Part shown: in pieces, positions 1 through 64,000 of the stretch | Position numbering within the stretch: position 1 is the stretch's first letter | How the letters are laid out: each line of letters begins with the position of its first letter | Assembly: GCA_005888315.1 (NCBI GenBank) | Contig: VAWH01000067.1 | Location: 1-64,000 of the forward strand | Origin: Actinomycetota bacterium | GTDB taxonomy: Bacteria > Actinomycetota > Thermoleophilia > Gaiellales > Gaiellaceae | Direction: 5' to 3' | Length of the DNA: 64,000 nucleotides | Program-made: the position numbers and the translations under genes | The notes under the pieces: generated by a model | The model's input: the letters and a program-made list of their open reading frames with translations, nothing else | Databases searched by the model: none | What the model was told of the DNA's origin: nothing

Positions 1-1077
1 ATGCATATTCATACCTGCGCTCAGGATGGCAGCGATGTTCATGCGCGCAGCGTCGCGCTCCAGCATGCCGTCGGTGACGAACATCAAGCGATCTCCGACC
101 TCCAATTGCAGCGCTTGCACCCGGTAGCCGCCTCCGGCCCGTAGACCGAACGGGCGGTCTGCCGCCAACTCAATCTGCTCGACTTCACCGGCCCGCAACC
201 GGAGCGGCGGGGGATGGCCGGCATTAACGATGGCCGCCGTCGCACTGGCCAGGTCGATCCGAACGAGCAGGCCGGTAACGAACTGGCTCTCGTCCGCCTG
301 CTCGGCCAGCGCATCATTCGCCAGACGCGCCTGCTCGGCCAGCCCGACCCCCCGCCGGCGGGCGTTGCGTAGACCTCCGACCAGCACCGTTGCCAGCAGG
401 GCGGCATCCATGGTGTGGCCCATCGCGTCGGTCATCGATAAATGCAGCGCGTCTCGATCCAGCGAAAAATCGAAGGTGTCACCGCCGATCTCACCCGCAG
501 GTTGCAACCAGGCGGCGAGAGTGAACTGCCCGGCCTCGCACGTAAAGGAGCCGGGCAACAGCCGGTGCTGGATCTCCGCGGCCAACGACAACGGAACCGA
601 GCGCTGCCCCCACTCGAAGAGGTCGGTGTAGCGGCGGTTCGCAATCACGACGTACGCCAGGAAGTGCGCGGCCAGAGCCACGTCGGCCACGGTCTGCTTA
701 CCCGGGTAGTCCCCCAGCCCCAGCTCCAGAACACCGACCGCTTCGCCGCGGCTGGTCACCGGCGCGAACAAGCGAGCGCCGCCATCCTCGCCGATCACCT
801 CGACCGCCTGGGCGGCCAACGCCCGCCCGTGGGGCGTGCCAACCAATGACACCCGCTCCGCGGTCTCCTTCCCCTGCATCCGCCCTTTCCCGCCCGAGTG
901 GCCCAGTCGGATCAGCGACCGCCCACTGAAGTCCGCGATCAAGAAGCTGACCTCGCGGGCTCCAATCGCCTGCGCCAGCGCGCCCGCGAGGGCATCGACC
1001 GCCGCGACCGGCGGGGCCGCCTCGACCGCCGCCAGCAATGAATTCAAGTTCAACGGGAAGTGCCGATTCTCACCCAT
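1..1077 (-). CDS. SpoIIE/PP2C-type serine phosphatase with N-terminal GAF-like domain (3' end outside window)
   Basis: The frame is open from an ATG at 1077 to the window edge, giving at least 359 codons with the stop not seen. Residues about 20-150 read like a GAF sensor domain (VSFLIADFSGRSLIRLGH, then LFAPVTSRGEAVGVLELG). From about residue 165 the chain is a SpoIIE-type PP2C domain: QHRLLPG lead-in, metal-binding GGDTFD near 198-203, TDAMGHTMDAALLATVL, NAGHPPPLRLR and VTDGMLERD. Such proteins usually dephosphorylate anti-sigma antagonists in partner-switching pathways. No anti-sigma antagonist lies inside the window, so the partner is unknown. It is read away from the membrane protein at 1255. 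Confidence 0.85.
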   Translation of the reverse strand, partial: MGENRHFPLNLNSLLAAVEAAPPVAAVDALAGALAQAIGAREVSFLIADFSGRSLIRLGHSGGKGRMQGKETAERVSLVGTPHGRALAAQAVEVIGEDGGARLFAPVTSRGEAVGVLELGLGDYPGKQTVADVALAAHFLAYVVIANRRYTDLFEWGQRSVPLSLAAEIQHRLLPGSFTCEAGQFTLAAWLQPAGEIGGDTFDFSLDRDALHLSMTDAMGHTMDAALLATVLVGGLRNARRRGVGLAEQARLANDALAEQADESQFVTGLLVRIDLASATAAIVNAGHPPPLRLRAGEVEQIELAADRPFGLRAGGGYRVQALQLEVGDRLMFVTDGMLERDAARMNIAAILSAGMNMH

Positions 1078-1254
1078 TTCGCCTAACTTAACGGGCCTAC
1101 GATCTGCCTATGTCGTGCGTGATACGGGAACGTGTTTGCTAAACGCGCTAGCTGCGCGAAGGTGTGGGGACGGCAGGCGGGCGTAAAATCAAGATATCCG
1201 TTGATTGTCGTATGAACTGGAAGGGAGAGGGTCATAAAGGTAGCCCCGACCCCC

Positions 1255-2304
1255 TTGCCGCCGGGCGCTCGTCTCCATCGGGACCCCCTTGCGGTGATTG
1301 CCGTTCCGCTTGCGCCGATCGTCCTGGAGGGGAGGTACCGGCTGCTGGTCGGAGCGCTCTGGCGCCTCGGTCGTTCGCGGACAGGCCAATGGATGCTCGG
1401 CGCCGGGTCGGGAGCGCTTGTGATCGCGCTGGCGCTCTTGGCTGCCCGCCATTTCGCGACGACCTCTTGGCCGCTCGCGACCGGAGACCCCGGTCTCCTC
1501 GTGGCGGCCGGGCTGCTCCTCCTTCTCGCCCAGGCCCTCAAGGCGTACGGCTGGGGGCAGCTGTTCGCGCCGGACGAGCGGCCAAAGATACTTGCGCTCG
1601 CGGCCGGCAACGGCGGCGCAGCGCTGATCGGCGTCGTCCTTCCCGGCCGTTTCGACGATGCGATGCGGGTCGCCGTCGTCCGCCGCTACCCCGGGTGTCC
1701 GGCCGGCGTGCGTGCGCTTTGCCTCTCGCTCGTCATGCTCGGCCTCATCGACAGCGTCGCCCTGGCGCCGCTCGCCTTTGCTGCCGCTCTTTTTCCGGAG
1801 GCCGGGATGGGCATGCGCGCCGCGCTCGCCGTGGTGACTGCCGCCGGAGTCGCGGCCGCCGCTCTGATTCTCGCTCTACCCCGGCTAGCCGCAAGTAGCC
1901 GGATCCTGCGCTTCCGGCTCGGACGCTGGCTGGGTCCGCGCACGACCTCCCGGCGGGCAGCAGCGCAAGCGTGGACGCTCGTGTCCGCCTGCTGGCTCGT
2001 CCGAGCGGTTGCGGTCTTCCTGCTCCTGGGCACGCTCGGGGTCGGCTTCTCGTTCCCGCTGGCGCTGCTCTTTCTCTGCGCCGCGGCGGCGGCTGCGGCG
2101 CTGCCGATCGGTCCCGCGGGCGCGGCGACCCAGGTCGGCGCGAGCGGCGCAGCGCTGATCGGCTCGGGCGTCGGAGCCTCAAAGGCGCTCGCTATCGCTG
2201 TTTCGGTCGGAGCTCTCGGGGTCTTCTCCGGGGCCGCGATCCTGCTTTTCGCAGTGGCCTGGCGCAACGGCCTGTCGCTGGTGCCGGCTCGGGCTGGCGC
2301 GTGA
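1255..2304 (+). CDS. Flippase-like (LPG synthase TM / UPF0104-type) integral membrane protein
   Basis: The product has up to 349 residues and about eight hydrophobic segments, with a late Gly/Ala-rich loop (LPIGPAGAATQVGASGAAL) in the place of the conserved glycine-rich motif of lysylphosphatidylglycerol synthase transmembrane domains and related putative flippases. Lipid or lipid-linked substrate handling is therefore a family-level inference. The start is uncertain: a TTG at 1255 has a poorly spaced purine tract about 25 bases upstream, and GTG at 1294 or ATG at 1393 are alternatives. An in-frame stop at 1213 limits upstream extension. No catalytic domain is attached. Confidence 0.65.
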   Translation: MPPGARLHRDPLAVIAVPLAPIVLEGRYRLLVGALWRLGRSRTGQWMLGAGSGALVIALALLAARHFATTSWPLATGDPGLLVAAGLLLLLAQALKAYGWGQLFAPDERPKILALAAGNGGAALIGVVLPGRFDDAMRVAVVRRYPGCPAGVRALCLSLVMLGLIDSVALAPLAFAAALFPEAGMGMRAALAVVTAAGVAAAALILALPRLAASSRILRFRLGRWLGPRTTSRRAAAQAWTLVSACWLVRAVAVFLLLGTLGVGFSFPLALLFLCAAAAAAALPIGPAGAATQVGASGAALIGSGVGASKALAIAVSVGALGVFSGAAILLFAVAWRNGLSLVPARAGA

Positions 2305-2509
2305 AGGAGCCGTCTGGAACGCCGAGCAAGCGCGCCGCGAATCCAACGGGGCAGCAGGATCGCAGCCATGGTGTGACCAGCGCGTTGGCTCTAGTTGTTG
2401 AAGCCGTCGAGGCTCTAGCACTTCCTCTCCGACTGTGACCCCTGGCCTGACCGCCGCAGTGCGCCGATTCGGACGCTCTGCCGCGCAGGACCCATAGAAG
2501 GAGCATCAG

Positions 2510-2701
2510 ATGCATGCCACCATTCGTCGGTACGAAGGTGTCGACACGACCCGCATGAACGAGGTCGTCGGCAAGATCAACGCGACGCTCGTCCCGCAGC
2601 TTCGCGAGCTCCCCGGTTTCTCTGGCTACTACCTGATCGAGGCTGGCAACGGCGTACTGAGCTCGTTTGGTCTCTTCGAGGGCATCCCCGCCCTCGTTTA
2701 G
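2510..2701 (+). CDS. Short ABM-type (dimeric alpha/beta barrel) protein, apparently truncated
   Basis: A strong ribosome binding site (AGAAGGAG, about 7 bases before ATG) precedes a 63-residue product beginning MHATIRRYEGVD and containing LRELPGFSGYYLIEAG and SSFGLFEG. This resembles the first two thirds of actinobacterial antibiotic-biosynthesis-monooxygenase-like proteins, usually about 100 residues long. The stop at 2699-2701 comes where family members continue with a helix and the last strand, and I could not find the missing part in another frame downstream. It may be a shortened functional form or a decayed gene. A GC-rich hairpin follows 22 bases later. Confidence 0.65.
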   Translation: MHATIRRYEGVDTTRMNEVVGKINATLVPQLRELPGFSGYYLIEAGNGVLSSFGLFEGIPALV

Positions 2702-2723
2702 CTCGACCGTACTCCGCATCATC

Positions 2724-2753
2724 GAGAGGGCCCCGCAGCACCGGGGCCTCTCT
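2724..2753 (+). terminator. GC-rich stem-loop after the ABM-like gene
   Basis: GAGAGGGCCCCG pairs with CGGGGCCTCTC across a short CAGCAC loop, giving an 11-bp stem with one bulged G. No clear T-tract follows, so it could act as an intrinsic terminator or only as an RNA-stabilising hairpin. Confidence 0.5.
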
Positions 2754-2799
2754 ATCCGTCTGTCAAGGAAGAAGACCGTGCTCTAGACTCGCTGGAAAG

Positions 2800-3036
2800 G
2801 TGGGCGAAGGATTCGCGCAGGGCAGCAGCGCAGACCTGATTGCCGAGCTCGAGGCGATCCTGCCCGAGCTGCGACGCCGACTCGACGACTATCTCGAGCG
2901 CGGCGCCTACGACATCATCGCCGCGGACGAGGGCTTTAACTTCGCAGGCCAGATCCAGCCGCTCCTGAGCGAGCTCGCTGAGCACGCCGTTCGCACTCGG
3001 GAGCAGCTGCTCGACCTGCAACAGGCGCGCAGTTAA
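2800..3036 (+). CDS. Small acidic helical protein of unknown function
   Basis: The product has 78 residues from a GTG start (GTGGGCGAAGG) preceded by GGAAAG. It is acidic and mostly helical (DLIAELEAILPELRRRLDDYLE), with no cysteines and no membrane segment. I do not recognise the family. Amino-acid composition and third-position GC favour this strand, although an antisense frame of similar length (2752-3021) also exists. It sits between the ABM-like gene and the convergent GGDEF gene. Confidence 0.5.
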   Translation: MGEGFAQGSSADLIAELEAILPELRRRLDDYLERGAYDIIAADEGFNFAGQIQPLLSELAEHAVRTREQLLDLQQARS

Positions 3037-3115
3037 GCGTTCGCGGCTCCACCGAGGCCATTCCGAGGCCAGCCGAGCGCCGCCCTGGTCAACATCGTCC
3101 CCCGGCTGTGGGCGG

Positions 3116-4279
3116 TCAGCTCCGACTTGCGCGGCGCGATTCGAGAAGCGCCTGATCTGCGCGCACGATCAGCTCTTCGAGGCTGTCCGTAGACTCGGCC
3201 TCGGCGAGGCCGAACGTGACCGAGTGGCCAGTGTTCACGGATCTCAGCCCTGCCACGATCTTCTCGAAGCGCTCTCTGGCGTCGGCGGCGGTCAGGTTCG
3301 GCATCGCACAGAGGAGTTCGTCGCCTCCGTAACGGACGAGGACGTCATACGGACGGACGTTGGCGCGAATGGTGTCGCTGACGAGACGAAGCAACGCGTC
3401 GCCCGCCACATGGCCGTGGACGTCATTCACCGCTTTTAGGCCATCGACGTCAACGAATGCGAGCACCAGCTTGGCGCCGGTGCGATGTGCGCGCTCGAGT
3501 TCGCGCGAGACCGCCGCAAGACCGGAACGGCGTGCCCAAGTACCGGTCAATTCGTCAGTCGTCGCGAGCGTCAATGCAGTCGCGGCTTCCGCTTGGGTCC
3601 CACGCGCTTCCGCTCGTTCTCGAGCCGCCTGTTCGCGGTCGCCGGCCGCCCGTCTACGGTCGTCTGCTGCTTTGGCCCGATCGGCCGCCGCCCGATACCG
3701 ATCTCGTTGTGCCCGTACAAGAAGGTCGTCGAGATTCGAACCTGTGTCTTCCTCGAGATCGTGTAGCCGGGCCAGCTCATCACGACCCTCGGCGCCGCGA
3801 TCACGAAGCTCGGCTGCTCGATCGCGGCCCTCCGCCGTTTCTAACCGCACGACCCCGGTTTCGTCGCGGAGCCCAGACACGAGGTGACGGTCCTGGGCTG
3901 ACCGCTGCCGCGCGCGAACGCTCCTGTGGTACACGGACGCGTCGCCTCCGGACGCGAAGTCATCGTCAGCAGCGTGCTGATCATCATCGGCGCTTCGCTG
4001 ATCGCGGTCACTCGCCGTCTGATCATGGTCCGACCACGTCTGATCCTGATCGCTTGCAGTCTGATCGCCGTCACTCGCGGTCTGATCGCCGCCAGCCTCA
4101 ACACGATCGTGAGCCGCCAGCTCGCCCGCGAGCTCGGCGCCGCAGGACGCACATACGAAAACGGCATTAACCTCACCGCAGGCTGGACACGCAATAACCC
4201 TCGTCAATCGTCCTGCTCCTCGCTCCGAGCGCAGGCCCGGTTGGCGATCAACTGTAGCGGCGTTGTCTTGCCCCTGCAC
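3116..4279 (-). CDS. Diguanylate cyclase (GGDEF) with N-terminal zinc ribbon and DQTxSD heptad repeats
   Basis: The product has 387 residues from a GTG; a TTG at 4207 is an alternative start. Order of parts: CxxC-x8-CxxC zinc ribbon (CPACGEVNAVFVCASCG, about 31-47); six seven-residue units of the type xDQTASD (about 64-105), the last two degenerate; a long charged helical stretch rich in RDRAAE/RDRRRAA units; then a GGDEF domain starting DELTGTW. The catalytic motif RYGGDEL is intact, the metal-binding FVDVDGLKAVND is present, and an RxxD inhibitory site (RPYD) lies five residues before it. It should make cyclic di-GMP with product inhibition. No transmembrane segment is seen, so it is probably cytoplasmic. 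What the zinc ribbon and heptads sense or bind is unknown. Confidence 0.88.
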   Translation of the reverse strand: MQGQDNAATVDRQPGLRSERGAGRLTRVIACPACGEVNAVFVCASCGAELAGELAAHDRVEAGGDQTASDGDQTASDQDQTWSDHDQTASDRDQRSADDDQHAADDDFASGGDASVYHRSVRARQRSAQDRHLVSGLRDETGVVRLETAEGRDRAAELRDRGAEGRDELARLHDLEEDTGSNLDDLLVRAQRDRYRAAADRAKAADDRRRAAGDREQAARERAEARGTQAEAATALTLATTDELTGTWARRSGLAAVSRELERAHRTGAKLVLAFVDVDGLKAVNDVHGHVAGDALLRLVSDTIRANVRPYDVLVRYGGDELLCAMPNLTAADARERFEKIVAGLRSVNTGHSVTFGLAEAESTDSLEELIVRADQALLESRRASRS

Positions 4280-4586
4280 CCGGCCAATACGCCGCTCGAG
4301 ACTCCTTCATGAACGTGCAGGAGAGATGTCGGCGCCGACCGCGCCATCCGACCCGACGCACAGGAGGCGAGTTCCGATTGGGCCGTGCAGAGGCTGACGG
4401 CGCGGTGCCACCGAAAAGCCTGTACCCTGAGCCTTAGCAGCGAGAAGTCGAAGCGTTTTCGCGGAGCTCCAGCGAGCACCGCCTTCCTCTTTCCTCTTGT
4501 CGCGACGGCCCGTTTCTCAGGACCGTTCGCATTCGGCCCAGGTGATCGTTGGCGATGGGCGGTCCCGAATCGAGAATGGGGAGTGA
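4280..4586. other. Divergent intergenic region between the GGDEF gene and a sigma factor gene
   Basis: This 307-bp stretch separates two divergent genes and should hold both promoters. I see no convincing -35/-10 pair, no long hairpin and no coding frame that resembles a known family. Confidence 0.5.
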
Positions 4587-5489
4587 ATGTCCGCGAGACC
4601 GAACGTAGCGGTGGTCCGCAATGCCATCGCGAAAAACGCGCCGGCGCTCGAAGAGTCGAGCGAGATCTCGACCGACTCGCTGCAGCTCTTTCTCAAGGAC
4701 GTCGGCAAGGTCGACCTGCTCACCGCGGCACAAGAGGTCGAGCTCGCCAAGCGGATCGAGCGCGGCGACCATCGCGCGAAGCAGGAGATGGTCGAGGCAA
4801 ACCTGCGCCTCGTGGTCTCGATCGCCAAGAAGTATCGGAACCAGGGGCTGCCGTTCCTCGACCTGATCCAGGAAGGGACGATCGGCCTCGTCCGTGCGGC
4901 CGAGAAGTTCGACCACCGCAAAGGCTTCAAGTTCTCGACCTACGCGACCTGGTGGATCCGCCAGGCCGTCGCCCGGGCGCTCGCCGACAAGGCGAGGACG
5001 ATCCGGATGCCGGTCCACATCGTCGAGAAGCTGAACAAGATCGCCAGGACGGAGCGGAAGCTCCGCGCCGAGCTTGGGCGCGACCCCTACGCCTGGGAGA
5101 TCGGCGACGAGCTCGAGCTCGACGCCGCCGAGGTCGAGTCGATCCGGCGCAGCTCCCAGCCCCCGGTCTCGCTCGAGAAGCCGGTCGGTGACGAGCAGGA
5201 CTCGGAGTTCGGTGATTTCCTCACAGACGAGAACCAGGAGCTGCCGGACGAGGCGGCGGAGGCGACGCTTCGCGAGGAAGCGCTGCGGAAAATCCTCGGT
5301 ACGCTGCCCAGCCGCCACCGAGCAGTGCTGGAGCTCCGCTACGGCTTCAACGGTGAGTATCCGCGGACGCTGGACGAGCTCGGCCGGACGTTCAACGTCT
5401 CGCGCGAGCGGATCCGCCAGATAGAGAACCAAGGTTTGAGGAACCTGGAGATGTTTGCAAGGGCGGAGAAGCTCAATCGCGACGTCTAG
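4587..5489 (+). CDS. Sigma-70 family RNA polymerase sigma factor (RpoD/SigA-like, no region 1.1)
   Basis: The product has 300 residues from an ATG behind GGGGAGTGA. Region 1.2 starts at [21 protein letters not shown]. Regions 2.1-2.4 contain [38 protein letters not shown] and the core-binding/-10 helix [13 protein letters not shown]. Region 3 carries RTIRMPVH and region 4 ends with the -35 helix [13 protein letters not shown]. The acidic N-terminal region 1.1 of typical housekeeping factors is missing, so it may be a group 2 factor. A second, longer sigma-70 paralogue lies at 15998-17044, and which of the two is housekeeping cannot be decided here. Confidence 0.93.
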
Positions 5490-5728
5490 CCTCGCGAGTT
5501 GGTCGTAAAGGGGGCTTGTCGCCTTTTGGCGGAACTGCGAGCGGTGACAAGTCATGGCGCACGCGCTCGGGTGACTGTGAGGCCGCGCTCACCCTCATCC
5601 TCGGGCGTTGTCTTGATTGACGCGTTTTCGTGGGGGCACCGGTGGGGGCACGCCGCGCGCAACACCGACATCTCCGACACGTGTGACCCGCACAGCCAGG
5701 TGGTTTCCGTCAAGCGTGCGGTGCTCTA

Positions 5729-5802
5729 TGGGCCCGCCTGGATTCGAACCAGGGACCAACGGATTATGAGTCCGCTGCTCTGACCAGCTGAGCTACGGGC
5801 CC
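5729..5802 (-). tRNA. tRNA with CAT anticodon (elongator Met or Ile2)
   Basis: On the minus strand a 74-nt cloverleaf folds: acceptor GGGCCCG/CGGGCCC with discriminator A, D-arm GCTC/GAGC, anticodon stem GCGGA/TCCGT with loop CTCATAA, and T-arm CCTGG-TTCGAAT-CCAGG. The CCA end is not encoded. Anticodon CAT without initiator features (three G-C pairs in the anticodon stem are absent) leaves elongator tRNA-Met or the lysidine-modified tRNA-Ile2. Elongator Met is slightly preferred. Confidence 0.9.
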
Positions 5803-5958
5803 CGCACGGCGAGCGTAGCGCGGATGAGGCCGCGGCTTCGAGCGTTACTGTTCTTGCAAATGAGGACGCTCGCTCAATCACGCGCGACGTTCAGTACTCG
5901 ACGGCGAATTGGCGGCCGCGCTAAAAACCGAGGGACGAGAACCGCCGTAGTCAGCCAT

Positions 5959-6450
5959 ATGAGGACGCACCGGATCTCCCTGCTTGGTGCCGTCGTCGTC
6001 GTCGTGGCCGCCGTTTCCGGCGGCTGCGGCGGCTACGGCGGCTCGAAGGCCAAGACGGCGTCGACGGCGACGGCGTCCTCGGGCGGCACGGTGATCAAGA
6101 CCGTCACCGTCCACGAGACGGAGTTCAAGCTGACGCCGAACACGATCTCGCTCGCCAAGCCGGGGACGTACGTCTTCAAGGGCGTCAACGACGGCACGGT
6201 CACCCATGCGCTGGCGGTCGAGGGCAACGGCGTCGACCAAGACAGCGCCGACATCTCGGCCGGGAGCAGCGGCACGCTGAAGGTGACGCTGCCGAAGGCC
6301 GGCAACTACGAGATCTACTGCCCGGTGGACGGCCACAAGAACCAGGGCATGAAAGGGAAGATCACCGTCGGCGGCTCGACTGGCTCCGGGACCGGCGGCG
6401 CCGGCACGACCGAGACGACCGGCACGTCGACCGGCCGCAAGGGCTACTAG
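5959..6450 (+). CDS. Cupredoxin-domain lipoprotein (plastocyanin-like)
   Basis: The product has 163 residues from ATG 5959. An N-terminal hydrophobic segment (ISLLGAVVVVVAAVSGGCGG) ends in a lipobox-like SGGC, predicting a lipid-anchored exported protein. The mature part holds a cupredoxin fold with a first histidine in GTVTHALAVEG and the loop YCPVDGHKNQGMKGKI, supplying Cys, His and Met of a type I copper site. The C-terminal tail is Gly/Thr/Ser-rich and low in complexity. It likely carries electrons or binds copper outside the membrane; no oxidase genes are adjacent. The longer in-frame start at 5824 runs through the tRNA flank and is unlikely. Confidence 0.82.
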   Translation: MRTHRISLLGAVVVVVAAVSGGCGGYGGSKAKTASTATASSGGTVIKTVTVHETEFKLTPNTISLAKPGTYVFKGVNDGTVTHALAVEGNGVDQDSADISAGSSGTLKVTLPKAGNYEIYCPVDGHKNQGMKGKITVGGSTGSGTGGAGTTETTGTSTGRKGY

Positions 6451-6542
6451 AGACAGTTCTCTTTCACACTTTCGCGCGAAACCCTCAAAATAGGCCTGCC
6501 CGCGCTTCCGCGGCCGCCGACAACGGAGGAGGGTGAGCGAAG

Positions 6543-6995
6543 GTGAAGGTCTTCCAGCAAGAGACGCAGCTTCGAACCAGCGGCGGACTGTCGGTCCGCG
6601 ACATCACGGAGGAAGTGATCGAGGTCGTCCGCGAGAGCGGCGTCGTCGACGGCATCGCCTGCGTCTACTCGCCGCACACGACTTGCTGCGTGCGCGTCAA
6701 CGAGTTCGAGAGCGGTTTCCTGGAGGACTTCGCGAACATGCTCAAGCGCCTGATCCCGAGTGACGCCTACTACGCGCACGACGACTGGGATCGCCGCACC
6801 GAGAACATCTGCCCGGAAGACATGGACTTCGGCAACGGTCACTCGCACTGCATGGCGATGTTGCTCGGCACCGCGGGCGAGTCGATTCCGGTGCGCGACA
6901 GCGAGCTCTGCCTCGGCACCTGGCAGCGGGTGCTCTTCCTCGAGCTCGACCGCGAGCGCGACCGCCGCTGGATCGTCCAGGTCGTCGGCACGTAG
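6543..6995 (+). CDS. YjbQ/UPF0047 family protein (secondary thiamine-phosphate synthase-like)
   Basis: The product has 150 residues from GTG 6543, with GGAGGAGGG about 12 bases upstream. Family hallmarks are YSPHTTCCVRVNEFE, a conserved HDDWDRR segment, GNGHSHCMAMLLGTAGESIPV and LGTWQRVLFLELD. The length is normal for the family. Members bind metal through conserved His residues and E. coli YjbQ shows weak thiamine-phosphate synthase activity; the physiological role is unsettled. The stop is 23 bases before the convergent GalT-like gene. Confidence 0.88.
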   Translation: MKVFQQETQLRTSGGLSVRDITEEVIEVVRESGVVDGIACVYSPHTTCCVRVNEFESGFLEDFANMLKRLIPSDAYYAHDDWDRRTENICPEDMDFGNGHSHCMAMLLGTAGESIPVRDSELCLGTWQRVLFLELDRERDRRWIVQVVGT

Positions 6996-7018
6996 ACACG
7001 CAGCGAACTTTGCTGGGC

Positions 7019-8023
7019 CTACCGGCCGAAACGGCCGGCCGCTTCCTCCGCGAGGCGCTCCGGTGAGATGTCGACCGCAGCCTCCCAATGCAGGCGCTCG
7101 AGCCAGGTGGCGTCGGAGCGGTAGAGCGGCTCCGGATTCGAACGACACATCATCCGCAGGTTGAGCGGGTAGTCGGGGGTGCCGACCGGGGCTCCGTAGA
7201 GGGCCATGTTGAAGCTCTCGAAGCCGAGGTCCGCGTAAAGGCCGAGCGCGGTCGCAATGCCGCCGCCATGCTCCTCGGTGAGCTCGCCATCGAGCTCCGT
7301 CGGCGAGGCAACCCCCGGAACGAATGCTCGTAGCTCGGCCGGGCCGAGAGGAGCGAAGCTGGCGAGCCAGTCGACGTGCCCGGTGCTGCCGAGATAGCGC
7401 GTCCCGTCGCGCTTCTCGGACTCCAGGTAGGAACGAAACTGCGCTCCCGCCACGTCGGCGAGGAGCTTCTGAAAGGTGGTCGGAAATGGATTGACGCTCC
7501 CCTGGAGATGTGGGTGAAAGAGGGAGCTGCCCGCCGGGAGCATGTGGTTTGCGTTGGTGGAAACCCAGCGTGACTCGGGATCCGCCTTCGTCGCCGCGCG
7601 CGCGAACACGATCTGCGTCGCCAGGTTGTCCCCAATCAGCCGCGGGCTCAGCTCGCCCAGCGGAAGGAAGTGCCGGTCCGGCGAATAGACAGAAACAGAG
7701 CTGTGCTTCGAGTAGGGCACGAGATTCGGAAAGAGCACCGCTTCGCCCACGCAAATTCGGCCGCTCTCGGAGAGGGCGGGTAAGAGCTTCGGAGTGACGG
7801 TCTCGAGCCGGTCGCGACAGAAGGGGCAGCCGGCACGTGTGCCGTTCGCAAGCCGCTGGAGATCGCCGTTTGCTCGGGGAAGCAGACCGGCGTCCGGCAG
7901 GATGCGCGCACTCTGGCGCGTGAGCGGATCCCAGCGAATCTCCAGCTCGACTGCCGCGGGCTCGAATCCGCGACGAGGATCAAGCAGCTCGCCGGCTAGC
8001 TTCTCGCTTCGGAAGTCGACCAC
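7019..8023 (-). CDS. GalT-like (HIT superfamily) nucleotidyltransferase
   Basis: The product has 334 residues from GTG 8023. Near the N-terminus IRWDPLTRQSARIL resembles the opening of galactose-1-phosphate uridylyltransferases, followed by a zinc-type CPFC. The active-site signature SLFHPHLQGS contains the HPHxQ nucleophilic histidine. It probably transfers a nucleotidyl group between a sugar phosphate and a nucleotide; the true substrate is not predictable. The frame stays open for about 32 codons upstream of 8023 to an in-frame TAG, with plausible protein-like sequence but no ATG, GTG or TTG, so the start is not certain. Confidence 0.75.
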   Translation of the reverse strand: MVDFRSEKLAGELLDPRRGFEPAAVELEIRWDPLTRQSARILPDAGLLPRANGDLQRLANGTRAGCPFCRDRLETVTPKLLPALSESGRICVGEAVLFPNLVPYSKHSSVSVYSPDRHFLPLGELSPRLIGDNLATQIVFARAATKADPESRWVSTNANHMLPAGSSLFHPHLQGSVNPFPTTFQKLLADVAGAQFRSYLESEKRDGTRYLGSTGHVDWLASFAPLGPAELRAFVPGVASPTELDGELTEEHGGGIATALGLYADLGFESFNMALYGAPVGTPDYPLNLRMMCRSNPEPLYRSDATWLERLHWEAAVDISPERLAEEAAGRFGR

Positions 8024-8164
8024 CGCCAGCCCCGCGAGAAGTCTAAAGACGGCGGCGAAGTGGCCGCTGTATTGAGCGCCCTGCGCGATGAGGCTCGCGC
8101 TCTCACCGCCCTCCGGGGCTGATGGCCTCTACCGAACGTCGTCACCGACGCCGAGGAGGCCACC

Positions 8165-9328
8165 ATGAGCCCAGTCCAACTCGCCGCAGCTCTCGCCGCC
8201 GTCGTCCTCGTTGCGAGCGTCGTCTCGGTCGAGCTGGGCGTGACGGTTGCGCTGCTGGAGCTGACGCTCGGCGTCGTCGCCGGAAACGCCTTCCACCTGC
8301 ACACGCAGGACTGGCTCGACTTCGTCGCCAAGTTCGCTTCGATCGTTCTCACGTTCCTCGCCGGGATGGAGGTCGATCCGAGCTACATGCGGCGGCGTCT
8401 CGAGGCGTCGCTCGGGATCGGCGTCGTCTCGTTCGTCGGCCCGTTCGTCGTCGCCTCGCTCGTCGCGTACTTCGTGCTCGATTGGAGCACGCGTGCTTCC
8501 TTGATCACGGGGACCGCGCTGTCGACGACGTCGCTCGCGGTGGTCTACGCCGTGCTCGTCGAGCGCGGGCTGACGGACACCGGCGCGGGCAAGCTCCTCA
8601 TGAGCGCGACTTTCGTCACCGACCTCTGCACGGCGCTGGCACTCTCGGCGATCTTCATCAAGCCGAACCTCTGGTTTCCGGCCTTCCTGGTCGTCTCGCT
8701 GGCGTTGATCCTCGTCCTGCCGCGTCTCGCCCCGTGGTTCTTCGGCCGCTACGGCGACCGGGTGATCGAGCCGGAGATCAAGCTCGTGTTCGCGTGCCTC
8801 CTCCTGCTGATGGTGCTCGCGGACGCGTCGAACGGGCACGCGGTCCTACCGGCGTTCGTACTCGGCCTGGTCATGAGCCGCCATTACGCGGAGCACCGCG
8901 AGGAGCAGAAGCGCCTGCGCGTGGTCGCATTCGCCTTCCTGACGCCGTTCTTCTTCCTCAAGGGCGGACTGAACGTCTCGCTCGGCGCTGTCGTGAGGAA
9001 CCTCGGCCTGCTCGCGATCCTGCTTGTGGGCAAGATGCTTCCGAAGCTCGCCTTCATCTATCCCCTCGCCCATCGTGCCGATCGCCGGCACGGGACGTTC
9101 ATCACGCTGCTGATGAGCACAGGACTCACCTTCGGAACGATCTCGTCGCTGTACGGGCTGAACGCCGGGATCATCGACAAGACGCAGTTCTCCCTGCTGG
9201 TCACGGTCGTCGTCCTGTCCGCAGTCGTTCCGACCGCGATCGCGGAACGATGGTTCCTGCCGGACGCCGAGCGGGAGCGCCGAATCGACCGCCGCCTCGC
9301 CTACGCCGAGAGCGAGGAGTTCGTCTAG
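8165..9328 (+). CDS. Kef/CPA2-type cation:proton antiporter
   Basis: The product has 387 residues with about twelve membrane segments and no C-terminal TrkA/RCK domain. Family signatures include ELGVTVALLELTLGVVAGN, FLAGMEVDPSYMRR and the buried-acid stretch SATFVTDLCTALALS. It should exchange Na+ or K+ for protons across the cytoplasmic membrane. The start ATG follows GAGGAGGCCACC. Its last four bases overlap the end of the convergent metallophosphoesterase gene. Confidence 0.9.
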   Translation: MSPVQLAAALAAVVLVASVVSVELGVTVALLELTLGVVAGNAFHLHTQDWLDFVAKFASIVLTFLAGMEVDPSYMRRRLEASLGIGVVSFVGPFVVASLVAYFVLDWSTRASLITGTALSTTSLAVVYAVLVERGLTDTGAGKLLMSATFVTDLCTALALSAIFIKPNLWFPAFLVVSLALILVLPRLAPWFFGRYGDRVIEPEIKLVFACLLLLMVLADASNGHAVLPAFVLGLVMSRHYAEHREEQKRLRVVAFAFLTPFFFLKGGLNVSLGAVVRNLGLLAILLVGKMLPKLAFIYPLAHRADRRHGTFITLLMSTGLTFGTISSLYGLNAGIIDKTQFSLLVTVVVLSAVVPTAIAERWFLPDAERERRIDRRLAYAESEEFV

Positions 9329-10062
9329 ATCGCGCGCAGCCCCTCGGCGCCGAGCTCGAAGACGAAGAAGTCGCGCCGCATCACCTCGACGGCGACGTTG
9401 TAGACGGGCACCTCGCCGATCTCCCCCTCGAAGGTGCCCCGATGGGCGTGCCCGTGGAGGACGACGTCGGGCCGGTGCTCGCCGATCGGCGACGCCATCC
9501 GGTCGGTGCCCAGGAACGCCCAGATTACCCGCGGCTCGCCCTCGAGCGTGGTCGTGGTCGGCGCGTAGTGGAGCAGGACGACCCGGTGGTCGCAGCCTTC
9601 GATCGCCTGGAGCCCGTTTGCGATCGCCTCCACCTCCGCGGTCGTGTCGCGGTACACCTGCCGCAGGATCGGCTCGCCGAAGTCCGGCAGCTGTGAATCC
9701 GGAAAGCCACCGACAAAACCCTTGGTGCCGGCGACGCCGACGCTGGCGCCGTCGACCTCGCAAGTCATCCAGCCCGGGTCGAGCATCGTCACGCCGGCGT
9801 CCTCGAGCAGCGGGACGAGCTCGTCGATCCGGTTCGCGTGCCAGTCGTGGTTGCCGAGCACCGCCACGACGCGCGGCTTCGCGGAGCGGCAGATGTCCGC
9901 GAGCACGGCCGCCTGGTCGGGCTCGCCGTGCGTGGTCAGGTCGCCGGCGAGCAGGATCAGGTCGACGCCGGCGATCCGCGCAAAGGCTTCTTCGACGCGC
10001 TCGCGACTCTCGGGGCTGCAGTGGATGTCGCCCGCCGCGGCGATGCGGATCGGCCTCGCCAT
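9325..10062 (-). CDS. Calcineurin-like metallophosphoesterase
   Basis: The product has 245 residues. All five metal-binding blocks are present in order: GDIH, GDLTTHGE, GNHDWH, a histidine in VVLLHYAP, and HGHAHRG. The family hydrolyses phosphoesters with a two-metal centre; the short size and lack of extra domains leave the substrate open. No signal peptide is seen, so it is cytoplasmic. Confidence 0.88.
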   Translation of the reverse strand: MARPIRIAAAGDIHCSPESRERVEEAFARIAGVDLILLAGDLTTHGEPDQAAVLADICRSAKPRVVAVLGNHDWHANRIDELVPLLEDAGVTMLDPGWMTCEVDGASVGVAGTKGFVGGFPDSQLPDFGEPILRQVYRDTTAEVEAIANGLQAIEGCDHRVVLLHYAPTTTTLEGEPRVIWAFLGTDRMASPIGEHRPDVVLHGHAHRGTFEGEIGEVPVYNVAVEVMRRDFFVFELGAEGLRAI

Positions 10063-10116
10063 CGCCCGAATTCAAGCGGAGCGATTGAGTCGAGCGCGGC
10101 CGGGTACCCCGTAGGC

Positions 10117-10680
10117 GTGCCGGAGCATGAAACGCCTTTCGACGAGCTGCTCGAGACGCTGAAGAACGTCGCGGGCCTGTTACGAGAGTCCGAAGTGCCG
10201 TTCCTGCTCGGCGGCGGGCTCGCCGTCTGGGCCCGCGGTGGGCCGGAGACCGTCCACGACATCGACCTGATGCTGCTGCCCGGCGACGCGGAGCGGGCCC
10301 GGGAAGTCCTCGCGAAGGCCGGTCTGCGCACCGAGGAGCCGCCCGAGGGCTGGCTGTACAAGGCCTACGACGGCGAGGTGATGATCGATCTGATCTTCGG
10401 CCCGTCGGGACAGCCGATCGAGGACGCTGTCTTCGGGCGCGCCGAGGAGCTGAACGTGAACGCGGTGCCGATGCGCGTGATGGCGCTCGAGGACGTGTTC
10501 GTGACGAAGCTGACCGCGATGCGCGAGCACGAGCTCGACTACGAGAGCGTCGTCCAGATGGCCCGTCCCGTCCGGGAGCAGGTCAACTGGGACGAGGTGC
10601 GCCGCCGTACCGACGGCTCCCCGTACGCGGCCGCCTTTTTCACGCTCGGCGAGGAGCTTGGGATCCTGGAGGCGGCGTGA
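10117..10680 (+). CDS. Nucleotidyltransferase-fold protein
   Basis: The product has about 188 residues from GTG 10117. The core reads FLLGGGLAVWARGGPETVHDIDLML, the glycine-rich and DxD pattern of the polymerase-beta-like/MNT nucleotidyltransferase fold, with a later acidic residue in EVMIDLIFG. It resembles stand-alone nucleotidyltransferases found in AbiEii-type or aminoglycoside transferase-like families. No partner toxin or antitoxin gene is adjacent. The stop codon is immediately followed by a copy of the dispersed hairpin repeat. Confidence 0.75.
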   Translation: MPEHETPFDELLETLKNVAGLLRESEVPFLLGGGLAVWARGGPETVHDIDLMLLPGDAERAREVLAKAGLRTEEPPEGWLYKAYDGEVMIDLIFGPSGQPIEDAVFGRAEELNVNAVPMRVMALEDVFVTKLTAMREHELDYESVVQMARPVREQVNWDEVRRRTDGSPYAAAFFTLGEELGILEAA

Positions 10681-10735
10681 GGCGTCGCTTGCGATGCCGT
10701 CCTAGAGGCCGTAGTGGCTTTGCCGCTGCGGCCGT
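10681..10735 (-). repeat. Dispersed double-hairpin repeat, copy A
   Basis: It begins at the base after the stop codon of the preceding gene. Read on the plus strand it shows GGCGTCGCTTGCGATGCC (hairpin 1) then GGCCGTAGTGGCTTTGCCGC and GCGGCCG (hairpin 2). It aligns end to end with the copies at 27867, 27977, 30205, 50527 and 63120. Confidence 0.8.
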
Positions 10736-10786
10736 CCAAACCCGGCGGGTGGGCGACAGCCCATCGGATCTGCTGAAGGCCGCAGC

Positions 10787-11782
10787 ATGAGGATCGTCGT
10801 CACCGGGGCGAGCGGCAACGTCGGCACGAGCGTGCTTGAAGCGCTGTCCGCGGATCCCACGGTCGAATCCGTGCTCGGCCTCGCCCGCCGGCTGCCGGCT
10901 CTCACCCTGCCGAAGGTCGAGTGGGCCGCAGCCGACATCGCGCGCGACGAGCTCGCGCCGCACTTCCGCGGGGCCCACGCCGTCGTCCACCTGGCCTGGG
11001 CGATCCAGCCCTCGCACGAGCTGCGGACCCTTCGACGGATCAACGTCGTCGGCTCGGAGCGGGTCTTCCGCGCCGTCGGCGAGGCGCGCGTGCCCGCGCT
11101 CGTCTACGCCTCTTCCGTCGGCGCCTACTCGCCGGGCCCGAAGGACCGCCGCGTCGACGAGAGCTGGCCGACGAACGGTGTCGAGTCGAGCTTCTACTCG
11201 CGCCACAAGGCCGAGGTCGAGCGGCTCCTCGACCGGTTCGAGCGCGAGCATCCGGAGATCCGGGCCGTCCGCCTGCGGCCAGGACTGATCTTCAAGCGAG
11301 AGTCCGGCGAGGAGCAGCGAAGGCTCTTCGCCGGCCGCCTGTTTCCGCGCGTTCTCGCCCGCAAGGTACCCGCCGTGCCCGAGATACCCCGGCTTCGGTT
11401 CCAGGCCGTGCATTCGCTGGACGTCGGCGACGCCTACCGTCTCGCCCTCTCCAGCGACCTGCGCGGCGCTTTCAACCTCGTGGCGGAACCCGTCCTCGAC
11501 CCTGCTTTGATCGCGCGGCTGCTGGGGGCGCGGACGGTCCGCGTCCCCGCCCGGCTCGCGCGCGTCGCCGCCTGGCTGAGCTGGCGCCTCCATCTGCAGC
11601 CGACTCCCGAGGGCTGGCTCGACCTCGCATTGGCCACGCCCCTCCTCGACGCTTCGCGGGCTCGCACCGAGCTGGGCTGGGAGCCGCGGCACGCAGCGGA
11701 CGCGACCTTCCTCGAGCTCCTCTCCGGAATACGGGAAGGGGCCCGACTGCCGACACCGCCGCTTTCGGCCGGGGTGCCGTGA
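10787..11782 (+). CDS. NAD-dependent epimerase/dehydratase family protein
   Basis: The product is 331 residues of extended short-chain dehydrogenase type. The N-terminus MRIVVTGASGNVGTSVLEAL is the Rossmann nucleotide-binding motif. The catalytic Ser precedes SVGAYSPG and the YxxxK pair is YSRHK. A substrate such as a nucleotide sugar or quinone-type compound cannot be assigned. The stop overlaps the GTG start of mrpE by four bases, so it is probably transcribed and translationally coupled with the antiporter operon, an unusual partner. Confidence 0.85.
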   Translation: MRIVVTGASGNVGTSVLEALSADPTVESVLGLARRLPALTLPKVEWAAADIARDELAPHFRGAHAVVHLAWAIQPSHELRTLRRINVVGSERVFRAVGEARVPALVYASSVGAYSPGPKDRRVDESWPTNGVESSFYSRHKAEVERLLDRFEREHPEIRAVRLRPGLIFKRESGEEQRRLFAGRLFPRVLARKVPAVPEIPRLRFQAVHSLDVGDAYRLALSSDLRGAFNLVAEPVLDPALIARLLGARTVRVPARLARVAAWLSWRLHLQPTPEGWLDLALATPLLDASRARTELGWEPRHAADATFLELLSGIREGARLPTPPLSAGVP

Positions 11783-12249
11783 TCCACGCGCTCCGCTCCT
11801 GGACCCTCTGGTGGCTGGCGCTGCTCGGCCTCTACATCGTCATGGAGGGAACGAACGAGCAGATGGAACTTGCGGCCGGTGCCGGGGCGGCCGCGCTAGG
11901 GGCGACGCTCCTCGAGCTGCTCCGGCGACGAGGGCTGCTTCGCTTGGCGCCCGGCGTCGCGGCGCTTGCCTCGGTCGCTCGCCTGCCGGCACAGATCTTG
12001 CGGGAGTTCTGGATCCTCACGGTCTCGCTCGGGCTCGACCTGGCGGGAATCCGTCGGATCCGCAGCGCCTGGGTCGCGGTTCCGTTCGAGGCGGGCGGCG
12101 ACGATCCGGTGTCGGCCGGCAACCGCGCCTTGCGACCGCTGATCGACAACGTCAGCCCGCTGACGATCGTCGCCGATGTCGACTGCGACCGCGATGTGGC
12201 GCTCAAGCACGACCTCGTGCCCGCGCGCGCCTCCAAGACAGTGCCGTGA
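11779..12249 (+). CDS. mrpE: Mrp Na+/H+ antiporter subunit E
   Basis: The product has 156 residues from a GTG overlapping the previous stop (GTGA). It has two or three N-terminal hydrophobic segments followed by a soluble tail with AWVAVPFEAG, ALRPLIDNVSPLTIVADVD and LVPARAS, a layout typical of MrpE/MnhE. The usual length is about 160. MrpE is a membrane subunit needed for assembly of the multisubunit antiporter. It is first of seven consecutive Mrp-type genes. Confidence 0.85.
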   Translation: MIHALRSWTLWWLALLGLYIVMEGTNEQMELAAGAGAAALGATLLELLRRRGLLRLAPGVAALASVARLPAQILREFWILTVSLGLDLAGIRRIRSAWVAVPFEAGGDDPVSAGNRALRPLIDNVSPLTIVADVDCDRDVALKHDLVPARASKTVP

Positions 12250-12500
12250 ACGTCTGGCTGATCGGGGCGACGGTGCTGCTGGCCGCGCTGCTGCCGTGCG
12301 GCGTTGTGCTGGTCCGCGCGCCGATCCTCGACGCCCTAGTCGCGCTCGAGCTCGTCACAACGCTGGCGACGGTCGCGCTCCTCCTGCTGGCGGAGGGCTA
12401 TCACCGCTCCTCTTATTTCGCAGTTCCGATCGTGCTCGCATTCCTGAACGTCGTCGGCGCGCTGATCTTCGTCCGCTTTCTCGCCGACCGACGTCTGTGA
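12246..12500 (+). CDS. mrpF: Mrp antiporter subunit F
   Basis: The product has 84 residues and three membrane segments, starting at GTG 12246 with a four-base GTGA overlap with mrpE. The segment VRAPILDALVALELVTTLATVALLL and the ending FLNVVGALIFVRFL match MrpF/MnhF, normally about 90 residues. Order E-F-G is as in other Mrp operons. Confidence 0.85.
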   Translation: MNVWLIGATVLLAALLPCGVVLVRAPILDALVALELVTTLATVALLLLAEGYHRSSYFAVPIVLAFLNVVGALIFVRFLADRRL

Positions 12501-12823
12501 CCGTGCGCGATTACGCGGTCGACGCACTCATCGCCGGCGGCGTCGCCGCCGAGCTCGTCTGCTGTCTGGGCTTGCTCGCGATGCGAAACGCGATCGACCG
12601 GCTCCACTACGCGGGCGCCGGGGCGGCGCTGGGGCCTGCGCTGATCGCCGCCGCCGTCTGCGTCCGCGAGGGCTTCGTCTCCTCGGAGGGGCTGAACTCG
12701 CTCCTGACCGCCCTGCTGCTCGCGTTCGGCAGCGCCGCCGTCGCCGGTGCGACCGCGCGGCTGATCCGATTCCGGCAGCGTGGCGGCCTCGAGTCGACGC
12801 CCGCGGAACGGGAGCGCGCCTGA
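12497..12823 (+). CDS. mrpG: Mrp antiporter subunit G
   Basis: The product has 108 residues from GTG 12497 (GTG 12503 possible), again with a GTGA overlap. Three membrane segments include GLLAMRNAIDRLHYAGAGAALGP, whose RNxxDRLHxA-type segment is the MrpG/MnhG hallmark. The C-terminal tail is charged. Its stop shares a base with the next start. Confidence 0.85.
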   Translation: MTVRDYAVDALIAGGVAAELVCCLGLLAMRNAIDRLHYAGAGAALGPALIAAAVCVREGFVSSEGLNSLLTALLLAFGSAAVAGATARLIRFRQRGGLESTPAERERA

Positions 12824-13059
12824 TGGTTCCGCTCCAAGCGACGATCACGATTCTCGTCGCGCTCGGTGCCCTGGCCGTGGCGCTGACGAGCGACCTCGTG
12901 CGGCTCGTGATCGTCAGCAGCGCCTACACGCTGCTGCTCGTCGTCCTCTTCGTCGTCCTGCAGGCCCCCGACGTCGCGCTGTCGATGCTCGTCGTCGGCA
13001 CGATCGGCTACCCGCTCGTCCTGTTCGTGGCGATCCGCCGGGACCGCGCCGATGACTAG
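12823..13059 (+). CDS. DUF4040 / MbhD-like subunit (C-terminal MrpA module as separate gene)
   Basis: The product has 78 residues, three membrane segments and an ATG start overlapping the mrpG stop. QAPDVALSMLVVGTIGYPL corresponds to the APDVALTEAxVG signature of MrpA C-terminal/MbhD modules. The residue that is usually Glu or Gln after T/S is Met here. In canonical Mrp operons this module is fused to the NuoL-like MrpA; here it stands alone, as in MBH-type complexes. Confidence 0.78.
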   Translation: MVPLQATITILVALGALAVALTSDLVRLVIVSSAYTLLLVVLFVVLQAPDVALSMLVVGTIGYPLVLFVAIRRDRADD

Positions 13060-13798
13060 GCGGGTACGCCTCGCACTGTTCGGAGTCGCCGCCTGCGGGT
13101 TGGCTGCGCTGCTGCTCTGGTCGATCACCGGCCTGCCGAAGTTCGGCGACTACCACGGCGCCTACGGGAAGATCCTCAACAAGAGGGCGCCGCAGGAACG
13201 GCAGACCTCGAACGTGGTCGCCGCAGTCGTCTTCGACTACCGCGGGTTCGACACGATGGGCGAGGAGCTGATCCTCTTCGCCGCCGTCATGGGCGTGGCG
13301 ATGCTGCTCCGCGAGCCGCGCGAGGAGGAGGCGCCGGTGCCGGAGGATCCGGTGCGAAGCGACGCCTTACGAGCTTTTGGCGTCTCGTTCGCCGGCGCCA
13401 CGCTCGTGCTCGGCCTCTGGATCGTCGCCCACGGCTACGTGACGCCAGGCGGCGGCTTCCAGGGCGGCGTCGTCCTCGCGGCGGCGTTCCTGCTCGTCTG
13501 GCTCGCGGGCTCGTACCGCGCCTACCGGGGGCTTGCACGAGCGCCGTTTGTCGAGCTCGCGGAAGGCAGCGGGGCAGGCGGCTACGTCGTGATCGGCCTG
13601 TGCGCCCTCTTGATCGGCGACGCGTTCCTGCACAACCTCCTCCCCTACGGCGTCGCCGGCAAGCTCTCTTCCGGGGGCAGCATCCCGCTCCTCAACTGGG
13701 CGTCCGGACTCGAGGTGACAGCGGCGTTCGTGCTGCTCTTCAACGAATTCCTGAGCGAACGGGCGGTGCTGATCGACCCGACGCGGCGCCCGTCGTGA
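13052..13798 (+). CDS. mrpB: Mrp subunit B fused to an MbhE-like (MrpA C-terminal) segment
   Basis: The product has 248 residues, longer than usual MrpB (about 140). Residues about 1-85 carry NVVAAVVFDYRGFDTMGEEL, the motif of the last MrpA C-terminal module (MbhE). The remainder is the MnhB domain with HGYVTPGGGFQGGVVLAAAF. About six membrane segments are seen. It overlaps the upstream gene by eight bases and the downstream mrpC by four. The fusion explains how MrpA-derived modules persist without a full MrpA. Confidence 0.85.
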   Translation: MTRRVRLALFGVAACGLAALLLWSITGLPKFGDYHGAYGKILNKRAPQERQTSNVVAAVVFDYRGFDTMGEELILFAAVMGVAMLLREPREEEAPVPEDPVRSDALRAFGVSFAGATLVLGLWIVAHGYVTPGGGFQGGVVLAAAFLLVWLAGSYRAYRGLARAPFVELAEGSGAGGYVVIGLCALLIGDAFLHNLLPYGVAGKLSSGGSIPLLNWASGLEVTAAFVLLFNEFLSERAVLIDPTRRPS

Positions 13799-14139
13799 GC
13801 TACCTGCCTTTCGTCCTTGCGGCCTGGATCTTCCTCGTCGGGATCTTTGGGATCGTCCGCAGCCGCCATTTCATCCACCTCGTCGTCTGCCTCTCGCTGA
13901 CCCAGTCGTCGACCTACGTGCTGCTGCTCTCGATCGGCTACGTCAAACACGGCGGTGCCCCGATCTTCAAGGACGTCCCGTTGGGCACGAAGGCCGTCGA
14001 CCCGGTCGTCCAGGCACTGACGCTGACCGACATCGTCGTCAGCGTCACCGTCGCCGCGTTGTTGCTCGCGCTGGCAATCCAGGCCAAGAAGCACGCGAAG
14101 ACGATGAATCCGGACGAGCTGAGGCCGGTGCGCGGCTGA
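13795..14139 (+). CDS. mrpC: Mrp antiporter subunit C (NuoK-like)
   Basis: The product has 114 residues from GTG 13795 (GTGA overlap) with three membrane segments. LTQSSTYVLLLSIGYVKHG and DPVVQALTLTDIVVSVTVAALL match MrpC/NuoK. It is expected to lie between the B and D subunits in the membrane arm. Its stop overlaps the mrpD start by one base (TGATG). Confidence 0.88.
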   Translation: MSYLPFVLAAWIFLVGIFGIVRSRHFIHLVVCLSLTQSSTYVLLLSIGYVKHGGAPIFKDVPLGTKAVDPVVQALTLTDIVVSVTVAALLLALAIQAKKHAKTMNPDELRPVRG

Positions 14140-15953
14140 TGGACGTGCTCGTCCCGCTGCCGGTTGCGATCCCGCTCCTGACCGCGGCGGCCCTGACCGC
14201 CTTCGGATATTGGTGCGGCCGGCGCCTTGACGACCTGATCGCGATCGTGGCGACCGCGGCGACGCTCGTGATCTCGCTCCTGCTCGTCTTTCGCTCGAAC
14301 GACCACGACCTCGTCTACTGGTTCGGCGGCTGGAAACCGAGCAACGGTGTTGCGCTCGGGATCTCCTTCACGGTGGATCCCGGCGGCGCGGCCGTCGCGA
14401 CGCTGGTGGCGACGCTCGCGCTCGCCGCGCTCGTCTTCTCGTGGCGGTACTTCGACGAGGTCGGGACGTTGTTCCCCGTCCTGATGCTCGTCTTCGTCGG
14501 CGCGATGTGCGGCTTCGCGCTCGCGGGTGACCTGTTCAACCTGTTCGTGTGGTTCGAGCTGATGAGCGTCGTCGCCTACGCGCTTACGGGCTACGGGGTC
14601 GAGCACGCGGGGCCGCTCGAGGGCGCGATCAACTTCGCGGTCACGAACAGTGTCGGCTCGTTCTGCATCCTCTTCGGGATCGGCTTTCTCTACGCGCGCA
14701 CCGGCGCGCTGAACCTCGCTCAGATCGGCGAGGCGCTCGCCGGGCGACACGCGGACGGGCTCGTGATCGTCGCCTTCACGCTACTCGTCGGAGGTTTCAT
14801 GACCAAGGCGGGCGCGGTGCCGTTCCACTTCTGGCTCTCGGACGCCTACGCCGTCGCGCCCGTGCCGGTCTGCATTCTGCTCGCCGGCGTGATGAGCGAC
14901 CTGGGACTGCATGCGATCGCACGGATCTACTGGACGGGCTTCTCGGGAACGCTGACCGCCGGCGACATCCGGCCGGTGCTCATCGGCTTCGGTCTGGTGA
15001 CGGCGATCATGGGCGGCTTCATGTGCTTCCTTCAGCGCGACCTCAAACGCATGCTCGCGTTCGCGACGATCTCGAACATCGGGGCCGTCCTGGTCGGGAT
15101 CGCGCTGCTGACGAGGAGCGGCCTGGCAAGCTCAATCGTCTACCTGAACACGAACGGACTGCTCCGAGGAGCCGCGTTCGTCGCCGTCGGCATCCTTGTG
15201 CGGAGGTTCAAGAGCGGCGACGAGCTCGACCTGCGCGGCCGGGGCAGGCGCGCGCCGATCGCCGGCGTGGTCTTCGCGGCGGCCGGGCTCGGACTCGCGC
15301 TGCTGCCTCCGTTCGGCCCGTTTCTCGCCAACGCGCTCGTGGTCGATTCCGCGGACACGCTGGGCTATGGCTGGGTGCCGCCGGTCCTCGCGCTCGCGGC
15401 TGTGCTGAGCGCGGGAACGATCCTCCGCGCCGCGGCGCGCATCTTCGGCGGCCTGGGCGAGGCCAAGGATCCCCTCTTCTCGCACGAGCCGGAGGAGTCG
15501 CAGGAGGAGCCCACCGATACGAGACGCGTGAGCCAGCCCCTGCTCTGGATCCCGGCAGCTGCGCTCGCGCTCGTCGGACTCGGCCTCGTGTTCGTCCCTG
15601 AGCTCGCCGGGCACGCACTGAGAAATGCAGGGCGGCTGGTCGATCGCTCGGCGCACGCACGCGAGCTGCTGCACGGCGTGCCGCCGCCCCCGGCCCCGGC
15701 GCCGTCGTACTCACCGAGCGCGGCGGCTTACGCCTACGGCGTCGCCTCGACGCTCGGAGCGCTCGCGTTCGCCGCGTTCGGCCTCTACCGGAGGCGGCTG
15801 CCCATCGTCCTTCGCCGGGCGGCGGCGCGCGTGGCCGACCGTCCGGTCGCCGGGCTGAAGGCGCTTCACAGCGGCGTGGTCGGCGATTACGTGGCCTGGC
15901 TGACGGCAGGCATTGCGGTGCTCGGCGGCGCCGTCGCCGTTGTCGTCCGATGA
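14139..15953 (+). CDS. mrpD: Mrp antiporter subunit D (NuoM/N-like ion-translocating subunit)
   Basis: The product has 604 residues and about fourteen membrane segments. Key conserved residues of the complex I-type antiporter fold are present: the glutamate in NLFVWFELMSVVAYALTGYG and the lysine in GGFMTKAGAVPFHFWLSDAY. It is about 100 residues longer than typical MrpD, with a C-terminal extension containing a hydrophilic Glu-rich loop (EPEESQEEPTD) and two more membrane segments. It is the only NuoL/M/N-type subunit in the operon, so it is probably the main cation/proton pathway. Confidence 0.9.
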   Translation: MDVLVPLPVAIPLLTAAALTAFGYWCGRRLDDLIAIVATAATLVISLLLVFRSNDHDLVYWFGGWKPSNGVALGISFTVDPGGAAVATLVATLALAALVFSWRYFDEVGTLFPVLMLVFVGAMCGFALAGDLFNLFVWFELMSVVAYALTGYGVEHAGPLEGAINFAVTNSVGSFCILFGIGFLYARTGALNLAQIGEALAGRHADGLVIVAFTLLVGGFMTKAGAVPFHFWLSDAYAVAPVPVCILLAGVMSDLGLHAIARIYWTGFSGTLTAGDIRPVLIGFGLVTAIMGGFMCFLQRDLKRMLAFATISNIGAVLVGIALLTRSGLASSIVYLNTNGLLRGAAFVAVGILVRRFKSGDELDLRGRGRRAPIAGVVFAAAGLGLALLPPFGPFLANALVVDSADTLGYGWVPPVLALAAVLSAGTILRAAARIFGGLGEAKDPLFSHEPEESQEEPTDTRRVSQPLLWIPAAALALVGLGLVFVPELAGHALRNAGRLVDRSAHARELLHGVPPPPAPAPSYSPSAAAYAYGVASTLGALAFAAFGLYRRRLPIVLRRAAARVADRPVAGLKALHSGVVGDYVAWLTAGIAVLGGAVAVVVR

Positions 15954-15997
15954 TGTAAGAGGAAGGTGCGGGGTAGCGATTTACAAACTACAGCCCG

Positions 15998-17044
15998 TTA
16001 GGCAGCGTCCGAGATCGCGTCGAGCTCGCGGTTGACCGCAAGCCGCGCGAGCGCCGCGGCCTCGATTTGGCGCACGCGCTCCCGCGTCAACCCGAGCTCG
16101 CGACCGATCGCCTCGAGCGACTTCGGGTCGCGGTCGCCGTTCAGGCCGTAGCGGAGCTTGACGATCTCCCGCTCCCGCTCGGGCAGCTCGGCGACGGCCC
16201 GGCGCAACGCCTTCTCCTGGAGGCTGTAGGTGACCTCTTCCTCCGGTGTCTCCTGATCGGACGCGACGAGCTCACCGAACGAGCCCTCGTTCTCGGCGCC
16301 GATCGGTTTGTCGAGGCTCGTCACCGCACGCGCCGCCTGCCGGACCTCGCGCACCTGCTTCAGCGGCAGCTTGGTCCGCTTCGCAACCTCCTGCTCGGTC
16401 GGCTGCCGGCCGAGCTTCGTCGCCAGCTCGCGCTCGGCCCGGGCGATCTTCTGCTCCCGCTCGACGATGTGAACCGGGATCCGGATCGTCCGCGACTTGT
16501 TCGCGACGCCGCGCTGGACGGCCTGGCGGATCCACCAGGTCGCGTAGGTCGAGAACTTGAAGCCGCGGCGCCAGTCGAACTTCTCGACCGCGCGAATCAG
16601 GCCGATGATCCCTTCCTGGATCAGGTCCAGCAGGTGCAGATCGTGCCCCTGATAGCGCTTTGCGATCGAGACAACGAGTCGGAGGTTCGAGTTGATCATC
16701 CGCTCCTTCGCCTGAGGATCGCCGCGCTCGATCTGCTTCGCGAGCTCGACCTCCTCCTCGGCCGTCAACAGAGGCCACTTCGCTGCCTCGTTCAAAAAGA
16801 GCTGGAGAGCGTCGGTCGTGGCGACCGCGAGGTCGCCGTTCACGAAGGTCGACTCGGCGTCGGTCTCGCTGCGGGCGCAGTCGTCGGTGAGATCGATGTG
16901 ACGGGCGTCGAGCTCGTCGTAGAGGTGAGTCAGCTGCTCTTCGTCGAGCTCGTGCTCCTGGACGAACTCACCGAATTGCGAGAGGTTGAGGCAGCCTTGC
17001 TCCTCCCCCTTCTCCAGCAGCGCCCGGATCTGCTCGTCTGCCAT
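15998..17044 (-). CDS. Sigma-70 family RNA polymerase sigma factor with N-terminal region 1.1-like extension
   Basis: The product has 348 residues from ATG 17044 ([10 protein letters not shown]); an in-frame ATG at 17062 is possible. The first 70 residues form a helical acidic domain ([19 protein letters not shown]) reminiscent of region 1.1. Region 2 contains [38 protein letters not shown] and [13 protein letters not shown]; region 3 has [11 protein letters not shown]; region 4 ends [13 protein letters not shown]. It is a paralogue of the factor at 4587. The C-terminal Mrp gene ends 45 bases away in convergent orientation. Confidence 0.92.
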
Positions 17045-17068
17045 CGCCCCATTTTCCCCCAAACCGGC

Positions 17069-17626
17069 TCAGATCAATCCGCACATCCGTGCCGTGCTCG
17101 GCCAGGCGTGGAAGCCGCGCCCACTGCGGTAGGCGCGCTCCGCCACCCACATCTGCTCGAACGGCGACCAGCGGTCGGCGAGCCCGCGGCGAAGGAGGTA
17201 GCGCGGCGCATAGCCGGCCATGAAGCCGCGGTCCATCTGCAGCCCGCCCCAGTACGGATCCCCCGAGTCGCGCCACGAGCCTTCGTAGCGGTGGATGCAG
17301 AGCCAGGCGCGCCTGTGCGGCGGATGGATCGCCCTGAGGTATGCCTGACCGGCAGTGCGGACCCAGAAGCGGAGGCTGGCCTTCGTGTTGGGCCCGAGGG
17401 GATGCGTTGTGCGTGCGGTTCCGGTCAGCGCTTGCCAACGCCATGCCTTGGCGCGATAGCGGCGGATCAAGACAGGGTTCACGTGGCTCGGCTTCTGCTT
17501 GCCTCGGTGCCTCGGGACGTGCGCGAGCAGCTTCGGCGTTGAAAGCAACACGGACCCGCGCGCCACTCCCGCGCTCAGTACGAACGCGCCCATTAACAGC
17601 AATAGCCAGCGTTTGTTTGCAGACAC
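17069..17626 (-). CDS. Exported lysozyme-like / resuscitation-promoting-factor-like muralytic protein
   Basis: The product has about 185 residues from GTG 17626 (earlier start at 17728 possible). A short basic stretch and the hydrophobic segment WLLLLMGAFVLSAGVA form an export signal. The C-terminal half has the transglycosylase-like fold: WLCIHRYEGSWRD with the catalytic Glu candidate, PYWGGLQMDRGFMAGY, WSPFEQMWVAERAYRSGRGF and WPSTARMCGLI. It likely cleaves peptidoglycan during growth or resuscitation. It lies directly upstream of the sigma factor gene with only 24 bases between them. Confidence 0.75.
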   Translation of the reverse strand: MSANKRWLLLLMGAFVLSAGVARGSVLLSTPKLLAHVPRHRGKQKPSHVNPVLIRRYRAKAWRWQALTGTARTTHPLGPNTKASLRFWVRTAGQAYLRAIHPPHRRAWLCIHRYEGSWRDSGDPYWGGLQMDRGFMAGYAPRYLLRRGLADRWSPFEQMWVAERAYRSGRGFHAWPSTARMCGLI

Positions 17627-17834
17627 GAATGGACCCCCGGGGTCGTTGACGTCAAGTGGCGGCGGCGGGCACGGCCTGCGTTGCGGCACAAAGGGCGCGC
17701 CCTGGTCTGTTGACCTATCCGAGAACACTTAGACGCAAATAGGCGGCCGCGGTTAGCAGCTCGTGCGAAGCGTCACGAACGCGTTACGAAGGCCTTACGA
17801 AGCTGTGGTCAGGCCGCTAGCTCGATGCGCTGGA

Positions 17835-18245
17835 TCACGCTGCATTCGTATCCGTGCCCTCGATCGAGTCGACCGCTTCCATACCTGCGGTGACTCGTCC
17901 GAACACGGTGTGCTTGCCGTCCAGCCACGGAGCGGCGTCCGTCGTGACGATGAAGAACTGGCTGCCGTTCGTATTCGGACCCGCGTTCGCCATCGCCAGC
18001 GCGCCGCGCTCGATCTTGTGCTCGTTGAACTCGTCTTCGAACGTGTAGCCGGGCCCGCCGCTCCCCGTGCCGGTCGGATCGCCGCCCTGGATCATGAAGT
18101 CCCTGATCACGCGGTGGAAGCTGACGCCGTTGTAGAAGCCGTCGGCGGCGAGCTTCCGGAAGTTCTCGACCGTCTTCGGGGCGTCCTCGTCGTAGAGCTC
18201 GAGTTCGATCGCGCCGTGGTTCGTATGCATCGTCGCGGTGCTCAT
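17835..18245 (-). CDS. Peptidyl-prolyl cis-trans isomerase (cyclophilin), 3' end frameshifted
   Basis: The product is 136 residues of cyclophilin type: ITxxG-like start ([20 protein letters not shown]), [34 protein letters not shown] and [20 protein letters not shown]. The active-site Arg and Phe are present. It stops at TGA 17835-17837 directly after EGTDTNAA. The conserved last strand, VIQRIELAA followed by a stop, is encoded right there in the neighbouring frame (17811-17840). A one-base deletion, or a sequence error, therefore seems to have removed the normal C-terminus, along with a few linker residues. Confidence 0.85.
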
Positions 18246-18289
18246 CGCGCGGGACCGTAGCGGAACACGGCGCTGATAGCTTCGGCGCC

Positions 18290-19438
18290 ATGCGCCGTCT
18301 GCTCGTCCTCGTAAGCGTGGTTGTCGCGGTGGACACGTTGTTCTTCACCGCGCTGACGCCTTTGGTCCCGCACTTCGCGGACAAGTACGAGCTGTCGAAG
18401 GCCGACGCCGGCGTCTTCATCTCGACGTACGCGGCCGGAACGCTGCTCGGCGCGATTCCGGCCGGACTCGCCACGATCCGGCTCGGACCCAAGCCGACCG
18501 TCCTGATCGGACTCGCGCTGATGACGACCGCGAGCCTCGGCTCGCTTGCCGGAGACATCTGGGCGCTGGGGCTGTCGCGCCTCTTTCAGGGTGTCGGCAG
18601 CTCCTGCTCGTGGGCCGGCGGGCTCGCCTGGGTGATCGCCTCGACGCCCCGCGAGCGCCGCGGCGAGCTGCTCGGCACGGCAATGGGGGCCGCCGTCTTC
18701 GGCGCGCTGCTCGGCCCCGTGCTCGGCGCGCTGGCGGGTATCGTCGGCATCCGCGCGGCCTTTCTCGGCGTCACGGTCGCAGGTGTTGCCCTCGCGGGCT
18801 GGGCCGCTGCGACCCCCGGGGTCGCGCCCGAGCGGCAGGCGCTGCGGGCGGGCTTGCTCGCGATGCGGGAACGTTCGCTCGTCGTCGGGCTTTGGCTGAT
18901 CGTACTGCCGGCTCTCCTTTTCGGCGTCCTGATCGTGCTCGTTCCGCTCCGGCTCAGCCAGCACGGTTGGGGAACGATCGCGATCGGCGCTCTCTTCCTC
19001 GCCACCACGGCGCTCGAGATGGTCTTGAATCCGCTGCTCGGCCGCCTCACCGACCGCCGTGGCCGGATGCGGCCCGTGCGCGCGGCTCTCCTCGCCTCGA
19101 TCCTGGTCTCGGCCGCCCTTGCCTGGGCGACCGAGCCGGGGCTGATCGCACCGCTCGTCCTCGCCTCCGGCATCGCCTACGGCGCCTTCTATACGCCCGG
19201 CCTCGCGCTGGTCTCGCACGGTGCGGAGCTGGCAGGTGTGGCGCAGGGGCTGGCCTTCGGCCTCGTGAACGCCTGCTGGGGCATCGGTGCGCTCGTGGGG
19301 CCTGCGGCGGGCGGCGCCCTGGCCGGAGTCGCGGGGGACGCGGTTCCGTACCTGGTGCTCGCCGGTGTCTGTGTCGCGACCTACCTTGCAACGCGCGCGC
19401 GCTACGCGGAGCCGGAGCCGGTCGGCGAGTTGCCGTAA
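18290..19438 (+). CDS. Major facilitator superfamily transporter
   Basis: The product has 382 residues and about twelve membrane segments. The loop after segment 2 reads [16 protein letters not shown], in the place of the MFS motif A, and [14 protein letters not shown] appears in the equivalent loop of the second half. Segment 5 carries [17 protein letters not shown]. It is closest in layout to drug-efflux or sugar-type MFS carriers; the substrate is unknown. It is divergent from the cyclophilin gene with 44 bases between starts. Confidence 0.87.
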
Positions 19439-19484
19439 CCCCAGGAAGTGTCGTACCGTTTCTCCTGGGAGGAAGGGGAGTCAA

Positions 19485-20147
19485 TTGAGATACAGGGCAG
19501 TCGCGGCGGCGGCGTTCGCTGCCGTCGCCTCGTCAATCGTCGCGCCGTCGCTGGCGTCGCCGTCGCAGGCGATTGTCGGCCCCTGCAGGCACGGATACGC
19601 CTATGCTGGCTACGCCGGGCGAGACGGAGCGGCCGGCGTCGCAGCGACGATCTCGGCGATCGCGCCGGCGTCGGTCCCGACCGGGCATGCGGCGGCGTGG
19701 GTCGGGGTCGGGGGCATCCATGCAGGCCCCGACGGCGCCAACGAGTGGCTGCAGGCCGGTATTGCCTCCTTTCCGCGCGTCAGGCCGCGTGTCTACGTCG
19801 AGGCGGTCTCACACGGCGAGGCGCGCCGCTTCCACGACCTTGGTCCCGCCGTCGTCGGGCGGCGCTACCGCGTTCGTGTCGTCGAAACCGGCCGCGACGT
19901 CTGGCGCGCCTTCGTGAACGGGCACGCCGTCGGCGGGCCCGCCTACCTCCCCACGGCGGGCGGCTCCTGGCGGCCGGTCGTGACCGCCGAGAGCTGGGCC
20001 GCCGGCCACGGAGCCTGCAACCGCTACGCCTATGAATTCGACGCCGTCTCGACCCTGCAGACGGGACATTGGGGCCGCCTCGCCGCGGCCGAAAGCATCG
20101 GGACCCGCGTCACGGGCGATCGCTCGAGCTTCTCCGCCTCGGGCTAG
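19485..20147 (+). CDS. Secreted beta-sandwich protein, possibly G1-peptidase-like fold
   Basis: The product has 220 residues from TTG 19485, chosen because GGGGAG lies five bases upstream. A signal peptide (RYRAVAAAAFAAVASSIVAPSLASPS) precedes the mature part. AAAWVGVGGIHAGPDGANEW, YVEAVSHGEARRFHDLG, RYRVRVVETGRDVWRAF and PVVTAESW resemble the strand pattern of eqolisin-like domains, but I cannot identify the Gln/Glu catalytic pair with confidence. It may be a non-catalytic lectin-like sandwich. The MFS gene ends 47 bases upstream. Confidence 0.65.
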   Translation: MRYRAVAAAAFAAVASSIVAPSLASPSQAIVGPCRHGYAYAGYAGRDGAAGVAATISAIAPASVPTGHAAAWVGVGGIHAGPDGANEWLQAGIASFPRVRPRVYVEAVSHGEARRFHDLGPAVVGRRYRVRVVETGRDVWRAFVNGHAVGGPAYLPTAGGSWRPVVTAESWAAGHGACNRYAYEFDAVSTLQTGHWGRLAAAESIGTRVTGDRSSFSASG

Positions 20148-20479
20148 CCGCCGCGCGGATCGAGCTTGCGCGCCTGAGCAGCGGCGCTGGCGTTCTTCTT
20201 GCGAATGACGTGATAGTCCTCGTGCTCCTCGACGACGTCCTCGATGTCGGAGTGCTCATGGCCCACACGGATGAGGAAGAGCGTCGGATCCGCCCGCACC
20301 CGCTCGTAATCCGGCAACGACACCTCGATCTGCTCAAAGCAGGACGGGTCCCCGCACTCGCAGAGGATCGTCAGCGTCTCCACTTGAAGCGTTTCCGTGA
20401 CGCGCTCGATCCGCTCGTTGACCTCGCGGAAAAGCGCCTCGTTGCGTCCGATTCGCTCTTCTCGCTTGCTCACCGCCAC
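20144..20479 (-). CDS. Small CECG-motif protein of unknown function
   Basis: The product has 111 residues. An N-terminal helix NEALFREVNERIERV is followed by a strand and the motif CECGDPSCFEQIEV, then DYERVRADPTLFLIRVGHEH. This recurs in soil actinobacteria as an uncharacterised family; the CxC-x4-C pattern suggests metal binding or a structural zinc knuckle. A shorter relative lies at 26397-26600. It overlaps the convergent secreted-protein gene by four bases. Confidence 0.7.
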   Translation of the reverse strand: MAVSKREERIGRNEALFREVNERIERVTETLQVETLTILCECGDPSCFEQIEVSLPDYERVRADPTLFLIRVGHEHSDIEDVVEEHEDYHVIRKKNASAAAQARKLDPRGG

Positions 20480-20536
20480 GCGATCCTATCGCCCGCCGTT
20501 GTTTAGGTTCCAGAAGGTCGGGGACGCGCTGGTCCA

Positions 20537-20908
20537 GTGACGGAATCGAGGGGTCGGCAGCTTCTGCAAGACGCGCGAACACTGGTCGCGGAGTCGTGGT
20601 GCCACGGGGCAGATGCGCGCGACGTGAACGGCTTCGAGGTCGACCCGTGGGACGACGCAGCCGCAAGTTGGTCCCTGCTCGGCGCGATGGTCGCCGTCCT
20701 GGAGCGAGAAGCCTTGTTCGAGAGTGAGCTTCCTCTTGCCGAGCTCGGAGCCGCGCTGTACGCGCTCGCCGACCTGATCGACACCGATTCCCTGGTCGAC
20801 TGGAACGACGATCCGCGCCAGACCCAGGACAACGTGGTCGCCGTTCTCGACCAGGCTGCAGCAGCGTACCGGGACAACTGCGCGGTGCTCGAAGTTTCGC
20901 CGAACTAG
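20537..20908 (+). CDS. DUF6197-like small protein
   Basis: The product has 123 residues from GTG 20537. The pattern is a helix (LLQDARTLVAESWCHGAD), a DPWDDAAASWSLLGAMVAV segment, and LVDWNDDPRQTQDNVVAVLDQA, matching the layout of DUF6197 proteins where a WND-x-RT motif precedes a final helix. Function is unknown. It overlaps the convergent GGDEF-like gene by four bases. Confidence 0.65.
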   Translation: MTESRGRQLLQDARTLVAESWCHGADARDVNGFEVDPWDDAAASWSLLGAMVAVLEREALFESELPLAELGAALYALADLIDTDSLVDWNDDPRQTQDNVVAVLDQAAAAYRDNCAVLEVSPN

Positions 20909-21723
20909 ACGGACGCTGCGGGGCTCGGAAGCGAGACGACCGCTTCCTGGCGGTGAATGACACGGCGCGCGTACAACCGCTCGTCCGCCGCCCGGTAGAG
21001 CGATAGCGCATTCGCGCCGTCCTGCGGGTAGGCGGCCCACCCGAACGTGACGGCGAGGCCTTCGGCCGCGAGCAGGCGCTGTAGCTGGACGGCGATCTTG
21101 CCGGCCTCGCTGGCGCTTCCCGCGTACGTCAGCACCGCGAACGATTCCTCACCGATGCGCGCGACCTCGTCGCCGGGCGGCAGCGAGTGCAGCAGCCGGG
21201 AAGCAATCTCTCGGAGCATGTCGTCGGCGTTCACCGCGCGGCGGCCGATGGTGGAGGCGACGTCGTCAACGCCGCCGACGGCCAGCGCGAACGGCTGGTC
21301 GCGGGCGAGCCGCTCGCCGATCGCGCGCTCGAAGGCCCGCGTGTTCGGCAGCCCGGTCAGCGCGTCGCGCTCGGCGAGGAGCTGCAGCTCGTCCATGAGG
21401 ACGCGATTCCGCTTCGCGAAGTAGCCCGTGACGATGCCGACGGTCATGTAGGTGACGAACCGGATTCCCGTGCTCGTCGACAGAACCTCGCTCGGCGGAA
21501 TGTCCGGATTGAGAATCACGCCCAAGGCGAACAGCACGGTCGCGGCACCGGCGGCGGCCGCGCCCACCGCGGGCCCCGTCGCCAGTGCGGCGAGGATGAT
21601 CGCGACGTAGTAGAAGTGGCCGAGTCCGAGGCCGGGCTTCTCGTAGAACGTGAACGTCACGAAGATCGCGGCGCCGCTCCCGGCGGCCGCAGTTAACAGG
21701 GCATAGCGATGCCTATCCCGCAT
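20905..21723 (-). CDS. Membrane protein with degenerate GGDEF domain
   Basis: The product has 272 residues. Four to five hydrophobic segments (1-115) anchor a C-terminal GGDEF-type domain starting AERDALTGLPNTRAFERA. The signature that should read GGDEF is GEESF (ARIGEESFAVL), the metal-binding FxDxD segment reads AVGGVDDVAS, and the RxxD inhibitory site is lost (PPGD). It is probably catalytically inactive and could bind c-di-GMP, GTP or act only structurally. Compare the intact cyclase at 3116. Confidence 0.8.
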   Translation of the reverse strand: MRDRHRYALLTAAAGSGAAIFVTFTFYEKPGLGLGHFYYVAIILAALATGPAVGAAAAGAATVLFALGVILNPDIPPSEVLSTSTGIRFVTYMTVGIVTGYFAKRNRVLMDELQLLAERDALTGLPNTRAFERAIGERLARDQPFALAVGGVDDVASTIGRRAVNADDMLREIASRLLHSLPPGDEVARIGEESFAVLTYAGSASEAGKIAVQLQRLLAAEGLAVTFGWAAYPQDGANALSLYRAADERLYARRVIHRQEAVVSLPSPAASV

Positions 21724-21783
21724 TGTCTGACAAGGATCGCCCGAACGGACCGGGCGATCGTCACCCGTTCGAGTATTTAAGTC

Positions 21784-22503
21784 CTAGGTCCGGGGTCTCG
21801 CGCCGAAGAGATGTTTCTGCGCGTAGGCGACGGCAGCGAGGGCAGCGACGGTCACACCGATCAGCGGCTTCGCCGCCAAGAGAAGCGCGACCGCCGAGGC
21901 ATCGACCGCAAGCAGCGCCATGCCTGTGCGCCTGATGATTCGCCTGGCCCGAGCTTCCGATCCGACCGCCCACCAGACGAGTCCGACGATCAGCTTATGG
22001 CCGTCGAGCGGGTGCACCGGCAGCAGGCTCAGGGCCCCGATCCCGACGTTGAGCAGCGCCAGCCCGAGTGCACCGACCTTGAGCCACAGCGGCGCCGGCA
22101 ACAGCACCGGAATCATCATGGAGAGCGCGAACGCGAACGATGCCTCAGGCCCGCCGAGGGCCATCCGCGCCTGCTCGCGGCCGTTCCGATAGGAGCCGTC
22201 GAAATGCGCCGCGGCGCCGAGCACCATGACGTTGACCTTCTCAGGCGTGACCCCGGAGAGCCTCCGCGCGATGCTGACGTGGCCGAGCTCGTGGACGATC
22301 AGAGAGACGACGCCGCCGATGCCGCCGAGCAGCGCGACGGCCGCGAGAGCGGCCGGTGTCGAGACGCCGCTGAAGGCGACGAACATGAGCGCGAAGACCC
22401 CGACAGGGACGAACGCCCCTCGCGAGAAGACGATCGGAACAGGCCACTGGACGACCACGAAGCTTCTGTTTCGCGGTACCTGGGCGGGCGCGATTCCAAA
22501 CAC
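21784..22503 (-). CDS. Site-2-protease-type M50 membrane metalloprotease
   Basis: The product has 239 residues and about six membrane segments. Zinc motif HELGH lies in SLIVHELGHVSIARRL and the third ligand motif is PVHPLDGHKLI, the usual NxxDG replaced by HPLDG. No PDZ or CBS domain is present. Members cleave membrane-embedded substrates such as anti-sigma factors; no obvious substrate gene is adjacent. Confidence 0.87.
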   Translation of the reverse strand: MFGIAPAQVPRNRSFVVVQWPVPIVFSRGAFVPVGVFALMFVAFSGVSTPAALAAVALLGGIGGVVSLIVHELGHVSIARRLSGVTPEKVNVMVLGAAAHFDGSYRNGREQARMALGGPEASFAFALSMMIPVLLPAPLWLKVGALGLALLNVGIGALSLLPVHPLDGHKLIVGLVWWAVGSEARARRIIRRTGMALLAVDASAVALLLAAKPLIGVTVAALAAVAYAQKHLFGARPRT

Positions 22504-22615
22504 GACAACTGCATCGACACCCGAGTAGGTTTTCTTGAAGAAACCAGGTCATGTCTCGCCCGAAGTCGGCCATCTCAAAGGCCTTTCGGCCCTCCAAGGA
22601 CAACTGGTGCACCGC

Positions 22616-23107
22616 TCAGCCTTGAGCGCGCGCCGCGTGACTGAAGAGTCGCTCCGGACGGAGCTCGGCAAGCGCGACCGCCCAAGTCGGCGGGTCGGTG
22701 TGCCGGCGCAGCCATTCGGTCTCGAACAGGTGCCAGTCGTCAATCGGATGGAGCACGACAGGCCCCTCTACCGTAAGGGCCACATGTGGCTGGCCGACCT
22801 CGCCGACGTCGGCGTCTCCTTCCATGATGACAAGCGCGGCCCAGGGTTGCGCTTTCAGGTTGCGGAGCCTCAAACCGGCGACTGTCGCAAACCAAAAGGC
22901 TCCGTCGTGAATGACGAAAGCCACAGGCGCTGCATGCGCACGACCGTCTGCCCGCGCGGTGGCGAGGACGCAGTAAGGATGACGATCGAGCAGCGCAGCC
23001 AGCTCGTCATGCTGGAGCGCATCGGCTTCGGGCCATCCCTCGCGAAAACGCGGGGTTGCGCCTGCGTAGCTTGACCGCTGGATGCTCAACAGCCGATCGA
23101 TGCTCAC
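22616..23107 (-). CDS. Pyridoxamine 5'-phosphate oxidase-family (split beta-barrel flavin) protein
   Basis: The product has 164 residues from GTG 23107; upstream in-frame GTGs at 23122-23125 or ATG at 23203 are possible. The core LLDRHPYCVLATARADGRAH, PVAFVIHDGAFWFATVAGL and QPWAALVIMEGDADVGEVGQ match FMN- or F420-binding split-barrel proteins. The C-terminal region is adapted to a W/L-rich tail. It is likely an oxidoreductase or haem/flavin-binding protein; the cofactor cannot be read from sequence. Confidence 0.78.
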   Translation of the reverse strand: MSIDRLLSIQRSSYAGATPRFREGWPEADALQHDELAALLDRHPYCVLATARADGRAHAAPVAFVIHDGAFWFATVAGLRLRNLKAQPWAALVIMEGDADVGEVGQPHVALTVEGPVVLHPIDDWHLFETEWLRRHTDPPTWAVALAELRPERLFSHAARAQG

Positions 23108-23335
23108 GCGCGAATCATCCACCACCAGCCGACCGTAGAACCGGGGCGTCGGACACGGTTGGCATCCCCGCGCCGCATATCGACCTGTGCGGGCGAGGCT
23201 CACGAGCGTCTTTGCTGACGGCGCAAGTCGCGAGATCGCGTCGCAACGCGTCGCGAGTTGTAAAGGCCCCCTTTTGCAAATCCGGTTTTGGTGTTAGTTT
23301 CGACTGGCTTCGTTGCGGCCGATGGGGGTCAACCT

Positions 23336-24034
23336 ATGCGGGAGTCGTCAAAGGGGAGGGTTTCAGCCGGCGTCCGGCTCGTCTTCGTCTGCGTGCTCGC
23401 CGCCGTCGGCTTCGCCACGACCCACGTGCTCGTTGGCGGCTCGCACGCGGCAGTCGGTGCGACGACGACGATTCCCACCCCGGACCCGCCGCCACCGACG
23501 ACACGCCCTAAGCCGACGCCCCCTCCGCCGCCGCCGCCTCCGCCTCCTCCACCGGCACCCGCTTCGGTCGCGCCTCCGCGCGCGACGCACCCGCCGCCTC
23601 CGCCACCGGTGCCGACTCCGCCGGCTTCGCCACCCGCGCCGGCTCAGTCGTCGGCTCCGCCTCCACCTCCTGCCGCACCTGCGCACGCGCCGCCGCCGGC
23701 TCGGAAAGTGCTTAAGCCGAACCCGACGGCCTCGCGACACCGCACCGTGGCCGCCCCCGCGTACGTGCCTCGCCTCCCCGACATTAAAAGAACGGCTGGC
23801 CCGGCTCCCGTGCCGGTGGCGGCGACGAAACACTCGGCGGCGATCTCAGGCCGCCTCGTCTTCGCCTTTGCGATCGCGCTCGCGCTGCTTGGCGCCGCCG
23901 TAGCGCTGCTACCTGCGCGCGTGCTCAGAGGACCTGTCCTGAGCTTTGTGGAACCCCGCCGTGACGCCATCTTCATCGGTTGGCTCGCGCTCGCGGCGAC
24001 CATCGAGATCGGCTACGCCATCGGCGCGTGGTGA
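23336..24034 (+). CDS. Proline-rich single- or double-pass membrane protein
   Basis: The product has 232 residues from ATG 23336. An N-terminal hydrophobic segment (LVFVCVLAAVGFATTHVLV) is followed by about 90 residues of almost pure Pro/Ala/Thr, then a basic linker and two hydrophobic segments (LVFAFAIALALLGAAVALLPA and IFIGWLALAATIEIGYAIGAW). The proline run is suited to span the cell wall. The stop overlaps the next gene (TGATG), so the two are probably made together. No enzyme domain is recognised. Confidence 0.7.
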   Translation: MRESSKGRVSAGVRLVFVCVLAAVGFATTHVLVGGSHAAVGATTTIPTPDPPPPTTRPKPTPPPPPPPPPPPPAPASVAPPRATHPPPPPPVPTPPASPPAPAQSSAPPPPPAAPAHAPPPARKVLKPNPTASRHRTVAAPAYVPRLPDIKRTAGPAPVPVAATKHSAAISGRLVFAFAIALALLGAAVALLPARVLRGPVLSFVEPRRDAIFIGWLALAATIEIGYAIGAW

Positions 24035-26145
24035 TGCGTTCCCGCAACTACGCCGGCGCGCTGGTCGCCGTCGCGCTCGTGACGCCGCTCGTCGCCAGGG
24101 GAGCACCCGATGCTTCCGGCAGCGACCAGTACAGCGCCGCAATCACGCCGACCGCAGTGCAGCCGTCTCAGAGCGCGCTGTACGAGATCGACCTGAAGAG
24201 CCATCCACGCGCGCCCGACTCGGCGAACGAGGCGGAAATCGACATCCCGGACGGGTTCAGCATCGACACCTCTCCCATTGCGATCACGAGCTGCTCGGCG
24301 ACCGTCTGGGACGCGACCGTCGACACGGCGGCTTCGCGGATCGTCGCGACCTCGGCTCCGGGCGCGGAGCTCTGCCCGGGCGGGACGCTGAGTGTGAGCT
24401 TTTCGGCGACCGGACCGGCAGGAGAGGACGTCTACTTGTGGACGACGCGGCTGACCGGCGCGTCGGGGCCGTTCACGCTCGCGGGCTCACAGCCGACGAC
24501 GACGGTCGATGGAACGGCGCCCGAGACGTCGCTCGACGCACATCCGCCGAACCCGAGCGGCCGCGATGCCTCCTTCTCCTTCAGCGGCAACGACGCCGGC
24601 GGGACCGGTGTAGCCGGTTTCGAATGCGACCTCGACGGCGGCGGCTTCACGGCCTGCACGAGCCCGCAGGCCTACTCGGGCCTGGCCGACGGGAGCCACA
24701 CCTTCCAGGTTCGCGCCCACGACGCGGTCGGCAACATCGATCCGACGCCGGCCTCCTTCGCCTGGACAGTCGACGGGACGCCACCCGACACGTCGATCGA
24801 GGCGCATCCGCCCGACCCGAACGGCGTCGGCGACGCCTCCTTCTCCTTCAGCGGCAACGACGCCGGCGGGACCGGTGTAGCCGGTTTCGAATGCGACCTC
24901 GACGGCGGCGGCTTCACGGCCTGCACGAGCCCGCAGGCCTACTCGGGCCTGGCCGACGGGAGCCATACCTTCCAGGTTCGCGCCCACGACGCGGTCGGCA
25001 ACATCGATCCGACGCCGAGCTCCTTCACCTGGCTGATCGACACTCTTCGCCCGGTCGTCACGTTGTCCGATCAGCCTCCGACGCTGACGAACCGGACCAG
25101 CGCCACGTTCAGCTTCTCGTCGAGCCAGTCCGGCAGCACCTTCGCGTGCAGCCTCGACAGCGGAGCATTCACCTCGTGCACGAGTCCCCTCGTGTACAGC
25201 AACCTCAGCGACCGTGCGCACACGTTCGCGGTCCAGGCAACGGCGCTCGGCAACACGGGCCCCGCGACGACGTACTCGTGGACCGTCGACACGACCGCCC
25301 CTGAGACGGCGATCGTCTCCGGTCCGGGGACCAACAGCAACTCGCCGGCGGCGAGCTTCACCTTCACGAGCAGCGAGGCCGCCTCGACGTTCCTCTGCAG
25401 CCTCGACTCGGCCGGACTCACGCCGTGCACGCCGCCAAAGACCTATGCCGGCCTTGGCGACGGCCTCCACACTTTCCGCGTGCAGGCCGTCGACGCGGCC
25501 GGAAACGCGGACGCTACTCCGGCGTCGTACGCGTGGACGATCAGCGAGGTCGGCCCGGCGACCGCCGACCACACGCCGCCGGGCGACGTGGGACACCTGA
25601 AGCGATCGGTCGCGTACGGGCTTCTCAAGCTGACCTGGACAAGCCCGCCCGACGGCGACTTCGACCACGTGACTGTGCTCGTCTCGACCAGCGCGAAGCG
25701 AGCCGCCGGCGTAGTCGCGTACCAGGGGCCGGCTTCGACGTACACCGAACGACGCTTCAAGAACGGCCTCTACTACCGCTACGTCGTTGTCAGCTACGAC
25801 CACTCAGGCAATGCCTCACACGGCATCGCGACCGTCGTGCCGGCGAGTGTCCTGCTTCGCTCCCCGCGTGATGGGGCGACGGTCCGGAAGGCCCCGAGCC
25901 TCGTCTGGACCACCGTCCCGAAGGCGACCTTCTACAACGTCCAGCTCTACAACCGCGGTCGCAAAGTGCTCAGCGCCTGGCCGACCGCCGCGAAGCTCGC
26001 GCTCGCGCCGAAGTGGTCGTACGCGGGGCGGCGCTTTAAGCTGGAGAGGGGGGCCTATGAGTGGTACGTCTGGCCGGCTTTCGGCACCCGCTCCAAGTTT
26101 CGCTACGGCCAGCTGCTCGGCCAGGGGACGTTCAGGTTCCGCTGA
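24034..26145 (+). CDS. Large secreted protein with Ig-like/bacterial adhesin-type repeats
   Basis: The product has 703 residues from ATG 24034 (GTG 24031 also possible). After a signal peptide comes a unique domain (about 30-160), then four repeats of roughly 85-90 residues built on the scheme PET-x-I, ASFSFSGNDAGG, FECDLDGGGFTACTSPQAY, GSHTFQVRAHDAVGNIDPTP and WTVD, then a fibronectin-III-like region (VGHLKRSVAYGLLKLTW) and a C-terminal domain ending GTFRFR. Paired cysteines recur in each repeat. It is likely a surface or exported binding protein. Repeats 1 and 2 are almost identical at the DNA level. Confidence 0.8.
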   Translation: MRSRNYAGALVAVALVTPLVARGAPDASGSDQYSAAITPTAVQPSQSALYEIDLKSHPRAPDSANEAEIDIPDGFSIDTSPIAITSCSATVWDATVDTAASRIVATSAPGAELCPGGTLSVSFSATGPAGEDVYLWTTRLTGASGPFTLAGSQPTTTVDGTAPETSLDAHPPNPSGRDASFSFSGNDAGGTGVAGFECDLDGGGFTACTSPQAYSGLADGSHTFQVRAHDAVGNIDPTPASFAWTVDGTPPDTSIEAHPPDPNGVGDASFSFSGNDAGGTGVAGFECDLDGGGFTACTSPQAYSGLADGSHTFQVRAHDAVGNIDPTPSSFTWLIDTLRPVVTLSDQPPTLTNRTSATFSFSSSQSGSTFACSLDSGAFTSCTSPLVYSNLSDRAHTFAVQATALGNTGPATTYSWTVDTTAPETAIVSGPGTNSNSPAASFTFTSSEAASTFLCSLDSAGLTPCTPPKTYAGLGDGLHTFRVQAVDAAGNADATPASYAWTISEVGPATADHTPPGDVGHLKRSVAYGLLKLTWTSPPDGDFDHVTVLVSTSAKRAAGVVAYQGPASTYTERRFKNGLYYRYVVVSYDHSGNASHGIATVVPASVLLRSPRDGATVRKAPSLVWTTVPKATFYNVQLYNRGRKVLSAWPTAAKLALAPKWSYAGRRFKLERGAYEWYVWPAFGTRSKFRYGQLLGQGTFRFR
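24568..25017 (+). repeat. Two near-identical 183-bp direct repeats inside the Ig-like protein gene
   Basis: Bases 24568-24750 recur at 24835-25017 (offset 267 bp) with a single difference (AGCCACACC versus AGCCATACC). The other two repeats of the same protein share only protein-level similarity, so this pair reflects a recent duplication or gene conversion. Confidence 0.92.
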
Positions 26146-26152
26146 GTCTCGC

Positions 26153-26168
26153 GGACGCGATCGCGTCC
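26153..26168. repeat. 16-bp perfect palindrome after the Ig-like protein gene
   Basis: GGACGCGATCGCGTCC lies eight bases after the stop codon. It could be a protein-binding site or a hairpin; the same GGGACGCG/CGCGTCCC arms reappear in the terminator 92 bases downstream. Confidence 0.5.
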
Positions 26169-26259
26169 CTCACTTCGTGGTTGCATCGGCGGATCCGAGA
26201 AGCAGAAGAGGGTTTGGCGGAAAAGTCACCGGGCAAGCACCGGCCAGGGCCTAACAGCA

Positions 26260-26297
26260 GGCGGGACGCGTGCCTCTCCCTGAGATCGCGTCCCGCC
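26260..26297 (+). terminator. Stem-loop terminator candidate downstream of the Ig-like protein gene
   Basis: GGCGGGACGCG (26260-26270) is perfectly complementary to CGCGTCCCGCC (26287-26297) across a 16-base loop. A T-poor sequence follows, so termination strength is uncertain. Confidence 0.6.
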
Positions 26298-26396
26298 TAC
26301 TTGTGCTTAGAAGCGCTAGAGTCGTAAGTGCCAGATGCGCTTCGGAGCCTCTGGCCTTGCGGCCGTTCGACCCGGAGGCGAGGGGAACATTTCAGC

Positions 26397-26600
26397 GTGA
26401 ATGACGCCCAGCAGGTTCTTCGGGCGACCAACCTAGAGCTTCGTCGCGTCCTCTCTGACCTTGGCGCAGACGGGGACCAGTTCGTTTGTGAATGCGGCGC
26501 GAAAGAGTGCGAGGCGGTCATCCGTTTGACCGGCGAGGAATTCGACGCCTTCGTGGCGACGGCAAACGGCATGCCTTTGGTTTGCCGCGACCATCGCTGA
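26397..26600 (+). CDS. Small CECG-motif protein, short paralogue
   Basis: The product has 67 residues from GTG 26397, preceded by GAGGGG. Helix NDAQQVLRATNLELRRVL is followed by FVCECGAKECEAVIRL, a GEEFDAFVA segment and the ending CRDHR. The architecture matches the 111-residue protein at 20144 (helix, CECG-x3-C, amphipathic strand, then a short tail). Function unknown. Confidence 0.65.
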   Translation: MNDAQQVLRATNLELRRVLSDLGADGDQFVCECGAKECEAVIRLTGEEFDAFVATANGMPLVCRDHR

Positions 26601-26695
26601 CGGCAGTTCACAGCCGCGCCTCGTTTCTGAGAAGGACCCGCCGACCAGCGGGATTCCGTCTCTATCCCCAACCGGTTCGCTCGGAGAGTGATCGT

Positions 26696-26883
26696 GACAT
26701 CGGCGCTCTCCGGGGTCTCATCGGCCACTCGCGAACGGACACGACGCAGCAGTACTTGGATGAAGTGGGTCTCGACGAACTGGCCGAGGCTCTGGAGCGC
26801 GCTGCAGCCAAGCGACACGCACAAGCGCCGCCAGATCTGACGACGCTCGGTCGGAAGTCTCGACCGGCCTCGAAAGGCTTGAG
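26696..26883 (+). pseudogene. 3' remnant of a tyrosine recombinase (phage-type integrase)
   Basis: The frame encodes DIGALRGLIGHSRTDTTQQY, which is the C-terminal catalytic part of tyrosine recombinases (LxGHS with the following TxxYxx tyrosine), then a helical tail VGLDELAEALERAAAKRHAQ. Upstream of 26696 the similarity ends and no catalytic Arg region is found in any frame. The remnant runs straight into the 3' end of the tmRNA gene on the other strand, a common integration target, so this is probably a scar of a lost integrated element. Confidence 0.75.
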
Positions 26884-27246
26884 TGGAGGCGGCGGGAATC
26901 GAACCCGCGTCCGCGGACGCACCGCCAGAGCGTCTACAAGCTTAGGCTGCCGTTGATTTTCGCCCGCCGGCCGGTTGGCAGCCGACCAACCGCCGGGCTA
27001 GCCATCCTTTGGTGTCGCGCTTCGGGCGATTGGCTCTCCCTAGGCGCCGAGCCCGTTTTTGACGCCGCTACCCGAACCACGGGCCGAGTTCGGAGCGACG
27101 CGCTCAGCTACTGATTAGGCAGCTAGAGCGAGTGCGTGATCGTTATCCGCACTTACGTTGTTTCCCGGTTGTTTTACGAGGCCGACCGGGGACCTCGGCT
27201 TGCGACTCTGCCGGAGAATCGACCACGTCGAAACCAGGTCGCCCCC
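26884..27246 (-). ncRNA. ssrA: tmRNA (transfer-messenger RNA)
   Basis: On the minus strand the 5' end GGGGGCGACCTGGTTTCGACG and the 3' end carrying a T-arm (GGGTTCGATTCCCG) and CGCCTCC pair to form the acceptor stem; discriminator A, CCA not encoded. The length of 363 nt is normal. The tag frame runs 27165-27115 and encodes GNNVSADNDHALALAA followed by TAA, ending in the expected LAA. It acts with SmpB (28031) to rescue stalled ribosomes and tag products for proteolysis. Confidence 0.95.
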
Positions 27247-27275
27247 GTATGTCCTCCAAATTGTAGCCTCGATCC

Positions 27276-27860
27276 GTGGCCGCGATTCGATCCGAACGCC
27301 TGGAGCTGGTCTCGATCTCGCCTGATTTCATCGCTGCGCTGCTCGACGGGCGGAGGGACGAGGCCGAGGCCACGGCGGCGCTGACGCTTCCCGACGACTG
27401 GCCCGACGCTCACGACCGCCGCTTCCTCAATCTCCGCCTCCGGCAAATGGTCGAGCGGCCGGAGATCCAGAAATGGTTCGTCTACGCGGTGGTGCTTCCG
27501 GAGGACGAGCGGCCGATGATCGGCCACGCGGGCTTCCACGGGCCGCCCGGCATCAATGCTGTCAACGCGCCCGACGCCGTCGAGGTCGGCTACACGGTTT
27601 TCGAGCCCCACCGTCGCCGCGGCTACGCAACCGAGGTCGTGCGCGCCCTGATCGGCTGGGCGTCGGGCGAGCACGGCCTCCGGCGCTTCATCGCCTCGAT
27701 CAGCCCGGAGAACGAAGCCTCGCTCGCGCTCGTCCGGCGGTTGGGGTTTCAGGAGATCGGCCGGCATTGGGACGAGGAGGACGGCGAGGAGCTCGAATTT
27801 CAGCTACGGCTCAATGCAATCGGCGGCGCGAGTCCTCCGGATGTCCAGAACGAGCGTTAG
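27276..27860 (+). CDS. GNAT-family N-acetyltransferase
   Basis: The product has 194 residues from GTG 27276, only 30 bases from the tmRNA 5' end in divergent orientation. AIRSERLELVSISPDF at the start and VEVGYTVFEPHRRRGYATEV (acetyl-CoA motif A, RRRGYAT) with ISPENEASLALVRRLGFQEIG are typical of the RimJ/RimL-like branch that acetylates N-termini or small amines. The substrate is not predictable. The gene separates ssrA from smpB. Confidence 0.88.
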   Translation: MAAIRSERLELVSISPDFIAALLDGRRDEAEATAALTLPDDWPDAHDRRFLNLRLRQMVERPEIQKWFVYAVVLPEDERPMIGHAGFHGPPGINAVNAPDAVEVGYTVFEPHRRRGYATEVVRALIGWASGEHGLRRFIASISPENEASLALVRRLGFQEIGRHWDEEDGEELEFQLRLNAIGGASPPDVQNER

Positions 27861-27866
27861 TTAGCC

Positions 27867-27924
27867 CGGCCGCACCGGCAAAGCCGCCACGGCCTCCAGG
27901 TCGGCATCGCAAGCGATGCCTCAG
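27867..27924 (+). repeat. Dispersed double-hairpin repeat, copy B1
   Basis: It starts six bases after the GNAT stop. It reads CGGCCGCACCGGCAAAGCCG, CCACGGCCTCCAGGT, then the perfect hairpin GGCATCGCAAGCGATGCC. It is identical to copy B2 over the shared core and extends a few bases into sequence matching the end of smpB. Confidence 0.85.
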
Positions 27925-27976
27925 CGAAGGCGCTTGGAGCGTCTAATAGCGCCTCTCGCTCACAGGCCGAGTTGAA

Positions 27977-28030
27977 CGGCCGCACCGGCAAAGCCGCCAC
28001 GGCCTCCAGGTCGGCATCGCAAGCGATGCC
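27977..28030 (+). repeat. Dispersed double-hairpin repeat, copy B2
   Basis: The same core as B1, 110 bp downstream. Read on the minus strand it begins on the base after the smpB stop codon (TGA 28033-28031) with GGCATCGCTTGCGATGCC, so it could act as a 3' stabiliser or terminator for smpB. Confidence 0.85.
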
Positions 28031-28492
28031 TCAGCGACGGCGCCTGAGCGCGCGCTCCATGTCGCGCTGGGCGTCGCGCTTGGCGATGTCGCGACGCTTG
28101 TCGCGCTGCTCCTTGCCGCGGGCGACGGCCAGCTCGAGCTTCGCGCGGCCGTTCTTGAAGTACAGGCGCGTCGGTACGAGCGTCAGGCCTTTCTGCTGTA
28201 CCTGGCCGATCAGCGACTCGATCTCGCGCCTGTGCAGGAGCAGCTTCCGGTCGCGGTCGGGCTCGTGGTTGGCAACGTTCCCCTGCTTGTACTCGTCGAT
28301 GTGGGCGCCGATCAGCCACACCTCGCCGTCACGCAAGTCGGCGTAGGCCTGCGCGAGCGTGACCCGCCCGTCGCGGAGCGACTTGACCTCCGTGCCGGTT
28401 AGCTGCAGGCCCGCCTCGTAGCGGTCGAGCAGGTGGTACTCGTGCCGCGCACGACGGTTCTCGGCGATCGGCTTCACTCCGTCCTCCGCCAT
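28031..28492 (-). CDS. smpB: SsrA-binding protein SmpB
   Basis: The product has 153 residues, the usual length. Signatures: ENRRARHEYHLLDRYEAGLQLTGTEVKSLR, GEVWLIGAHIDEY, HEPDRDRKLLLHRREI and LTLVPTRLYFKNGRAKLEL, ending in the basic tail MERALRRRR that inserts near the ribosomal decoding centre. It partners tmRNA encoded 800 bases away. Nine bases separate its start from the RNase R-family stop, so the two are probably co-transcribed. Confidence 0.97.
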   Translation of the reverse strand: MAEDGVKPIAENRRARHEYHLLDRYEAGLQLTGTEVKSLRDGRVTLAQAYADLRDGEVWLIGAHIDEYKQGNVANHEPDRDRKLLLHRREIESLIGQVQQKGLTLVPTRLYFKNGRAKLELAVARGKEQRDKRRDIAKRDAQRDMERALRRRR

Positions 28493-28501
28493 CGACGGAG
28501 T

Positions 28502-30079
28502 CTAGGCAGGCGCGAGCTCGACCTTGCCGGCGGGCTTGTCGATCGACTCGACGCGGACCTCGATTGGATCGCCGAGCCGAAAGGTGCCGCCGCCACGGCG
28601 GCCGACCAGGGCCGTGCCGAGGTCGTTGAGCTCGAAGTAGTCGCCGGCGAGGCGGCGCGCCGGCAGGAAGCCTTCGAAGACTTCGCCGAAGCGGGCGAAG
28701 AGGCCCGACCCGATCGCGCCGATGATCTCCCCGTCGAAGGGCTCGTCCCAGCCCCGCTCGTACAACTCGGCGTCGAGCAGCCAGGCCAGGCAGATGTCGT
28801 CGGCGCGGTATTCAATGTCCGCCGCGGCGCGCTCCCGCGCTGACGTGTGCTCGGCAAGCTCGCCGAGATCCGGCGGTACCGGGTCCCCGGACATGTCCAG
28901 TTCGCGCAGCAGAGCGCGGTGGACGATGAGGTCGGGATAGCGGCGGATCGGCGAGGTGAAATGGCAGTAGGCGGAGCTTGCGAGGCCCGAGTGGCCGAGG
29001 TTGCGCGGGTCGTAGCGCGCCTGCTTGAGCGAGCGCAGCACGAGCGCGGGGAAAGCCTCCCTGCCCCGGCCCGACTTTGCCGAATACTCGGTCACGAGCT
29101 CGCTCGCCGCAGCGGCGAGCGCAGCGGCGCCGGCAGGCGAGAGGTTCTCCGGCGCGGGCGGCGTCGGGACCTTCAGGTCGGCGAGCTTCGCCAGCAGCAG
29201 CTCGACCGCCTGTGGCTCCGGCCGCTCGTGCACGCGGAACAGCGCCTCGCGTCGCCGGCCCGCGAGCAGCGAGGCGACGCACTCGTTGGCGAGGATCATC
29301 AGCTCCTCGACGAGCATGTGGGAATGCGCCTCCTCGGCGCGCCAGGCGCGGGAGACGCCGCCCTCTTCTTCGAACTCGAACTCGATCTCGGGCGACTCGA
29401 CGCGCAGGGCGCCTCGCCCGAAGCGGCGCCCGCGCAGCTCGGTCGAGACGGCTTCAGCGCGCCGCAGCGCCTGCGTCAACTCGGCGTCCGCCTGCTCGCG
29501 GCCGGCGAGGATCGCCTCCGCGCGGCCGTACGTGAGCCGCTCGCGGCTGCGGATGACGGAGCGGTAGAAGGTAGGCTCGCCTGCTGGAAGCGGGATCTCG
29601 ACCGTGACGCAAAGGCGATCCTCGTGCGGTCGCAGGGAGCAGAGATCCTCCGACAGGTCGGGCGGCAGCATCGGCGCGACGCGGCCCGGCACGTAGGTCG
29701 AGAACGCACGCTCGGCTGCACCCCGATCGAGCGGCGTGCCGGCCGGGACGAAGTACGAGACGTCGGCAATGTGGACGTACGCCCGATCGTCCTTCAGCGT
29801 CAGCGCGTCGTCGAAGTCCTTCGCCGTCTCCGGGTCGATCGTGAAAGAAAGCTCGTCGCGGAGGTCGACGCGTCCCTCGAGTGACGGCGCGGGCGCGTCA
29901 TGAGGCTCGAAGCCTTGCCGGACGCCGGTCTCCACGAGCAACGCCTCCAGCACATTGTCGACCCGCTTGGCCGAGCCGAGGAGACGCTGCATGCGCGCCC
30001 TTCCACGCCGGCCCGAGACCAGGGCGAGATCGCCCGGCCGGGCCTCGCCCCCGCCCTTGCGGTCGACCACGATCGGCAC
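28502..30079 (-). CDS. rnr: RNase R / RNase II-family exoribonuclease
   Basis: At least 525 residues. RNB-domain signatures: FTIDPETAKDFDDALTL with the metal-binding Asp residues, YVHIADVSYFVPAGTPLD, YVPGRVAPMLPPDLSEDLCS and the YCHFTSPIRRYPDLIVHR motif; a C-terminal S1-like segment ends KVELAPA. It degrades RNA 3' to 5', including structured RNA and tmRNA-targeted messages, fitting its place beside smpB. Homology-like sequence (VELARRGKLLVGEPYF) continues about 30 codons upstream of GTG 30079 but contains no ATG, GTG or TTG before a stop near 30201, so the true start is unclear or non-canonical. Confidence 0.88.
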   Translation of the reverse strand: MPIVVDRKGGGEARPGDLALVSGRRGRARMQRLLGSAKRVDNVLEALLVETGVRQGFEPHDAPAPSLEGRVDLRDELSFTIDPETAKDFDDALTLKDDRAYVHIADVSYFVPAGTPLDRGAAERAFSTYVPGRVAPMLPPDLSEDLCSLRPHEDRLCVTVEIPLPAGEPTFYRSVIRSRERLTYGRAEAILAGREQADAELTQALRRAEAVSTELRGRRFGRGALRVESPEIEFEFEEEGGVSRAWRAEEAHSHMLVEELMILANECVASLLAGRRREALFRVHERPEPQAVELLLAKLADLKVPTPPAPENLSPAGAAALAAAASELVTEYSAKSGRGREAFPALVLRSLKQARYDPRNLGHSGLASSAYCHFTSPIRRYPDLIVHRALLRELDMSGDPVPPDLGELAEHTSARERAAADIEYRADDICLAWLLDAELYERGWDEPFDGEIIGAIGSGLFARFGEVFEGFLPARRLAGDYFELNDLGTALVGRRGGGTFRLGDPIEVRVESIDKPAGKVELAPA

Positions 30080-30204
30080 GCCCGGCCTGAAGTACGGCTC
30101 GCCAACCAGCAGCTTGCCGCGCCGGGCGAGCTCGACAACAAGCGGTTCTACTGACGCGCGAGTCTCGCTTCGGTGAACGGAGCTCTCCTTTGACCGGGTT
30201 TAGA

Positions 30205-30259
30205 CGGCCGCACGGGCAAAGGCCCGCACGGCCTCCAGCCGGCATCGCAAGCGACGCCT
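30205..30259 (+). repeat. Dispersed double-hairpin repeat, copy C
   Basis: It lies directly after the ftsX stop codon (TAG 30262-30260) on the minus strand. Plus-strand core: CGGCCGCACGGGCAAAGGCC, CGCACGGCCTCCAGCC, GGCATCGCAAGCGACGCC. The CCGGC/GCCGG arms of the first hairpin have changed to GGGC/GCCC together, which keeps pairing. Confidence 0.82.
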
Positions 30260-31126
30260 CTAGACCTGAAGAAATCGTCTGATCGTCAGGCCGGAACCCG
30301 CCGCGCCCACCAACAAGCCGACGCCGAGAATGATCAACGCCGTCAGCTCAAAGGGCCAAGCGTGGATGTCGGACCCCTTGATCAGGTTGATGTGCTGTAG
30401 GACGATCAACTTGCCGAGCAGAAGCAGGATGATCGCACCGAGCGCGCCCGCAATGCCCGTCATCAGTCCTTCGACCATGAATGGGCCACGGACGAACCAG
30501 TTCGTCGCCCCCACGAGCTTCATGACCTCGATCTCACGACGGCGCGCGAAGATAGCGAGACGAATCGTGTTGGCGATCAGGACTGTCGAGGAAACGAGCA
30601 AGATGACGACGGCGAAGATGAAGAAGATGTCTATCCACTTCGCGACCGCGAGCAGTCTGTGGGCGGTCTTCTTGCCGTAGTTGACGTCGCTCACTCCCGC
30701 CGGCTTCGGTGTGAGCGACTTTGCGATCGCTTCCGTGTCCTCGCCGCGCTTCGGCTGGACCGTGAATGCGTAACCGAGCGGGTTGGAGGGCAGCGTCACG
30801 GTCTTGTAGACCGGGTAGTGCTTCTCGACGTCCTTGAGCGCGTCCTGTGGGTTCACGACCCCTACCGACGTGACCCTCGGGTCGTTGAGCAGGCGCGCCC
30901 GGAGCGCGTTCATCTCCTTATTCGTGGCGTCCTTGTTGAAGAACACCTTGACGACGAGCTCGCGTTTGTAGTGCTTGCTCACCGAGAAGCCCCACGTCGC
31001 GAGCCCGATCAGGAAGCCGAGCAGAAACATCCCGATCAGAACGGTCATCGTCGCGGCGACGGTCGTCGACACGTTCGCCCCGAGTGAGCGGACCGCCTCC
31101 GCGAGCAAGAGCTTGAAGCGTCCCAT
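30260..31126 (-). CDS. ftsX: Cell division protein FtsX
   Basis: The product has 288 residues and four membrane segments: one near the N-terminus (MTVLIGMFLLGFLIGLATWG), a large extracytoplasmic domain (about 50-170) and three in the FtsX/MacB-like C-terminal part including NTIRLAIFARRREIEVMKLVGA. With FtsE it forms the ABC-type complex that activates peptidoglycan hydrolases at the septum. The start directly follows the ftsE stop. Confidence 0.95.
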   Translation of the reverse strand: MGRFKLLLAEAVRSLGANVSTTVAATMTVLIGMFLLGFLIGLATWGFSVSKHYKRELVVKVFFNKDATNKEMNALRARLLNDPRVTSVGVVNPQDALKDVEKHYPVYKTVTLPSNPLGYAFTVQPKRGEDTEAIAKSLTPKPAGVSDVNYGKKTAHRLLAVAKWIDIFFIFAVVILLVSSTVLIANTIRLAIFARRREIEVMKLVGATNWFVRGPFMVEGLMTGIAGALGAIILLLLGKLIVLQHINLIKGSDIHAWPFELTALIILGVGLLVGAAGSGLTIRRFLQV

Positions 31127-31900
31127 TTACGAGGCGTAACCTCCACGCCGCTCGTCGCGCGCCAGCCGGCCGTCGTCGAGTGCGATCACACGGCGACGCA
31201 TCTTGTCGACCATCTCGCGGTCGTGCGTCGCCATCAGCACCGTCGTCCCGGCGCGGTTGATGCGGTAGAGCAGCTGCATGATCCCGACCGACGTATCGGG
31301 ATCGAGGTTCCCGGTCGGCTCGTCGCAGATCAGAAGCGGCGGGTGGTTGACGACGGCGCGCGCGATCGAGACGCGCTGCTGCTCGCCGCCCGAGAGCTCG
31401 TCCGGGTACGAGCTCATCTTGTGAGCGAGGCCGACGAGGTTCAGCACCTCCGGCACCTTGCGGCGGATCGAGTTGCCGCCCTCGCCCTGGACCTTCAGAG
31501 CGTAGGCGACGTTCTCGGCCGCGGTGCGGTTCGGGAGCAGCTTGAAGTCCTGGAAGACGCAGCCGATGTTACGGCGGAGCAGCGGCACCTTCGAGCGCTT
31601 GAGCCTGGTCAGATCGCGACCGCCGACGACGATCTTGCCCGCGGTCGGCTCGATCTCCTTAAGCACCAGCCGGATCACCGTCGACTTGCCCGAGCCGGAG
31701 GCGCCGACGACGAAGACGAAGTCGCCCTTCTCGATCACGAAGGAGACGTCGGTCAGCGCCGCGACGTTCGGCTCGTAAACCTTGCGCACGGCGTCGAAGA
31801 CAATCATTGCGCCGGCGCTTGCCACGCTCGGCTGCGCGCCGTCCTCTTCAGGCCGTCCGACGACGGCGACGGGAGTGTCTGTCTGCAGCTCTGTGTCCAT
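31127..31900 (-). CDS. ftsE: Cell division ATP-binding protein FtsE
   Basis: The product has 257 residues from ATG 31900 (GTG 31924 and ATG 31807 are alternatives). Walker A is GASGSGKST, signature LSGGEQQR, Walker [13 protein letters not shown], and the switch [10 protein letters not shown]. The core begins [14 protein letters not shown]; about 31 residues of Pro/Thr/Val-rich sequence precede it, unusual for FtsE and perhaps not translated. It is in an operon with ftsX. Confidence 0.94.
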
Positions 31901-31978
31901 TACCGGGGTCCGAAGGGCGACCACTACCAGTCGCTCCGGTACGGCTTCGCGCAGAAGAGTCTAGCCAAGCCTCCGGAT

Positions 31979-33086
31979 CTACATCACTTTGCCCGCCGCT
32001 TTGGCGAGCAGGTATTCGTGGATGAACTCGTCCAGAGCCCCGTCGAGAACCGCCTGCGTATTGCCGGTTTCGTGCTCCGTCCGATGATCCTTGACGAGCT
32101 GGTACGGGTGCAGGACGTAGCTGCGGATCTGGCTGCCGAAGTCGGCCTGCTGCGCCCCGCCGCGCTCGCGGGCGAGTTCCTGCTCTCGCCTCTCCTGCTC
32201 GAGCTCGGCCAACCGTGACTTGAGGATCCGCAGCCCCGTCTGCTTGTTGGCGGCCTGCGAGCGCTCGTTCTGACACTGGACGACGATGCCGGTCGGGAGG
32301 TGGGTGATCCGGACCGCCGAGTCGGTCTTGTTGACGTGCTGGCCGCCAGCCCCGCTCGCGCGATAGGTGTCGATCCGCAGCTCGCTCTCGTCGAGCTCGA
32401 CGTCCTCGTCCTCAGGGAGCAGCGGGCTGACGATCACCTGCGCGAACGAGGTGTGACGGCGGTGTGCCTGGTCGAACGGCGAGAGGCGGACGAGCCGGTG
32501 GACGCCGCGCTCTGCCTTGAGGATGCCGTAGGCGTTCTCGCCCTTGACGGTGAAGGTGGCGGACTTCAGCCCTGCCTCCTCGCCCGGGCTCGCCTCGATC
32601 AGCTCGGCCTGGAAGCCGCGATCGGACGCCCAACGCAGGTACATGCGGAGCAGGATCTCGGCCCAATCCTGCGCGTCGGTGCCACCCGTCCCGGCATGGA
32701 TGGTGACGACCGCGTCGCCACCGTCGTACTCGCCCGTGAAGAGCGCGTCTTCCTGAAGCCGTTCGAGCTCGTTGCGGAGCGGGGCGATCGAGGCGGCGAT
32801 TTCGTCGGCCATCTCCCCGTCCATGGCGAAGAGCTCGCGCGCATCCTCGTAATCGCGCGACAGGCGCTCGTAGCGGTCGAGCCGCTTGGTCAGGCGGGCG
32901 TGGTCGGCCGAAACCCGCGCCGCGCGTTGCTGTTCGTCCCAGAATCCCGGTGCGCCGAGCTCGTCCTCGAGCCCGGCGATGCGTCGCCTCAGCTCCTCCG
33001 GGTCAAAGGTAATCACGGACCCAGGCGAGCTGGGTCCCGATCTCCTCGAGCTGCTGCTCCAGCGGTTGTTGCGTCGGCTCGCTCAC
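31979..33086 (-). CDS. prfB: Peptide chain release factor 2, with programmed +1 frameshift
   Basis: The zero frame opens at GTG 33086 and encodes MSEPTQQPLEQQLEEIG...WVRDYL, then meets TGA at 33005-33003. A +1 shift continues DPEELRRRIAGLEDELGAPGFWD and gives about 372 residues, the normal RF2 length. Codon recognition SPF (RLSPFDQAHRRHTSF) and the catalytic GAGGQHVNKTDSAVR are present. It recognises UGA and UAA stop codons. Alternatively translation could start inside the +1 frame at GTG 33016, but the N-terminal helix before the shift aligns with RF2. Confidence 0.94.
33002..33010 (-). promoter_or_regulatory. RF2 autoregulatory frameshift site (CTT TGA C)
   Basis: On the minus strand the codons TAC CTT TGA C occur exactly where the two prfB frames meet; the C after TGA weakens termination. 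Low RF2 would favour the +1 shift from CTT to TTT-frame GAC. The upstream Shine-Dalgarno-like enhancer seen in E. coli (AGGGGG) is not obvious here. Confidence 0.88.
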
Positions 33087-33144
33087 CCGGTCGATGGTAG
33101 CGAGAGGCGAAAATGTTCCAGTCTTGGCACGAAGATGTCTTGAC

Positions 33145-33172
33145 AAAACCAGGTGTCGGACACCTGGTTTTT
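33145..33172. terminator. Bidirectional intrinsic terminator between secA and prfB
   Basis: AAAACCAGGTGTC pairs perfectly with GACACCTGGTTTT around a single central base; the apex would open to a 5-nt loop. Flanking A and T runs make it a bidirectional rho-independent terminator. It separates secA from prfB on the minus strand. Confidence 0.8.
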
Positions 33173-33209
33173 CGGGCCACGTGATCGGCGATAGCTGAAT
33201 CCGGCGGCA

Positions 33210-33236
33210 GCCGTTCCGGGCTCCGCCCGGGACGGC
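33210..33236. terminator. Second GC-rich hairpin downstream of secA
   Basis: GCCGTTCCGGGC and GCCCGGGACGGC form a 12-bp stem with one G-U/T-G wobble and a TCC loop, 45 bases after the secA stop. No T-tract follows. It may slow or protect the secA transcript 3' end. Confidence 0.5.
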
Positions 33237-33280
33237 TCACAACCGTCTCCTAGCACCACCGATAGCCGGAAGTCGTCCGG

Positions 33281-35971
<2,691 letters not shown>

Positions 35972-35996
35972 GACCGACCTAGGGTAGCGGCTAGGA

Positions 35997-36932
35997 CTAA
36001 CGGCCAGACTTCGCCGAAGGGCTCGCTGTGGTCGCGCCGCTGCGAGCAAAGGCACCGGCGAGCTCGAACAGCAGCCGGCGCTCGGTCGGCCGCAGCGGCC
36101 TCCCGAAGACCTGCTGGACGAGACCGGCGGGCGCCGGAACCGACAGCTTCGGTTGCCGCAGCGCATGCGGCCAGTCCTTGCTCGGCTCGAGCATGTAGAC
36201 GGGCGCGCCGATCGGCACTCCCTGCGCGGCCGCGAGGTCGCGGCAGGTGAGGCCGCTGCTCGCACTGCTCGAGCAGGCGACGATCACCGGCTGATCCTTC
36301 GGCGGGAGGAGCACGACGGCGCGGCGGCCTGGGCCGGGCTCGACCTCCACGGGCCCCGTCCCGATCGACTGGACACTCGCCACGACATTCAGCTTCGCGA
36401 AGAAGTCGTTCGAGACGGCCTCGGCGTCGAGACGGATTCGCCTGGCGAGGAGCGGTGGCACTGCGCCTCGTTCCTCGGCGGCGTCGAGTTGCGTGAGCAC
36501 GTACGTCCTGGTCAAGCGCGGCTGCGCCTGAATCCGTTCGGCGAGCCTGTAGGTGTGGGGCGAAGCGAGACGCGTGCCATCAAGGACCGCCACAGGGCGG
36601 CACGTGAAGACGGCGGATCGGGCACCAGGGCAGCGAACTTCGGCCGGCGCCGGACCGCGATAGCGCCGGTGCGGATCGATCGAGAAGCGGATGTTGGAGT
36701 TGCTCTTCGTCTTCAGCCATGGAACGAGGTCGAGCTTGGTCGCCGCCACCGCCGCGCCGCCGGCAACGACAATCCCTGCGAACGCCAGCACGCCGCCTCG
36801 CACGAGCCAGGAGCGCCGCCTCGGCCCCCGTGCCTGCTTCGCGCGCCGGAGCAGGAGCTCCGGATCGGCGTCGACCTCGGGGGCGATGCGGCCAAGCGCG
36901 TCGGCAACGACCGGGTCGTATGGAGCGTTCAC
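35997..36932 (-). CDS. Membrane-anchored partner of an ECF sigma factor (putative anti-sigma)
   Basis: The product has 311 residues from GTG 36932, overlapping the sigma factor stop by four bases. About 45 cytoplasmic residues, one membrane segment ([23 protein letters not shown]) and a large outside domain with [14 protein letters not shown] and [14 protein letters not shown] cysteine pairs. It lacks the HxxxCxxC zinc motif of ZAS anti-sigma factors, so the role is inferred from context and topology. Confidence 0.7.
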
Positions 36933-37450
36933 GAGCTTTCCTCCTCTGCGAGCAGCCGGCGAACGGCTTCGTGAGCGTGGTTGAGAGTTGCGGACACGGT
37001 TCCACGCCGGATCCCGAGCGTGCTCGCGATCCCCGCGTAGTCGAGGTCGGCGTAGTAGCGCAGGAACAGGACGAGCCGCTGGCGCTCTGGAAGGGCGGCG
37101 ACCCCCGCCCGAACAATGGTTTCCCGCGGATCGGAGTCGGCGACGGCGGCCTCGCGTTCGACGGGCTCGGCGACCACCGGCGCGTCCCGCTTTGCGTTCC
37201 GCGCCGTATTGACGACGACCTTCCAGAGCCAGGCCTCGAGCGACCCCTCGCCGCGAAAGGAGCGCCGTCGCGCGAACGCGCGCGCCAGCGCCTCCTGAAC
37301 CGCGTCGAGCGCGGCGTCGGGGCTGCCGGTGATCGCCGCGGCGACGCGGAGAAAGTCCCCGTGACGGCGCCGGTAGACCGTCTCGATCGTGTCCGGATCG
37401 GCCGCGTGCGAAATCGTGATCGGCTCCGTCATCGTCGCGTCCACACCCAT
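36929..37450 (-). CDS. ECF-family RNA polymerase sigma factor
   Basis: The product has 173 residues (or 167 from ATG 37432). Region 2 reads YRRRHGDFLRVAAAITGSPDAALDAVQEALARAFARR with WLWKVVVNTARNAKR; region 4 has ALPERQRLVLFLRYYADLDY and a helix-turn-helix GIASTLGIRRGTVSATLNHA. It would redirect polymerase in response to a signal transmitted by the overlapping downstream membrane protein. Confidence 0.88.
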   Translation of the reverse strand: MGVDATMTEPITISHAADPDTIETVYRRRHGDFLRVAAAITGSPDAALDAVQEALARAFARRRSFRGEGSLEAWLWKVVVNTARNAKRDAPVVAEPVEREAAVADSDPRETIVRAGVAALPERQRLVLFLRYYADLDYAGIASTLGIRRGTVSATLNHAHEAVRRLLAEEESS

Positions 37451-37513
37451 ACGACACGGTGCGGACGCGTTCTGTTTATCGAGGGGCAGGAGCTAGCTGC
37501 ACAAGCTCGACGA

Positions 37514-38089
37514 TCAGAGCGCGGCCACGCGAACTTCCCAGAGGTCGGCATCGAGACGCTCGGCCTCGATCGCGTAACGGTCTCCGGTCGCCTCGCCGAG
37601 CTTCTCCAGCTCGGGAACGCTGCCGAACTCCCGGTTGCCATCGACCAGGAACGTCTTGCCTTCGTCGGTCTCGGTCAGCTCGAGCTTGTCCCCTTGCGCC
37701 TCGAAGCGGGCGACGTCGATGCGAGAGGCCGAGACGACCCACAGAGACTCGGTCTGACGCACCCCGTGCGCGCGGTACGGAGGCTGGAGCTGCTGCTCGA
37801 CTGCGTCCGCGATCGCGCCCAGGTTCTCCTCGCCGGTCTCCTCGTCGACGATCAGGGTCCCGTCCGGGAGGGCGGCGAACTTCACCTCGTTTCCCTTGAC
37901 TTCGGGCGCCGTCGCCGTCGTGATCACGTCCCAGCGCCGAGGCCGCGAGACACCATGGAAGCCCGGCTCGCCGAGGAAAGCGGGCTTCCCCATCACATTC
38001 GGCGGCTCGGCCAGGAAGCCGCCGGCTTCTGCATTCATCAGGTCGCGGCCGAGACGCTTGTGAATCGGCTCGCGCCGAAAGAAGCCCAC
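37514..38089 (-). CDS. Conserved hypothetical protein between hpf and the ECF sigma gene
   Basis: The product has 191 residues, hydrophilic and without membrane segments. It begins MGFFRREPIHKRLGRDLMNA and contains PALPDGTLIVDEET-like strands and a regular alternating acidic C-terminal half (DLWEVRVAAL end). The start is one base away from the hpf stop, so the two are translationally linked. I do not recognise a characterised family. Confidence 0.7.
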   Translation of the reverse strand: MGFFRREPIHKRLGRDLMNAEAGGFLAEPPNVMGKPAFLGEPGFHGVSRPRRWDVITTATAPEVKGNEVKFAALPDGTLIVDEETGEENLGAIADAVEQQLQPPYRAHGVRQTESLWVVSASRIDVARFEAQGDKLELTETDEGKTFLVDGNREFGSVPELEKLGEATGDRYAIEAERLDADLWEVRVAAL

Positions 38090-38090
38090 G

Positions 38091-38615
38091 CTACTGGGGC
38101 TCGATCAGACCGTAGCCGCCCTGGCGGCGGCGGTAGACGATGTTGACCTCGTTCGAGTCGGCGTTCCGGAAGACGAAGAAGTCATGGCCGACGAGCTCGA
38201 GCTGAAGCACGGCTTCCTCGGCGTTCATCGGCTTGACTGCGAACTGCTTCGTCCTCACGATCTGCGGTTCTTCGGGCATCAGGATTCCTTCGTCGGGTGC
38301 CTGCCGGGAGGCGCGGCGGCGCCGGCCTCGTTTCTCGCGGTAGCGCGTCACCTGCCGCTCGAGCTTGTCGACGAGCTGGTCGATCGAGGCGCGCATGTCG
38401 TGCGAGCTCTCGCGGGCGCGCAGCACGGGCCCCTTTGTCCAGACCGTCGCCTCGGCGACGTGGTTGTCCTTGATCGACGGGTTCTGCTCGGCGGAGAGCT
38501 GGAGCTCGATCTGGGGATCGGGCAGCTGGCGTTCGAGCTTGCCGAGACGTTTCTCGGCATACGAGCGGATCGCGTCGGTGACCTCGACCCCGCGGCCCTT
38601 CACGCGAAGCTGCAC
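38091..38615 (-). CDS. hpf: Ribosome hibernation promoting factor, long form
   Basis: The product has 174 residues. The N-terminal RaiA/HPF domain (QLRVKGRGVEVTDAIRSYAEKRLGKLER, DMRASIDQLVDKLERQV) is followed by a basic linker and the C-terminal dimerisation domain (VRTKQFAVKPMNAEEAVLQLELVGHDFFVFRNA). Long-form HPF pairs ribosomes as inactive 100S particles in stationary phase. Confidence 0.94.
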   Translation of the reverse strand: MQLRVKGRGVEVTDAIRSYAEKRLGKLERQLPDPQIELQLSAEQNPSIKDNHVAEATVWTKGPVLRARESSHDMRASIDQLVDKLERQVTRYREKRGRRRRASRQAPDEGILMPEEPQIVRTKQFAVKPMNAEEAVLQLELVGHDFFVFRNADSNEVNIVYRRRQGGYGLIEPQ

Positions 38616-38625
38616 GAGTCGAAAT

Positions 38626-39279
38626 CTAGCGGACTACTCGCGCGAAAGTCACCACCTCGACCCGGCGGGCGCCGGCTTTTCGCAGCGCCGAGGCCGCGGC
38701 GTTTGCGGTCGCGCCGCTAGTGAAGACATCGTCGACGAGCACGACGGAGCTCGGGAGCGTGCCCTTGGCGTCGAAGACTCCGGCGACGTTGCGACGCCGC
38801 TCGGCCCGCGAGAGGCCGCGCTGCCGCTTGGCGGCGCGGCGGCGAAGCGGCGCGGCCAGCGGCAGCTGCCAGTGCCGGGCCAGCGCCTCCGCAAGCTGCC
38901 GGGGCGGGTGATGGCCTCGCGTGAGACCGCGATCGGGGTCGGGCGGGACGAATGTGACAACGTCCGCTCGCGGCGGCTCAAGGGCCTCGATCACGACCGA
39001 GACGGCCGCGGCGGCAAGCCGCCGCAGCGCGCGCTCCTTCCAGGCGGCGACGACTGCGCGAACGGCATCGTCGTAGTAGACGGCGGCGCGGGCGCTCGCA
39101 AACGCGAGGCGCCGGCCAGCGCATTCCCGGCAGCGGCGGACCGGCCACGCAGTGGGCGTGCCGCAGCGGCCGCAAAGCGGAGGCTCGATCCTAGGCAGGC
39201 GGGCGAGGCAAGCCGCGCAGAGCTGCGCGCCGCCAAGCCCGCAGACCACGCATCGCTGCGGCAGGAGCAGATCGAGCAC
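38626..39279 (-). CDS. ComF-family amidophosphoribosyltransferase-like protein
   Basis: The product has 217 residues from GTG 39279. Three CxxC pairs (CVVCGLGGAQLCAACL and CGRCGTPTAWPVRRCREC) form the N-terminal zinc ribbon. The PRPP-binding loop VVLVDDVFTSGATA marks a phosphoribosyltransferase fold. ComF proteins support DNA uptake in some species but are widespread in non-competent ones; no other competence genes are here. Confidence 0.88.
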   Translation of the reverse strand: MLDLLLPQRCVVCGLGGAQLCAACLARLPRIEPPLCGRCGTPTAWPVRRCRECAGRRLAFASARAAVYYDDAVRAVVAAWKERALRRLAAAAVSVVIEALEPPRADVVTFVPPDPDRGLTRGHHPPRQLAEALARHWQLPLAAPLRRRAAKRQRGLSRAERRRNVAGVFDAKGTLPSSVVLVDDVFTSGATANAAASALRKAGARRVEVVTFARVVR

Positions 39280-39317
39280 GCTCTCGAACCTAGGCCCCGC
39301 CGGCGCACGGGGTTGTG

Positions 39318-40058
39318 TCAGCTCTGTGACAACTCGCGGTCTGCTTGCTCGAGCGTCTCGGGCGAGCCGATGTCGTACCAGCGCCCCGGCACCTGCCAGA
39401 CGTAGAAAGGCGTCCGCTCGTACATCCACTCGACCAGGCGCCCGGGCTGATCCGGATTATTGCCCTCTGCGAGGTAGCGGCCGACCAACGGCAGTGCCGA
39501 GCGTGGGTAGAAGTAGAGCGCGATCCCGGCCAGGCTGCTCTTCGGCTCCGCCGGCTTCTCCTCGAAGGCAACGATTCGCCCACCGCTGTCCGTCGCGATC
39601 GCGCTGTAGCTCTTGATCGCCTCGAGGTCACCGAGCTCCGAGGCGGCGATCACGGGCGCGTCCCGGTCCAGGCCGAACCGAACGAACTCGTCGAGGCGTC
39701 CCTCGCTGAAGACGCTGTCACCTGCCGCGACGAGCAGGTCGTCGTCGAGGGCCGCCCGGCGGATCACCAGCGCGAGGTCGCCGATCGCGCCGAGCTTGTC
39801 AGTCTCGCTCGTCGTGCCATCGTCGACGACCACCACCTCCGGCGGGCCTGCCCACGACTCTGCGAACTCGCGGAAGCGGCCGGCGAACTTCGCGTTTGTG
39901 ATGATGTAGACGCGTTCCAGGGATTCGATCGTCGCGAGCTGCCCGAGCAACCGCTCGAGGATCGGGCGTCCCCCGACCTGGAGCAGGTGCTTAGGCTGAT
40001 CGAGCGTCAGCGGGTAGAGCCGGGTGGCGTAGCCCGCTGCCAGAACAATTGCCTTCAC
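39318..40058 (-). CDS. Sugar-phosphate nucleotidyltransferase
   Basis: The product has 246 residues. The signature MKAIVLAAGYATRLYPLTLDQPKHLL, the conserved GDSVFSE segment with the metal-binding Asp, FEEKPAEP and the C-terminal WYDIGSPETLEQAD are those of RfbA/GlmU-type pyrophosphorylases. It activates a sugar-1-phosphate, likely for envelope polysaccharide made with the other sugar genes at 41756-44232. Confidence 0.9.
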   Translation of the reverse strand: MKAIVLAAGYATRLYPLTLDQPKHLLQVGGRPILERLLGQLATIESLERVYIITNAKFAGRFREFAESWAGPPEVVVVDDGTTSETDKLGAIGDLALVIRRAALDDDLLVAAGDSVFSEGRLDEFVRFGLDRDAPVIAASELGDLEAIKSYSAIATDSGGRIVAFEEKPAEPKSSLAGIALYFYPRSALPLVGRYLAEGNNPDQPGRLVEWMYERTPFYVWQVPGRWYDIGSPETLEQADRELSQS

Positions 40059-40090
40059 TACTGCGAGGCGCGACGGTAGAAACCAGCTAT

Positions 40091-40115
40091 CCGGAAAATG
40101 CGCAGCATTTTTCGG
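40091..40115 (-). terminator. Terminator candidate after ahcY
   Basis: On the minus strand CCGAAAAATGC pairs with GCATTTTCCGG (one mismatch) across a short TGC loop, two bases after the ahcY stop codon. The A/T-rich stem and flanks fit an intrinsic terminator. Confidence 0.65.
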
Positions 40116-40116
40116 G

Positions 40117-41385
40117 TTAAGTCCCCTCGTCCCACGAGGCCAGGTACTTGGCCTGCTCCTCGCTGAGGACGTCGAGCTCGACCCCCATCGTCTCGAGCTT
40201 CAGACGAGCGATCTCGCTGTCGATCTCGGTCGGCACCGGATAGACGCGGCGCTCGAGATCGGCGGCGTTCATGACGACGTACTCGGACGACAACGCCTGG
40301 TTGGCGAACGACATGTCCATGACCGACGCGGGATGACCCTCGGCGGCCGAGAGGTTGACGAGCCGCCCGTCGGCGACGAGGTAGAGCTTCTTGCCGCCTT
40401 CGAGCTCGAACTCCTCGACGAACTCGCGCGCCTTTCTCGTCTCCGTCGCGAGCTGGCGAAGTGCCGGAATTTCGATCTCGACGTTGAAATGGCCCGTGTT
40501 GGCCAGGATCGCGCCGTCCTTCATTCGCTTCATGTGCTCGCGGGTGATGACGGACTTGTCGCCTGTGGCAGTGCAGAAGATGTCACCGGACTCGACCGCC
40601 TTGCTCATCGGCTGCACCGCGAAGCCGTCCATCGTCGCCTCGAGCGCGCGCAGAGGATCGACCTCGGTGACGATCACGTGCGCGCCCATCCCACGTGCGC
40701 GGAGTGCGACCCCCTTGCCTACCCAGCCGTAACCGCAGACGACGAAAGTCGCACCGGCGAGCAGCACGTTCGTGGCGCGGATGATTCCGTCGATCGTCGA
40801 CTGCCCGGTCCCGTAGCGGTTGTCGAACATGTGCTTCGTGTTCGCGTCGTTGACGGCAATTACCGGAAAGCCGAGCGCCCCGTCACGCTCGAGCGCCTTC
40901 AGGCGAATGACGCCGGTCGTCGTCTCCTCCATGCCGCCGAGGATGTCGCCGAGCTGCTCGCGGCGATGCGAGTGGAGGACGCCGATCACGTCGGCACCGT
41001 CGTCCATCGTCAACTGCGGCTTGTGGTCGACGGCGGCCTCGATGTGGCGATAGTAGGTGTCGTTGTCCTCGCCCTTGATCGCAAACACGGCGACGTCGAA
41101 CTCGTCAACCAGCGCGGCGGCGACGTCGTCCTGAGTCGAGAGCGGGTTCGATGCGCAGAGGACGATGTCGGCGCCGCCGGCCTTGAGCGTGCGCATCAGA
41201 TTTGCGGTCTCGCTCGTCACGTGTAGACAGGCGGCGATGCGGTAGCCGGCGAGCGGCTGGTCGACCTCGAAGCGGTCGCGGATCGCGGCGAGCACCGGCA
41301 TGTGCCGGTCGGCCCATGTGATCCGCACGACACCATTAGGCGCGAGCGAGAGGTCTTTCACGTCATGACGCTTGGTAGTGGCCAT
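40117..41385 (-). CDS. ahcY: Adenosylhomocysteinase (S-adenosylhomocysteine hydrolase)
   Basis: The product has 422 residues from ATG 41385 behind GGAAGG. The NAD-binding loop is [18 protein letters not shown]; substrate-binding blocks include [31 protein letters not shown] and [11 protein letters not shown]. It splits S-adenosylhomocysteine to adenosine and homocysteine, which the MetE-like pair at 46366-48437 could remethylate. The upstream MerR gene is 22 bases away and likely shares its transcript. Confidence 0.96.
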
Positions 41386-41407
41386 CGAATCCTTCCGTTG
41401 GTGTGCG

Positions 41408-41731
41408 TTAGGCGGCGAGTAGCCGCTCGTGCTTGCGTTGCTCCCAGTCGAGGGCGGATAGCTGCGCGCCGGCGAGCCATGTCTCGACGGCCGCCTGCAG
41501 CGCAGGGTCCCGCTGAAGCCGGAGCGTGAAGGCCAGCTCGTCGATGCCGACGCCGAAGCGGCTGCGAAGCTCGGCGAGCGAGCGGAGCTGGTTGAGCTCG
41601 AGCAGCCCGTACTGCCGGTAGCCACTGTCTGTTCGCGCGGGAACGACGAGACCGGCGCGCTCCAGGTAGCGCAGCATCCTCGGCGACCATCCGGTGGCCG
41701 TGGCGGCTTGACCCACGGTCAGCGATTCCAT
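41408..41731 (-). CDS. MerR-family transcriptional regulator
   Basis: The product has 107 residues. The winged helix reads [26 protein letters not shown] followed by [20 protein letters not shown], with a coiled-coil dimer helix after it. No metal-binding cysteines are present, so it is not a metal sensor of classic type. It probably controls the ahcY operon directly. Confidence 0.88.
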
Positions 41732-41755
41732 CGGCGAAACCTTAACAGAACTGTG

Positions 41756-42172
41756 TCAGGGTTGCACAGTACCCTCGCGCCCGTACTCGTCCTCGAGGCG
41801 GACGACGTCGTCGAGCTGCGGGGTCGAGACCTCGAGGATCGTCGTGTCCTCCACGGCGCGAATGCGATGCACGGTGCCGGGCCGGAGACGGAAGGCGACG
41901 CCGGGCCCGACGACCTCCGTCGTCAGGACCGCCTGGCCGGCCTCGCCGAGTTGGAGCTCGGCACGGCCCTCGAGCACGTACCAGCTCTCGTCCTTTTTGC
42001 GGTGGAACTGCAGACTGAGCGACTGCCCGGCGCGCACGAAGAGGAGCTTTCCGGCGTAGTCCTCGGCCTTCGCCCAGATCAGCTCGTGACCCCAGGGCTT
42101 TTCTACCTTGTGCGGCCGGAAGGAGAAGGGATCGAGCCCCTCGAGATTAGGCGAGGACAACGGCCTCTCCAT
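41756..42172 (-). CDS. Cupin-domain protein (mannose-6-phosphate isomerase type II-like)
   Basis: The product has 138 residues. The double-stranded beta-helix core is SLSLQFHRKKDESWYVLEGRAEL with His/Glu metal ligands and GTVHRIRAVEDTTILEVSTP. The PHKVEKPWGHELIWA start matches the mannose-6-phosphate isomerase C-terminal cupin. It lies beside a nucleotidyltransferase gene (12 bases apart), suggesting a sugar isomerase or binding role in the same pathway. Confidence 0.8.
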   Translation of the reverse strand: MERPLSSPNLEGLDPFSFRPHKVEKPWGHELIWAKAEDYAGKLLFVRAGQSLSLQFHRKKDESWYVLEGRAELQLGEAGQAVLTTEVVGPGVAFRLRPGTVHRIRAVEDTTILEVSTPQLDDVVRLEDEYGREGTVQP

Positions 42173-42184
42173 GGTTGGGCGATC

Positions 42185-42877
42185 CTACGCCTGTAGCCAT
42201 TCAGGATGCGCGCCGAGGTACTCCTCCGCTCGGCGGAGATCCTTCGGTGTGTTCACGGTGAGCCACAGCCCTTCGTGCCGGAAGGCCCGGAGCTTGCCCT
42301 CGGCCGCAAGCTCCGGGAACGCGGTCGTCTCGTGGTCGCCCCGCTCCGGGAAGCGAGCGAGCGCCTCTTCGCTGAGTACGTAGACGCCGCAGCTGACCCA
42401 GGACTCGATCGTTCCGCCCTCGGCGAAGCCGGTGACCCGATCGTCGTCGAGCTCGACGACGCCGAACGGCGACCTCGGCTGCGCGACCGCGATCGTCGCG
42501 GCTGTGCCGCTCGAGCGGTGTCGAGCAAGCAGGGCCGCGAAGTCGAGATCGAGCAACTCGTCGCCGTTGAGCGCGAGCACGTCGTCGGCCTCTTGCCGCT
42601 CCGCCGCGGCGAAGCGGATGCCTCCACCCCGCCCGAGCCGCTCGGGCTCCTCGGCAATCGCCACCTCGGGGCCCAGCCCGTTCAGCGCGGCCGCGAATTC
42701 CTCGCCGGCGCCGGCGTTGCAGCTGACGATCACCCGGTCGACTCCGGCGCGTCCCAACAGGCCGAGCTGCCAGGCCGCCAGAGGCCGCCCAGCCACGGGC
42801 ACGAGCGGCTTTGGGAGGCCGCCCGCGGCGTCGCCGAGCCGCTCGGCCTTGCCACCCGCCAGAATGATCGCTTCCAC
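42185..42877 (-). CDS. Sugar-phosphate nucleotidyltransferase (GMP/UTP-type)
   Basis: The product has 230 residues. MEAIILAGGKAERLGDAAGGLPKPLVPVAGRPL is the nucleotide-binding start, LALNGDELLDLD holds the metal Asp, and WLTVNTPKDLRRAEEYL ends the fold as in HddC/mannose-1-phosphate guanylyltransferase proteins. Its stop overlaps the upstream dehydrogenase frame by one base. Confidence 0.88.
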   Translation of the reverse strand: MEAIILAGGKAERLGDAAGGLPKPLVPVAGRPLAAWQLGLLGRAGVDRVIVSCNAGAGEEFAAALNGLGPEVAIAEEPERLGRGGGIRFAAAERQEADDVLALNGDELLDLDFAALLARHRSSGTAATIAVAQPRSPFGVVELDDDRVTGFAEGGTIESWVSCGVYVLSEEALARFPERGDHETTAFPELAAEGKLRAFRHEGLWLTVNTPKDLRRAEEYLGAHPEWLQA

Positions 42878-44232
42878 TACTCGGCGAGTTCTGCGTCGAC
42901 CTCAGGCGTCTCGGGCAGCGCAGCGAGTGGCGACGACGCGCGGCCGATGCCCTCGTAGTCGAACCCGGCCCCTCGCGTCGTCTCAGGGTCAAGCAGGTTC
43001 CGGCCGTCGACGATCAGCGGACGTCGCATCGCCTCCCGAACCTCGGCCGAGGCGATCGAGCGAAACTCGTCCCAGTCGGTGACGATCACGGCGGCGTCGG
43101 CGCCGGTGATAGCTTCGAGCGCCGTCGAGCAGAGCGTCACGCCGCGGAGAAGCTCGTGGGTCTTTGCGGCTGGGTCGTAGGCGCGGACGTCCGCGCCTTC
43201 GGCGAGCAGCCGCGACGCAAGCACGAGAGACGGCGCATCCCGCATGTCGTCGGTGTTCGGCTTGAAGCTCAGGCCGAGCAGCGCGACCGTGCTTCCGCGC
43301 AACCGTCCAAGATGCTTCTGAAGCTTTTGAACAACTCGGCGCTTCTGGAGTTCGTTGACCTCAATCACCGCCGAGAGCAGCTGAAACTGGTAGCCGGAGT
43401 TGCCTGCGAGCTGCTTCAAAGCCGAGACATCTTTCCCAAAGCAACTCCCGCCCCAGCCGATGCCTGCGCGAAGGAAGTGTGGGCCGAGCCTGTGGTCGAG
43501 GCCGACGCCGTGGGCGACCCTCTCGACGTCTGCACCGACAAGTTCGCAGACATTGGCGATCTCGTTGATGAAGCTGATTCGGGTCGTCAGGAAGGCATTT
43601 GCCGCCAGCTTGATCATCTCGGCCGAGGCGACGTCGGCCCGCACGATTGGCGCTTCCATACTGTCGTAGAGCACGGCAACACGGTCGCCGTCCGCCTCGG
43701 CGAACGAGCCGACGACGATCCGATCCGGATGCATGAAGTCGTCGACGGCCCCTCCCTCGGCCAGGAACTCCGGGTTCGAGACGTAGCCGATGTGGCTGAG
43801 CCCGCGCGTTTCGAGCGCGGCGCGCACCTTCTCTCCGGTGCCCACAGGGACGGTGCTCTTCATGACGAGGATCGTGCGGCGCTCGAGCTGCGGCAGCTCG
43901 TCGATCACCGTCCAGACCCGTGAAAGGTCGGCGTCGCCGGAGTAGGTCGGCGGCGTGTCGACGCAGACGAAGACGAGCTCCGCCGCTCCGGCAGCTTCCG
44001 CGGCGTCGAGCGTAAACGTCAGCCGATCGGCGTTCCGCTGCAGCAGCTCGCCCAGGTCGGGCTCGAAGAACGGCACCTCCCCCGTCCGCAACCGTTCGAT
44101 CTTCTCGGGTACGACGTCCCGAATCGTCACCTCGTGCCCGAGCTCCGCGAAGCAGGCGCCCGTGACGAGACCGACCCAACCCGCGCCGAAGATCGCGATC
44201 GGCTCTTTGCCCTGCCTGTCCACGCGACTCAC
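42877..44232 (-). CDS. UDP-glucose/GDP-mannose dehydrogenase family protein
   Basis: The product has 451 residues. Rossmann motif AIFGAGWVGLVTGACFAELGHEV; the catalytic cysteine lies in GIGWGGSCFGKDVSALKQLA; the C-terminal domain carries LLGLSFKPNTDDMRDAPSL. It oxidises a nucleotide hexose to the uronic acid with two NAD. It overlaps the LCP gene by four bases, tying it to glycopolymer attachment. Confidence 0.93.
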   Translation of the reverse strand: MSRVDRQGKEPIAIFGAGWVGLVTGACFAELGHEVTIRDVVPEKIERLRTGEVPFFEPDLGELLQRNADRLTFTLDAAEAAGAAELVFVCVDTPPTYSGDADLSRVWTVIDELPQLERRTILVMKSTVPVGTGEKVRAALETRGLSHIGYVSNPEFLAEGGAVDDFMHPDRIVVGSFAEADGDRVAVLYDSMEAPIVRADVASAEMIKLAANAFLTTRISFINEIANVCELVGADVERVAHGVGLDHRLGPHFLRAGIGWGGSCFGKDVSALKQLAGNSGYQFQLLSAVIEVNELQKRRVVQKLQKHLGRLRGSTVALLGLSFKPNTDDMRDAPSLVLASRLLAEGADVRAYDPAAKTHELLRGVTLCSTALEAITGADAAVIVTDWDEFRSIASAEVREAMRRPLIVDGRNLLDPETTRGAGFDYEGIGRASSPLAALPETPEVDAELAE

Positions 44233-46133
44233 CTTAGAGGGCGAAGCCCACGAGCGATCGCGATCATCGTCTCGTTCGAGAGCGCGTCGTCGAGCGTGTT
44301 GACGACCCAGTACGTGGTGCGGTTCTCGGTCAGCACGACCATGTGCAGGTGGGAGCCGGAGTAGAAGAACTCGAACGTGCGGTGGCCGAAATGGCGGACG
44401 AAGTTCTTCTCCGTGAGCGCCGGCGCGTTGCCCCAGTTCGTCTCCTGGATCCCCCAGTACTCGCCGGGCGAGCCCGTGGAAAAGACAAGGCGCGCCATCC
44501 TGTGCCCCTGGACCGTGTAGACGCGTGGGTTCGGCGGCTCCGGATCGACGCGGGAGCTGCGGTCGATCACAGTCGGGTACTCGACCCGGAACGGCAGCCG
44601 GTGCCGAATTGCCCGCATGAGCGACCGCGTCGCGCTCGGATTGTGGATCGTGTGCGGCGGCTCGTGCCGCGGCGGCGGCGCGGTCGGGTTAGAGCCGACG
44701 AGCGAGCCGTCGTAGCTCTTGCCGACCGCGACGACCAGCTCGGCGCCGTTCGCATACGGCTGGAACCTCGGCGTCAGCGGCCCGGTCGAAGCGTCTGTGA
44801 AGAGCTTCGCGACCTGCTTCGCGGCGGCCTTGGCGTTCTTCTGACTCGGGTCGAAGAAGACGCGGGTGCGCGTGTGGTTCCAGCCGTCGGGCGAGTCGGC
44901 AGGGAGCTTGTTGGGCGGCTGGAGGATCTGATAGCTCCGCTCGTGCAGCTGCGTTCCCGCGGTCGCGGCCGAGCCCGTGACGCCGTTGGCATTCAAGACG
45001 GTCACGAAGATCGTCCTCGGATTGATGCCGTGCACCTTGGGCCGGTACTTCTCGTTCAACGCTGCGGCGTTCGCCCTCATGAACTCCTGCACGGCGTTGG
45101 TGATGTTCTCGGGCGCCGTGTACAGGTCCGACTGGCCTTGGAGACCCTGGATGTGCACCTGCACGAAGTGTCCGCCGGGCAGGCCATGGAAGAACAAGGC
45201 GTAATTGACCATCGTCGAAAGAGAGACACCGCTGCCGCCGGCGCGGCCGACCTCAACGTTCTTCTTGATCGCACCGAGGAGGCTCGAGACATGGAACCTC
45301 GAGTACCGCGCCAACTGCTCCTTCGCGGCGCGGACAAACATCTGCTGGCGTGCGACGCGGAAGAGGTCGTTGTCCGTGTGCCGGTAGCGCACAAAATCGA
45401 GCGCCTGCTTGCCGCTCAGCCTCTGGTAGCCCGCCTCGAGGTTGATCGCCGCGAAGCCGGTCGGGCCGGTGTGGTTGTTGAAGTAGCGCCGGTCGACGTC
45501 GATGTAGACGCCGCCGAGCTTGTCGACGACCCGGATGAAGCCGACGAAGTTGACGCTGATCAGGTAGTTGATCGGGATGTGCGTCAGCGCCCTCAGCGTC
45601 TCGAGCGGTCCGCTCGGGCCGCAGGTCGCGTAGGCATCGTTGATCTTGTTCAGCCAGGTGCCGCGCCCGGGGCAGTGGATCTCGACCCGGAGGTCGCGGG
45701 GGAACGAGAGCATCGAGACCGTGTGACTGGCCGGATCGCTGCGGATCAGCATCATCGTGTCCGATCGCCCGGGGTCTTTGCCGTCGACGTAACGATGATC
45801 CGTGCCGAGGACGAGCGCGACCGCCGGCTTGCCCGGCGCGACGTAGTCCAGCCGCTTGGCGGCCCGTTTCATCGCGCGTGAGTGCGGCGCCGTCGCCGCG
45901 GCGAAGTCGTGGCCGTAGAGATAGAGCCCCCCGGCCGCGCCGCCCGCGACCATCGCCACGATCACGAGCAGCCAGAGGAAGAAGCCCGCGATGCGGCGCG
46001 CGACGCTGCGGCCCTGGCGCGGTGGCTGCCGGTAGCGGGCGATCGGGGTCAGCACCCGGGGCGGCAGCACCGCGTGGCCGTTGCCGTTCAGGTCGGCCCC
46101 GCGCCCGATTCCTCTCTTCAGCGTGGTTCGCAT
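44229..46133 (-). CDS. LytR-CpsA-Psr (LCP) family cell-wall glycopolymer ligase
   Basis: The product has 634 residues from ATG 46133 (GTG 46187 possible). A short cytoplasmic head and a membrane anchor (IAGFFLWLLVIVAMVAGGAAGGLYLYG) precede the LCP domain: VLGTDHR, RSDTMMLIRSDPASHTVSMLSFPRDLRVEI, and FVRYRHTDNDLFRVARQQMF. A LytR_C-like domain follows (TIFVTVLNANGVTGSAATAG), then a further C-terminal domain. It transfers lipid-linked glycopolymers to peptidoglycan, consistent with the sugar-nucleotide genes next to it. Confidence 0.92.
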   Translation of the reverse strand: MRTTLKRGIGRGADLNGNGHAVLPPRVLTPIARYRQPPRQGRSVARRIAGFFLWLLVIVAMVAGGAAGGLYLYGHDFAAATAPHSRAMKRAAKRLDYVAPGKPAVALVLGTDHRYVDGKDPGRSDTMMLIRSDPASHTVSMLSFPRDLRVEIHCPGRGTWLNKINDAYATCGPSGPLETLRALTHIPINYLISVNFVGFIRVVDKLGGVYIDVDRRYFNNHTGPTGFAAINLEAGYQRLSGKQALDFVRYRHTDNDLFRVARQQMFVRAAKEQLARYSRFHVSSLLGAIKKNVEVGRAGGSGVSLSTMVNYALFFHGLPGGHFVQVHIQGLQGQSDLYTAPENITNAVQEFMRANAAALNEKYRPKVHGINPRTIFVTVLNANGVTGSAATAGTQLHERSYQILQPPNKLPADSPDGWNHTRTRVFFDPSQKNAKAAAKQVAKLFTDASTGPLTPRFQPYANGAELVVAVGKSYDGSLVGSNPTAPPPRHEPPHTIHNPSATRSLMRAIRHRLPFRVEYPTVIDRSSRVDPEPPNPRVYTVQGHRMARLVFSTGSPGEYWGIQETNWGNAPALTEKNFVRHFGHRTFEFFYSGSHLHMVVLTENRTTYWVVNTLDDALSNETMIAIARGLRPLR

Positions 46134-46365
46134 GCGGCCGGTACCCCTGCTAGTGGTGTCGCTCGATTTCTGGGTCGCTAGCACCAAGCCAGAGGCCGCA
46201 CTCGACCGCAGCGCAGGCTAGGAGCCTGGGCAAGGTCGAGGGTGGGCTCTGGTGGAGCGTGATAGCGGGGCAGAAACGAGCGTTCATCGCTGGAAGGGGT
46301 ACAAGATGTGCAAAAGCGCCTCGAAGGCGCCCGCCGCCGGCTGAGAATACCCAAGCGTTCGGCGG

Positions 46366-47529
46366 CTACGTCGCGGCTCCTGCGGTCGCCAGCGCTTGCT
46401 CGGCGAGCTGCGTCCCTTCGACCATGCTCTTGAGCTTCTCGTAGGCGACGTCCCAGCTGCGGGTGCGGAGACCGCAGTCGGGGCACACATGGATTCGCTC
46501 GGGGTCGCCGAAGACCTCGGTCGCGTAGAGGATGCGGTCGCGAACCAGCTCCGGCGACTCGACGAAGTCGGTGTGGATGTCGAGCACGCCGAGGCCGAGG
46601 ATCGGCTCGTAGGGAAGGTCGCGGAACTTCGCGATCACCTCGTACCCGGGCCGGTCGGCGCCGGCCGTTCCCAGCTCGCGGGTGTCGTAGTTGGCGAAGC
46701 CGACGCAGAACTGCTTGCAGCCGTGCATCTGCTCAATCGCCGGGAAGAAGAGGTCGTAGTCCGAGAAGCAGAGGTGCGTCGAGAAGAAGCAGTCGAGCCC
46801 CTCGGCGCTCGCGTTGAAGCTCTCGACGAAGATGTCGAGCTCGTCCGCCTCCGTCGAGGCGCCCGGCTCGTCGATCTGGATCCACTTGGCGCCAAGCTCG
46901 ATCAGCGACTCGAGGTTCGGCCTGATCACGTTCCGGGCCAGATCGTTCGCGAAGTCTCTCCGAGCCGCCAGCTCCTCGTTGCGGCCGTGCCCTGCGCCGA
47001 TCCGCCCGTTCTGAGGCCCGTAGTACTCGTCGTAGGACCAGACGGCGAGCGTGTAGGCGCCCGTGACCGGGATCTTCAGGTCGTGGTTCGCGACCGACTG
47101 GAGGAACGCGAACTCGTCGTTGTGGTACGGCTCACGCAGCGACGGCTCGGCCACCACCGCCGCCTTGGAGTAGTACTTGTTGTCGAAGCTGCGCACCGTG
47201 CCGCGCGGCTCGAAGCCGTTCGAGTGGTCGACCGCCCACGCGTACATCTCGGTGCGCTGCTGCTCGCCGTCGTAGACGACCTCGATCCCGGCGCTCTCGA
47301 GCAGGCGAAGCGCGTAGCGGCTCGCCCAGTGCCCGAGCTCAGCCTTGTCGGGATTCCCTCGTTCCAGTGTCTCGACCAGCTCCTCGTAGCCGTCGACGCC
47401 GACCTTCTCGCCCCAGGTTCGGGCGTGCTCGACGTCGCTGTCGGCGAGCGGTGTCCCGGCCGAGGTCTTGACCAGCCACGGCGGCTTCGCCAGCGAACCG
47501 ATCTCGTGCGTCAAGAGTTTCATGCTCAT
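46366..47529 (-). CDS. MetE-like methionine synthase, catalytic (C-terminal domain-type) protein
   Basis: The product has 387 residues. EIGSLAKPPWLVKT, WIQIDEPGASTEADEL (homocysteine binding), THLCFSDYDLF (zinc His and Cys) and VCPDCGLRTRSWDVAYEKL (second zinc Cys) match the C-terminal barrel of cobalamin-independent methionine synthase. The expected Glu zinc ligand is not clear (FCVGFANYDTREL region). The N-terminal MetE half is missing and a separate MetE-related gene overlaps upstream. It may use a methyl donor other than polyglutamylated methyl-folate, as described for core MetE enzymes. Confidence 0.82.
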   Translation of the reverse strand: MSMKLLTHEIGSLAKPPWLVKTSAGTPLADSDVEHARTWGEKVGVDGYEELVETLERGNPDKAELGHWASRYALRLLESAGIEVVYDGEQQRTEMYAWAVDHSNGFEPRGTVRSFDNKYYSKAAVVAEPSLREPYHNDEFAFLQSVANHDLKIPVTGAYTLAVWSYDEYYGPQNGRIGAGHGRNEELAARRDFANDLARNVIRPNLESLIELGAKWIQIDEPGASTEADELDIFVESFNASAEGLDCFFSTHLCFSDYDLFFPAIEQMHGCKQFCVGFANYDTRELGTAGADRPGYEVIAKFRDLPYEPILGLGVLDIHTDFVESPELVRDRILYATEVFGDPERIHVCPDCGLRTRSWDVAYEKLKSMVEGTQLAEQALATAGAAT

Positions 47530-48437
47530 GCGGCGGCCTCAACGGTAGCGGTCTTGGCGGTCCCCAATCGCAGCAGCTTCTCGCGCGCGATCCGCTCGGA
47601 GACGAACTGGAGGTCGCCGTTCGGGACGAGAGCGATCTGCTCGACCTCCCGCTCGTTGCGGAGGCGCTCGGCGAACAGCGCAAGCTCGCGCGGGTCCTCC
47701 AGCGTCGAGCTGCGCGCATCAACGACGCCGGCGAGCAGGAGCTTGTCGAAGCCTTTCGGGACGTCCGAGAGATGCGTCCCGTAGAAATCGATCCCGATCG
47801 CGTCGACCGGCAGGTCCGCGAGGCCCTGCTCGAGCGGTTCGCGGGCATCGCAGAACGTGAGCTGGAGCGCGAGCCTGGGCCCACCGGCAAGGGCGCCGAG
47901 CGCCTGCTCGAGCTCGCTCGGCGAAGTGGTCTCTTCGCGGCCAAAAAACGGCTCGGCGAGCACGACCAGGTCGGCGTCGAGTGCCTCGACCAGCGGCTTG
48001 AGGACGTTCTCGGCAATCGTGTGCGCCGGCACGCCCGTCCCTTGGGAGAGCGCAAACGGAGACGGCAGCGTCACGAGCCGAGGCCCGGGCAGCGGGGCGA
48101 CGTGGCGCTGGTCGAGCGGCGTCGCCAGCTTCGGCGTGGCGGTTGTCGCGTGCGGCGCGCGATAGAAGGTGTTCGTGTCGAGGAAGCGCGTCAGCGCTCC
48201 GGTCTCCAGCCCCTCGCTCGCCTCGAGCACCGGCCGGAAGAGATCCTGCCAGCGCAGCATCCCGTCGGCCAGCAGGTCGAGACCGGCGTGCCGTTGGACG
48301 GAGACGAGCTCGGCAAGGTCGCGCTCGACCTGCTCGTCGACCGACTCCTGCGAGGTGCGGCCGCGATCAAGATCGCGGGTCGCCTGGACGAGCTGTTCCG
48401 AGCGCGGGTAGATCCCCGGGGCAAAGGCCTGCATCAC
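47526..48437 (-). CDS. MetE-related barrel protein, partner of the preceding gene
   Basis: The product has 303 residues. FAPGIYPRSEQLVQATRDLD, DGMLRWQDLFRPVLEA and FLDTNTFYRAP are reminiscent of MetE barrels, while the zinc-binding HxC and the CPDCG motif are absent, so it cannot be a catalytic copy. It overlaps the catalytic gene by four bases and the atpC frame by four bases, so all are on one minus-strand transcript. It could be the methyl-donor-binding half of a split enzyme. Confidence 0.72.
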   Translation of the reverse strand: MMQAFAPGIYPRSEQLVQATRDLDRGRTSQESVDEQVERDLAELVSVQRHAGLDLLADGMLRWQDLFRPVLEASEGLETGALTRFLDTNTFYRAPHATTATPKLATPLDQRHVAPLPGPRLVTLPSPFALSQGTGVPAHTIAENVLKPLVEALDADLVVLAEPFFGREETTSPSELEQALGALAGGPRLALQLTFCDAREPLEQGLADLPVDAIGIDFYGTHLSDVPKGFDKLLLAGVVDARSSTLEDPRELALFAERLRNEREVEQIALVPNGDLQFVSERIAREKLLRLGTAKTATVEAAA

Positions 48438-48865
48438 GACTTCCCGGCGGCGGCGAGTTGGTTCTCTGCCGCCTTGATCCGCTGCTCGAGCTGCCAGCGG
48501 TCGGCCTCGGACTCACCCCGCTCGACGCGTTCGAGCTCCGCTTTCGCCTGCTCGAGCTGTTCCTCGGCGACCGCGCGGTCGATCTCGCGAACGTTCACCG
48601 CAGTGTCGACGAGCGCCAGCGCCCGGTCCTGCTCGACCGTGAAGAACCCTGGACCGGTCGCGAACTCCTGCACTTCCTCAGCCGCCCGGTTCGTGTACAC
48701 GCGCGTCGAACCGGCCTGAAGGAGCGCGATCAGCGGCGCGTGCCGGGCGAGGACGCCGATCTCGCCGGCTGCGCCGGGCACGATGACCATCTCGGCCTCG
48801 TCCTCGAAGACCGCCCCGTCGGGCGTCGTCAGCGAGATCGAGAACGTGCGCGCGCCGTCTGCCAC
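48434..48865 (-). CDS. atpC: F-type ATP synthase subunit epsilon
   Basis: The product has 143 residues: N-terminal beta-sandwich (SISLTTPDGAVFEDEAEMVIVPGAAGEIGVLARHAPLIALL) and a C-terminal helical pair (REIDRAVAEEQLEQAKAELE). It regulates rotation of the F1 head. Five bases follow the atpD stop. It is separated from the rest of the ATP synthase genes by the Opp block and followed by the methionine synthase genes. Confidence 0.93.
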   Translation of the reverse strand: MADGARTFSISLTTPDGAVFEDEAEMVIVPGAAGEIGVLARHAPLIALLQAGSTRVYTNRAAEEVQEFATGPGFFTVEQDRALALVDTAVNVREIDRAVAEEQLEQAKAELERVERGESEADRWQLEQRIKAAENQLAAAGKS

Positions 48866-48870
48866 TTACC

Positions 48871-50460
<1,590 letters not shown>

Positions 50461-50493
50461 TCACTTCTAGCTGACGCGCACGCCGGGTTCAGT

Positions 50494-50521
50494 GGCCGCG
50501 CCGCGCAATGTCGGCGCGGCC
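50494..50521. repeat. Inverted repeat upstream of atpD
   Basis: GGCCGCGCCG and CGGCGCGGCC are perfect complements across the loop CGCAATGT. It lies six bases from repeat copy D. It may be another hairpin unit of the same repeat family, or a terminator for the upstream genes. Confidence 0.7.
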
Positions 50522-50526
50522 TCTTA

Positions 50527-50580
50527 GGCTTCGCTTGTGATGTCGACTGGAGGCCGGGGCGGCTTTGCCGCCGCGGCCGG
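50527..50580 (-). repeat. Dispersed double-hairpin repeat, copy D
   Basis: Plus-strand GGCTTCGCTTGTGATGTCGA, CTGGAGGCCGGGGCGGCTTT and GCCGCCGCGGCCGG align with copy A. The first hairpin is degraded by substitutions (GGCTTCGC/GTGATGTC), while the second is intact. Confidence 0.7.
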
Positions 50581-50795
50581 CCCAACTCGTCCTTTGGACC
50601 TCAAACAGTCACGCAGCCATGCGAGACGGCGCCACTTCCGATCCCGCGGCAGGTTCGCCTCTTCCCACGATCGTGCGAGTGCCGACACACGGTCGGCGTG
50701 GTCGAGGCTTCAGACGTACGAGGTGACGAGAGAAGGAATCGGCATCGGGTCTCACGATACTGGTCGCGCGAGTGCCGAAAACGTTACGACGAGCG

Positions 50796-51236
50796 CTACT
50801 GGATGCCGCCGGCGAGCCCAACCGGCCGCGGCTTGATCTGCTGCAGGCGGACATCGCGGAGGACGCGCAGATCGCCCTGGTTCGAGCCGCCGACCGCTGG
50901 GGCGAGCGGCCGGTGCAAGCGCGCGTGCAGCGGGACGAAGGCGCCGAACCCGGTTGCCACGACGATCATCGCGGCAACGCCCACCTGCAGGGGGCGCAAG
51001 GCCATTCGCCGCCTGTGCGGGAGCACGATCTGGCGCTCCATCTGCTCGAGGGGCGCGGACCTGAGGGTGTCCGTCGTCGCTCGGATGCTCAGCCGAAACT
51101 CTCGACAGGCTGCGCAGCGGCGCACGTGGACGCCAAGACGCGCCTGTTCGAGCTGACTCAGACCCTCGTCCAGCTCCACCGAGGCGAGCTCGCGAGCCCG
51201 CCCGCAAGCATGGTCGGAAACCTTCAATTCCCTCAC
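50796..51236 (-). CDS. Putative zinc-finger (zf-HC2) anti-sigma factor
   Basis: The product has 146 residues. DHACGRARELASVELDEGLSQLEQARLGVHVRRCAACREF carries the H-x3-C-x2-C zinc motif of ZAS anti-sigma factors, followed by one membrane segment (LQVGVAAMIVVATGFGAFVPL) and a short outside tail. No sigma factor gene is adjacent on either side, so the partner is elsewhere or lost. Confidence 0.75.
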   Translation of the reverse strand: MRELKVSDHACGRARELASVELDEGLSQLEQARLGVHVRRCAACREFRLSIRATTDTLRSAPLEQMERQIVLPHRRRMALRPLQVGVAAMIVVATGFGAFVPLHARLHRPLAPAVGGSNQGDLRVLRDVRLQQIKPRPVGLAGGIQ

Positions 51237-51288
51237 GTCCTATCTGACGCCGAAATACGCGGCTTAGTTAGGTGAAACGCACCCAAAG

Positions 51289-51657
51289 CTAGAACAACTG
51301 GTGCTTCGTATCGGTAAGCACACCGAGAATGATGAGCAGGAAGCCGAGCACGACGAAAACGGCGGAGGAATTGATCGCCTCCTCGTGCTCCTCCTTCGTC
51401 GCCCAGCGGACGCGCCGGGGCGCGAACGGCAAGCCTGAGGAGTCGCCGCGCATCCTGGCGGGGCCACGGTTTCCGAGCAGGAAGCCGATTGCGATCAGGA
51501 AGCTGCCGCACAGGTAGAAACCGATCGCGAGCGCGCGCAGCGGGTCGGCGCCGAGCAGGAAGCCGAACGCCAGCGAGACCGCGGCGGTCGCTCCGGCGAG
51601 GCCGAACACGAGCTTGAGTAGGCGGCGTGCGGGCGCTCGCAGTGAGCTAAGTCGCAA
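51289..51657 (-). CDS. Small integral membrane protein
   Basis: The product has 122 residues from TTG 51657, overlapping the end of the OppF-type gene. Three or four hydrophobic segments: [40 protein letters not shown] and [20 protein letters not shown]. Charged loop [16 protein letters not shown] lies between them. The family is not recognised; position suggests co-transcription with the Opp genes. Confidence 0.6.
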
Positions 51658-52735
51658 CGGCCTGGCGCCCCGGCTGCCGGAACTCCTCTTCCGTCAGCGG
51701 CCAGTGCTCGAGGGGGTAGTGGCACTTCGCCAAGTGTCCATCGCCCATCGGATAGAGCGGGGGCTCCTCGACGTCGCAGTGGCCCTCGCGGAAGCGCGGG
51801 CAGCGGGGATGGAACCGGCAGGCGCTCGGTGGGTTCAGCGGGCTCGGCACGTCGCCCTCGAGCACGACGGGCTTCCGCTCCCGGCCCTTGACGGGGTCCG
51901 GGATCGGCACCGCCGACAGCAGCGCGCCCGTGTACGGGTGCTTCGGCTCGCGGTAGAGCGTGACGCGGTCGGCGAGCTCGGACACCTGGCCGAGGTACAT
52001 GACCATGACGCGGTCCGAGATGTGCCGCACGACGTTGAGGTCGTGCGCGATGAAGACGTACGTGAGTCCGAAGTCGCGCTGCAGGTCCTTCAGCAGGTTG
52101 AGTATCTGCGCCTGAACCGAGACGTCCAGCGCGGAGACCGGCTCGTCGCAGACAATCAACTTCGGGTTGACGGCGAGCGCGCGCGCCACGCCGATTCGTT
52201 GGCGCTGGCCGCCTGAGAACTCGTGCGGGAACCGGTTGTAGTGCTCAGGGTTGAGGCCGACGACCTCGAGCAGCTCCTGGACACGCCGCTTCGTCTCCGC
52301 ATCGGTGCCCATCTTGTGCACCTCGAGCGCCTCGGCGACGATGAAGCCGACCCGCTTGCGCGGGTTCAGCGACGCGTACGGGTCCTGGAAGATCATCATC
52401 ATCTCGCGCCGGATCGGCCGCATCGCCGCGCGCGAGAGCTTGGTGATGTCGCGCCCGTCGAAGATGATCTGGCCACCCGTCGGCTCGAGCAACCGCATCA
52501 CGCAGCGCGCCATCGTCGATTTGCCGCAGCCGGACTCGCCGACCACGCCGAGGGTCTCACCTTCCCGCACGGAGAAGCTGACGCCGTCGACCGCCTTCAC
52601 CGAGGCGATCTCCTTCTGGAAGATGATCCCGCGCGTGACCGGGAAGTGCTTCTTCAGGTCCTCGACGATCAGGAGCTCGTTGCCGGTGCGCGGCCGCGCC
52701 TGTTCGGTCGCTTGGGCGTCGGTCGAGACGGCCAT
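51647..52735 (-). CDS. Oligopeptide/dipeptide ABC transporter ATPase (OppF/DppF-like)
   Basis: The product has 362 residues. Walker [10 protein letters not shown], signature [15 protein letters not shown], Walker [16 protein letters not shown], and the C-terminal oligopeptide extension with [15 protein letters not shown]. It powers import together with the ATPase encoded directly upstream (shared base at 52735). Confidence 0.95.
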
Positions 52736-53763
52736 CAGCCGGTCCTCGCCTCCGCGACCATCCCGGCGAGGAGCTTCGTCGCCTCGCGGTCCTTCGTCTC
52801 CTCATCCAGGTGGCAGGCGGCGTAATGGTCGATGTCACCGGTGACGGGCTTGAGCGGCGGATCGGTCTGCTTGCAGACGTCCATCACGTAGGGGCAGCGC
52901 GGATGGAAGCGGCAGCCCGACGGCGGGCGCAGGAGCGACGGCGGCTGACCTGTGATCTGGACGAGCCGCTCGGTCTCGGCGTCGAGGCGCGGCAGCGAGC
53001 CGAGCAACCCCCACGTGTAGGGCATATGCGGCCGACTGAAGATCTGGTTGACGGGCCCCTGTTCGACGACCTCGGCCGCATACATGACGAGCACGTCGTC
53101 GGCGGTCTCGGCAACGACGCCGAGATCGTGGGTGATGATGATGATGGCGCTCCCGAACTCCTCCTGGAGCTTGTTCATCAGGTTCAGGATCTGCGCCTGG
53201 GTGGTCACGTCGAGCGCCGTCGTCGGCTCGTCTGCGATCAGCAGGTCGGGGTCGTTGATCAGCGCCATCGCAATCATCACGCGCTGCCGCATCCCGCCCG
53301 AGAACTGGTGCGGGTAGTCGTCCACCCGCCGCTCGGCGCGGGGAATGCCGACCGCCTTGAGGAGTTCGAGCGCTCGAGCGCGCGCCTGTTTCTTCGTCAC
53401 GTCCTGGTGGAGCAAGACGGCCTCGGTGAGCTGGTTGCCGATCTTGTGGACCGGGTTCAGCGACGTCATCGGGTCCTGGAAGATCATCGCGATGTCGTTG
53501 CCGCGGATCTGCCGCAGGCGGCGCATGCCCATCCCGAGTAGGTCCTGTTCCTTGAAGAGCGCCTCCCCGGTGGTGATCGTGTTCCGCTTCGCGTTCAGGC
53601 CCATGATCGTGAGGCAGGTGACGCTCTTGCCCGATCCCGACTCGCCGACGATCCCCAGCGTTCGGCCCTTCTCGATCGAGAACGTGACGCCGTCGACGGC
53701 CTTGACGATCCCGTCGTCGGTCTTGAAGTACGTCTTCAGGTCGCGAACGTCGAGCAGCGCCAT
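52735..53763 (-). CDS. Oligopeptide/dipeptide ABC transporter ATPase (OppD/DppD-like)
   Basis: The product has 342 residues. Walker [11 protein letters not shown], signature [15 protein letters not shown], Walker [17 protein letters not shown], and the C-terminal [16 protein letters not shown] extension. Paired with the OppF-like ATPase. Ten bases separate it from the upstream permease gene. Confidence 0.95.
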
Positions 53764-53773
53764 CGACGACCCC

Positions 53774-54787
53774 CTACGAGAGCCTGATCCGCGGATCGAT
53801 AGCCGCGTATAAGAGGTCGACGATCAGGTTGAAGGCGATGATCGCGACCGTCCCGAAGACGACGATTCCCTGCGTCGTCGGCAGGTCGAAGTTATCCAGA
53901 CTGAGGCGGAGGACTCGACCGAGGCCCGGCAGGTCGTAGACGTTCTCCGTGAAGATCGCGCCGCCGAGCCCGAGCGCGATGTCCATGCCGAGCATCGTCA
54001 CGACGGGGAGCATCGCGTTCCGGAGCACGTGCGAGCGCATGACCTTCGACTCCGGCGCGCCCTTGGCGCGCGCGGTCCGCACGTAGTCCTCGTTCAGGGT
54101 CTCGATCACGTTCGCGCGGATCATCCGCACGTAGAGCGCCGCGAACAGGATCGCGAAGGTGATCCACGGCAGGATCAGGTGGTAGAACCACTGCACGGGT
54201 CCACCGCAAGAGGTTCCAACGGGCGGGTTGATCATGTTGCAGTACTCGCCCAAGGGGAAGATGTGGACCTTGAAGGCGAACAGGTAGAGGAAGATCAGCC
54301 CGATCCAGACCGGGTGGGCCGAGATTCCGATCAGGACGAACATCATCGCGCCGCGGTCTAACAACGACCGCGGTCGCAAGGCGGAGAGAATCCCGATCGG
54401 GATCGAGATCAGCAGCCAGGTGACGGCGCCGCCGAAGACGAGCGAGGCGGTGACCGGCGCGGCGCCGCCGACGATGCTGTTCACCTGCTGGCGGTTCGCG
54501 AACGAGATCCCGAGCGAGGGCATCTTGATCGGGCTGTGTCCGTGCGCGAGACCGTTGAAGTCGAACGGCAACAGCCGCCCGAAGAACTTCCCGTACTGCA
54601 CGTAGACCGGCCGGTCGAGGCCGAGGAAGTGATGCGCCTGCTCAAGGCATTGCTGGGTCTGGAGCTGCCCGCATGCCCGCTGCGCCGGGTCGGCCGGGAT
54701 CAGGAAGAAGATGACGTAGGTGACGACCGTGACCGCGAAGAACAAGACGAGCGCCCAAAGGAGTCGCCTGATGAGGTATCGGATCAC
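53774..54787 (-). CDS. Oligopeptide/dipeptide ABC transporter permease (OppB-like)
   Basis: The product has 337 residues and six membrane segments. It starts IRYLIRRLLWALVLFFAVTVVTYVIFFL and carries the EAA-type coupling loop EDYVRTARAKGAPESKVMRSHVLRNAMLP. A large periplasmic-type loop lies between segments 1 and 2, as usual for OppB. Typical order with D and F follows. Confidence 0.95.
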   Translation of the reverse strand: MIRYLIRRLLWALVLFFAVTVVTYVIFFLIPADPAQRACGQLQTQQCLEQAHHFLGLDRPVYVQYGKFFGRLLPFDFNGLAHGHSPIKMPSLGISFANRQQVNSIVGGAAPVTASLVFGGAVTWLLISIPIGILSALRPRSLLDRGAMMFVLIGISAHPVWIGLIFLYLFAFKVHIFPLGEYCNMINPPVGTSCGGPVQWFYHLILPWITFAILFAALYVRMIRANVIETLNEDYVRTARAKGAPESKVMRSHVLRNAMLPVVTMLGMDIALGLGGAIFTENVYDLPGLGRVLRLSLDNFDLPTTQGIVVFGTVAIIAFNLIVDLLYAAIDPRIRLS

Positions 54788-54830
54788 GGCCGCAACCTCC
54801 TCATTCGCGGTGCGGGGACTTTACAAGAAC

Positions 54831-54862
54831 ACGGGGGCGCCGGCCGAAGCCGGCGCCCCCGT
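54831..54862 (-). promoter_or_regulatory. Very stable stem-loop between substrate-binding gene and permease gene
   Basis: A 14-bp perfect stem (ACGGGGGCGCCGGC with GCCGGCGCCCCCGT) is closed by TTCG on the minus-strand RNA, a UUCG tetraloop on a C-G pair. Placed 24 bases after the substrate-binding gene, it likely partly terminates transcription or protects the upstream message, as is common after solute-binding protein genes. Confidence 0.75.
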
Positions 54863-54885
54863 TCGAGCAGTCGTTCGTATCGGTC

Positions 54886-56531
54886 CTACTTCTTGCACAA
54901 CAGCGTGAAGTCAGGCGACGCGTAGATCGGCTGGAACGTCCAGCAGCCGGTCTTCGGTCCGATGAAGTCACGGTTGTTGAAGTTGATCCAGAACGCGTTC
55001 GGCACCGCGTTCTTTGCAATGGTGATGTCGAGGTTGCCGTACCTCGTGTAGCGCTTGTTGCCGAACAGCTTGTTCGCTGCCTCCATCTGGCGGTTGTACT
55101 TCGCACTGTTGAAGTACGCGTAGTTGTTGTTGCCGCTGTCCTGGATGTTGTTCCCGTTCAGCAGCACGTCGACGAAGTCGAACGGATCCGGATAGTCCGC
55201 AACCCAGCCGACGTCGCAGATCTCGAAGTGCGATGCTGCAGCCTCTGCCTTCGTACCACAGCGGCGGTACATGACGCCCGTCGAGAGCGGCGTGACGTTG
55301 ACCTTGATACCGGCCCGACCAAGCTGGCCCTGGAGAGCAGCGGCCCGCGCCTTGCGGATGTCGCTACCACCCTCGAACAGGTTCACGTTCAGGCTCTTGC
55401 CACCGAGGAGGCTCTTCGCCTTGGTGATGTTCGAGCGGAACGGGAAGATGTTCGCGTTTTTGTAGCCGACCAAGCTCGGCGGCAAGAGCTGATCCGTCGC
55501 GTGGCCTGCGTAAGCACCCTGCGTCGCGATCAGCGACTTGCGGTCCATCGCGTAGTTCACGGCCTGGCGTGCTTTCAGGTTGCCCTTGAACGCTCCGGCC
55601 AGGTTGTTCAACGCGAAGTAGTTCGTCGAGATGTCGGGGTTGACGAAGTACTGCTTCTTGTTGAGGCCGTACTAGCGGCCGAGGGCTGCATCTTGCGATC
55701 CCGGATGCCGAGGTCGTAGTCGACCGAGCCGCGCTCCGTCTGGAGGAGGCTCGTGTCCTGGTTGGTCAGGACGTTGACGTCGATCTCGTTGACGTTGTGT
55801 GGGCGCCGACCGTTGTAGAACCTGTTCTTCTTCAGCACGATCGTTCGGCCCGGCGTCCGGCTGGACACGTAGTACGGACCCGAGCCCGGGAACGAGTTGA
55901 CACCCGCGGCCACGATCGGCGTGTTCGTCGGCATCGGGCAGAAGAACATCATCGCCGCACGAGAGAGAAAGTCCGCGTGCGGAGCAGTCAGCTTGATGAT
56001 GAGCTTGCGGCCACTGGCGATGACGCCACTGACGTGCCCACCGCTCTTGTTGGCTTTATTCCAGCCGACGATGTCGCCCATGAACGGCCCGGCCGGCGAA
56101 GCCATCTTCGGGTTGGCGGCACGCTCGATCGAGAACTTGTAGTTCCTGGCCGTAATCGGCTTGCCGTTGCTGAACTTCATCCCCCCGCGGAGAGTGAAGG
56201 TGTAGACCCGACCGCCCCGCGAAACCTTCGGGAGCGAAGTGGCGCCGTCCGCGTACAGCCTCGTACCGGCCTTGCCGCTTCTGTCGGGGTAGTTGAGGAG
56301 CTGCCGACATGTGGTGTACAGGAGCGCCCAGCCCGGCACGTAGTACGAGAGCTGAGGATCGATGTAATCCACATCGGAAGCAGAGATGTTGATGTGCAGC
56401 GTGCCGCCCGTCTTGGCACCGACGAAGGTGCTCTGAGGGCCGCTTTGAGTCGGGCTCGCAAAGCCCGCCGCTGCGAGCAGACTCGCTCCGAACGCGCAGG
56501 CGGCGATCGAGAGCCAGAGTCGTCTTCGCAT
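54886..56531 (-). pseudogene. ABC transporter peptide-binding protein (OppA/DppA-like), disrupted by frameshift and nonsense codon
   Basis: From ATG 56531 (AAAGGAG upstream) a signal peptide (LWLSIAACAFGASLLAAAGFA) and SBP family-5 sequence (DPQLSYYVPGWALLYTTCRQ, GGMKFSNGKPITARNYKFSI, FPGSGPYYV) run to about 55705. After DYDLGI the matching continuation GSQDAALGR then YGLNKKQYFVNPDISTNYF lies in another frame, and a TAG (55674-55672) interrupts even that frame. The C-terminal half (KARQAVNYAMDRKSLIATQG ... LLCKK) is intact. Two lesions within 35 bases suggest real decay, or a local sequence error. Confidence 0.85.
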
Positions 56532-56675
56532 GGGACTCCTTTCCTTGGACAGAGCCAAGCCTCGCATGGCTCGAACGCGCGCTTCTCTAAAGCGCGTCCG
56601 ATCTGTAGGACGCTGCGAGGGGCTAGAAGTTAGACCCTGATCAACGGAGAAACGCGGGAGCCAGCACCCGCGTCG

Positions 56676-57749
56676 CTAGTGCGAAGACCTTGGATCGAAC
56701 GAGTCGCGCAAACCGTCCCCGAGCAAGTTGAAAGCAAGGGTGGCAAGTAGCACGGTCAGCCCCGGCCACAACATCAGCCACGGCTGGGCCGTGTAGTACT
56801 TCGGTGCCTCCTCGAGGAGGTTCCCCCAGCTTGCCTGCGGGAGGGGGATACCGACACCGAGGAACGACAGGCCGGCCTCGAAGAGGATGTTCTGCGCCAC
56901 GATCAGCGTCGAATAGACGATGATCGGCGCGACCAGGTGCGGCAGCAGGTGCGACCTGATGATCCGGAAGTCGCTCGCGCCGACCATCCGCGCAGCCTCG
57001 ACGAACTCCTTCTCGCGCAGGGACAGCACCTGGGCACGCACGATTCGGGCCGGATAGAACCAGCTGAAGAGCCCGATGACGGTGACTAACGTGAAGACCC
57101 CTCGGCCGATCACGCCTCCGAACGTGATGTCATTGAGGCGCTGGCCGACGGTGCTCGAGAGCGCGACGACGAAGAGCAGGAACGGGAAGGCCATGACGAT
57201 CTCGGTCAGGCGCGAGACGATCATGTCCACCCAGCCGCCGAAGTAGCCGGCGATCGAGCCGAGCAGGATCCCGAGGCACATGCTGACGATCGTGGCGCCA
57301 AGAGCGACCTCGAGCGAAACCTGCGCGCCGTAGAGCAGGCGCAGGAACTCGTCCCGACCGAGCTCCCCGTCGGAGCCGAGGATGTAAAGCGTCGTCGGGC
57401 AGTGCGCCGTGCACGTACCGGTGAGGTCGGTAGAGACGTGCGACCACGGGCCGGTTGGAGCACCCTTCGAGTTGAGCGCGGCGAGGATGAACTGGTCGTT
57501 CGGGCCATGCCCGAGCAGATGCTTCGCGAGCGGGGCGCCGCCATACGCGGCAAAGAACATGAAGATGATGAAGACGCCGCCAGCGATCGCAGCCTTATCG
57601 CGGCGGAAGCGGATCCAGACTTGCTCCCAGTAGCCGCGGGCGCGGATCTCTTCGGTTCCGCCGAGCTCGCCATGCGTCTCGACCGCGACCGCCGACGCCA
57701 GCCCGCCTACGGAGCCGATGACTTCTCGGTCGTGCTCCTTCGTCGACAA
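56676..57749 (-). CDS. Oligopeptide/dipeptide ABC transporter permease (OppC-like)
   Basis: The product has 357 residues from TTG 57749. A soluble N-terminal stretch of about 55 residues precedes six membrane segments. The coupling loop is EKEFVEAARMVGASDFRIIRSHLLPHLVAPII. GLSFLGVGIPLPQASWGNLL near the end is typical of OppC/DppC. It is first in the cassette, upstream of the binding-protein gene, an unusual order (C, A, B, D, F). Confidence 0.94.
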   Translation of the reverse strand: MSTKEHDREVIGSVGGLASAVAVETHGELGGTEEIRARGYWEQVWIRFRRDKAAIAGGVFIIFMFFAAYGGAPLAKHLLGHGPNDQFILAALNSKGAPTGPWSHVSTDLTGTCTAHCPTTLYILGSDGELGRDEFLRLLYGAQVSLEVALGATIVSMCLGILLGSIAGYFGGWVDMIVSRLTEIVMAFPFLLFVVALSSTVGQRLNDITFGGVIGRGVFTLVTVIGLFSWFYPARIVRAQVLSLREKEFVEAARMVGASDFRIIRSHLLPHLVAPIIVYSTLIVAQNILFEAGLSFLGVGIPLPQASWGNLLEEAPKYYTAQPWLMLWPGLTVLLATLAFNLLGDGLRDSFDPRSSH

Positions 57750-57831
57750 GAGTTCGCTGAATATAGACGACGTATAGACGACGCGCGGATCGCGCCGCCA
57801 TTTCGGTTAGACGGGCGCGCGAGGCCCTTTG

Positions 57832-58722
57832 TTAGCCGGTTAGCGCGTCCGCACCTGCAACCACCTCGAGGATCTCCTGCGTGATCTCGGCCTGGCGAGC
57901 GCGGTTCATCGCCAGGGTGAGGGTCGCGATCAGGTCACCTGCGTTGCTCGAGGCGTTGCGCATCGCGGTCATCCGCGCGCCCTGCTCTGAGGCCGCGGAT
58001 TCGAGCAGGGCCCGGTAGAGCTCGGTCTCGACGTAGACCGGCAGCAGCCGCTCGAGGATCTGCTCCGGCTCGGGCTCGTAGATGAAGTCGCCGCGCAGCG
58101 CGGCCTGCTCGCCCTCGTCCTCGCCGCCCTCGATCACCTTCTCGGGGATCGGCAGCAGGTCCTGCACCGTGACCTGTTGGACGAGCGCCGACTGGAACCG
58201 GTTGTAGACGACGATGACGCGGTCGACCTCTTCGCTCGCGTAGAGCTCGGCCGCGCGTCTCGCGATCGCCTGTGCGTCGGCGTACTCGGGACGTTCGCTG
58301 AACCCCTGCCACGCCTGGATCAGCTCGTAGCCGCGGAAGGTCAGGCTCGAGCGCCCGCGGCGGCCGGAGGCGAGCCACTTGACCTCGACGCCGTCTCCGC
58401 GCAGCTCGCGCTCGAGGGCGAAAGCCCGCCGCAGCACCTGTGCGTTGAACGCGCCCGCGAGCCCGCGGTCGGCCGTGATCGGCAGCAGCGCGACGCGGCT
58501 CACCTCCTCCCTCCGCTCGAGCAGCGGCAGACGCACCGAGCCTGCAGCTCGCGCGGTGACGCCCATCAGCTCGAGCATCCGGTCGGCGTAGGGCCTCATC
58601 GACGCGATACGCGCCTCCGCGCGCCGCAACCGGGCCGAGGCGACGAGCTCGAACGCCTTGGTGATCTTCTGCGTGTTGTTGACGGAGCGGATCCGCCGCT
58701 TCAGGTCCTGGACTGTGGCCAT
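57832..58722 (-). CDS. atpG: F-type ATP synthase subunit gamma
   Basis: The product has 296 residues. The N-terminal coiled helix ATVQDLKRRIRSVNNTQKITKAFELVASARLRRA and the C-terminal ASSNAGDLIATLTLAMNRARQAEITQEILEVVAGA form the central rotor stalk. It follows atpA with no gap. The next ATP synthase gene, atpD, would be expected directly downstream but is 7.5 kb away. Confidence 0.96.
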   Translation of the reverse strand: MATVQDLKRRIRSVNNTQKITKAFELVASARLRRAEARIASMRPYADRMLELMGVTARAAGSVRLPLLERREEVSRVALLPITADRGLAGAFNAQVLRRAFALERELRGDGVEVKWLASGRRGRSSLTFRGYELIQAWQGFSERPEYADAQAIARRAAELYASEEVDRVIVVYNRFQSALVQQVTVQDLLPIPEKVIEGGEDEGEQAALRGDFIYEPEPEQILERLLPVYVETELYRALLESAASEQGARMTAMRNASSNAGDLIATLTLAMNRARQAEITQEILEVVAGADALTG

Positions 58723-60249
58723 CTACCCGACGAGCGACTTCTCCTGCACCGCGAACGTCTTCGCGAACTTCTCGACCTCCCGCCGGAGCTTCTCCTGGCT
58801 CTCGTCGGAGAGAACCTTCTCCTCGCGGATCGCGTCGTAGATCGAGCCTTCGCTGCGCAGGTGCTCGCGCAGCTCGTCCTGGAAGCGCTGCACCTGGTCG
58901 GCGGGGATCTCATCGAGGAAACCCTCGTTGCCGGCGAAGATCGCCGCAACCTGCTCCTCCAGCGCCCACGGCTGGTACTGCGGCTGGTTCAACGTCGCAA
59001 CCATCCGCTCGCCCCGCGCGAGCGTCCGCTGCGTCGCCGGATCGAGCTCCGAGCCGAACTGCGAGAACGCCTCCAGCTCCCGGTACTGGGCCAGGTCGAG
59101 CTTCAGCCGGCCCGCGACCGAGCGCATCGCCTTCGTCTGCGCGTTGCCGCCGACCCGGGAGACAGAGATGCCGACGTTGATCGCCGGCCGAACGCCCGAA
59201 TAGAAGAGCTCGGATTCGAGGAAGATCTGGCCGTCCGTGATCGAGATCACGTTCGTGGGGATGTAGGCCGAGACGTCGCCGGCCTGCGTCTCCACGACCG
59301 GGAGCGCCGTCAGCGAGCCGCCGCCGAGCTCGTCCGAGAGCTTGACAGCCCGTTCGAGCAGGCGCGAGTGGAGATAGAAGACGTCGCCGGGGTAGGCCTC
59401 ACGGCCCGGCGGACGACGCAGCAGCAGTGACATCTGCCGGTAGGCGTCCGCGTGCTTGGAAAGGTCGTCGTACATGCAGAGCGCGTGCTTGCCGTCGTAG
59501 AGGAAGTACTCGCCCATCGCGCAGCCCGAGTACGGAGCCATCCACTTGATCGGCGCCGCCTCGGACGCGCCGGCGGTGACGATGATCGTGTAGTCCATCG
59601 CGCCGGCGTCCTTGAGCCGCTCGTAGACCTGCGCCACCGTCGACTCCTTCTGCCCGATCGCGACGTAGACGCAGACGATGTCCTCGCCGCGCTGGTTCAG
59701 GATCGTGTCGACGAGGATCGCGGTCTTGCCGGTGCCGCGGTCGCCGATGATCAGCTCCCGCTGGCCGCGGCCGATCGGAATCATCGAGTCGATCGCCTTC
59801 AGGCCGGTCTGGAGCGGCTCCTTGACGGGCTGGCGGTCGACCACGCCCGGCGCCTTGAACTCCATCGGGCGGGTTTCCGTCGTCTCGATCGGGCCCTGGC
59901 CGTCGAGCGGCTGCCCGAGCGGGTTGACGATCCGGCCGATCAGGGCTTCGCCAACGGGGATGCTGGAGACGCGGCCGGTCCGCTTGACCGGCTCGCCCTC
60001 CTTGACGTGCTCCCACTCGCCGAAGAGCGCCGTGCCGACGTTGTCCTCCTCCAGGTTGAAGGCGAGACCGGTGACGCCATGCTCGAACTCGAGCATCTCC
60101 AGCGAGACTGCGTTTTCGAGTCCGTAGACGCGGGCGATCCCGTCGCCGACCTGGAGCACACTGCCGACCTCGGCGAGGTCGGTCTCGACGTCGTACTGCT
60201 CGATCCGCTGCTTGAGGATCGAGGTGATCTCTTCGGGACGGAGCTTCAA
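58723..60249 (-). CDS. atpA: F-type ATP synthase subunit alpha
   Basis: The product has 508 residues. P-loop [19 protein letters not shown], nucleotide-binding [13 protein letters not shown]-type segment ([20 protein letters not shown]), and [31 protein letters not shown]. Non-catalytic partner of beta in the F1 hexamer. It overlaps atpH by four bases. Confidence 0.97.
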
Positions 60250-60782
60250 GCTGCACTTCCTTTCAGTTCTCTTCGTAGCCGGTTGAGGCGGCCGCGCACG
60301 CTCGCGTCGAGGCGCAGCGAGCCGGCTTGGAGGACGATGCCGCCGATCAGATCGGGGTCGACGGTGTGGGTCGCCTCCACCTTGCGGCCCGAAGCTTTCT
60401 CGATCTGCTCGATCACGTCACGCCCCTCCTGTTCGGAGAGGTCGACGGCGGTCGTCACCTGGACATCGAGGATTCCCTCTTCCTGGGCCACCAGGCGCTC
60501 GAACTCGCGGGCGATCTCGTCGACCTCGCCGGCGCGGTTCTTCTCGGCGAGCAGGAGCAGAAAGTTGCGGACGAGCTGCTCGTCGCCGCCGAGGAGCTCC
60601 TCGAACACCGAGGCCTTGACACGTTGGTCGAGTTGGGGATTCCGGAGCAGGTCGCGCAGCTCGGGAACCTGGCGCTGCGCCTCGACGAAGTCGCCGAGCT
60701 GCTCGCGCACCGCGTCGAGCCGGTCTGCATCCTTGGCCGCGGCGTAGAGGGCGCGCGCGTACGTGCGGTGGGCGACGGCCAC
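60246..60782 (-). CDS. atpH: F-type ATP synthase subunit delta
   Basis: The product has 178 residues. [23 protein letters not shown] starts the N-terminal helical domain and the end [27 protein letters not shown] matches the OSCP/delta C-terminus. It connects the peripheral stalk to F1. It shares one base with the atpF stop. Confidence 0.95.
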
Positions 60783-61306
60783 TAGTCGTTCCTCTCGAGA
60801 ACCGAGAAGTCGAGCTCGCCGATCGCCTCGTCGATCAGGCGGCGTTGGTCCTTGTCGCCAAGGGCACCCCGCGTGACCTTCTCGGCTGCGATCAGCCCGA
60901 GCTCGGCCACCTCGGACCTGATCGCCTCGAGCGACCGCCGCGTCTCGGCTTCGATCTGCTTCCTCGTGTCCTCGAGCCGGCGCTGCCGGTCGGCCTCGGC
61001 CTCGTCCTTGACGCGTCGCAGCTGCGCCTCGGCCTCGTGCTTCGCAACCGAGCGAATCTCCTCCGCCTCGCCGCGCGCCTCGCCGATCAGCTTGCGGTGC
61101 TCCTCCAGCAGCTTGCGCGCTTCGTCCCGGGCCTCGTCCGCCTCGGCCAGCGCGCGCCGGATGCGCTCGCGGCGCTCGTCGATCAGCTTCTGAATCGGGC
61201 CGAACGCGAATCTCTTCAGGACGTAGAGAGTGATCAGAAAGCAGACGATCGTCCAGATCATCAGCCCCGGCGTGACCTGGATCAGCGCGTTTGAGGCCAC
61301 CGTCAT
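60782..61306 (-). CDS. atpF: F-type ATP synthase subunit b
   Basis: The product has 174 residues from ATG 61306, chosen because it overlaps the atpE stop as ATGA. One membrane segment (LMIWTIVCFLITLYVLKRFAFGP) is followed by a long charged coiled coil (RIRRALAEADEARDEARKLLEEH). It forms the peripheral stalk. A single b-type gene is present. Confidence 0.95.
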   Translation of the reverse strand: MTVASNALIQVTPGLMIWTIVCFLITLYVLKRFAFGPIQKLIDERRERIRRALAEADEARDEARKLLEEHRKLIGEARGEAEEIRSVAKHEAEAQLRRVKDEAEADRQRRLEDTRKQIEAETRRSLEAIRSEVAELGLIAAEKVTRGALGDKDQRRLIDEAIGELDFSVLERND

Positions 61307-61563
61307 ACGAGGACGTAGGCCAGGATCGAACCGAGCAGGCCGTAGAACACGACCGCCTCGGTCAGCGCGAAGCCGAGCCACTGAATGCCCTGGAGCTCGC
61401 CGCGGAGCTCCGGTTGGCGGGCAACGGACTGGATCATCGAGCCGAAGATGTTGCCGATGCCGACGCCGGCGCCGAGCGCGCCGAGGCCGACCCCGAGCGC
61501 TAGACCGATCGCCTTGCCGGCCTTCGTAACGTCACCGGATGTGGCAGCGAGAAGCGTGGACAT
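61303..61563 (-). CDS. atpE: F-type ATP synthase subunit c
   Basis: The product has 86 residues forming a helical hairpin: GLALGVGLGALGAGVGIGNIFGS, loop ARQPELRGELQGIQ, and FALTEAVVFYGLLGSILAYVLV with the essential membrane Glu. The Gln and Ser/Thr ligands typical of sodium-binding rings are not present (GIGNI and TEAV), which favours protons as the coupling ion. Confidence 0.96.
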   Translation of the reverse strand: MSTLLAATSGDVTKAGKAIGLALGVGLGALGAGVGIGNIFGSMIQSVARQPELRGELQGIQWLGFALTEAVVFYGLLGSILAYVLV

Positions 61564-61572
61564 TCGTCCCTC

Positions 61573-62424
61573 CTAGTGTGCTGGCTCGATCGCCGAGCCG
61601 ATGTAGATGGCGGACAGGGCGGCGAAGATGAAGGCCTGGATTCCGACCACGATTCCGACCTCGAAGATGTAGAACGCGCTCGCGAAGACAATCACCGGCA
61701 GCAGCGCGAGCGACTGGAGGATGAACATCAGGCCGATGAACGTGAGGATCAGGATGTGGCCTGCAAGCATGTTCGCGAACAGTCGAACAGAGAGTGAGAT
61801 CAGGCGCATGAACTGGCCGAGGATCTCGAGCGGGACGATGAGCGCGAGCAGCGGCTTCGGGGCCTCGGGGATCCAGCTCTTGAAGTAGCGGACCGGGCCG
61901 TTCCAGCGAATGCCCTCGAAATGGGTGAACACGAAGGTGAGCAAGGCGAGCGCGAGCGTCACGGAGAGCGACGACGTGGCTGCGTAGATTCCCCAAACCG
62001 GTATGCCGTGCCAGGTCTCGCCCGTGAGGGGTAGCGGCAGGAAACCAATCAGGTTGACGGTGAAGATGAAGAGCGCGAGCGAGGCGACATACGGGAACCA
62101 GCGGCCGATCGCCTTACCAGGCAGGCCCTGCTCGGCGATCTGAACCTGGGTCACTTCGTAGATCGCTTCGCCGACCGTTTGGCGGCGGTCTGGCAGCAGC
62201 GCAAGGCGCGAGCGCATCAGGAGGAGCCCGAGCAGGATCGTCAGCCCCGTGCCGATCAGCAGATAGGCCACGGCCTTGGTGATCGACAGGTTGAGCGGGC
62301 CGAGGTGGATCGGAATCCAGTTGTGCTGCTCGAACTCCGTAGTCGGGTCGAACTTGCCCCGCGCGAGCGCGGGCGCCGGGATGGTCAATGCGAAGAGTGT
62401 CGCTATCGCAACCGCACGCCTCAT
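61573..62424 (-). CDS. atpB: F-type ATP synthase subunit a
   Basis: The product has 283 residues with an N-terminal signal-like segment, then five or six membrane helices. The essential Arg lies in MRLISLSVRLFANMLAGHILIL and the start of the core is WFPYVASLALFIFTVNLIGFLPL. It provides the proton half-channels against the c-ring. It overlaps the upstream AtpI-like gene by four bases. Confidence 0.95.
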   Translation of the reverse strand: MRRAVAIATLFALTIPAPALARGKFDPTTEFEQHNWIPIHLGPLNLSITKAVAYLLIGTGLTILLGLLLMRSRLALLPDRRQTVGEAIYEVTQVQIAEQGLPGKAIGRWFPYVASLALFIFTVNLIGFLPLPLTGETWHGIPVWGIYAATSSLSVTLALALLTFVFTHFEGIRWNGPVRYFKSWIPEAPKPLLALIVPLEILGQFMRLISLSVRLFANMLAGHILILTFIGLMFILQSLALLPVIVFASAFYIFEVGIVVGIQAFIFAALSAIYIGSAIEPAH

Positions 62425-62816
62425 GCCTTCGGCTCCTGCGTGTAGTAGCTGGCGATCGAGACAGAGAGCTCAGCCGTGTAGGCGAGCCCGTAGAGGAGCG
62501 CAGCCGCGAGCCCGACCGTCCGGTTCGACGCTGCGACGGCGACGAGCACGACCAGCACCGCGAGAAGCCTCCCCATCATTCCGAACGCCAGCACGCTTGA
62601 GGCCGCGAGGTTATCCGCGGAGGGGCGTACGCGCGCCAGCAGGAGGCCGAGGGCTTGGACGCCGAGCCAGACAATCGCCGCGATCGCCCAGCCCGCGAAT
62701 GGCCAGCCGGCGAGGAGGAACACCGGCAGCGCGAGCGCGATCGTCCCGGCTCCAGCGGCGACGGGCAGCAGCCGTCCCGGGACCGGACGCGGCGCGCCCA
62801 GGGCGGTCGTCCTCAC
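62421..62816 (-). CDS. Small membrane protein of the ATP synthase operon (AtpI-like position)
   Basis: The product has 131 residues and four hydrophobic segments (PVAAGAGTIALALPVFLLAG, AIAAIVWLGVQALGLLL, MMGRLLAVLVVLVAVAA, LAAALLYGLAYTAELSVS). The position directly before atpB is that of uncE/atpI-type assembly factors; sequence alone only weakly supports AtpI. Confidence 0.65.
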   Translation of the reverse strand: MRTTALGAPRPVPGRLLPVAAGAGTIALALPVFLLAGWPFAGWAIAAIVWLGVQALGLLLARVRPSADNLAASSVLAFGMMGRLLAVLVVLVAVAASNRTVGLAAALLYGLAYTAELSVSIASYYTQEPKA

Positions 62817-63025
62817 GAGAGCGCCTCTCGGTAGCGGAAGTAGACGGCGACGATGCCCGCAGGGACTCCGACGACCGAGCCGCCGAGGACGCCGTAAGCG
62901 ATCGAGCCGGCGGCCCAGCCCACGAGAGCTCCGACACCGACGGAAGCCGCGGTCGCCGCCGCGAGGAGCATGCCCGCTCCCGCCGGCTGAAACGTCGGGC
63001 GGGAACTAGGAGGGGCCGGCTCCAT
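62813..63025 (-). CDS. AtpZ/AtpI-type small membrane protein
   Basis: The product has 70 residues from ATG 63025. Two hydrophobic segments with glycine-rich faces (GMLLAAATAASVGVGALVGWAAG and VLGGSVVGVPAGIVAVYF) match AtpZ-like proteins that accompany ATP synthase. It is the first gene of the operon and overlaps the next by four bases. Confidence 0.6.
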   Translation of the reverse strand: MEPAPPSSRPTFQPAGAGMLLAAATAASVGVGALVGWAAGSIAYGVLGGSVVGVPAGIVAVYFRYREALS

Positions 63026-63119
63026 CGGTCGCGAGCATACCAAAGCTTGTAACACGGAGATTCCGCTATTTCTCCACAAAAAGCGGCCAATCGGGGCCGA
63101 CTTTGTACGGCGCCACTGA

Positions 63120-63172
63120 GACGTTGCTTGCAATGCCGCCGGAAGCGGTGCCCGGCTTTGCCGGCGCAGCTG
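63120..63172 (-). repeat. Dispersed double-hairpin repeat, copy E
   Basis: Plus-strand ACGTTGCTTGCAATGCCGCC and GCCCGGCTTTGCCGGCGCA align with copy A; the loop TT of the first hairpin is kept while the arms changed to GTTGC/GCAAT. It sits between the divergent ATP synthase operon and the hydrolase gene. Confidence 0.7.
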
Positions 63173-63187
63173 TCTATCTTTGCGCAC

Positions 63188-63910
63188 GTGGACGAGCCGC
63201 AGGTCGAGGTGCTCGGGCAGGGGCCCCGGGTCGTGCTCGTCCACGGCAGCGTCGGCAACGCGGCGGCAACCTGGGCGCAACAGCGCCCGCTCGCCGAGCG
63301 GTACACACTCGTGCTCGTGACCCGCCCCGGCTACCCGCCGGGGCCTCCGCGCGAGCGAATCGACTTCGCCGAGCAGGCCGAGCAGGTCGCAACGCTGCTT
63401 CGACCAGGCGACCACCTCGTCGGCCACTCATACGGCGGCGTCATCTCGCTGCTCGCGGCGTCGCAGCGGCCGGACACGCTGCGCTCGCTGACCGTGAACG
63501 AACCGCCGGCGTTCGGCGTCGCGCGAGGAGATCCCGCGGTCGAGGACTTCCTGAACCGCTTCCCGCAGGCGCCGCGCGAGCCGCGCGCCTACCTGGACTT
63601 CTTTTTGCCGCTCGTCGGCAGCAACATGCCGCTGCCCGACCCCCTGCCTCCGGACCTGGAAGCCGGCGCCCGCGCGGCGCTCGGCGAGCGCCCGCCGCAC
63701 GAGGCCGAGATTCCGCTGAGCGAGCTCGCGGCGACGCGGTTCCCGAAGCTCGTCGTCTCGGGCGGCCACAGCGCGGTCTTCGACGCGGTCTGCGACGCGC
63801 TCGAGCGCGAGCTGGGCGCCGAGCGGGCCGTCGTCCCGGGGGCCGGGCACAGCATTCCCCGAGCGCCCGGCTACACCGAGACGCTCGCCCGCTTCCTCGA
63901 GTCCGCGTGA
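63188..63910 (+). CDS. Alpha/beta-hydrolase
   Basis: The product has 240 residues from GTG 63188. RVVLVHGSVGNAAATW is the oxyanion-hole region, VGHSYGGVISLLAA holds the nucleophilic Ser, and VPGAGHSIPRAPGY the catalytic His. The substrate is unknown; esters or lactones are typical. It overlaps no neighbour and precedes a DUF354 gene by 13 bases. Confidence 0.87.
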   Translation: MDEPQVEVLGQGPRVVLVHGSVGNAAATWAQQRPLAERYTLVLVTRPGYPPGPPRERIDFAEQAEQVATLLRPGDHLVGHSYGGVISLLAASQRPDTLRSLTVNEPPAFGVARGDPAVEDFLNRFPQAPREPRAYLDFFLPLVGSNMPLPDPLPPDLEAGARAALGERPPHEAEIPLSELAATRFPKLVVSGGHSAVFDAVCDALERELGAERAVVPGAGHSIPRAPGYTETLARFLESA

Positions 63911-63923
63911 TTCGGCCGGCCTG

Positions 63924-64000
63924 ATGGGGCGCGTCTGGGTCGACCTGACCAATTCGGCGCACGTCGTCGTCCTCCGGCCGCTCGTCGAGCTGCTCGAGAC
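63924..64000 (+). CDS. DUF354-family protein (MurG-like fold), 5' part only
   Basis: Only 25 codons are in the window: MGRVWVDLTNSAHVVVLRPL and onward to the edge. WVDLTNSxHVxxxRPL is the conserved start of DUF354 proteins, which have a glycosyltransferase-like two-domain fold. The reading frame continues beyond the window. Confidence 0.72.
   Translation, partial: MGRVWVDLTNSAHVVVLRPLVELLE

Follow-up and report, generated by a model that had tools for sequence, protein, structure and literature searches.

The six-unit DQxxSD array encoded in a 64,000-nucleotide stretch of actinobacterial DNA (contig VAWH01000067.1, family Gaiellaceae; hereafter the window) is, according to structural models, one helix of a three-helix module with a seven-residue period, and this module most likely serves as a folded stalk that holds the catalytic domain behind it in position. 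My verdict is that the module is real, structured, modular and uncatalogued, yet of a known general kind, that of helical stalks controlling signalling outputs. Some soil actinobacteria place it before enzymes that make c-di-GMP and, more rarely, before other signalling enzymes.

The gene and its product

The features of the gene are collected in Table 1. Translation probably starts at the TTG at 4207 rather than at the listed GTG, because in the orthologues the Cys4 motif stands at the very N-terminus (MAKVVKCPAC, MANAVCPAC), AGGAGCAGGA lies immediately upstream of this TTG, and residues 1-25 of the listed ORF have a pLDDT <50 in the AlphaFold2 model.

Table 1. Features of the cyclase gene in the window; residues are numbered from the listed start
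Feature	Position	Strand	Basis or remark
ORF as listed	3116-4279	-	387 aa, GTG start
Likely true coding region	3116..4207	-	TTG start = residue 25 of listed ORF
Cys4 zinc-ribbon-like motif CPAC-x8-CASC (residues 31-46)	4142..4189	-	conserved in family-level orthologues L093, L094, L091, L132 and in histidine-kinase protein L116
Predicted helix H1 (residues 51-110), net charge -15	3950..4129	-	AlphaFold2, charge count
Six DQxx[SA]Dx heptads (residues 65-106)	3962..4087	-	sequence, lag-7 test, family conservation
Gly-Gly turn H1/H2 (residues 111-113)	3941..3949	-	non-helical in both models; its length differs among homologues, where it is Gly/Pro-rich
Predicted helix H2 (residues 114-176), Arg every 7 (124, 131, 138, 145, 152, 159, 166)	3752..3940	-	invariant alignment columns, AlphaFold2
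Predicted helix H3 (residues 185-245), RxxAAxD heptads, extends into GGDEF domain	3545..3727	-	AlphaFold2, DxLT phase lock
GGDEF domain (residues 239-386): DxLT 242, DVDGLKAVND 277, RPYD I-site 309, GGDEL 318	3122..3565	-	Pfam PF00990, motif check

The C-terminal part of the protein matches the Pfam GGDEF model with E=1.2e-27 (97.1 bits, against a gathering score of 23.8), and the A-site, metal, guanine and RxxD I-site residues are all present (GGDEL, DVDGLKAVND, GD, RPYD). The intact GGDEF domain with an inhibitory RxxD site that had been claimed in the first-pass annotation is therefore borne out as regards the completeness of the catalytic motifs and the RPYD at 309-312, but the A-site, at 318-322, reads GGDEL, with Leu in place of Phe. 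The protein is best explained as a soluble diguanylate cyclase. Among its relatives, L102, L107, L143 (and L110) are module-GGDEF proteins whose A-site and I-site motifs are degenerate; they are possibly c-di-GMP receptors or structural remnants.

The four-cysteine zinc ribbon reported ahead of the array fared less well: the Cys4 motif is there and both of its CxxC knuckles are kept in the five relatives named in Table 1, but the Pfam Zn_ribbon_3 model scores 13.7 bits against a cut-off of 27. The motif is not essential to the module, since it is restricted to the window's family and L116; in an alignment of 17 proteins, most members of the module family lack it yet keep the array. In the window's clade, the sequence makes a zinc or redox input through this knuckle possible.

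Judged by eye, an ORF at 4587-5489(+), divergent from the cyclase gene, encodes a sigma-70 family factor, and another at 1-1077(-), which runs off the window start, has the look of a GAF plus SpoIIE-type phosphatase. In the orthologue flanks examined, no conservation of the sigma-70/cyclase gene pairing was seen, and synteny with the nearest orthologues was looked for and not found. In the window's own genome the module occurs once, and GGDEF has nine other matches there.

Three predicted helices with a seven-residue period

The six consecutive seven-residue units noticed at first reading are present (DQTASDG, DQTASDQ, DQTWSDH, DQTASDR, DQRSADD and DQHAADD), and their periodicity far exceeds chance, with 26 lag-7 identities in the 50-residue array region against a mean of 6.3 (sd 2.1) and a maximum of 16 in 20,000 shuffles. 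Two other N-terminal segments also have period 7 (17 and 19 lag-7 identities), and in the DNA a 21-bp tandem array is found at 3998-4089. The RDRAAE-type helical units said to follow the array lie at about residues 118-235. When one residue class is counted per heptad position in 21 proteins, the make-up (in %) is D87 Q90 T37 A43/L22 S52/A46 D87 x for H1, R96 D53 x A31/T19 A68 x x for H2, and R100 x x A80 A74 x D54 for H3. Invariant residues across 17 proteins are Asp 72 and 100 in H1, Arg 124, 131, 138, 152 and 159 in H2, and Arg 208, 215 and 222 in H3. The array numbers 4 to 10 heptads among homologues, always in phase, and the heptad phase is kept in 95/95 of the non-terminal DQxx[SA][DE] motifs of 21 homologues.

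Structure prediction of the array and helical region gave the three helices of Table 1, each of about 60 residues. AlphaFold2 returned them, together with a standard GGDEF fold, for the full protein (pLDDT 84, pTM 0.47), and returned the same three helices for the module alone when supplied with 21 sequences (pLDDT 87, pTM 0.64). The pLDDT of the array helix, about 77-94, together with the strict heptad phase and the absence of proline detailed below, agrees with the regular structure that had been suspected ahead of the cyclase.

Are H1 and H2 one helix or two? A single continuous H1-H2 helix was considered and rejected on account of the Gly/Pro-rich loops of varying length between them: the H1-to-H2 distance ranges from 22 to 31 across homologues, being mostly 24/25 or 28, and indels that are not multiples of the heptad are tolerated at both the H1-H2 and the H2-H3 junctions. 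Net charge is -15 for H1, 0 for H2 and +1 for H3. The H1 Asp at 65-100 and the H2 Arg at 124-159 occupy positions that add up to 224 and so lie symmetrically about a turn centre at residue 112, which suggests that H1 Asp would pair in register with H2 Arg across the turn; such a register would arise by chance one time in seven, and the numbers of H1 and H2 heptads do not covary in the homologue set (rho 0.09). An antiparallel bundle packing of the three helices is suggested by their equal lengths, the three-residue turn and the pTM of the models.

The third predicted helix enters the GGDEF domain in a fixed phase

Counted from the Asp of DxLT, the H3 Arg has phase 6 in 25 of the 27 proteins, with a tie in one more; the sole exception is L091, in which the junction is shortened. 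By contrast, the phases of H1 and H2 relative to DxLT are scattered over most values, and the indels elsewhere in those proteins are not confined to multiples of seven. This is the behaviour of a rigid stalk held in one register for H3, and of separate helices for H1 and H2. The conserved phase is owed in part to shared ancestry. With 26 of 27 proteins in agreement, a stalk governing cyclase dimerisation, as had been put forward in the first-pass annotation, is plausible.

Distribution of the module and its outputs

A contig scan of genomes recovered three relatives of nearly full length, with 64-69% identity over the best segment. All three come from actinobacterial metagenome-assembled genomes, and the one named Thermoleophilia has the same reading frame as was recovered from a genome of the window's own family. 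The array plus H2, used as a query, matched 19 of the 299 genomes of the class, and a profile of 17 modules matched 37 of 399, some through the Arg heptads only. In the family of the window, 7 of 103 genomes had a match to the query, but none of three congeners did. A first profile search of other classes returned mostly Arg-heptad proteins without the DQ array. Decayed copies of the window gene occur in related genomes, one frameshifted (L013/L132), one with internal stops (L134) and one without the 5' part (L133), which suggests repeated loss of the gene.

Searching for the repeat beside output domains yielded mostly GGDEF proteins, and the repeat is not unique to these. In L116, which belongs to another class, the Cys4 motif and the module precede a PAS-HisKA-HATPase kinase; in L147 a DQ module precedes a SpoIIE phosphatase; and in L151 and L170 Arg-heptad helices precede PAS-LuxR. 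In a tree of the modules, L116 groups with the window's group and L147 with the other GGDEF members, the exact branching being weakly supported. Of about 25 full DQ-type modules, just 2 are on their own (L156 and L167, whose proteins end after the module), so that in most cases the repeat comes with an output domain. L120, L122 and L123, from other actinobacterial families, are proteins that consist for the most part of ERE/RE-type heptads and have no output domain.

Two loci bring both heptad types together. In L178, a DQ-type GGDEF gene (923-2095(-)) is followed 45 bp on by an Arg-heptad SpoIIE phosphatase gene (2141-3994(-)), the two likely forming an operon. In L179, a DQ-type GGDEF gene (540-1769(-)) is divergent from an Arg-heptad PAS-LuxR gene (1824-3173(+)). 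An arrangement resembling the latter was also observed in L151/L175, where the frame on the GGDEF side is broken by a stop.

Relation to known domains and stalks

Residues 46-245 have no match in Pfam or NCBIfam. Among 21 module sequences compared with Pfam, just two gave weak FAZ1_C matches (best 3e-4), which were taken as compositional; otherwise no model covers the repeat, in keeping with the initial impression that no described domain has it. Two PDB sequence matches to the module profile, both designed single-chain antiparallel coiled coils (E=0.1), were likewise set aside as compositional, and Foldseek with the module alone found nothing below E=1 in the PDB (best E 1.6). A literature search for the repeat sequence found no description, and one on GGDEF with a zinc ribbon found nothing relevant, a heliorhodopsin paper being a coincidence of terms.

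In DgcZ (CZB-GGDEF), a soluble GGDEF enzyme, the N-terminal domain is helical and linked to zinc, the CZB being a helical bundle with a His/Cys zinc site. The window protein shares the soluble GGDEF enzyme and the N-terminal helical region but has a Cys4 ribbon-like motif instead, and no CZB match in Pfam.

The closest known protein by both structure and profile is SiaD of Pseudomonas aeruginosa, which is the top Foldseek match of the full model (PDB 7e6g) and the best-scoring NCBIfam entry (1.9e-31), at 109 bits against an equivalog cut-off of 290. Like the window protein, SiaD is a soluble GGDEF enzyme whose N-terminal input consists of helices only: its stalk dimerises, with two helices at the N-terminus running antiparallel to that coiled coil (PMC8457831). 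Those helices are, however, described as short, the description contains no DQxxSD array or Cys4, and the superposition on the window model is local only (rmsd 22.9 A).

The signalling helix, or S-helix, also adjoins GGDEF, histidine kinase and PP2C outputs as a heptad helix; it is a parallel coiled coil of about 40 residues with hydrophobic a/d positions and a central ERT signature, located between two domains (PMC1592074). Although the window module resembles it as a heptad helix next to GGDEF, histidine kinase and phosphatase outputs, it falls outside the definition (about 40 residues, ERT, between two signalling domains), having three helices of about 60 residues built on Arg/Asp plus Ala (DQxxSD, RxxAAxx) and lying mostly at the N-terminus. 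A parallel for H3 is offered by the linkers of Rec-GGDEF proteins (DgcR, WspR, PleD), which also enter DxLT in a fixed heptad phase and among which DgcR illustrates control of GGDEF by coiled-coil register (PMC8041772). The adjacent small residues of each window-module heptad recall the slippery axxdexx pattern of these linkers (PMC8041772), but the window protein has no receiver domain, and H3 carries Arg rather than Leu every seven residues and has its Ala pair at -3/-2 from DxLT instead of -4/-3.

Alternative roles for the array

The main rival to the helical-stalk reading is partner binding to the array. The DQxxSD helix could be a docking platform for a separate protein, in the manner of SiaC, which binds two repeated motifs on SiaD (PMC8457831); the number of repeats would then set the number of partners, and there would be no intramolecular Asp/Arg pairing. 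The conserved polar surface (Q 90%, D 87%), the variable copy number of 4-10, the stand-alone modules L156 and L167, and the Arg-heptad genes that adjoin DQ-type GGDEF genes (SpoIIE in L178, PAS-LuxR in L179) all fit such a platform. I nevertheless regard it as unlikely, as the flanks examined, those of the window gene and of its nearest orthologues, have no partner gene in common, and the window's own genome holds no second copy of the module.

A still less probable possibility is intrinsic disorder: the array would then be an acidic spacer or an electrostatic mimic, its length shifting by slippage of the 21-bp repeat. Its mean helix propensity is indeed poor (0.51 kcal/mol, compared with 0.30 for H3), Asp makes up 27% of its residues, the copy number ranges over 4-10, and AlphaFold2 can over-predict helix for regular repeats. 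Yet the homologous arrays include not one proline in 917 residues, whereas proline makes up 3.1% of the GGDEF parts and 7.3% of the sequence upstream of the array; glycine is at only 2.1%, and the heptad phase is strict. Moreover, the Asp, Gln, Ser/Ala and Asp positions of the heptad stay fixed while the others vary, and the array is predicted with high pLDDT, not as the disordered linker of variable copy number envisaged at the outset. The poor propensity may mean that H1 is helical only when docked. Finally, the calcium or zinc binding once suggested for the array, which through the regularly spaced Asp would let it sense metal, is very improbable, for although H1 contains 18 acidic residues (net charge -15) and the Cys4 motif adjoins it, the fixed Gln, the Ala/Ser pattern and the heptad spacing of Asp suit a helix repeat and not a metal loop, nothing resembles a calcium loop, most family members keep the array without the Cys4 motif, and a matching Arg array comes next in the sequence.

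A model for the helical input

I therefore return to the helical stalk, and favour, with rather more confidence than doubt, a soluble cyclase with a Cys4 knuckle and a folded three-helix input, in which H1 and H2 form an Asp/Arg ladder and H3 is a switchable dimerisation stalk. The zinc-ribbon-like knuckle would come first, followed by three helices of roughly 60 residues. H1 would fold back onto H2 through the Gly-Gly turn, bringing its once-per-heptad Asp opposite the once-per-heptad Arg of H2, with Ala/Ser packing; in H2 and in H3, every heptad has a single Arg and two small residues. H3 would continue into the GGDEF domain as the dimerisation stalk, its heptad phase being needed for the two active sites to meet. 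A trigger at the module, which might be partner binding, a shift in zinc occupancy or redox state at the Cys4 knuckle, or the swap of H1 for a partner helix, would alter the packing of the stalk and thereby switch c-di-GMP synthesis, while the RPYD I-site would provide product feedback. By analogy, the best reading is that the stalk works like those of SiaD or DgcR, controlling GGDEF dimerisation. Against this explanation weigh the full-protein pTM of only 0.47, the poor helix propensity of the array, the missing covariation of H1 and H2 heptad numbers, the absence of any similar solved structure, and the degenerate GGDEF motifs of some relatives.

A broader proposal, which I make tentatively and consider doubtful, is that Thermoleophilia and related actinobacteria have in this module an undescribed mobile signalling device, a three-helix Asp/Arg ladder that could form in cis or be exchanged in trans among GGDEF, PAS-histidine kinase, SpoIIE phosphatase and PAS-LuxR proteins. 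Exchange in trans, if true, would provide a physical link between GGDEF, kinase, phosphatase and LuxR pathways. Because H3 keeps its phase relative to the catalytic domain, the coiled-coil register model of diguanylate cyclase control can be tested independently and from sequence alone. The module obeys a strict rule, each heptad having one Asp or Arg and small residues at two positions, and adds a recognisable, uncatalogued helical input common to several kinds of bacterial signalling enzyme, in a group of hosts whose c-di-GMP signalling has been little studied.
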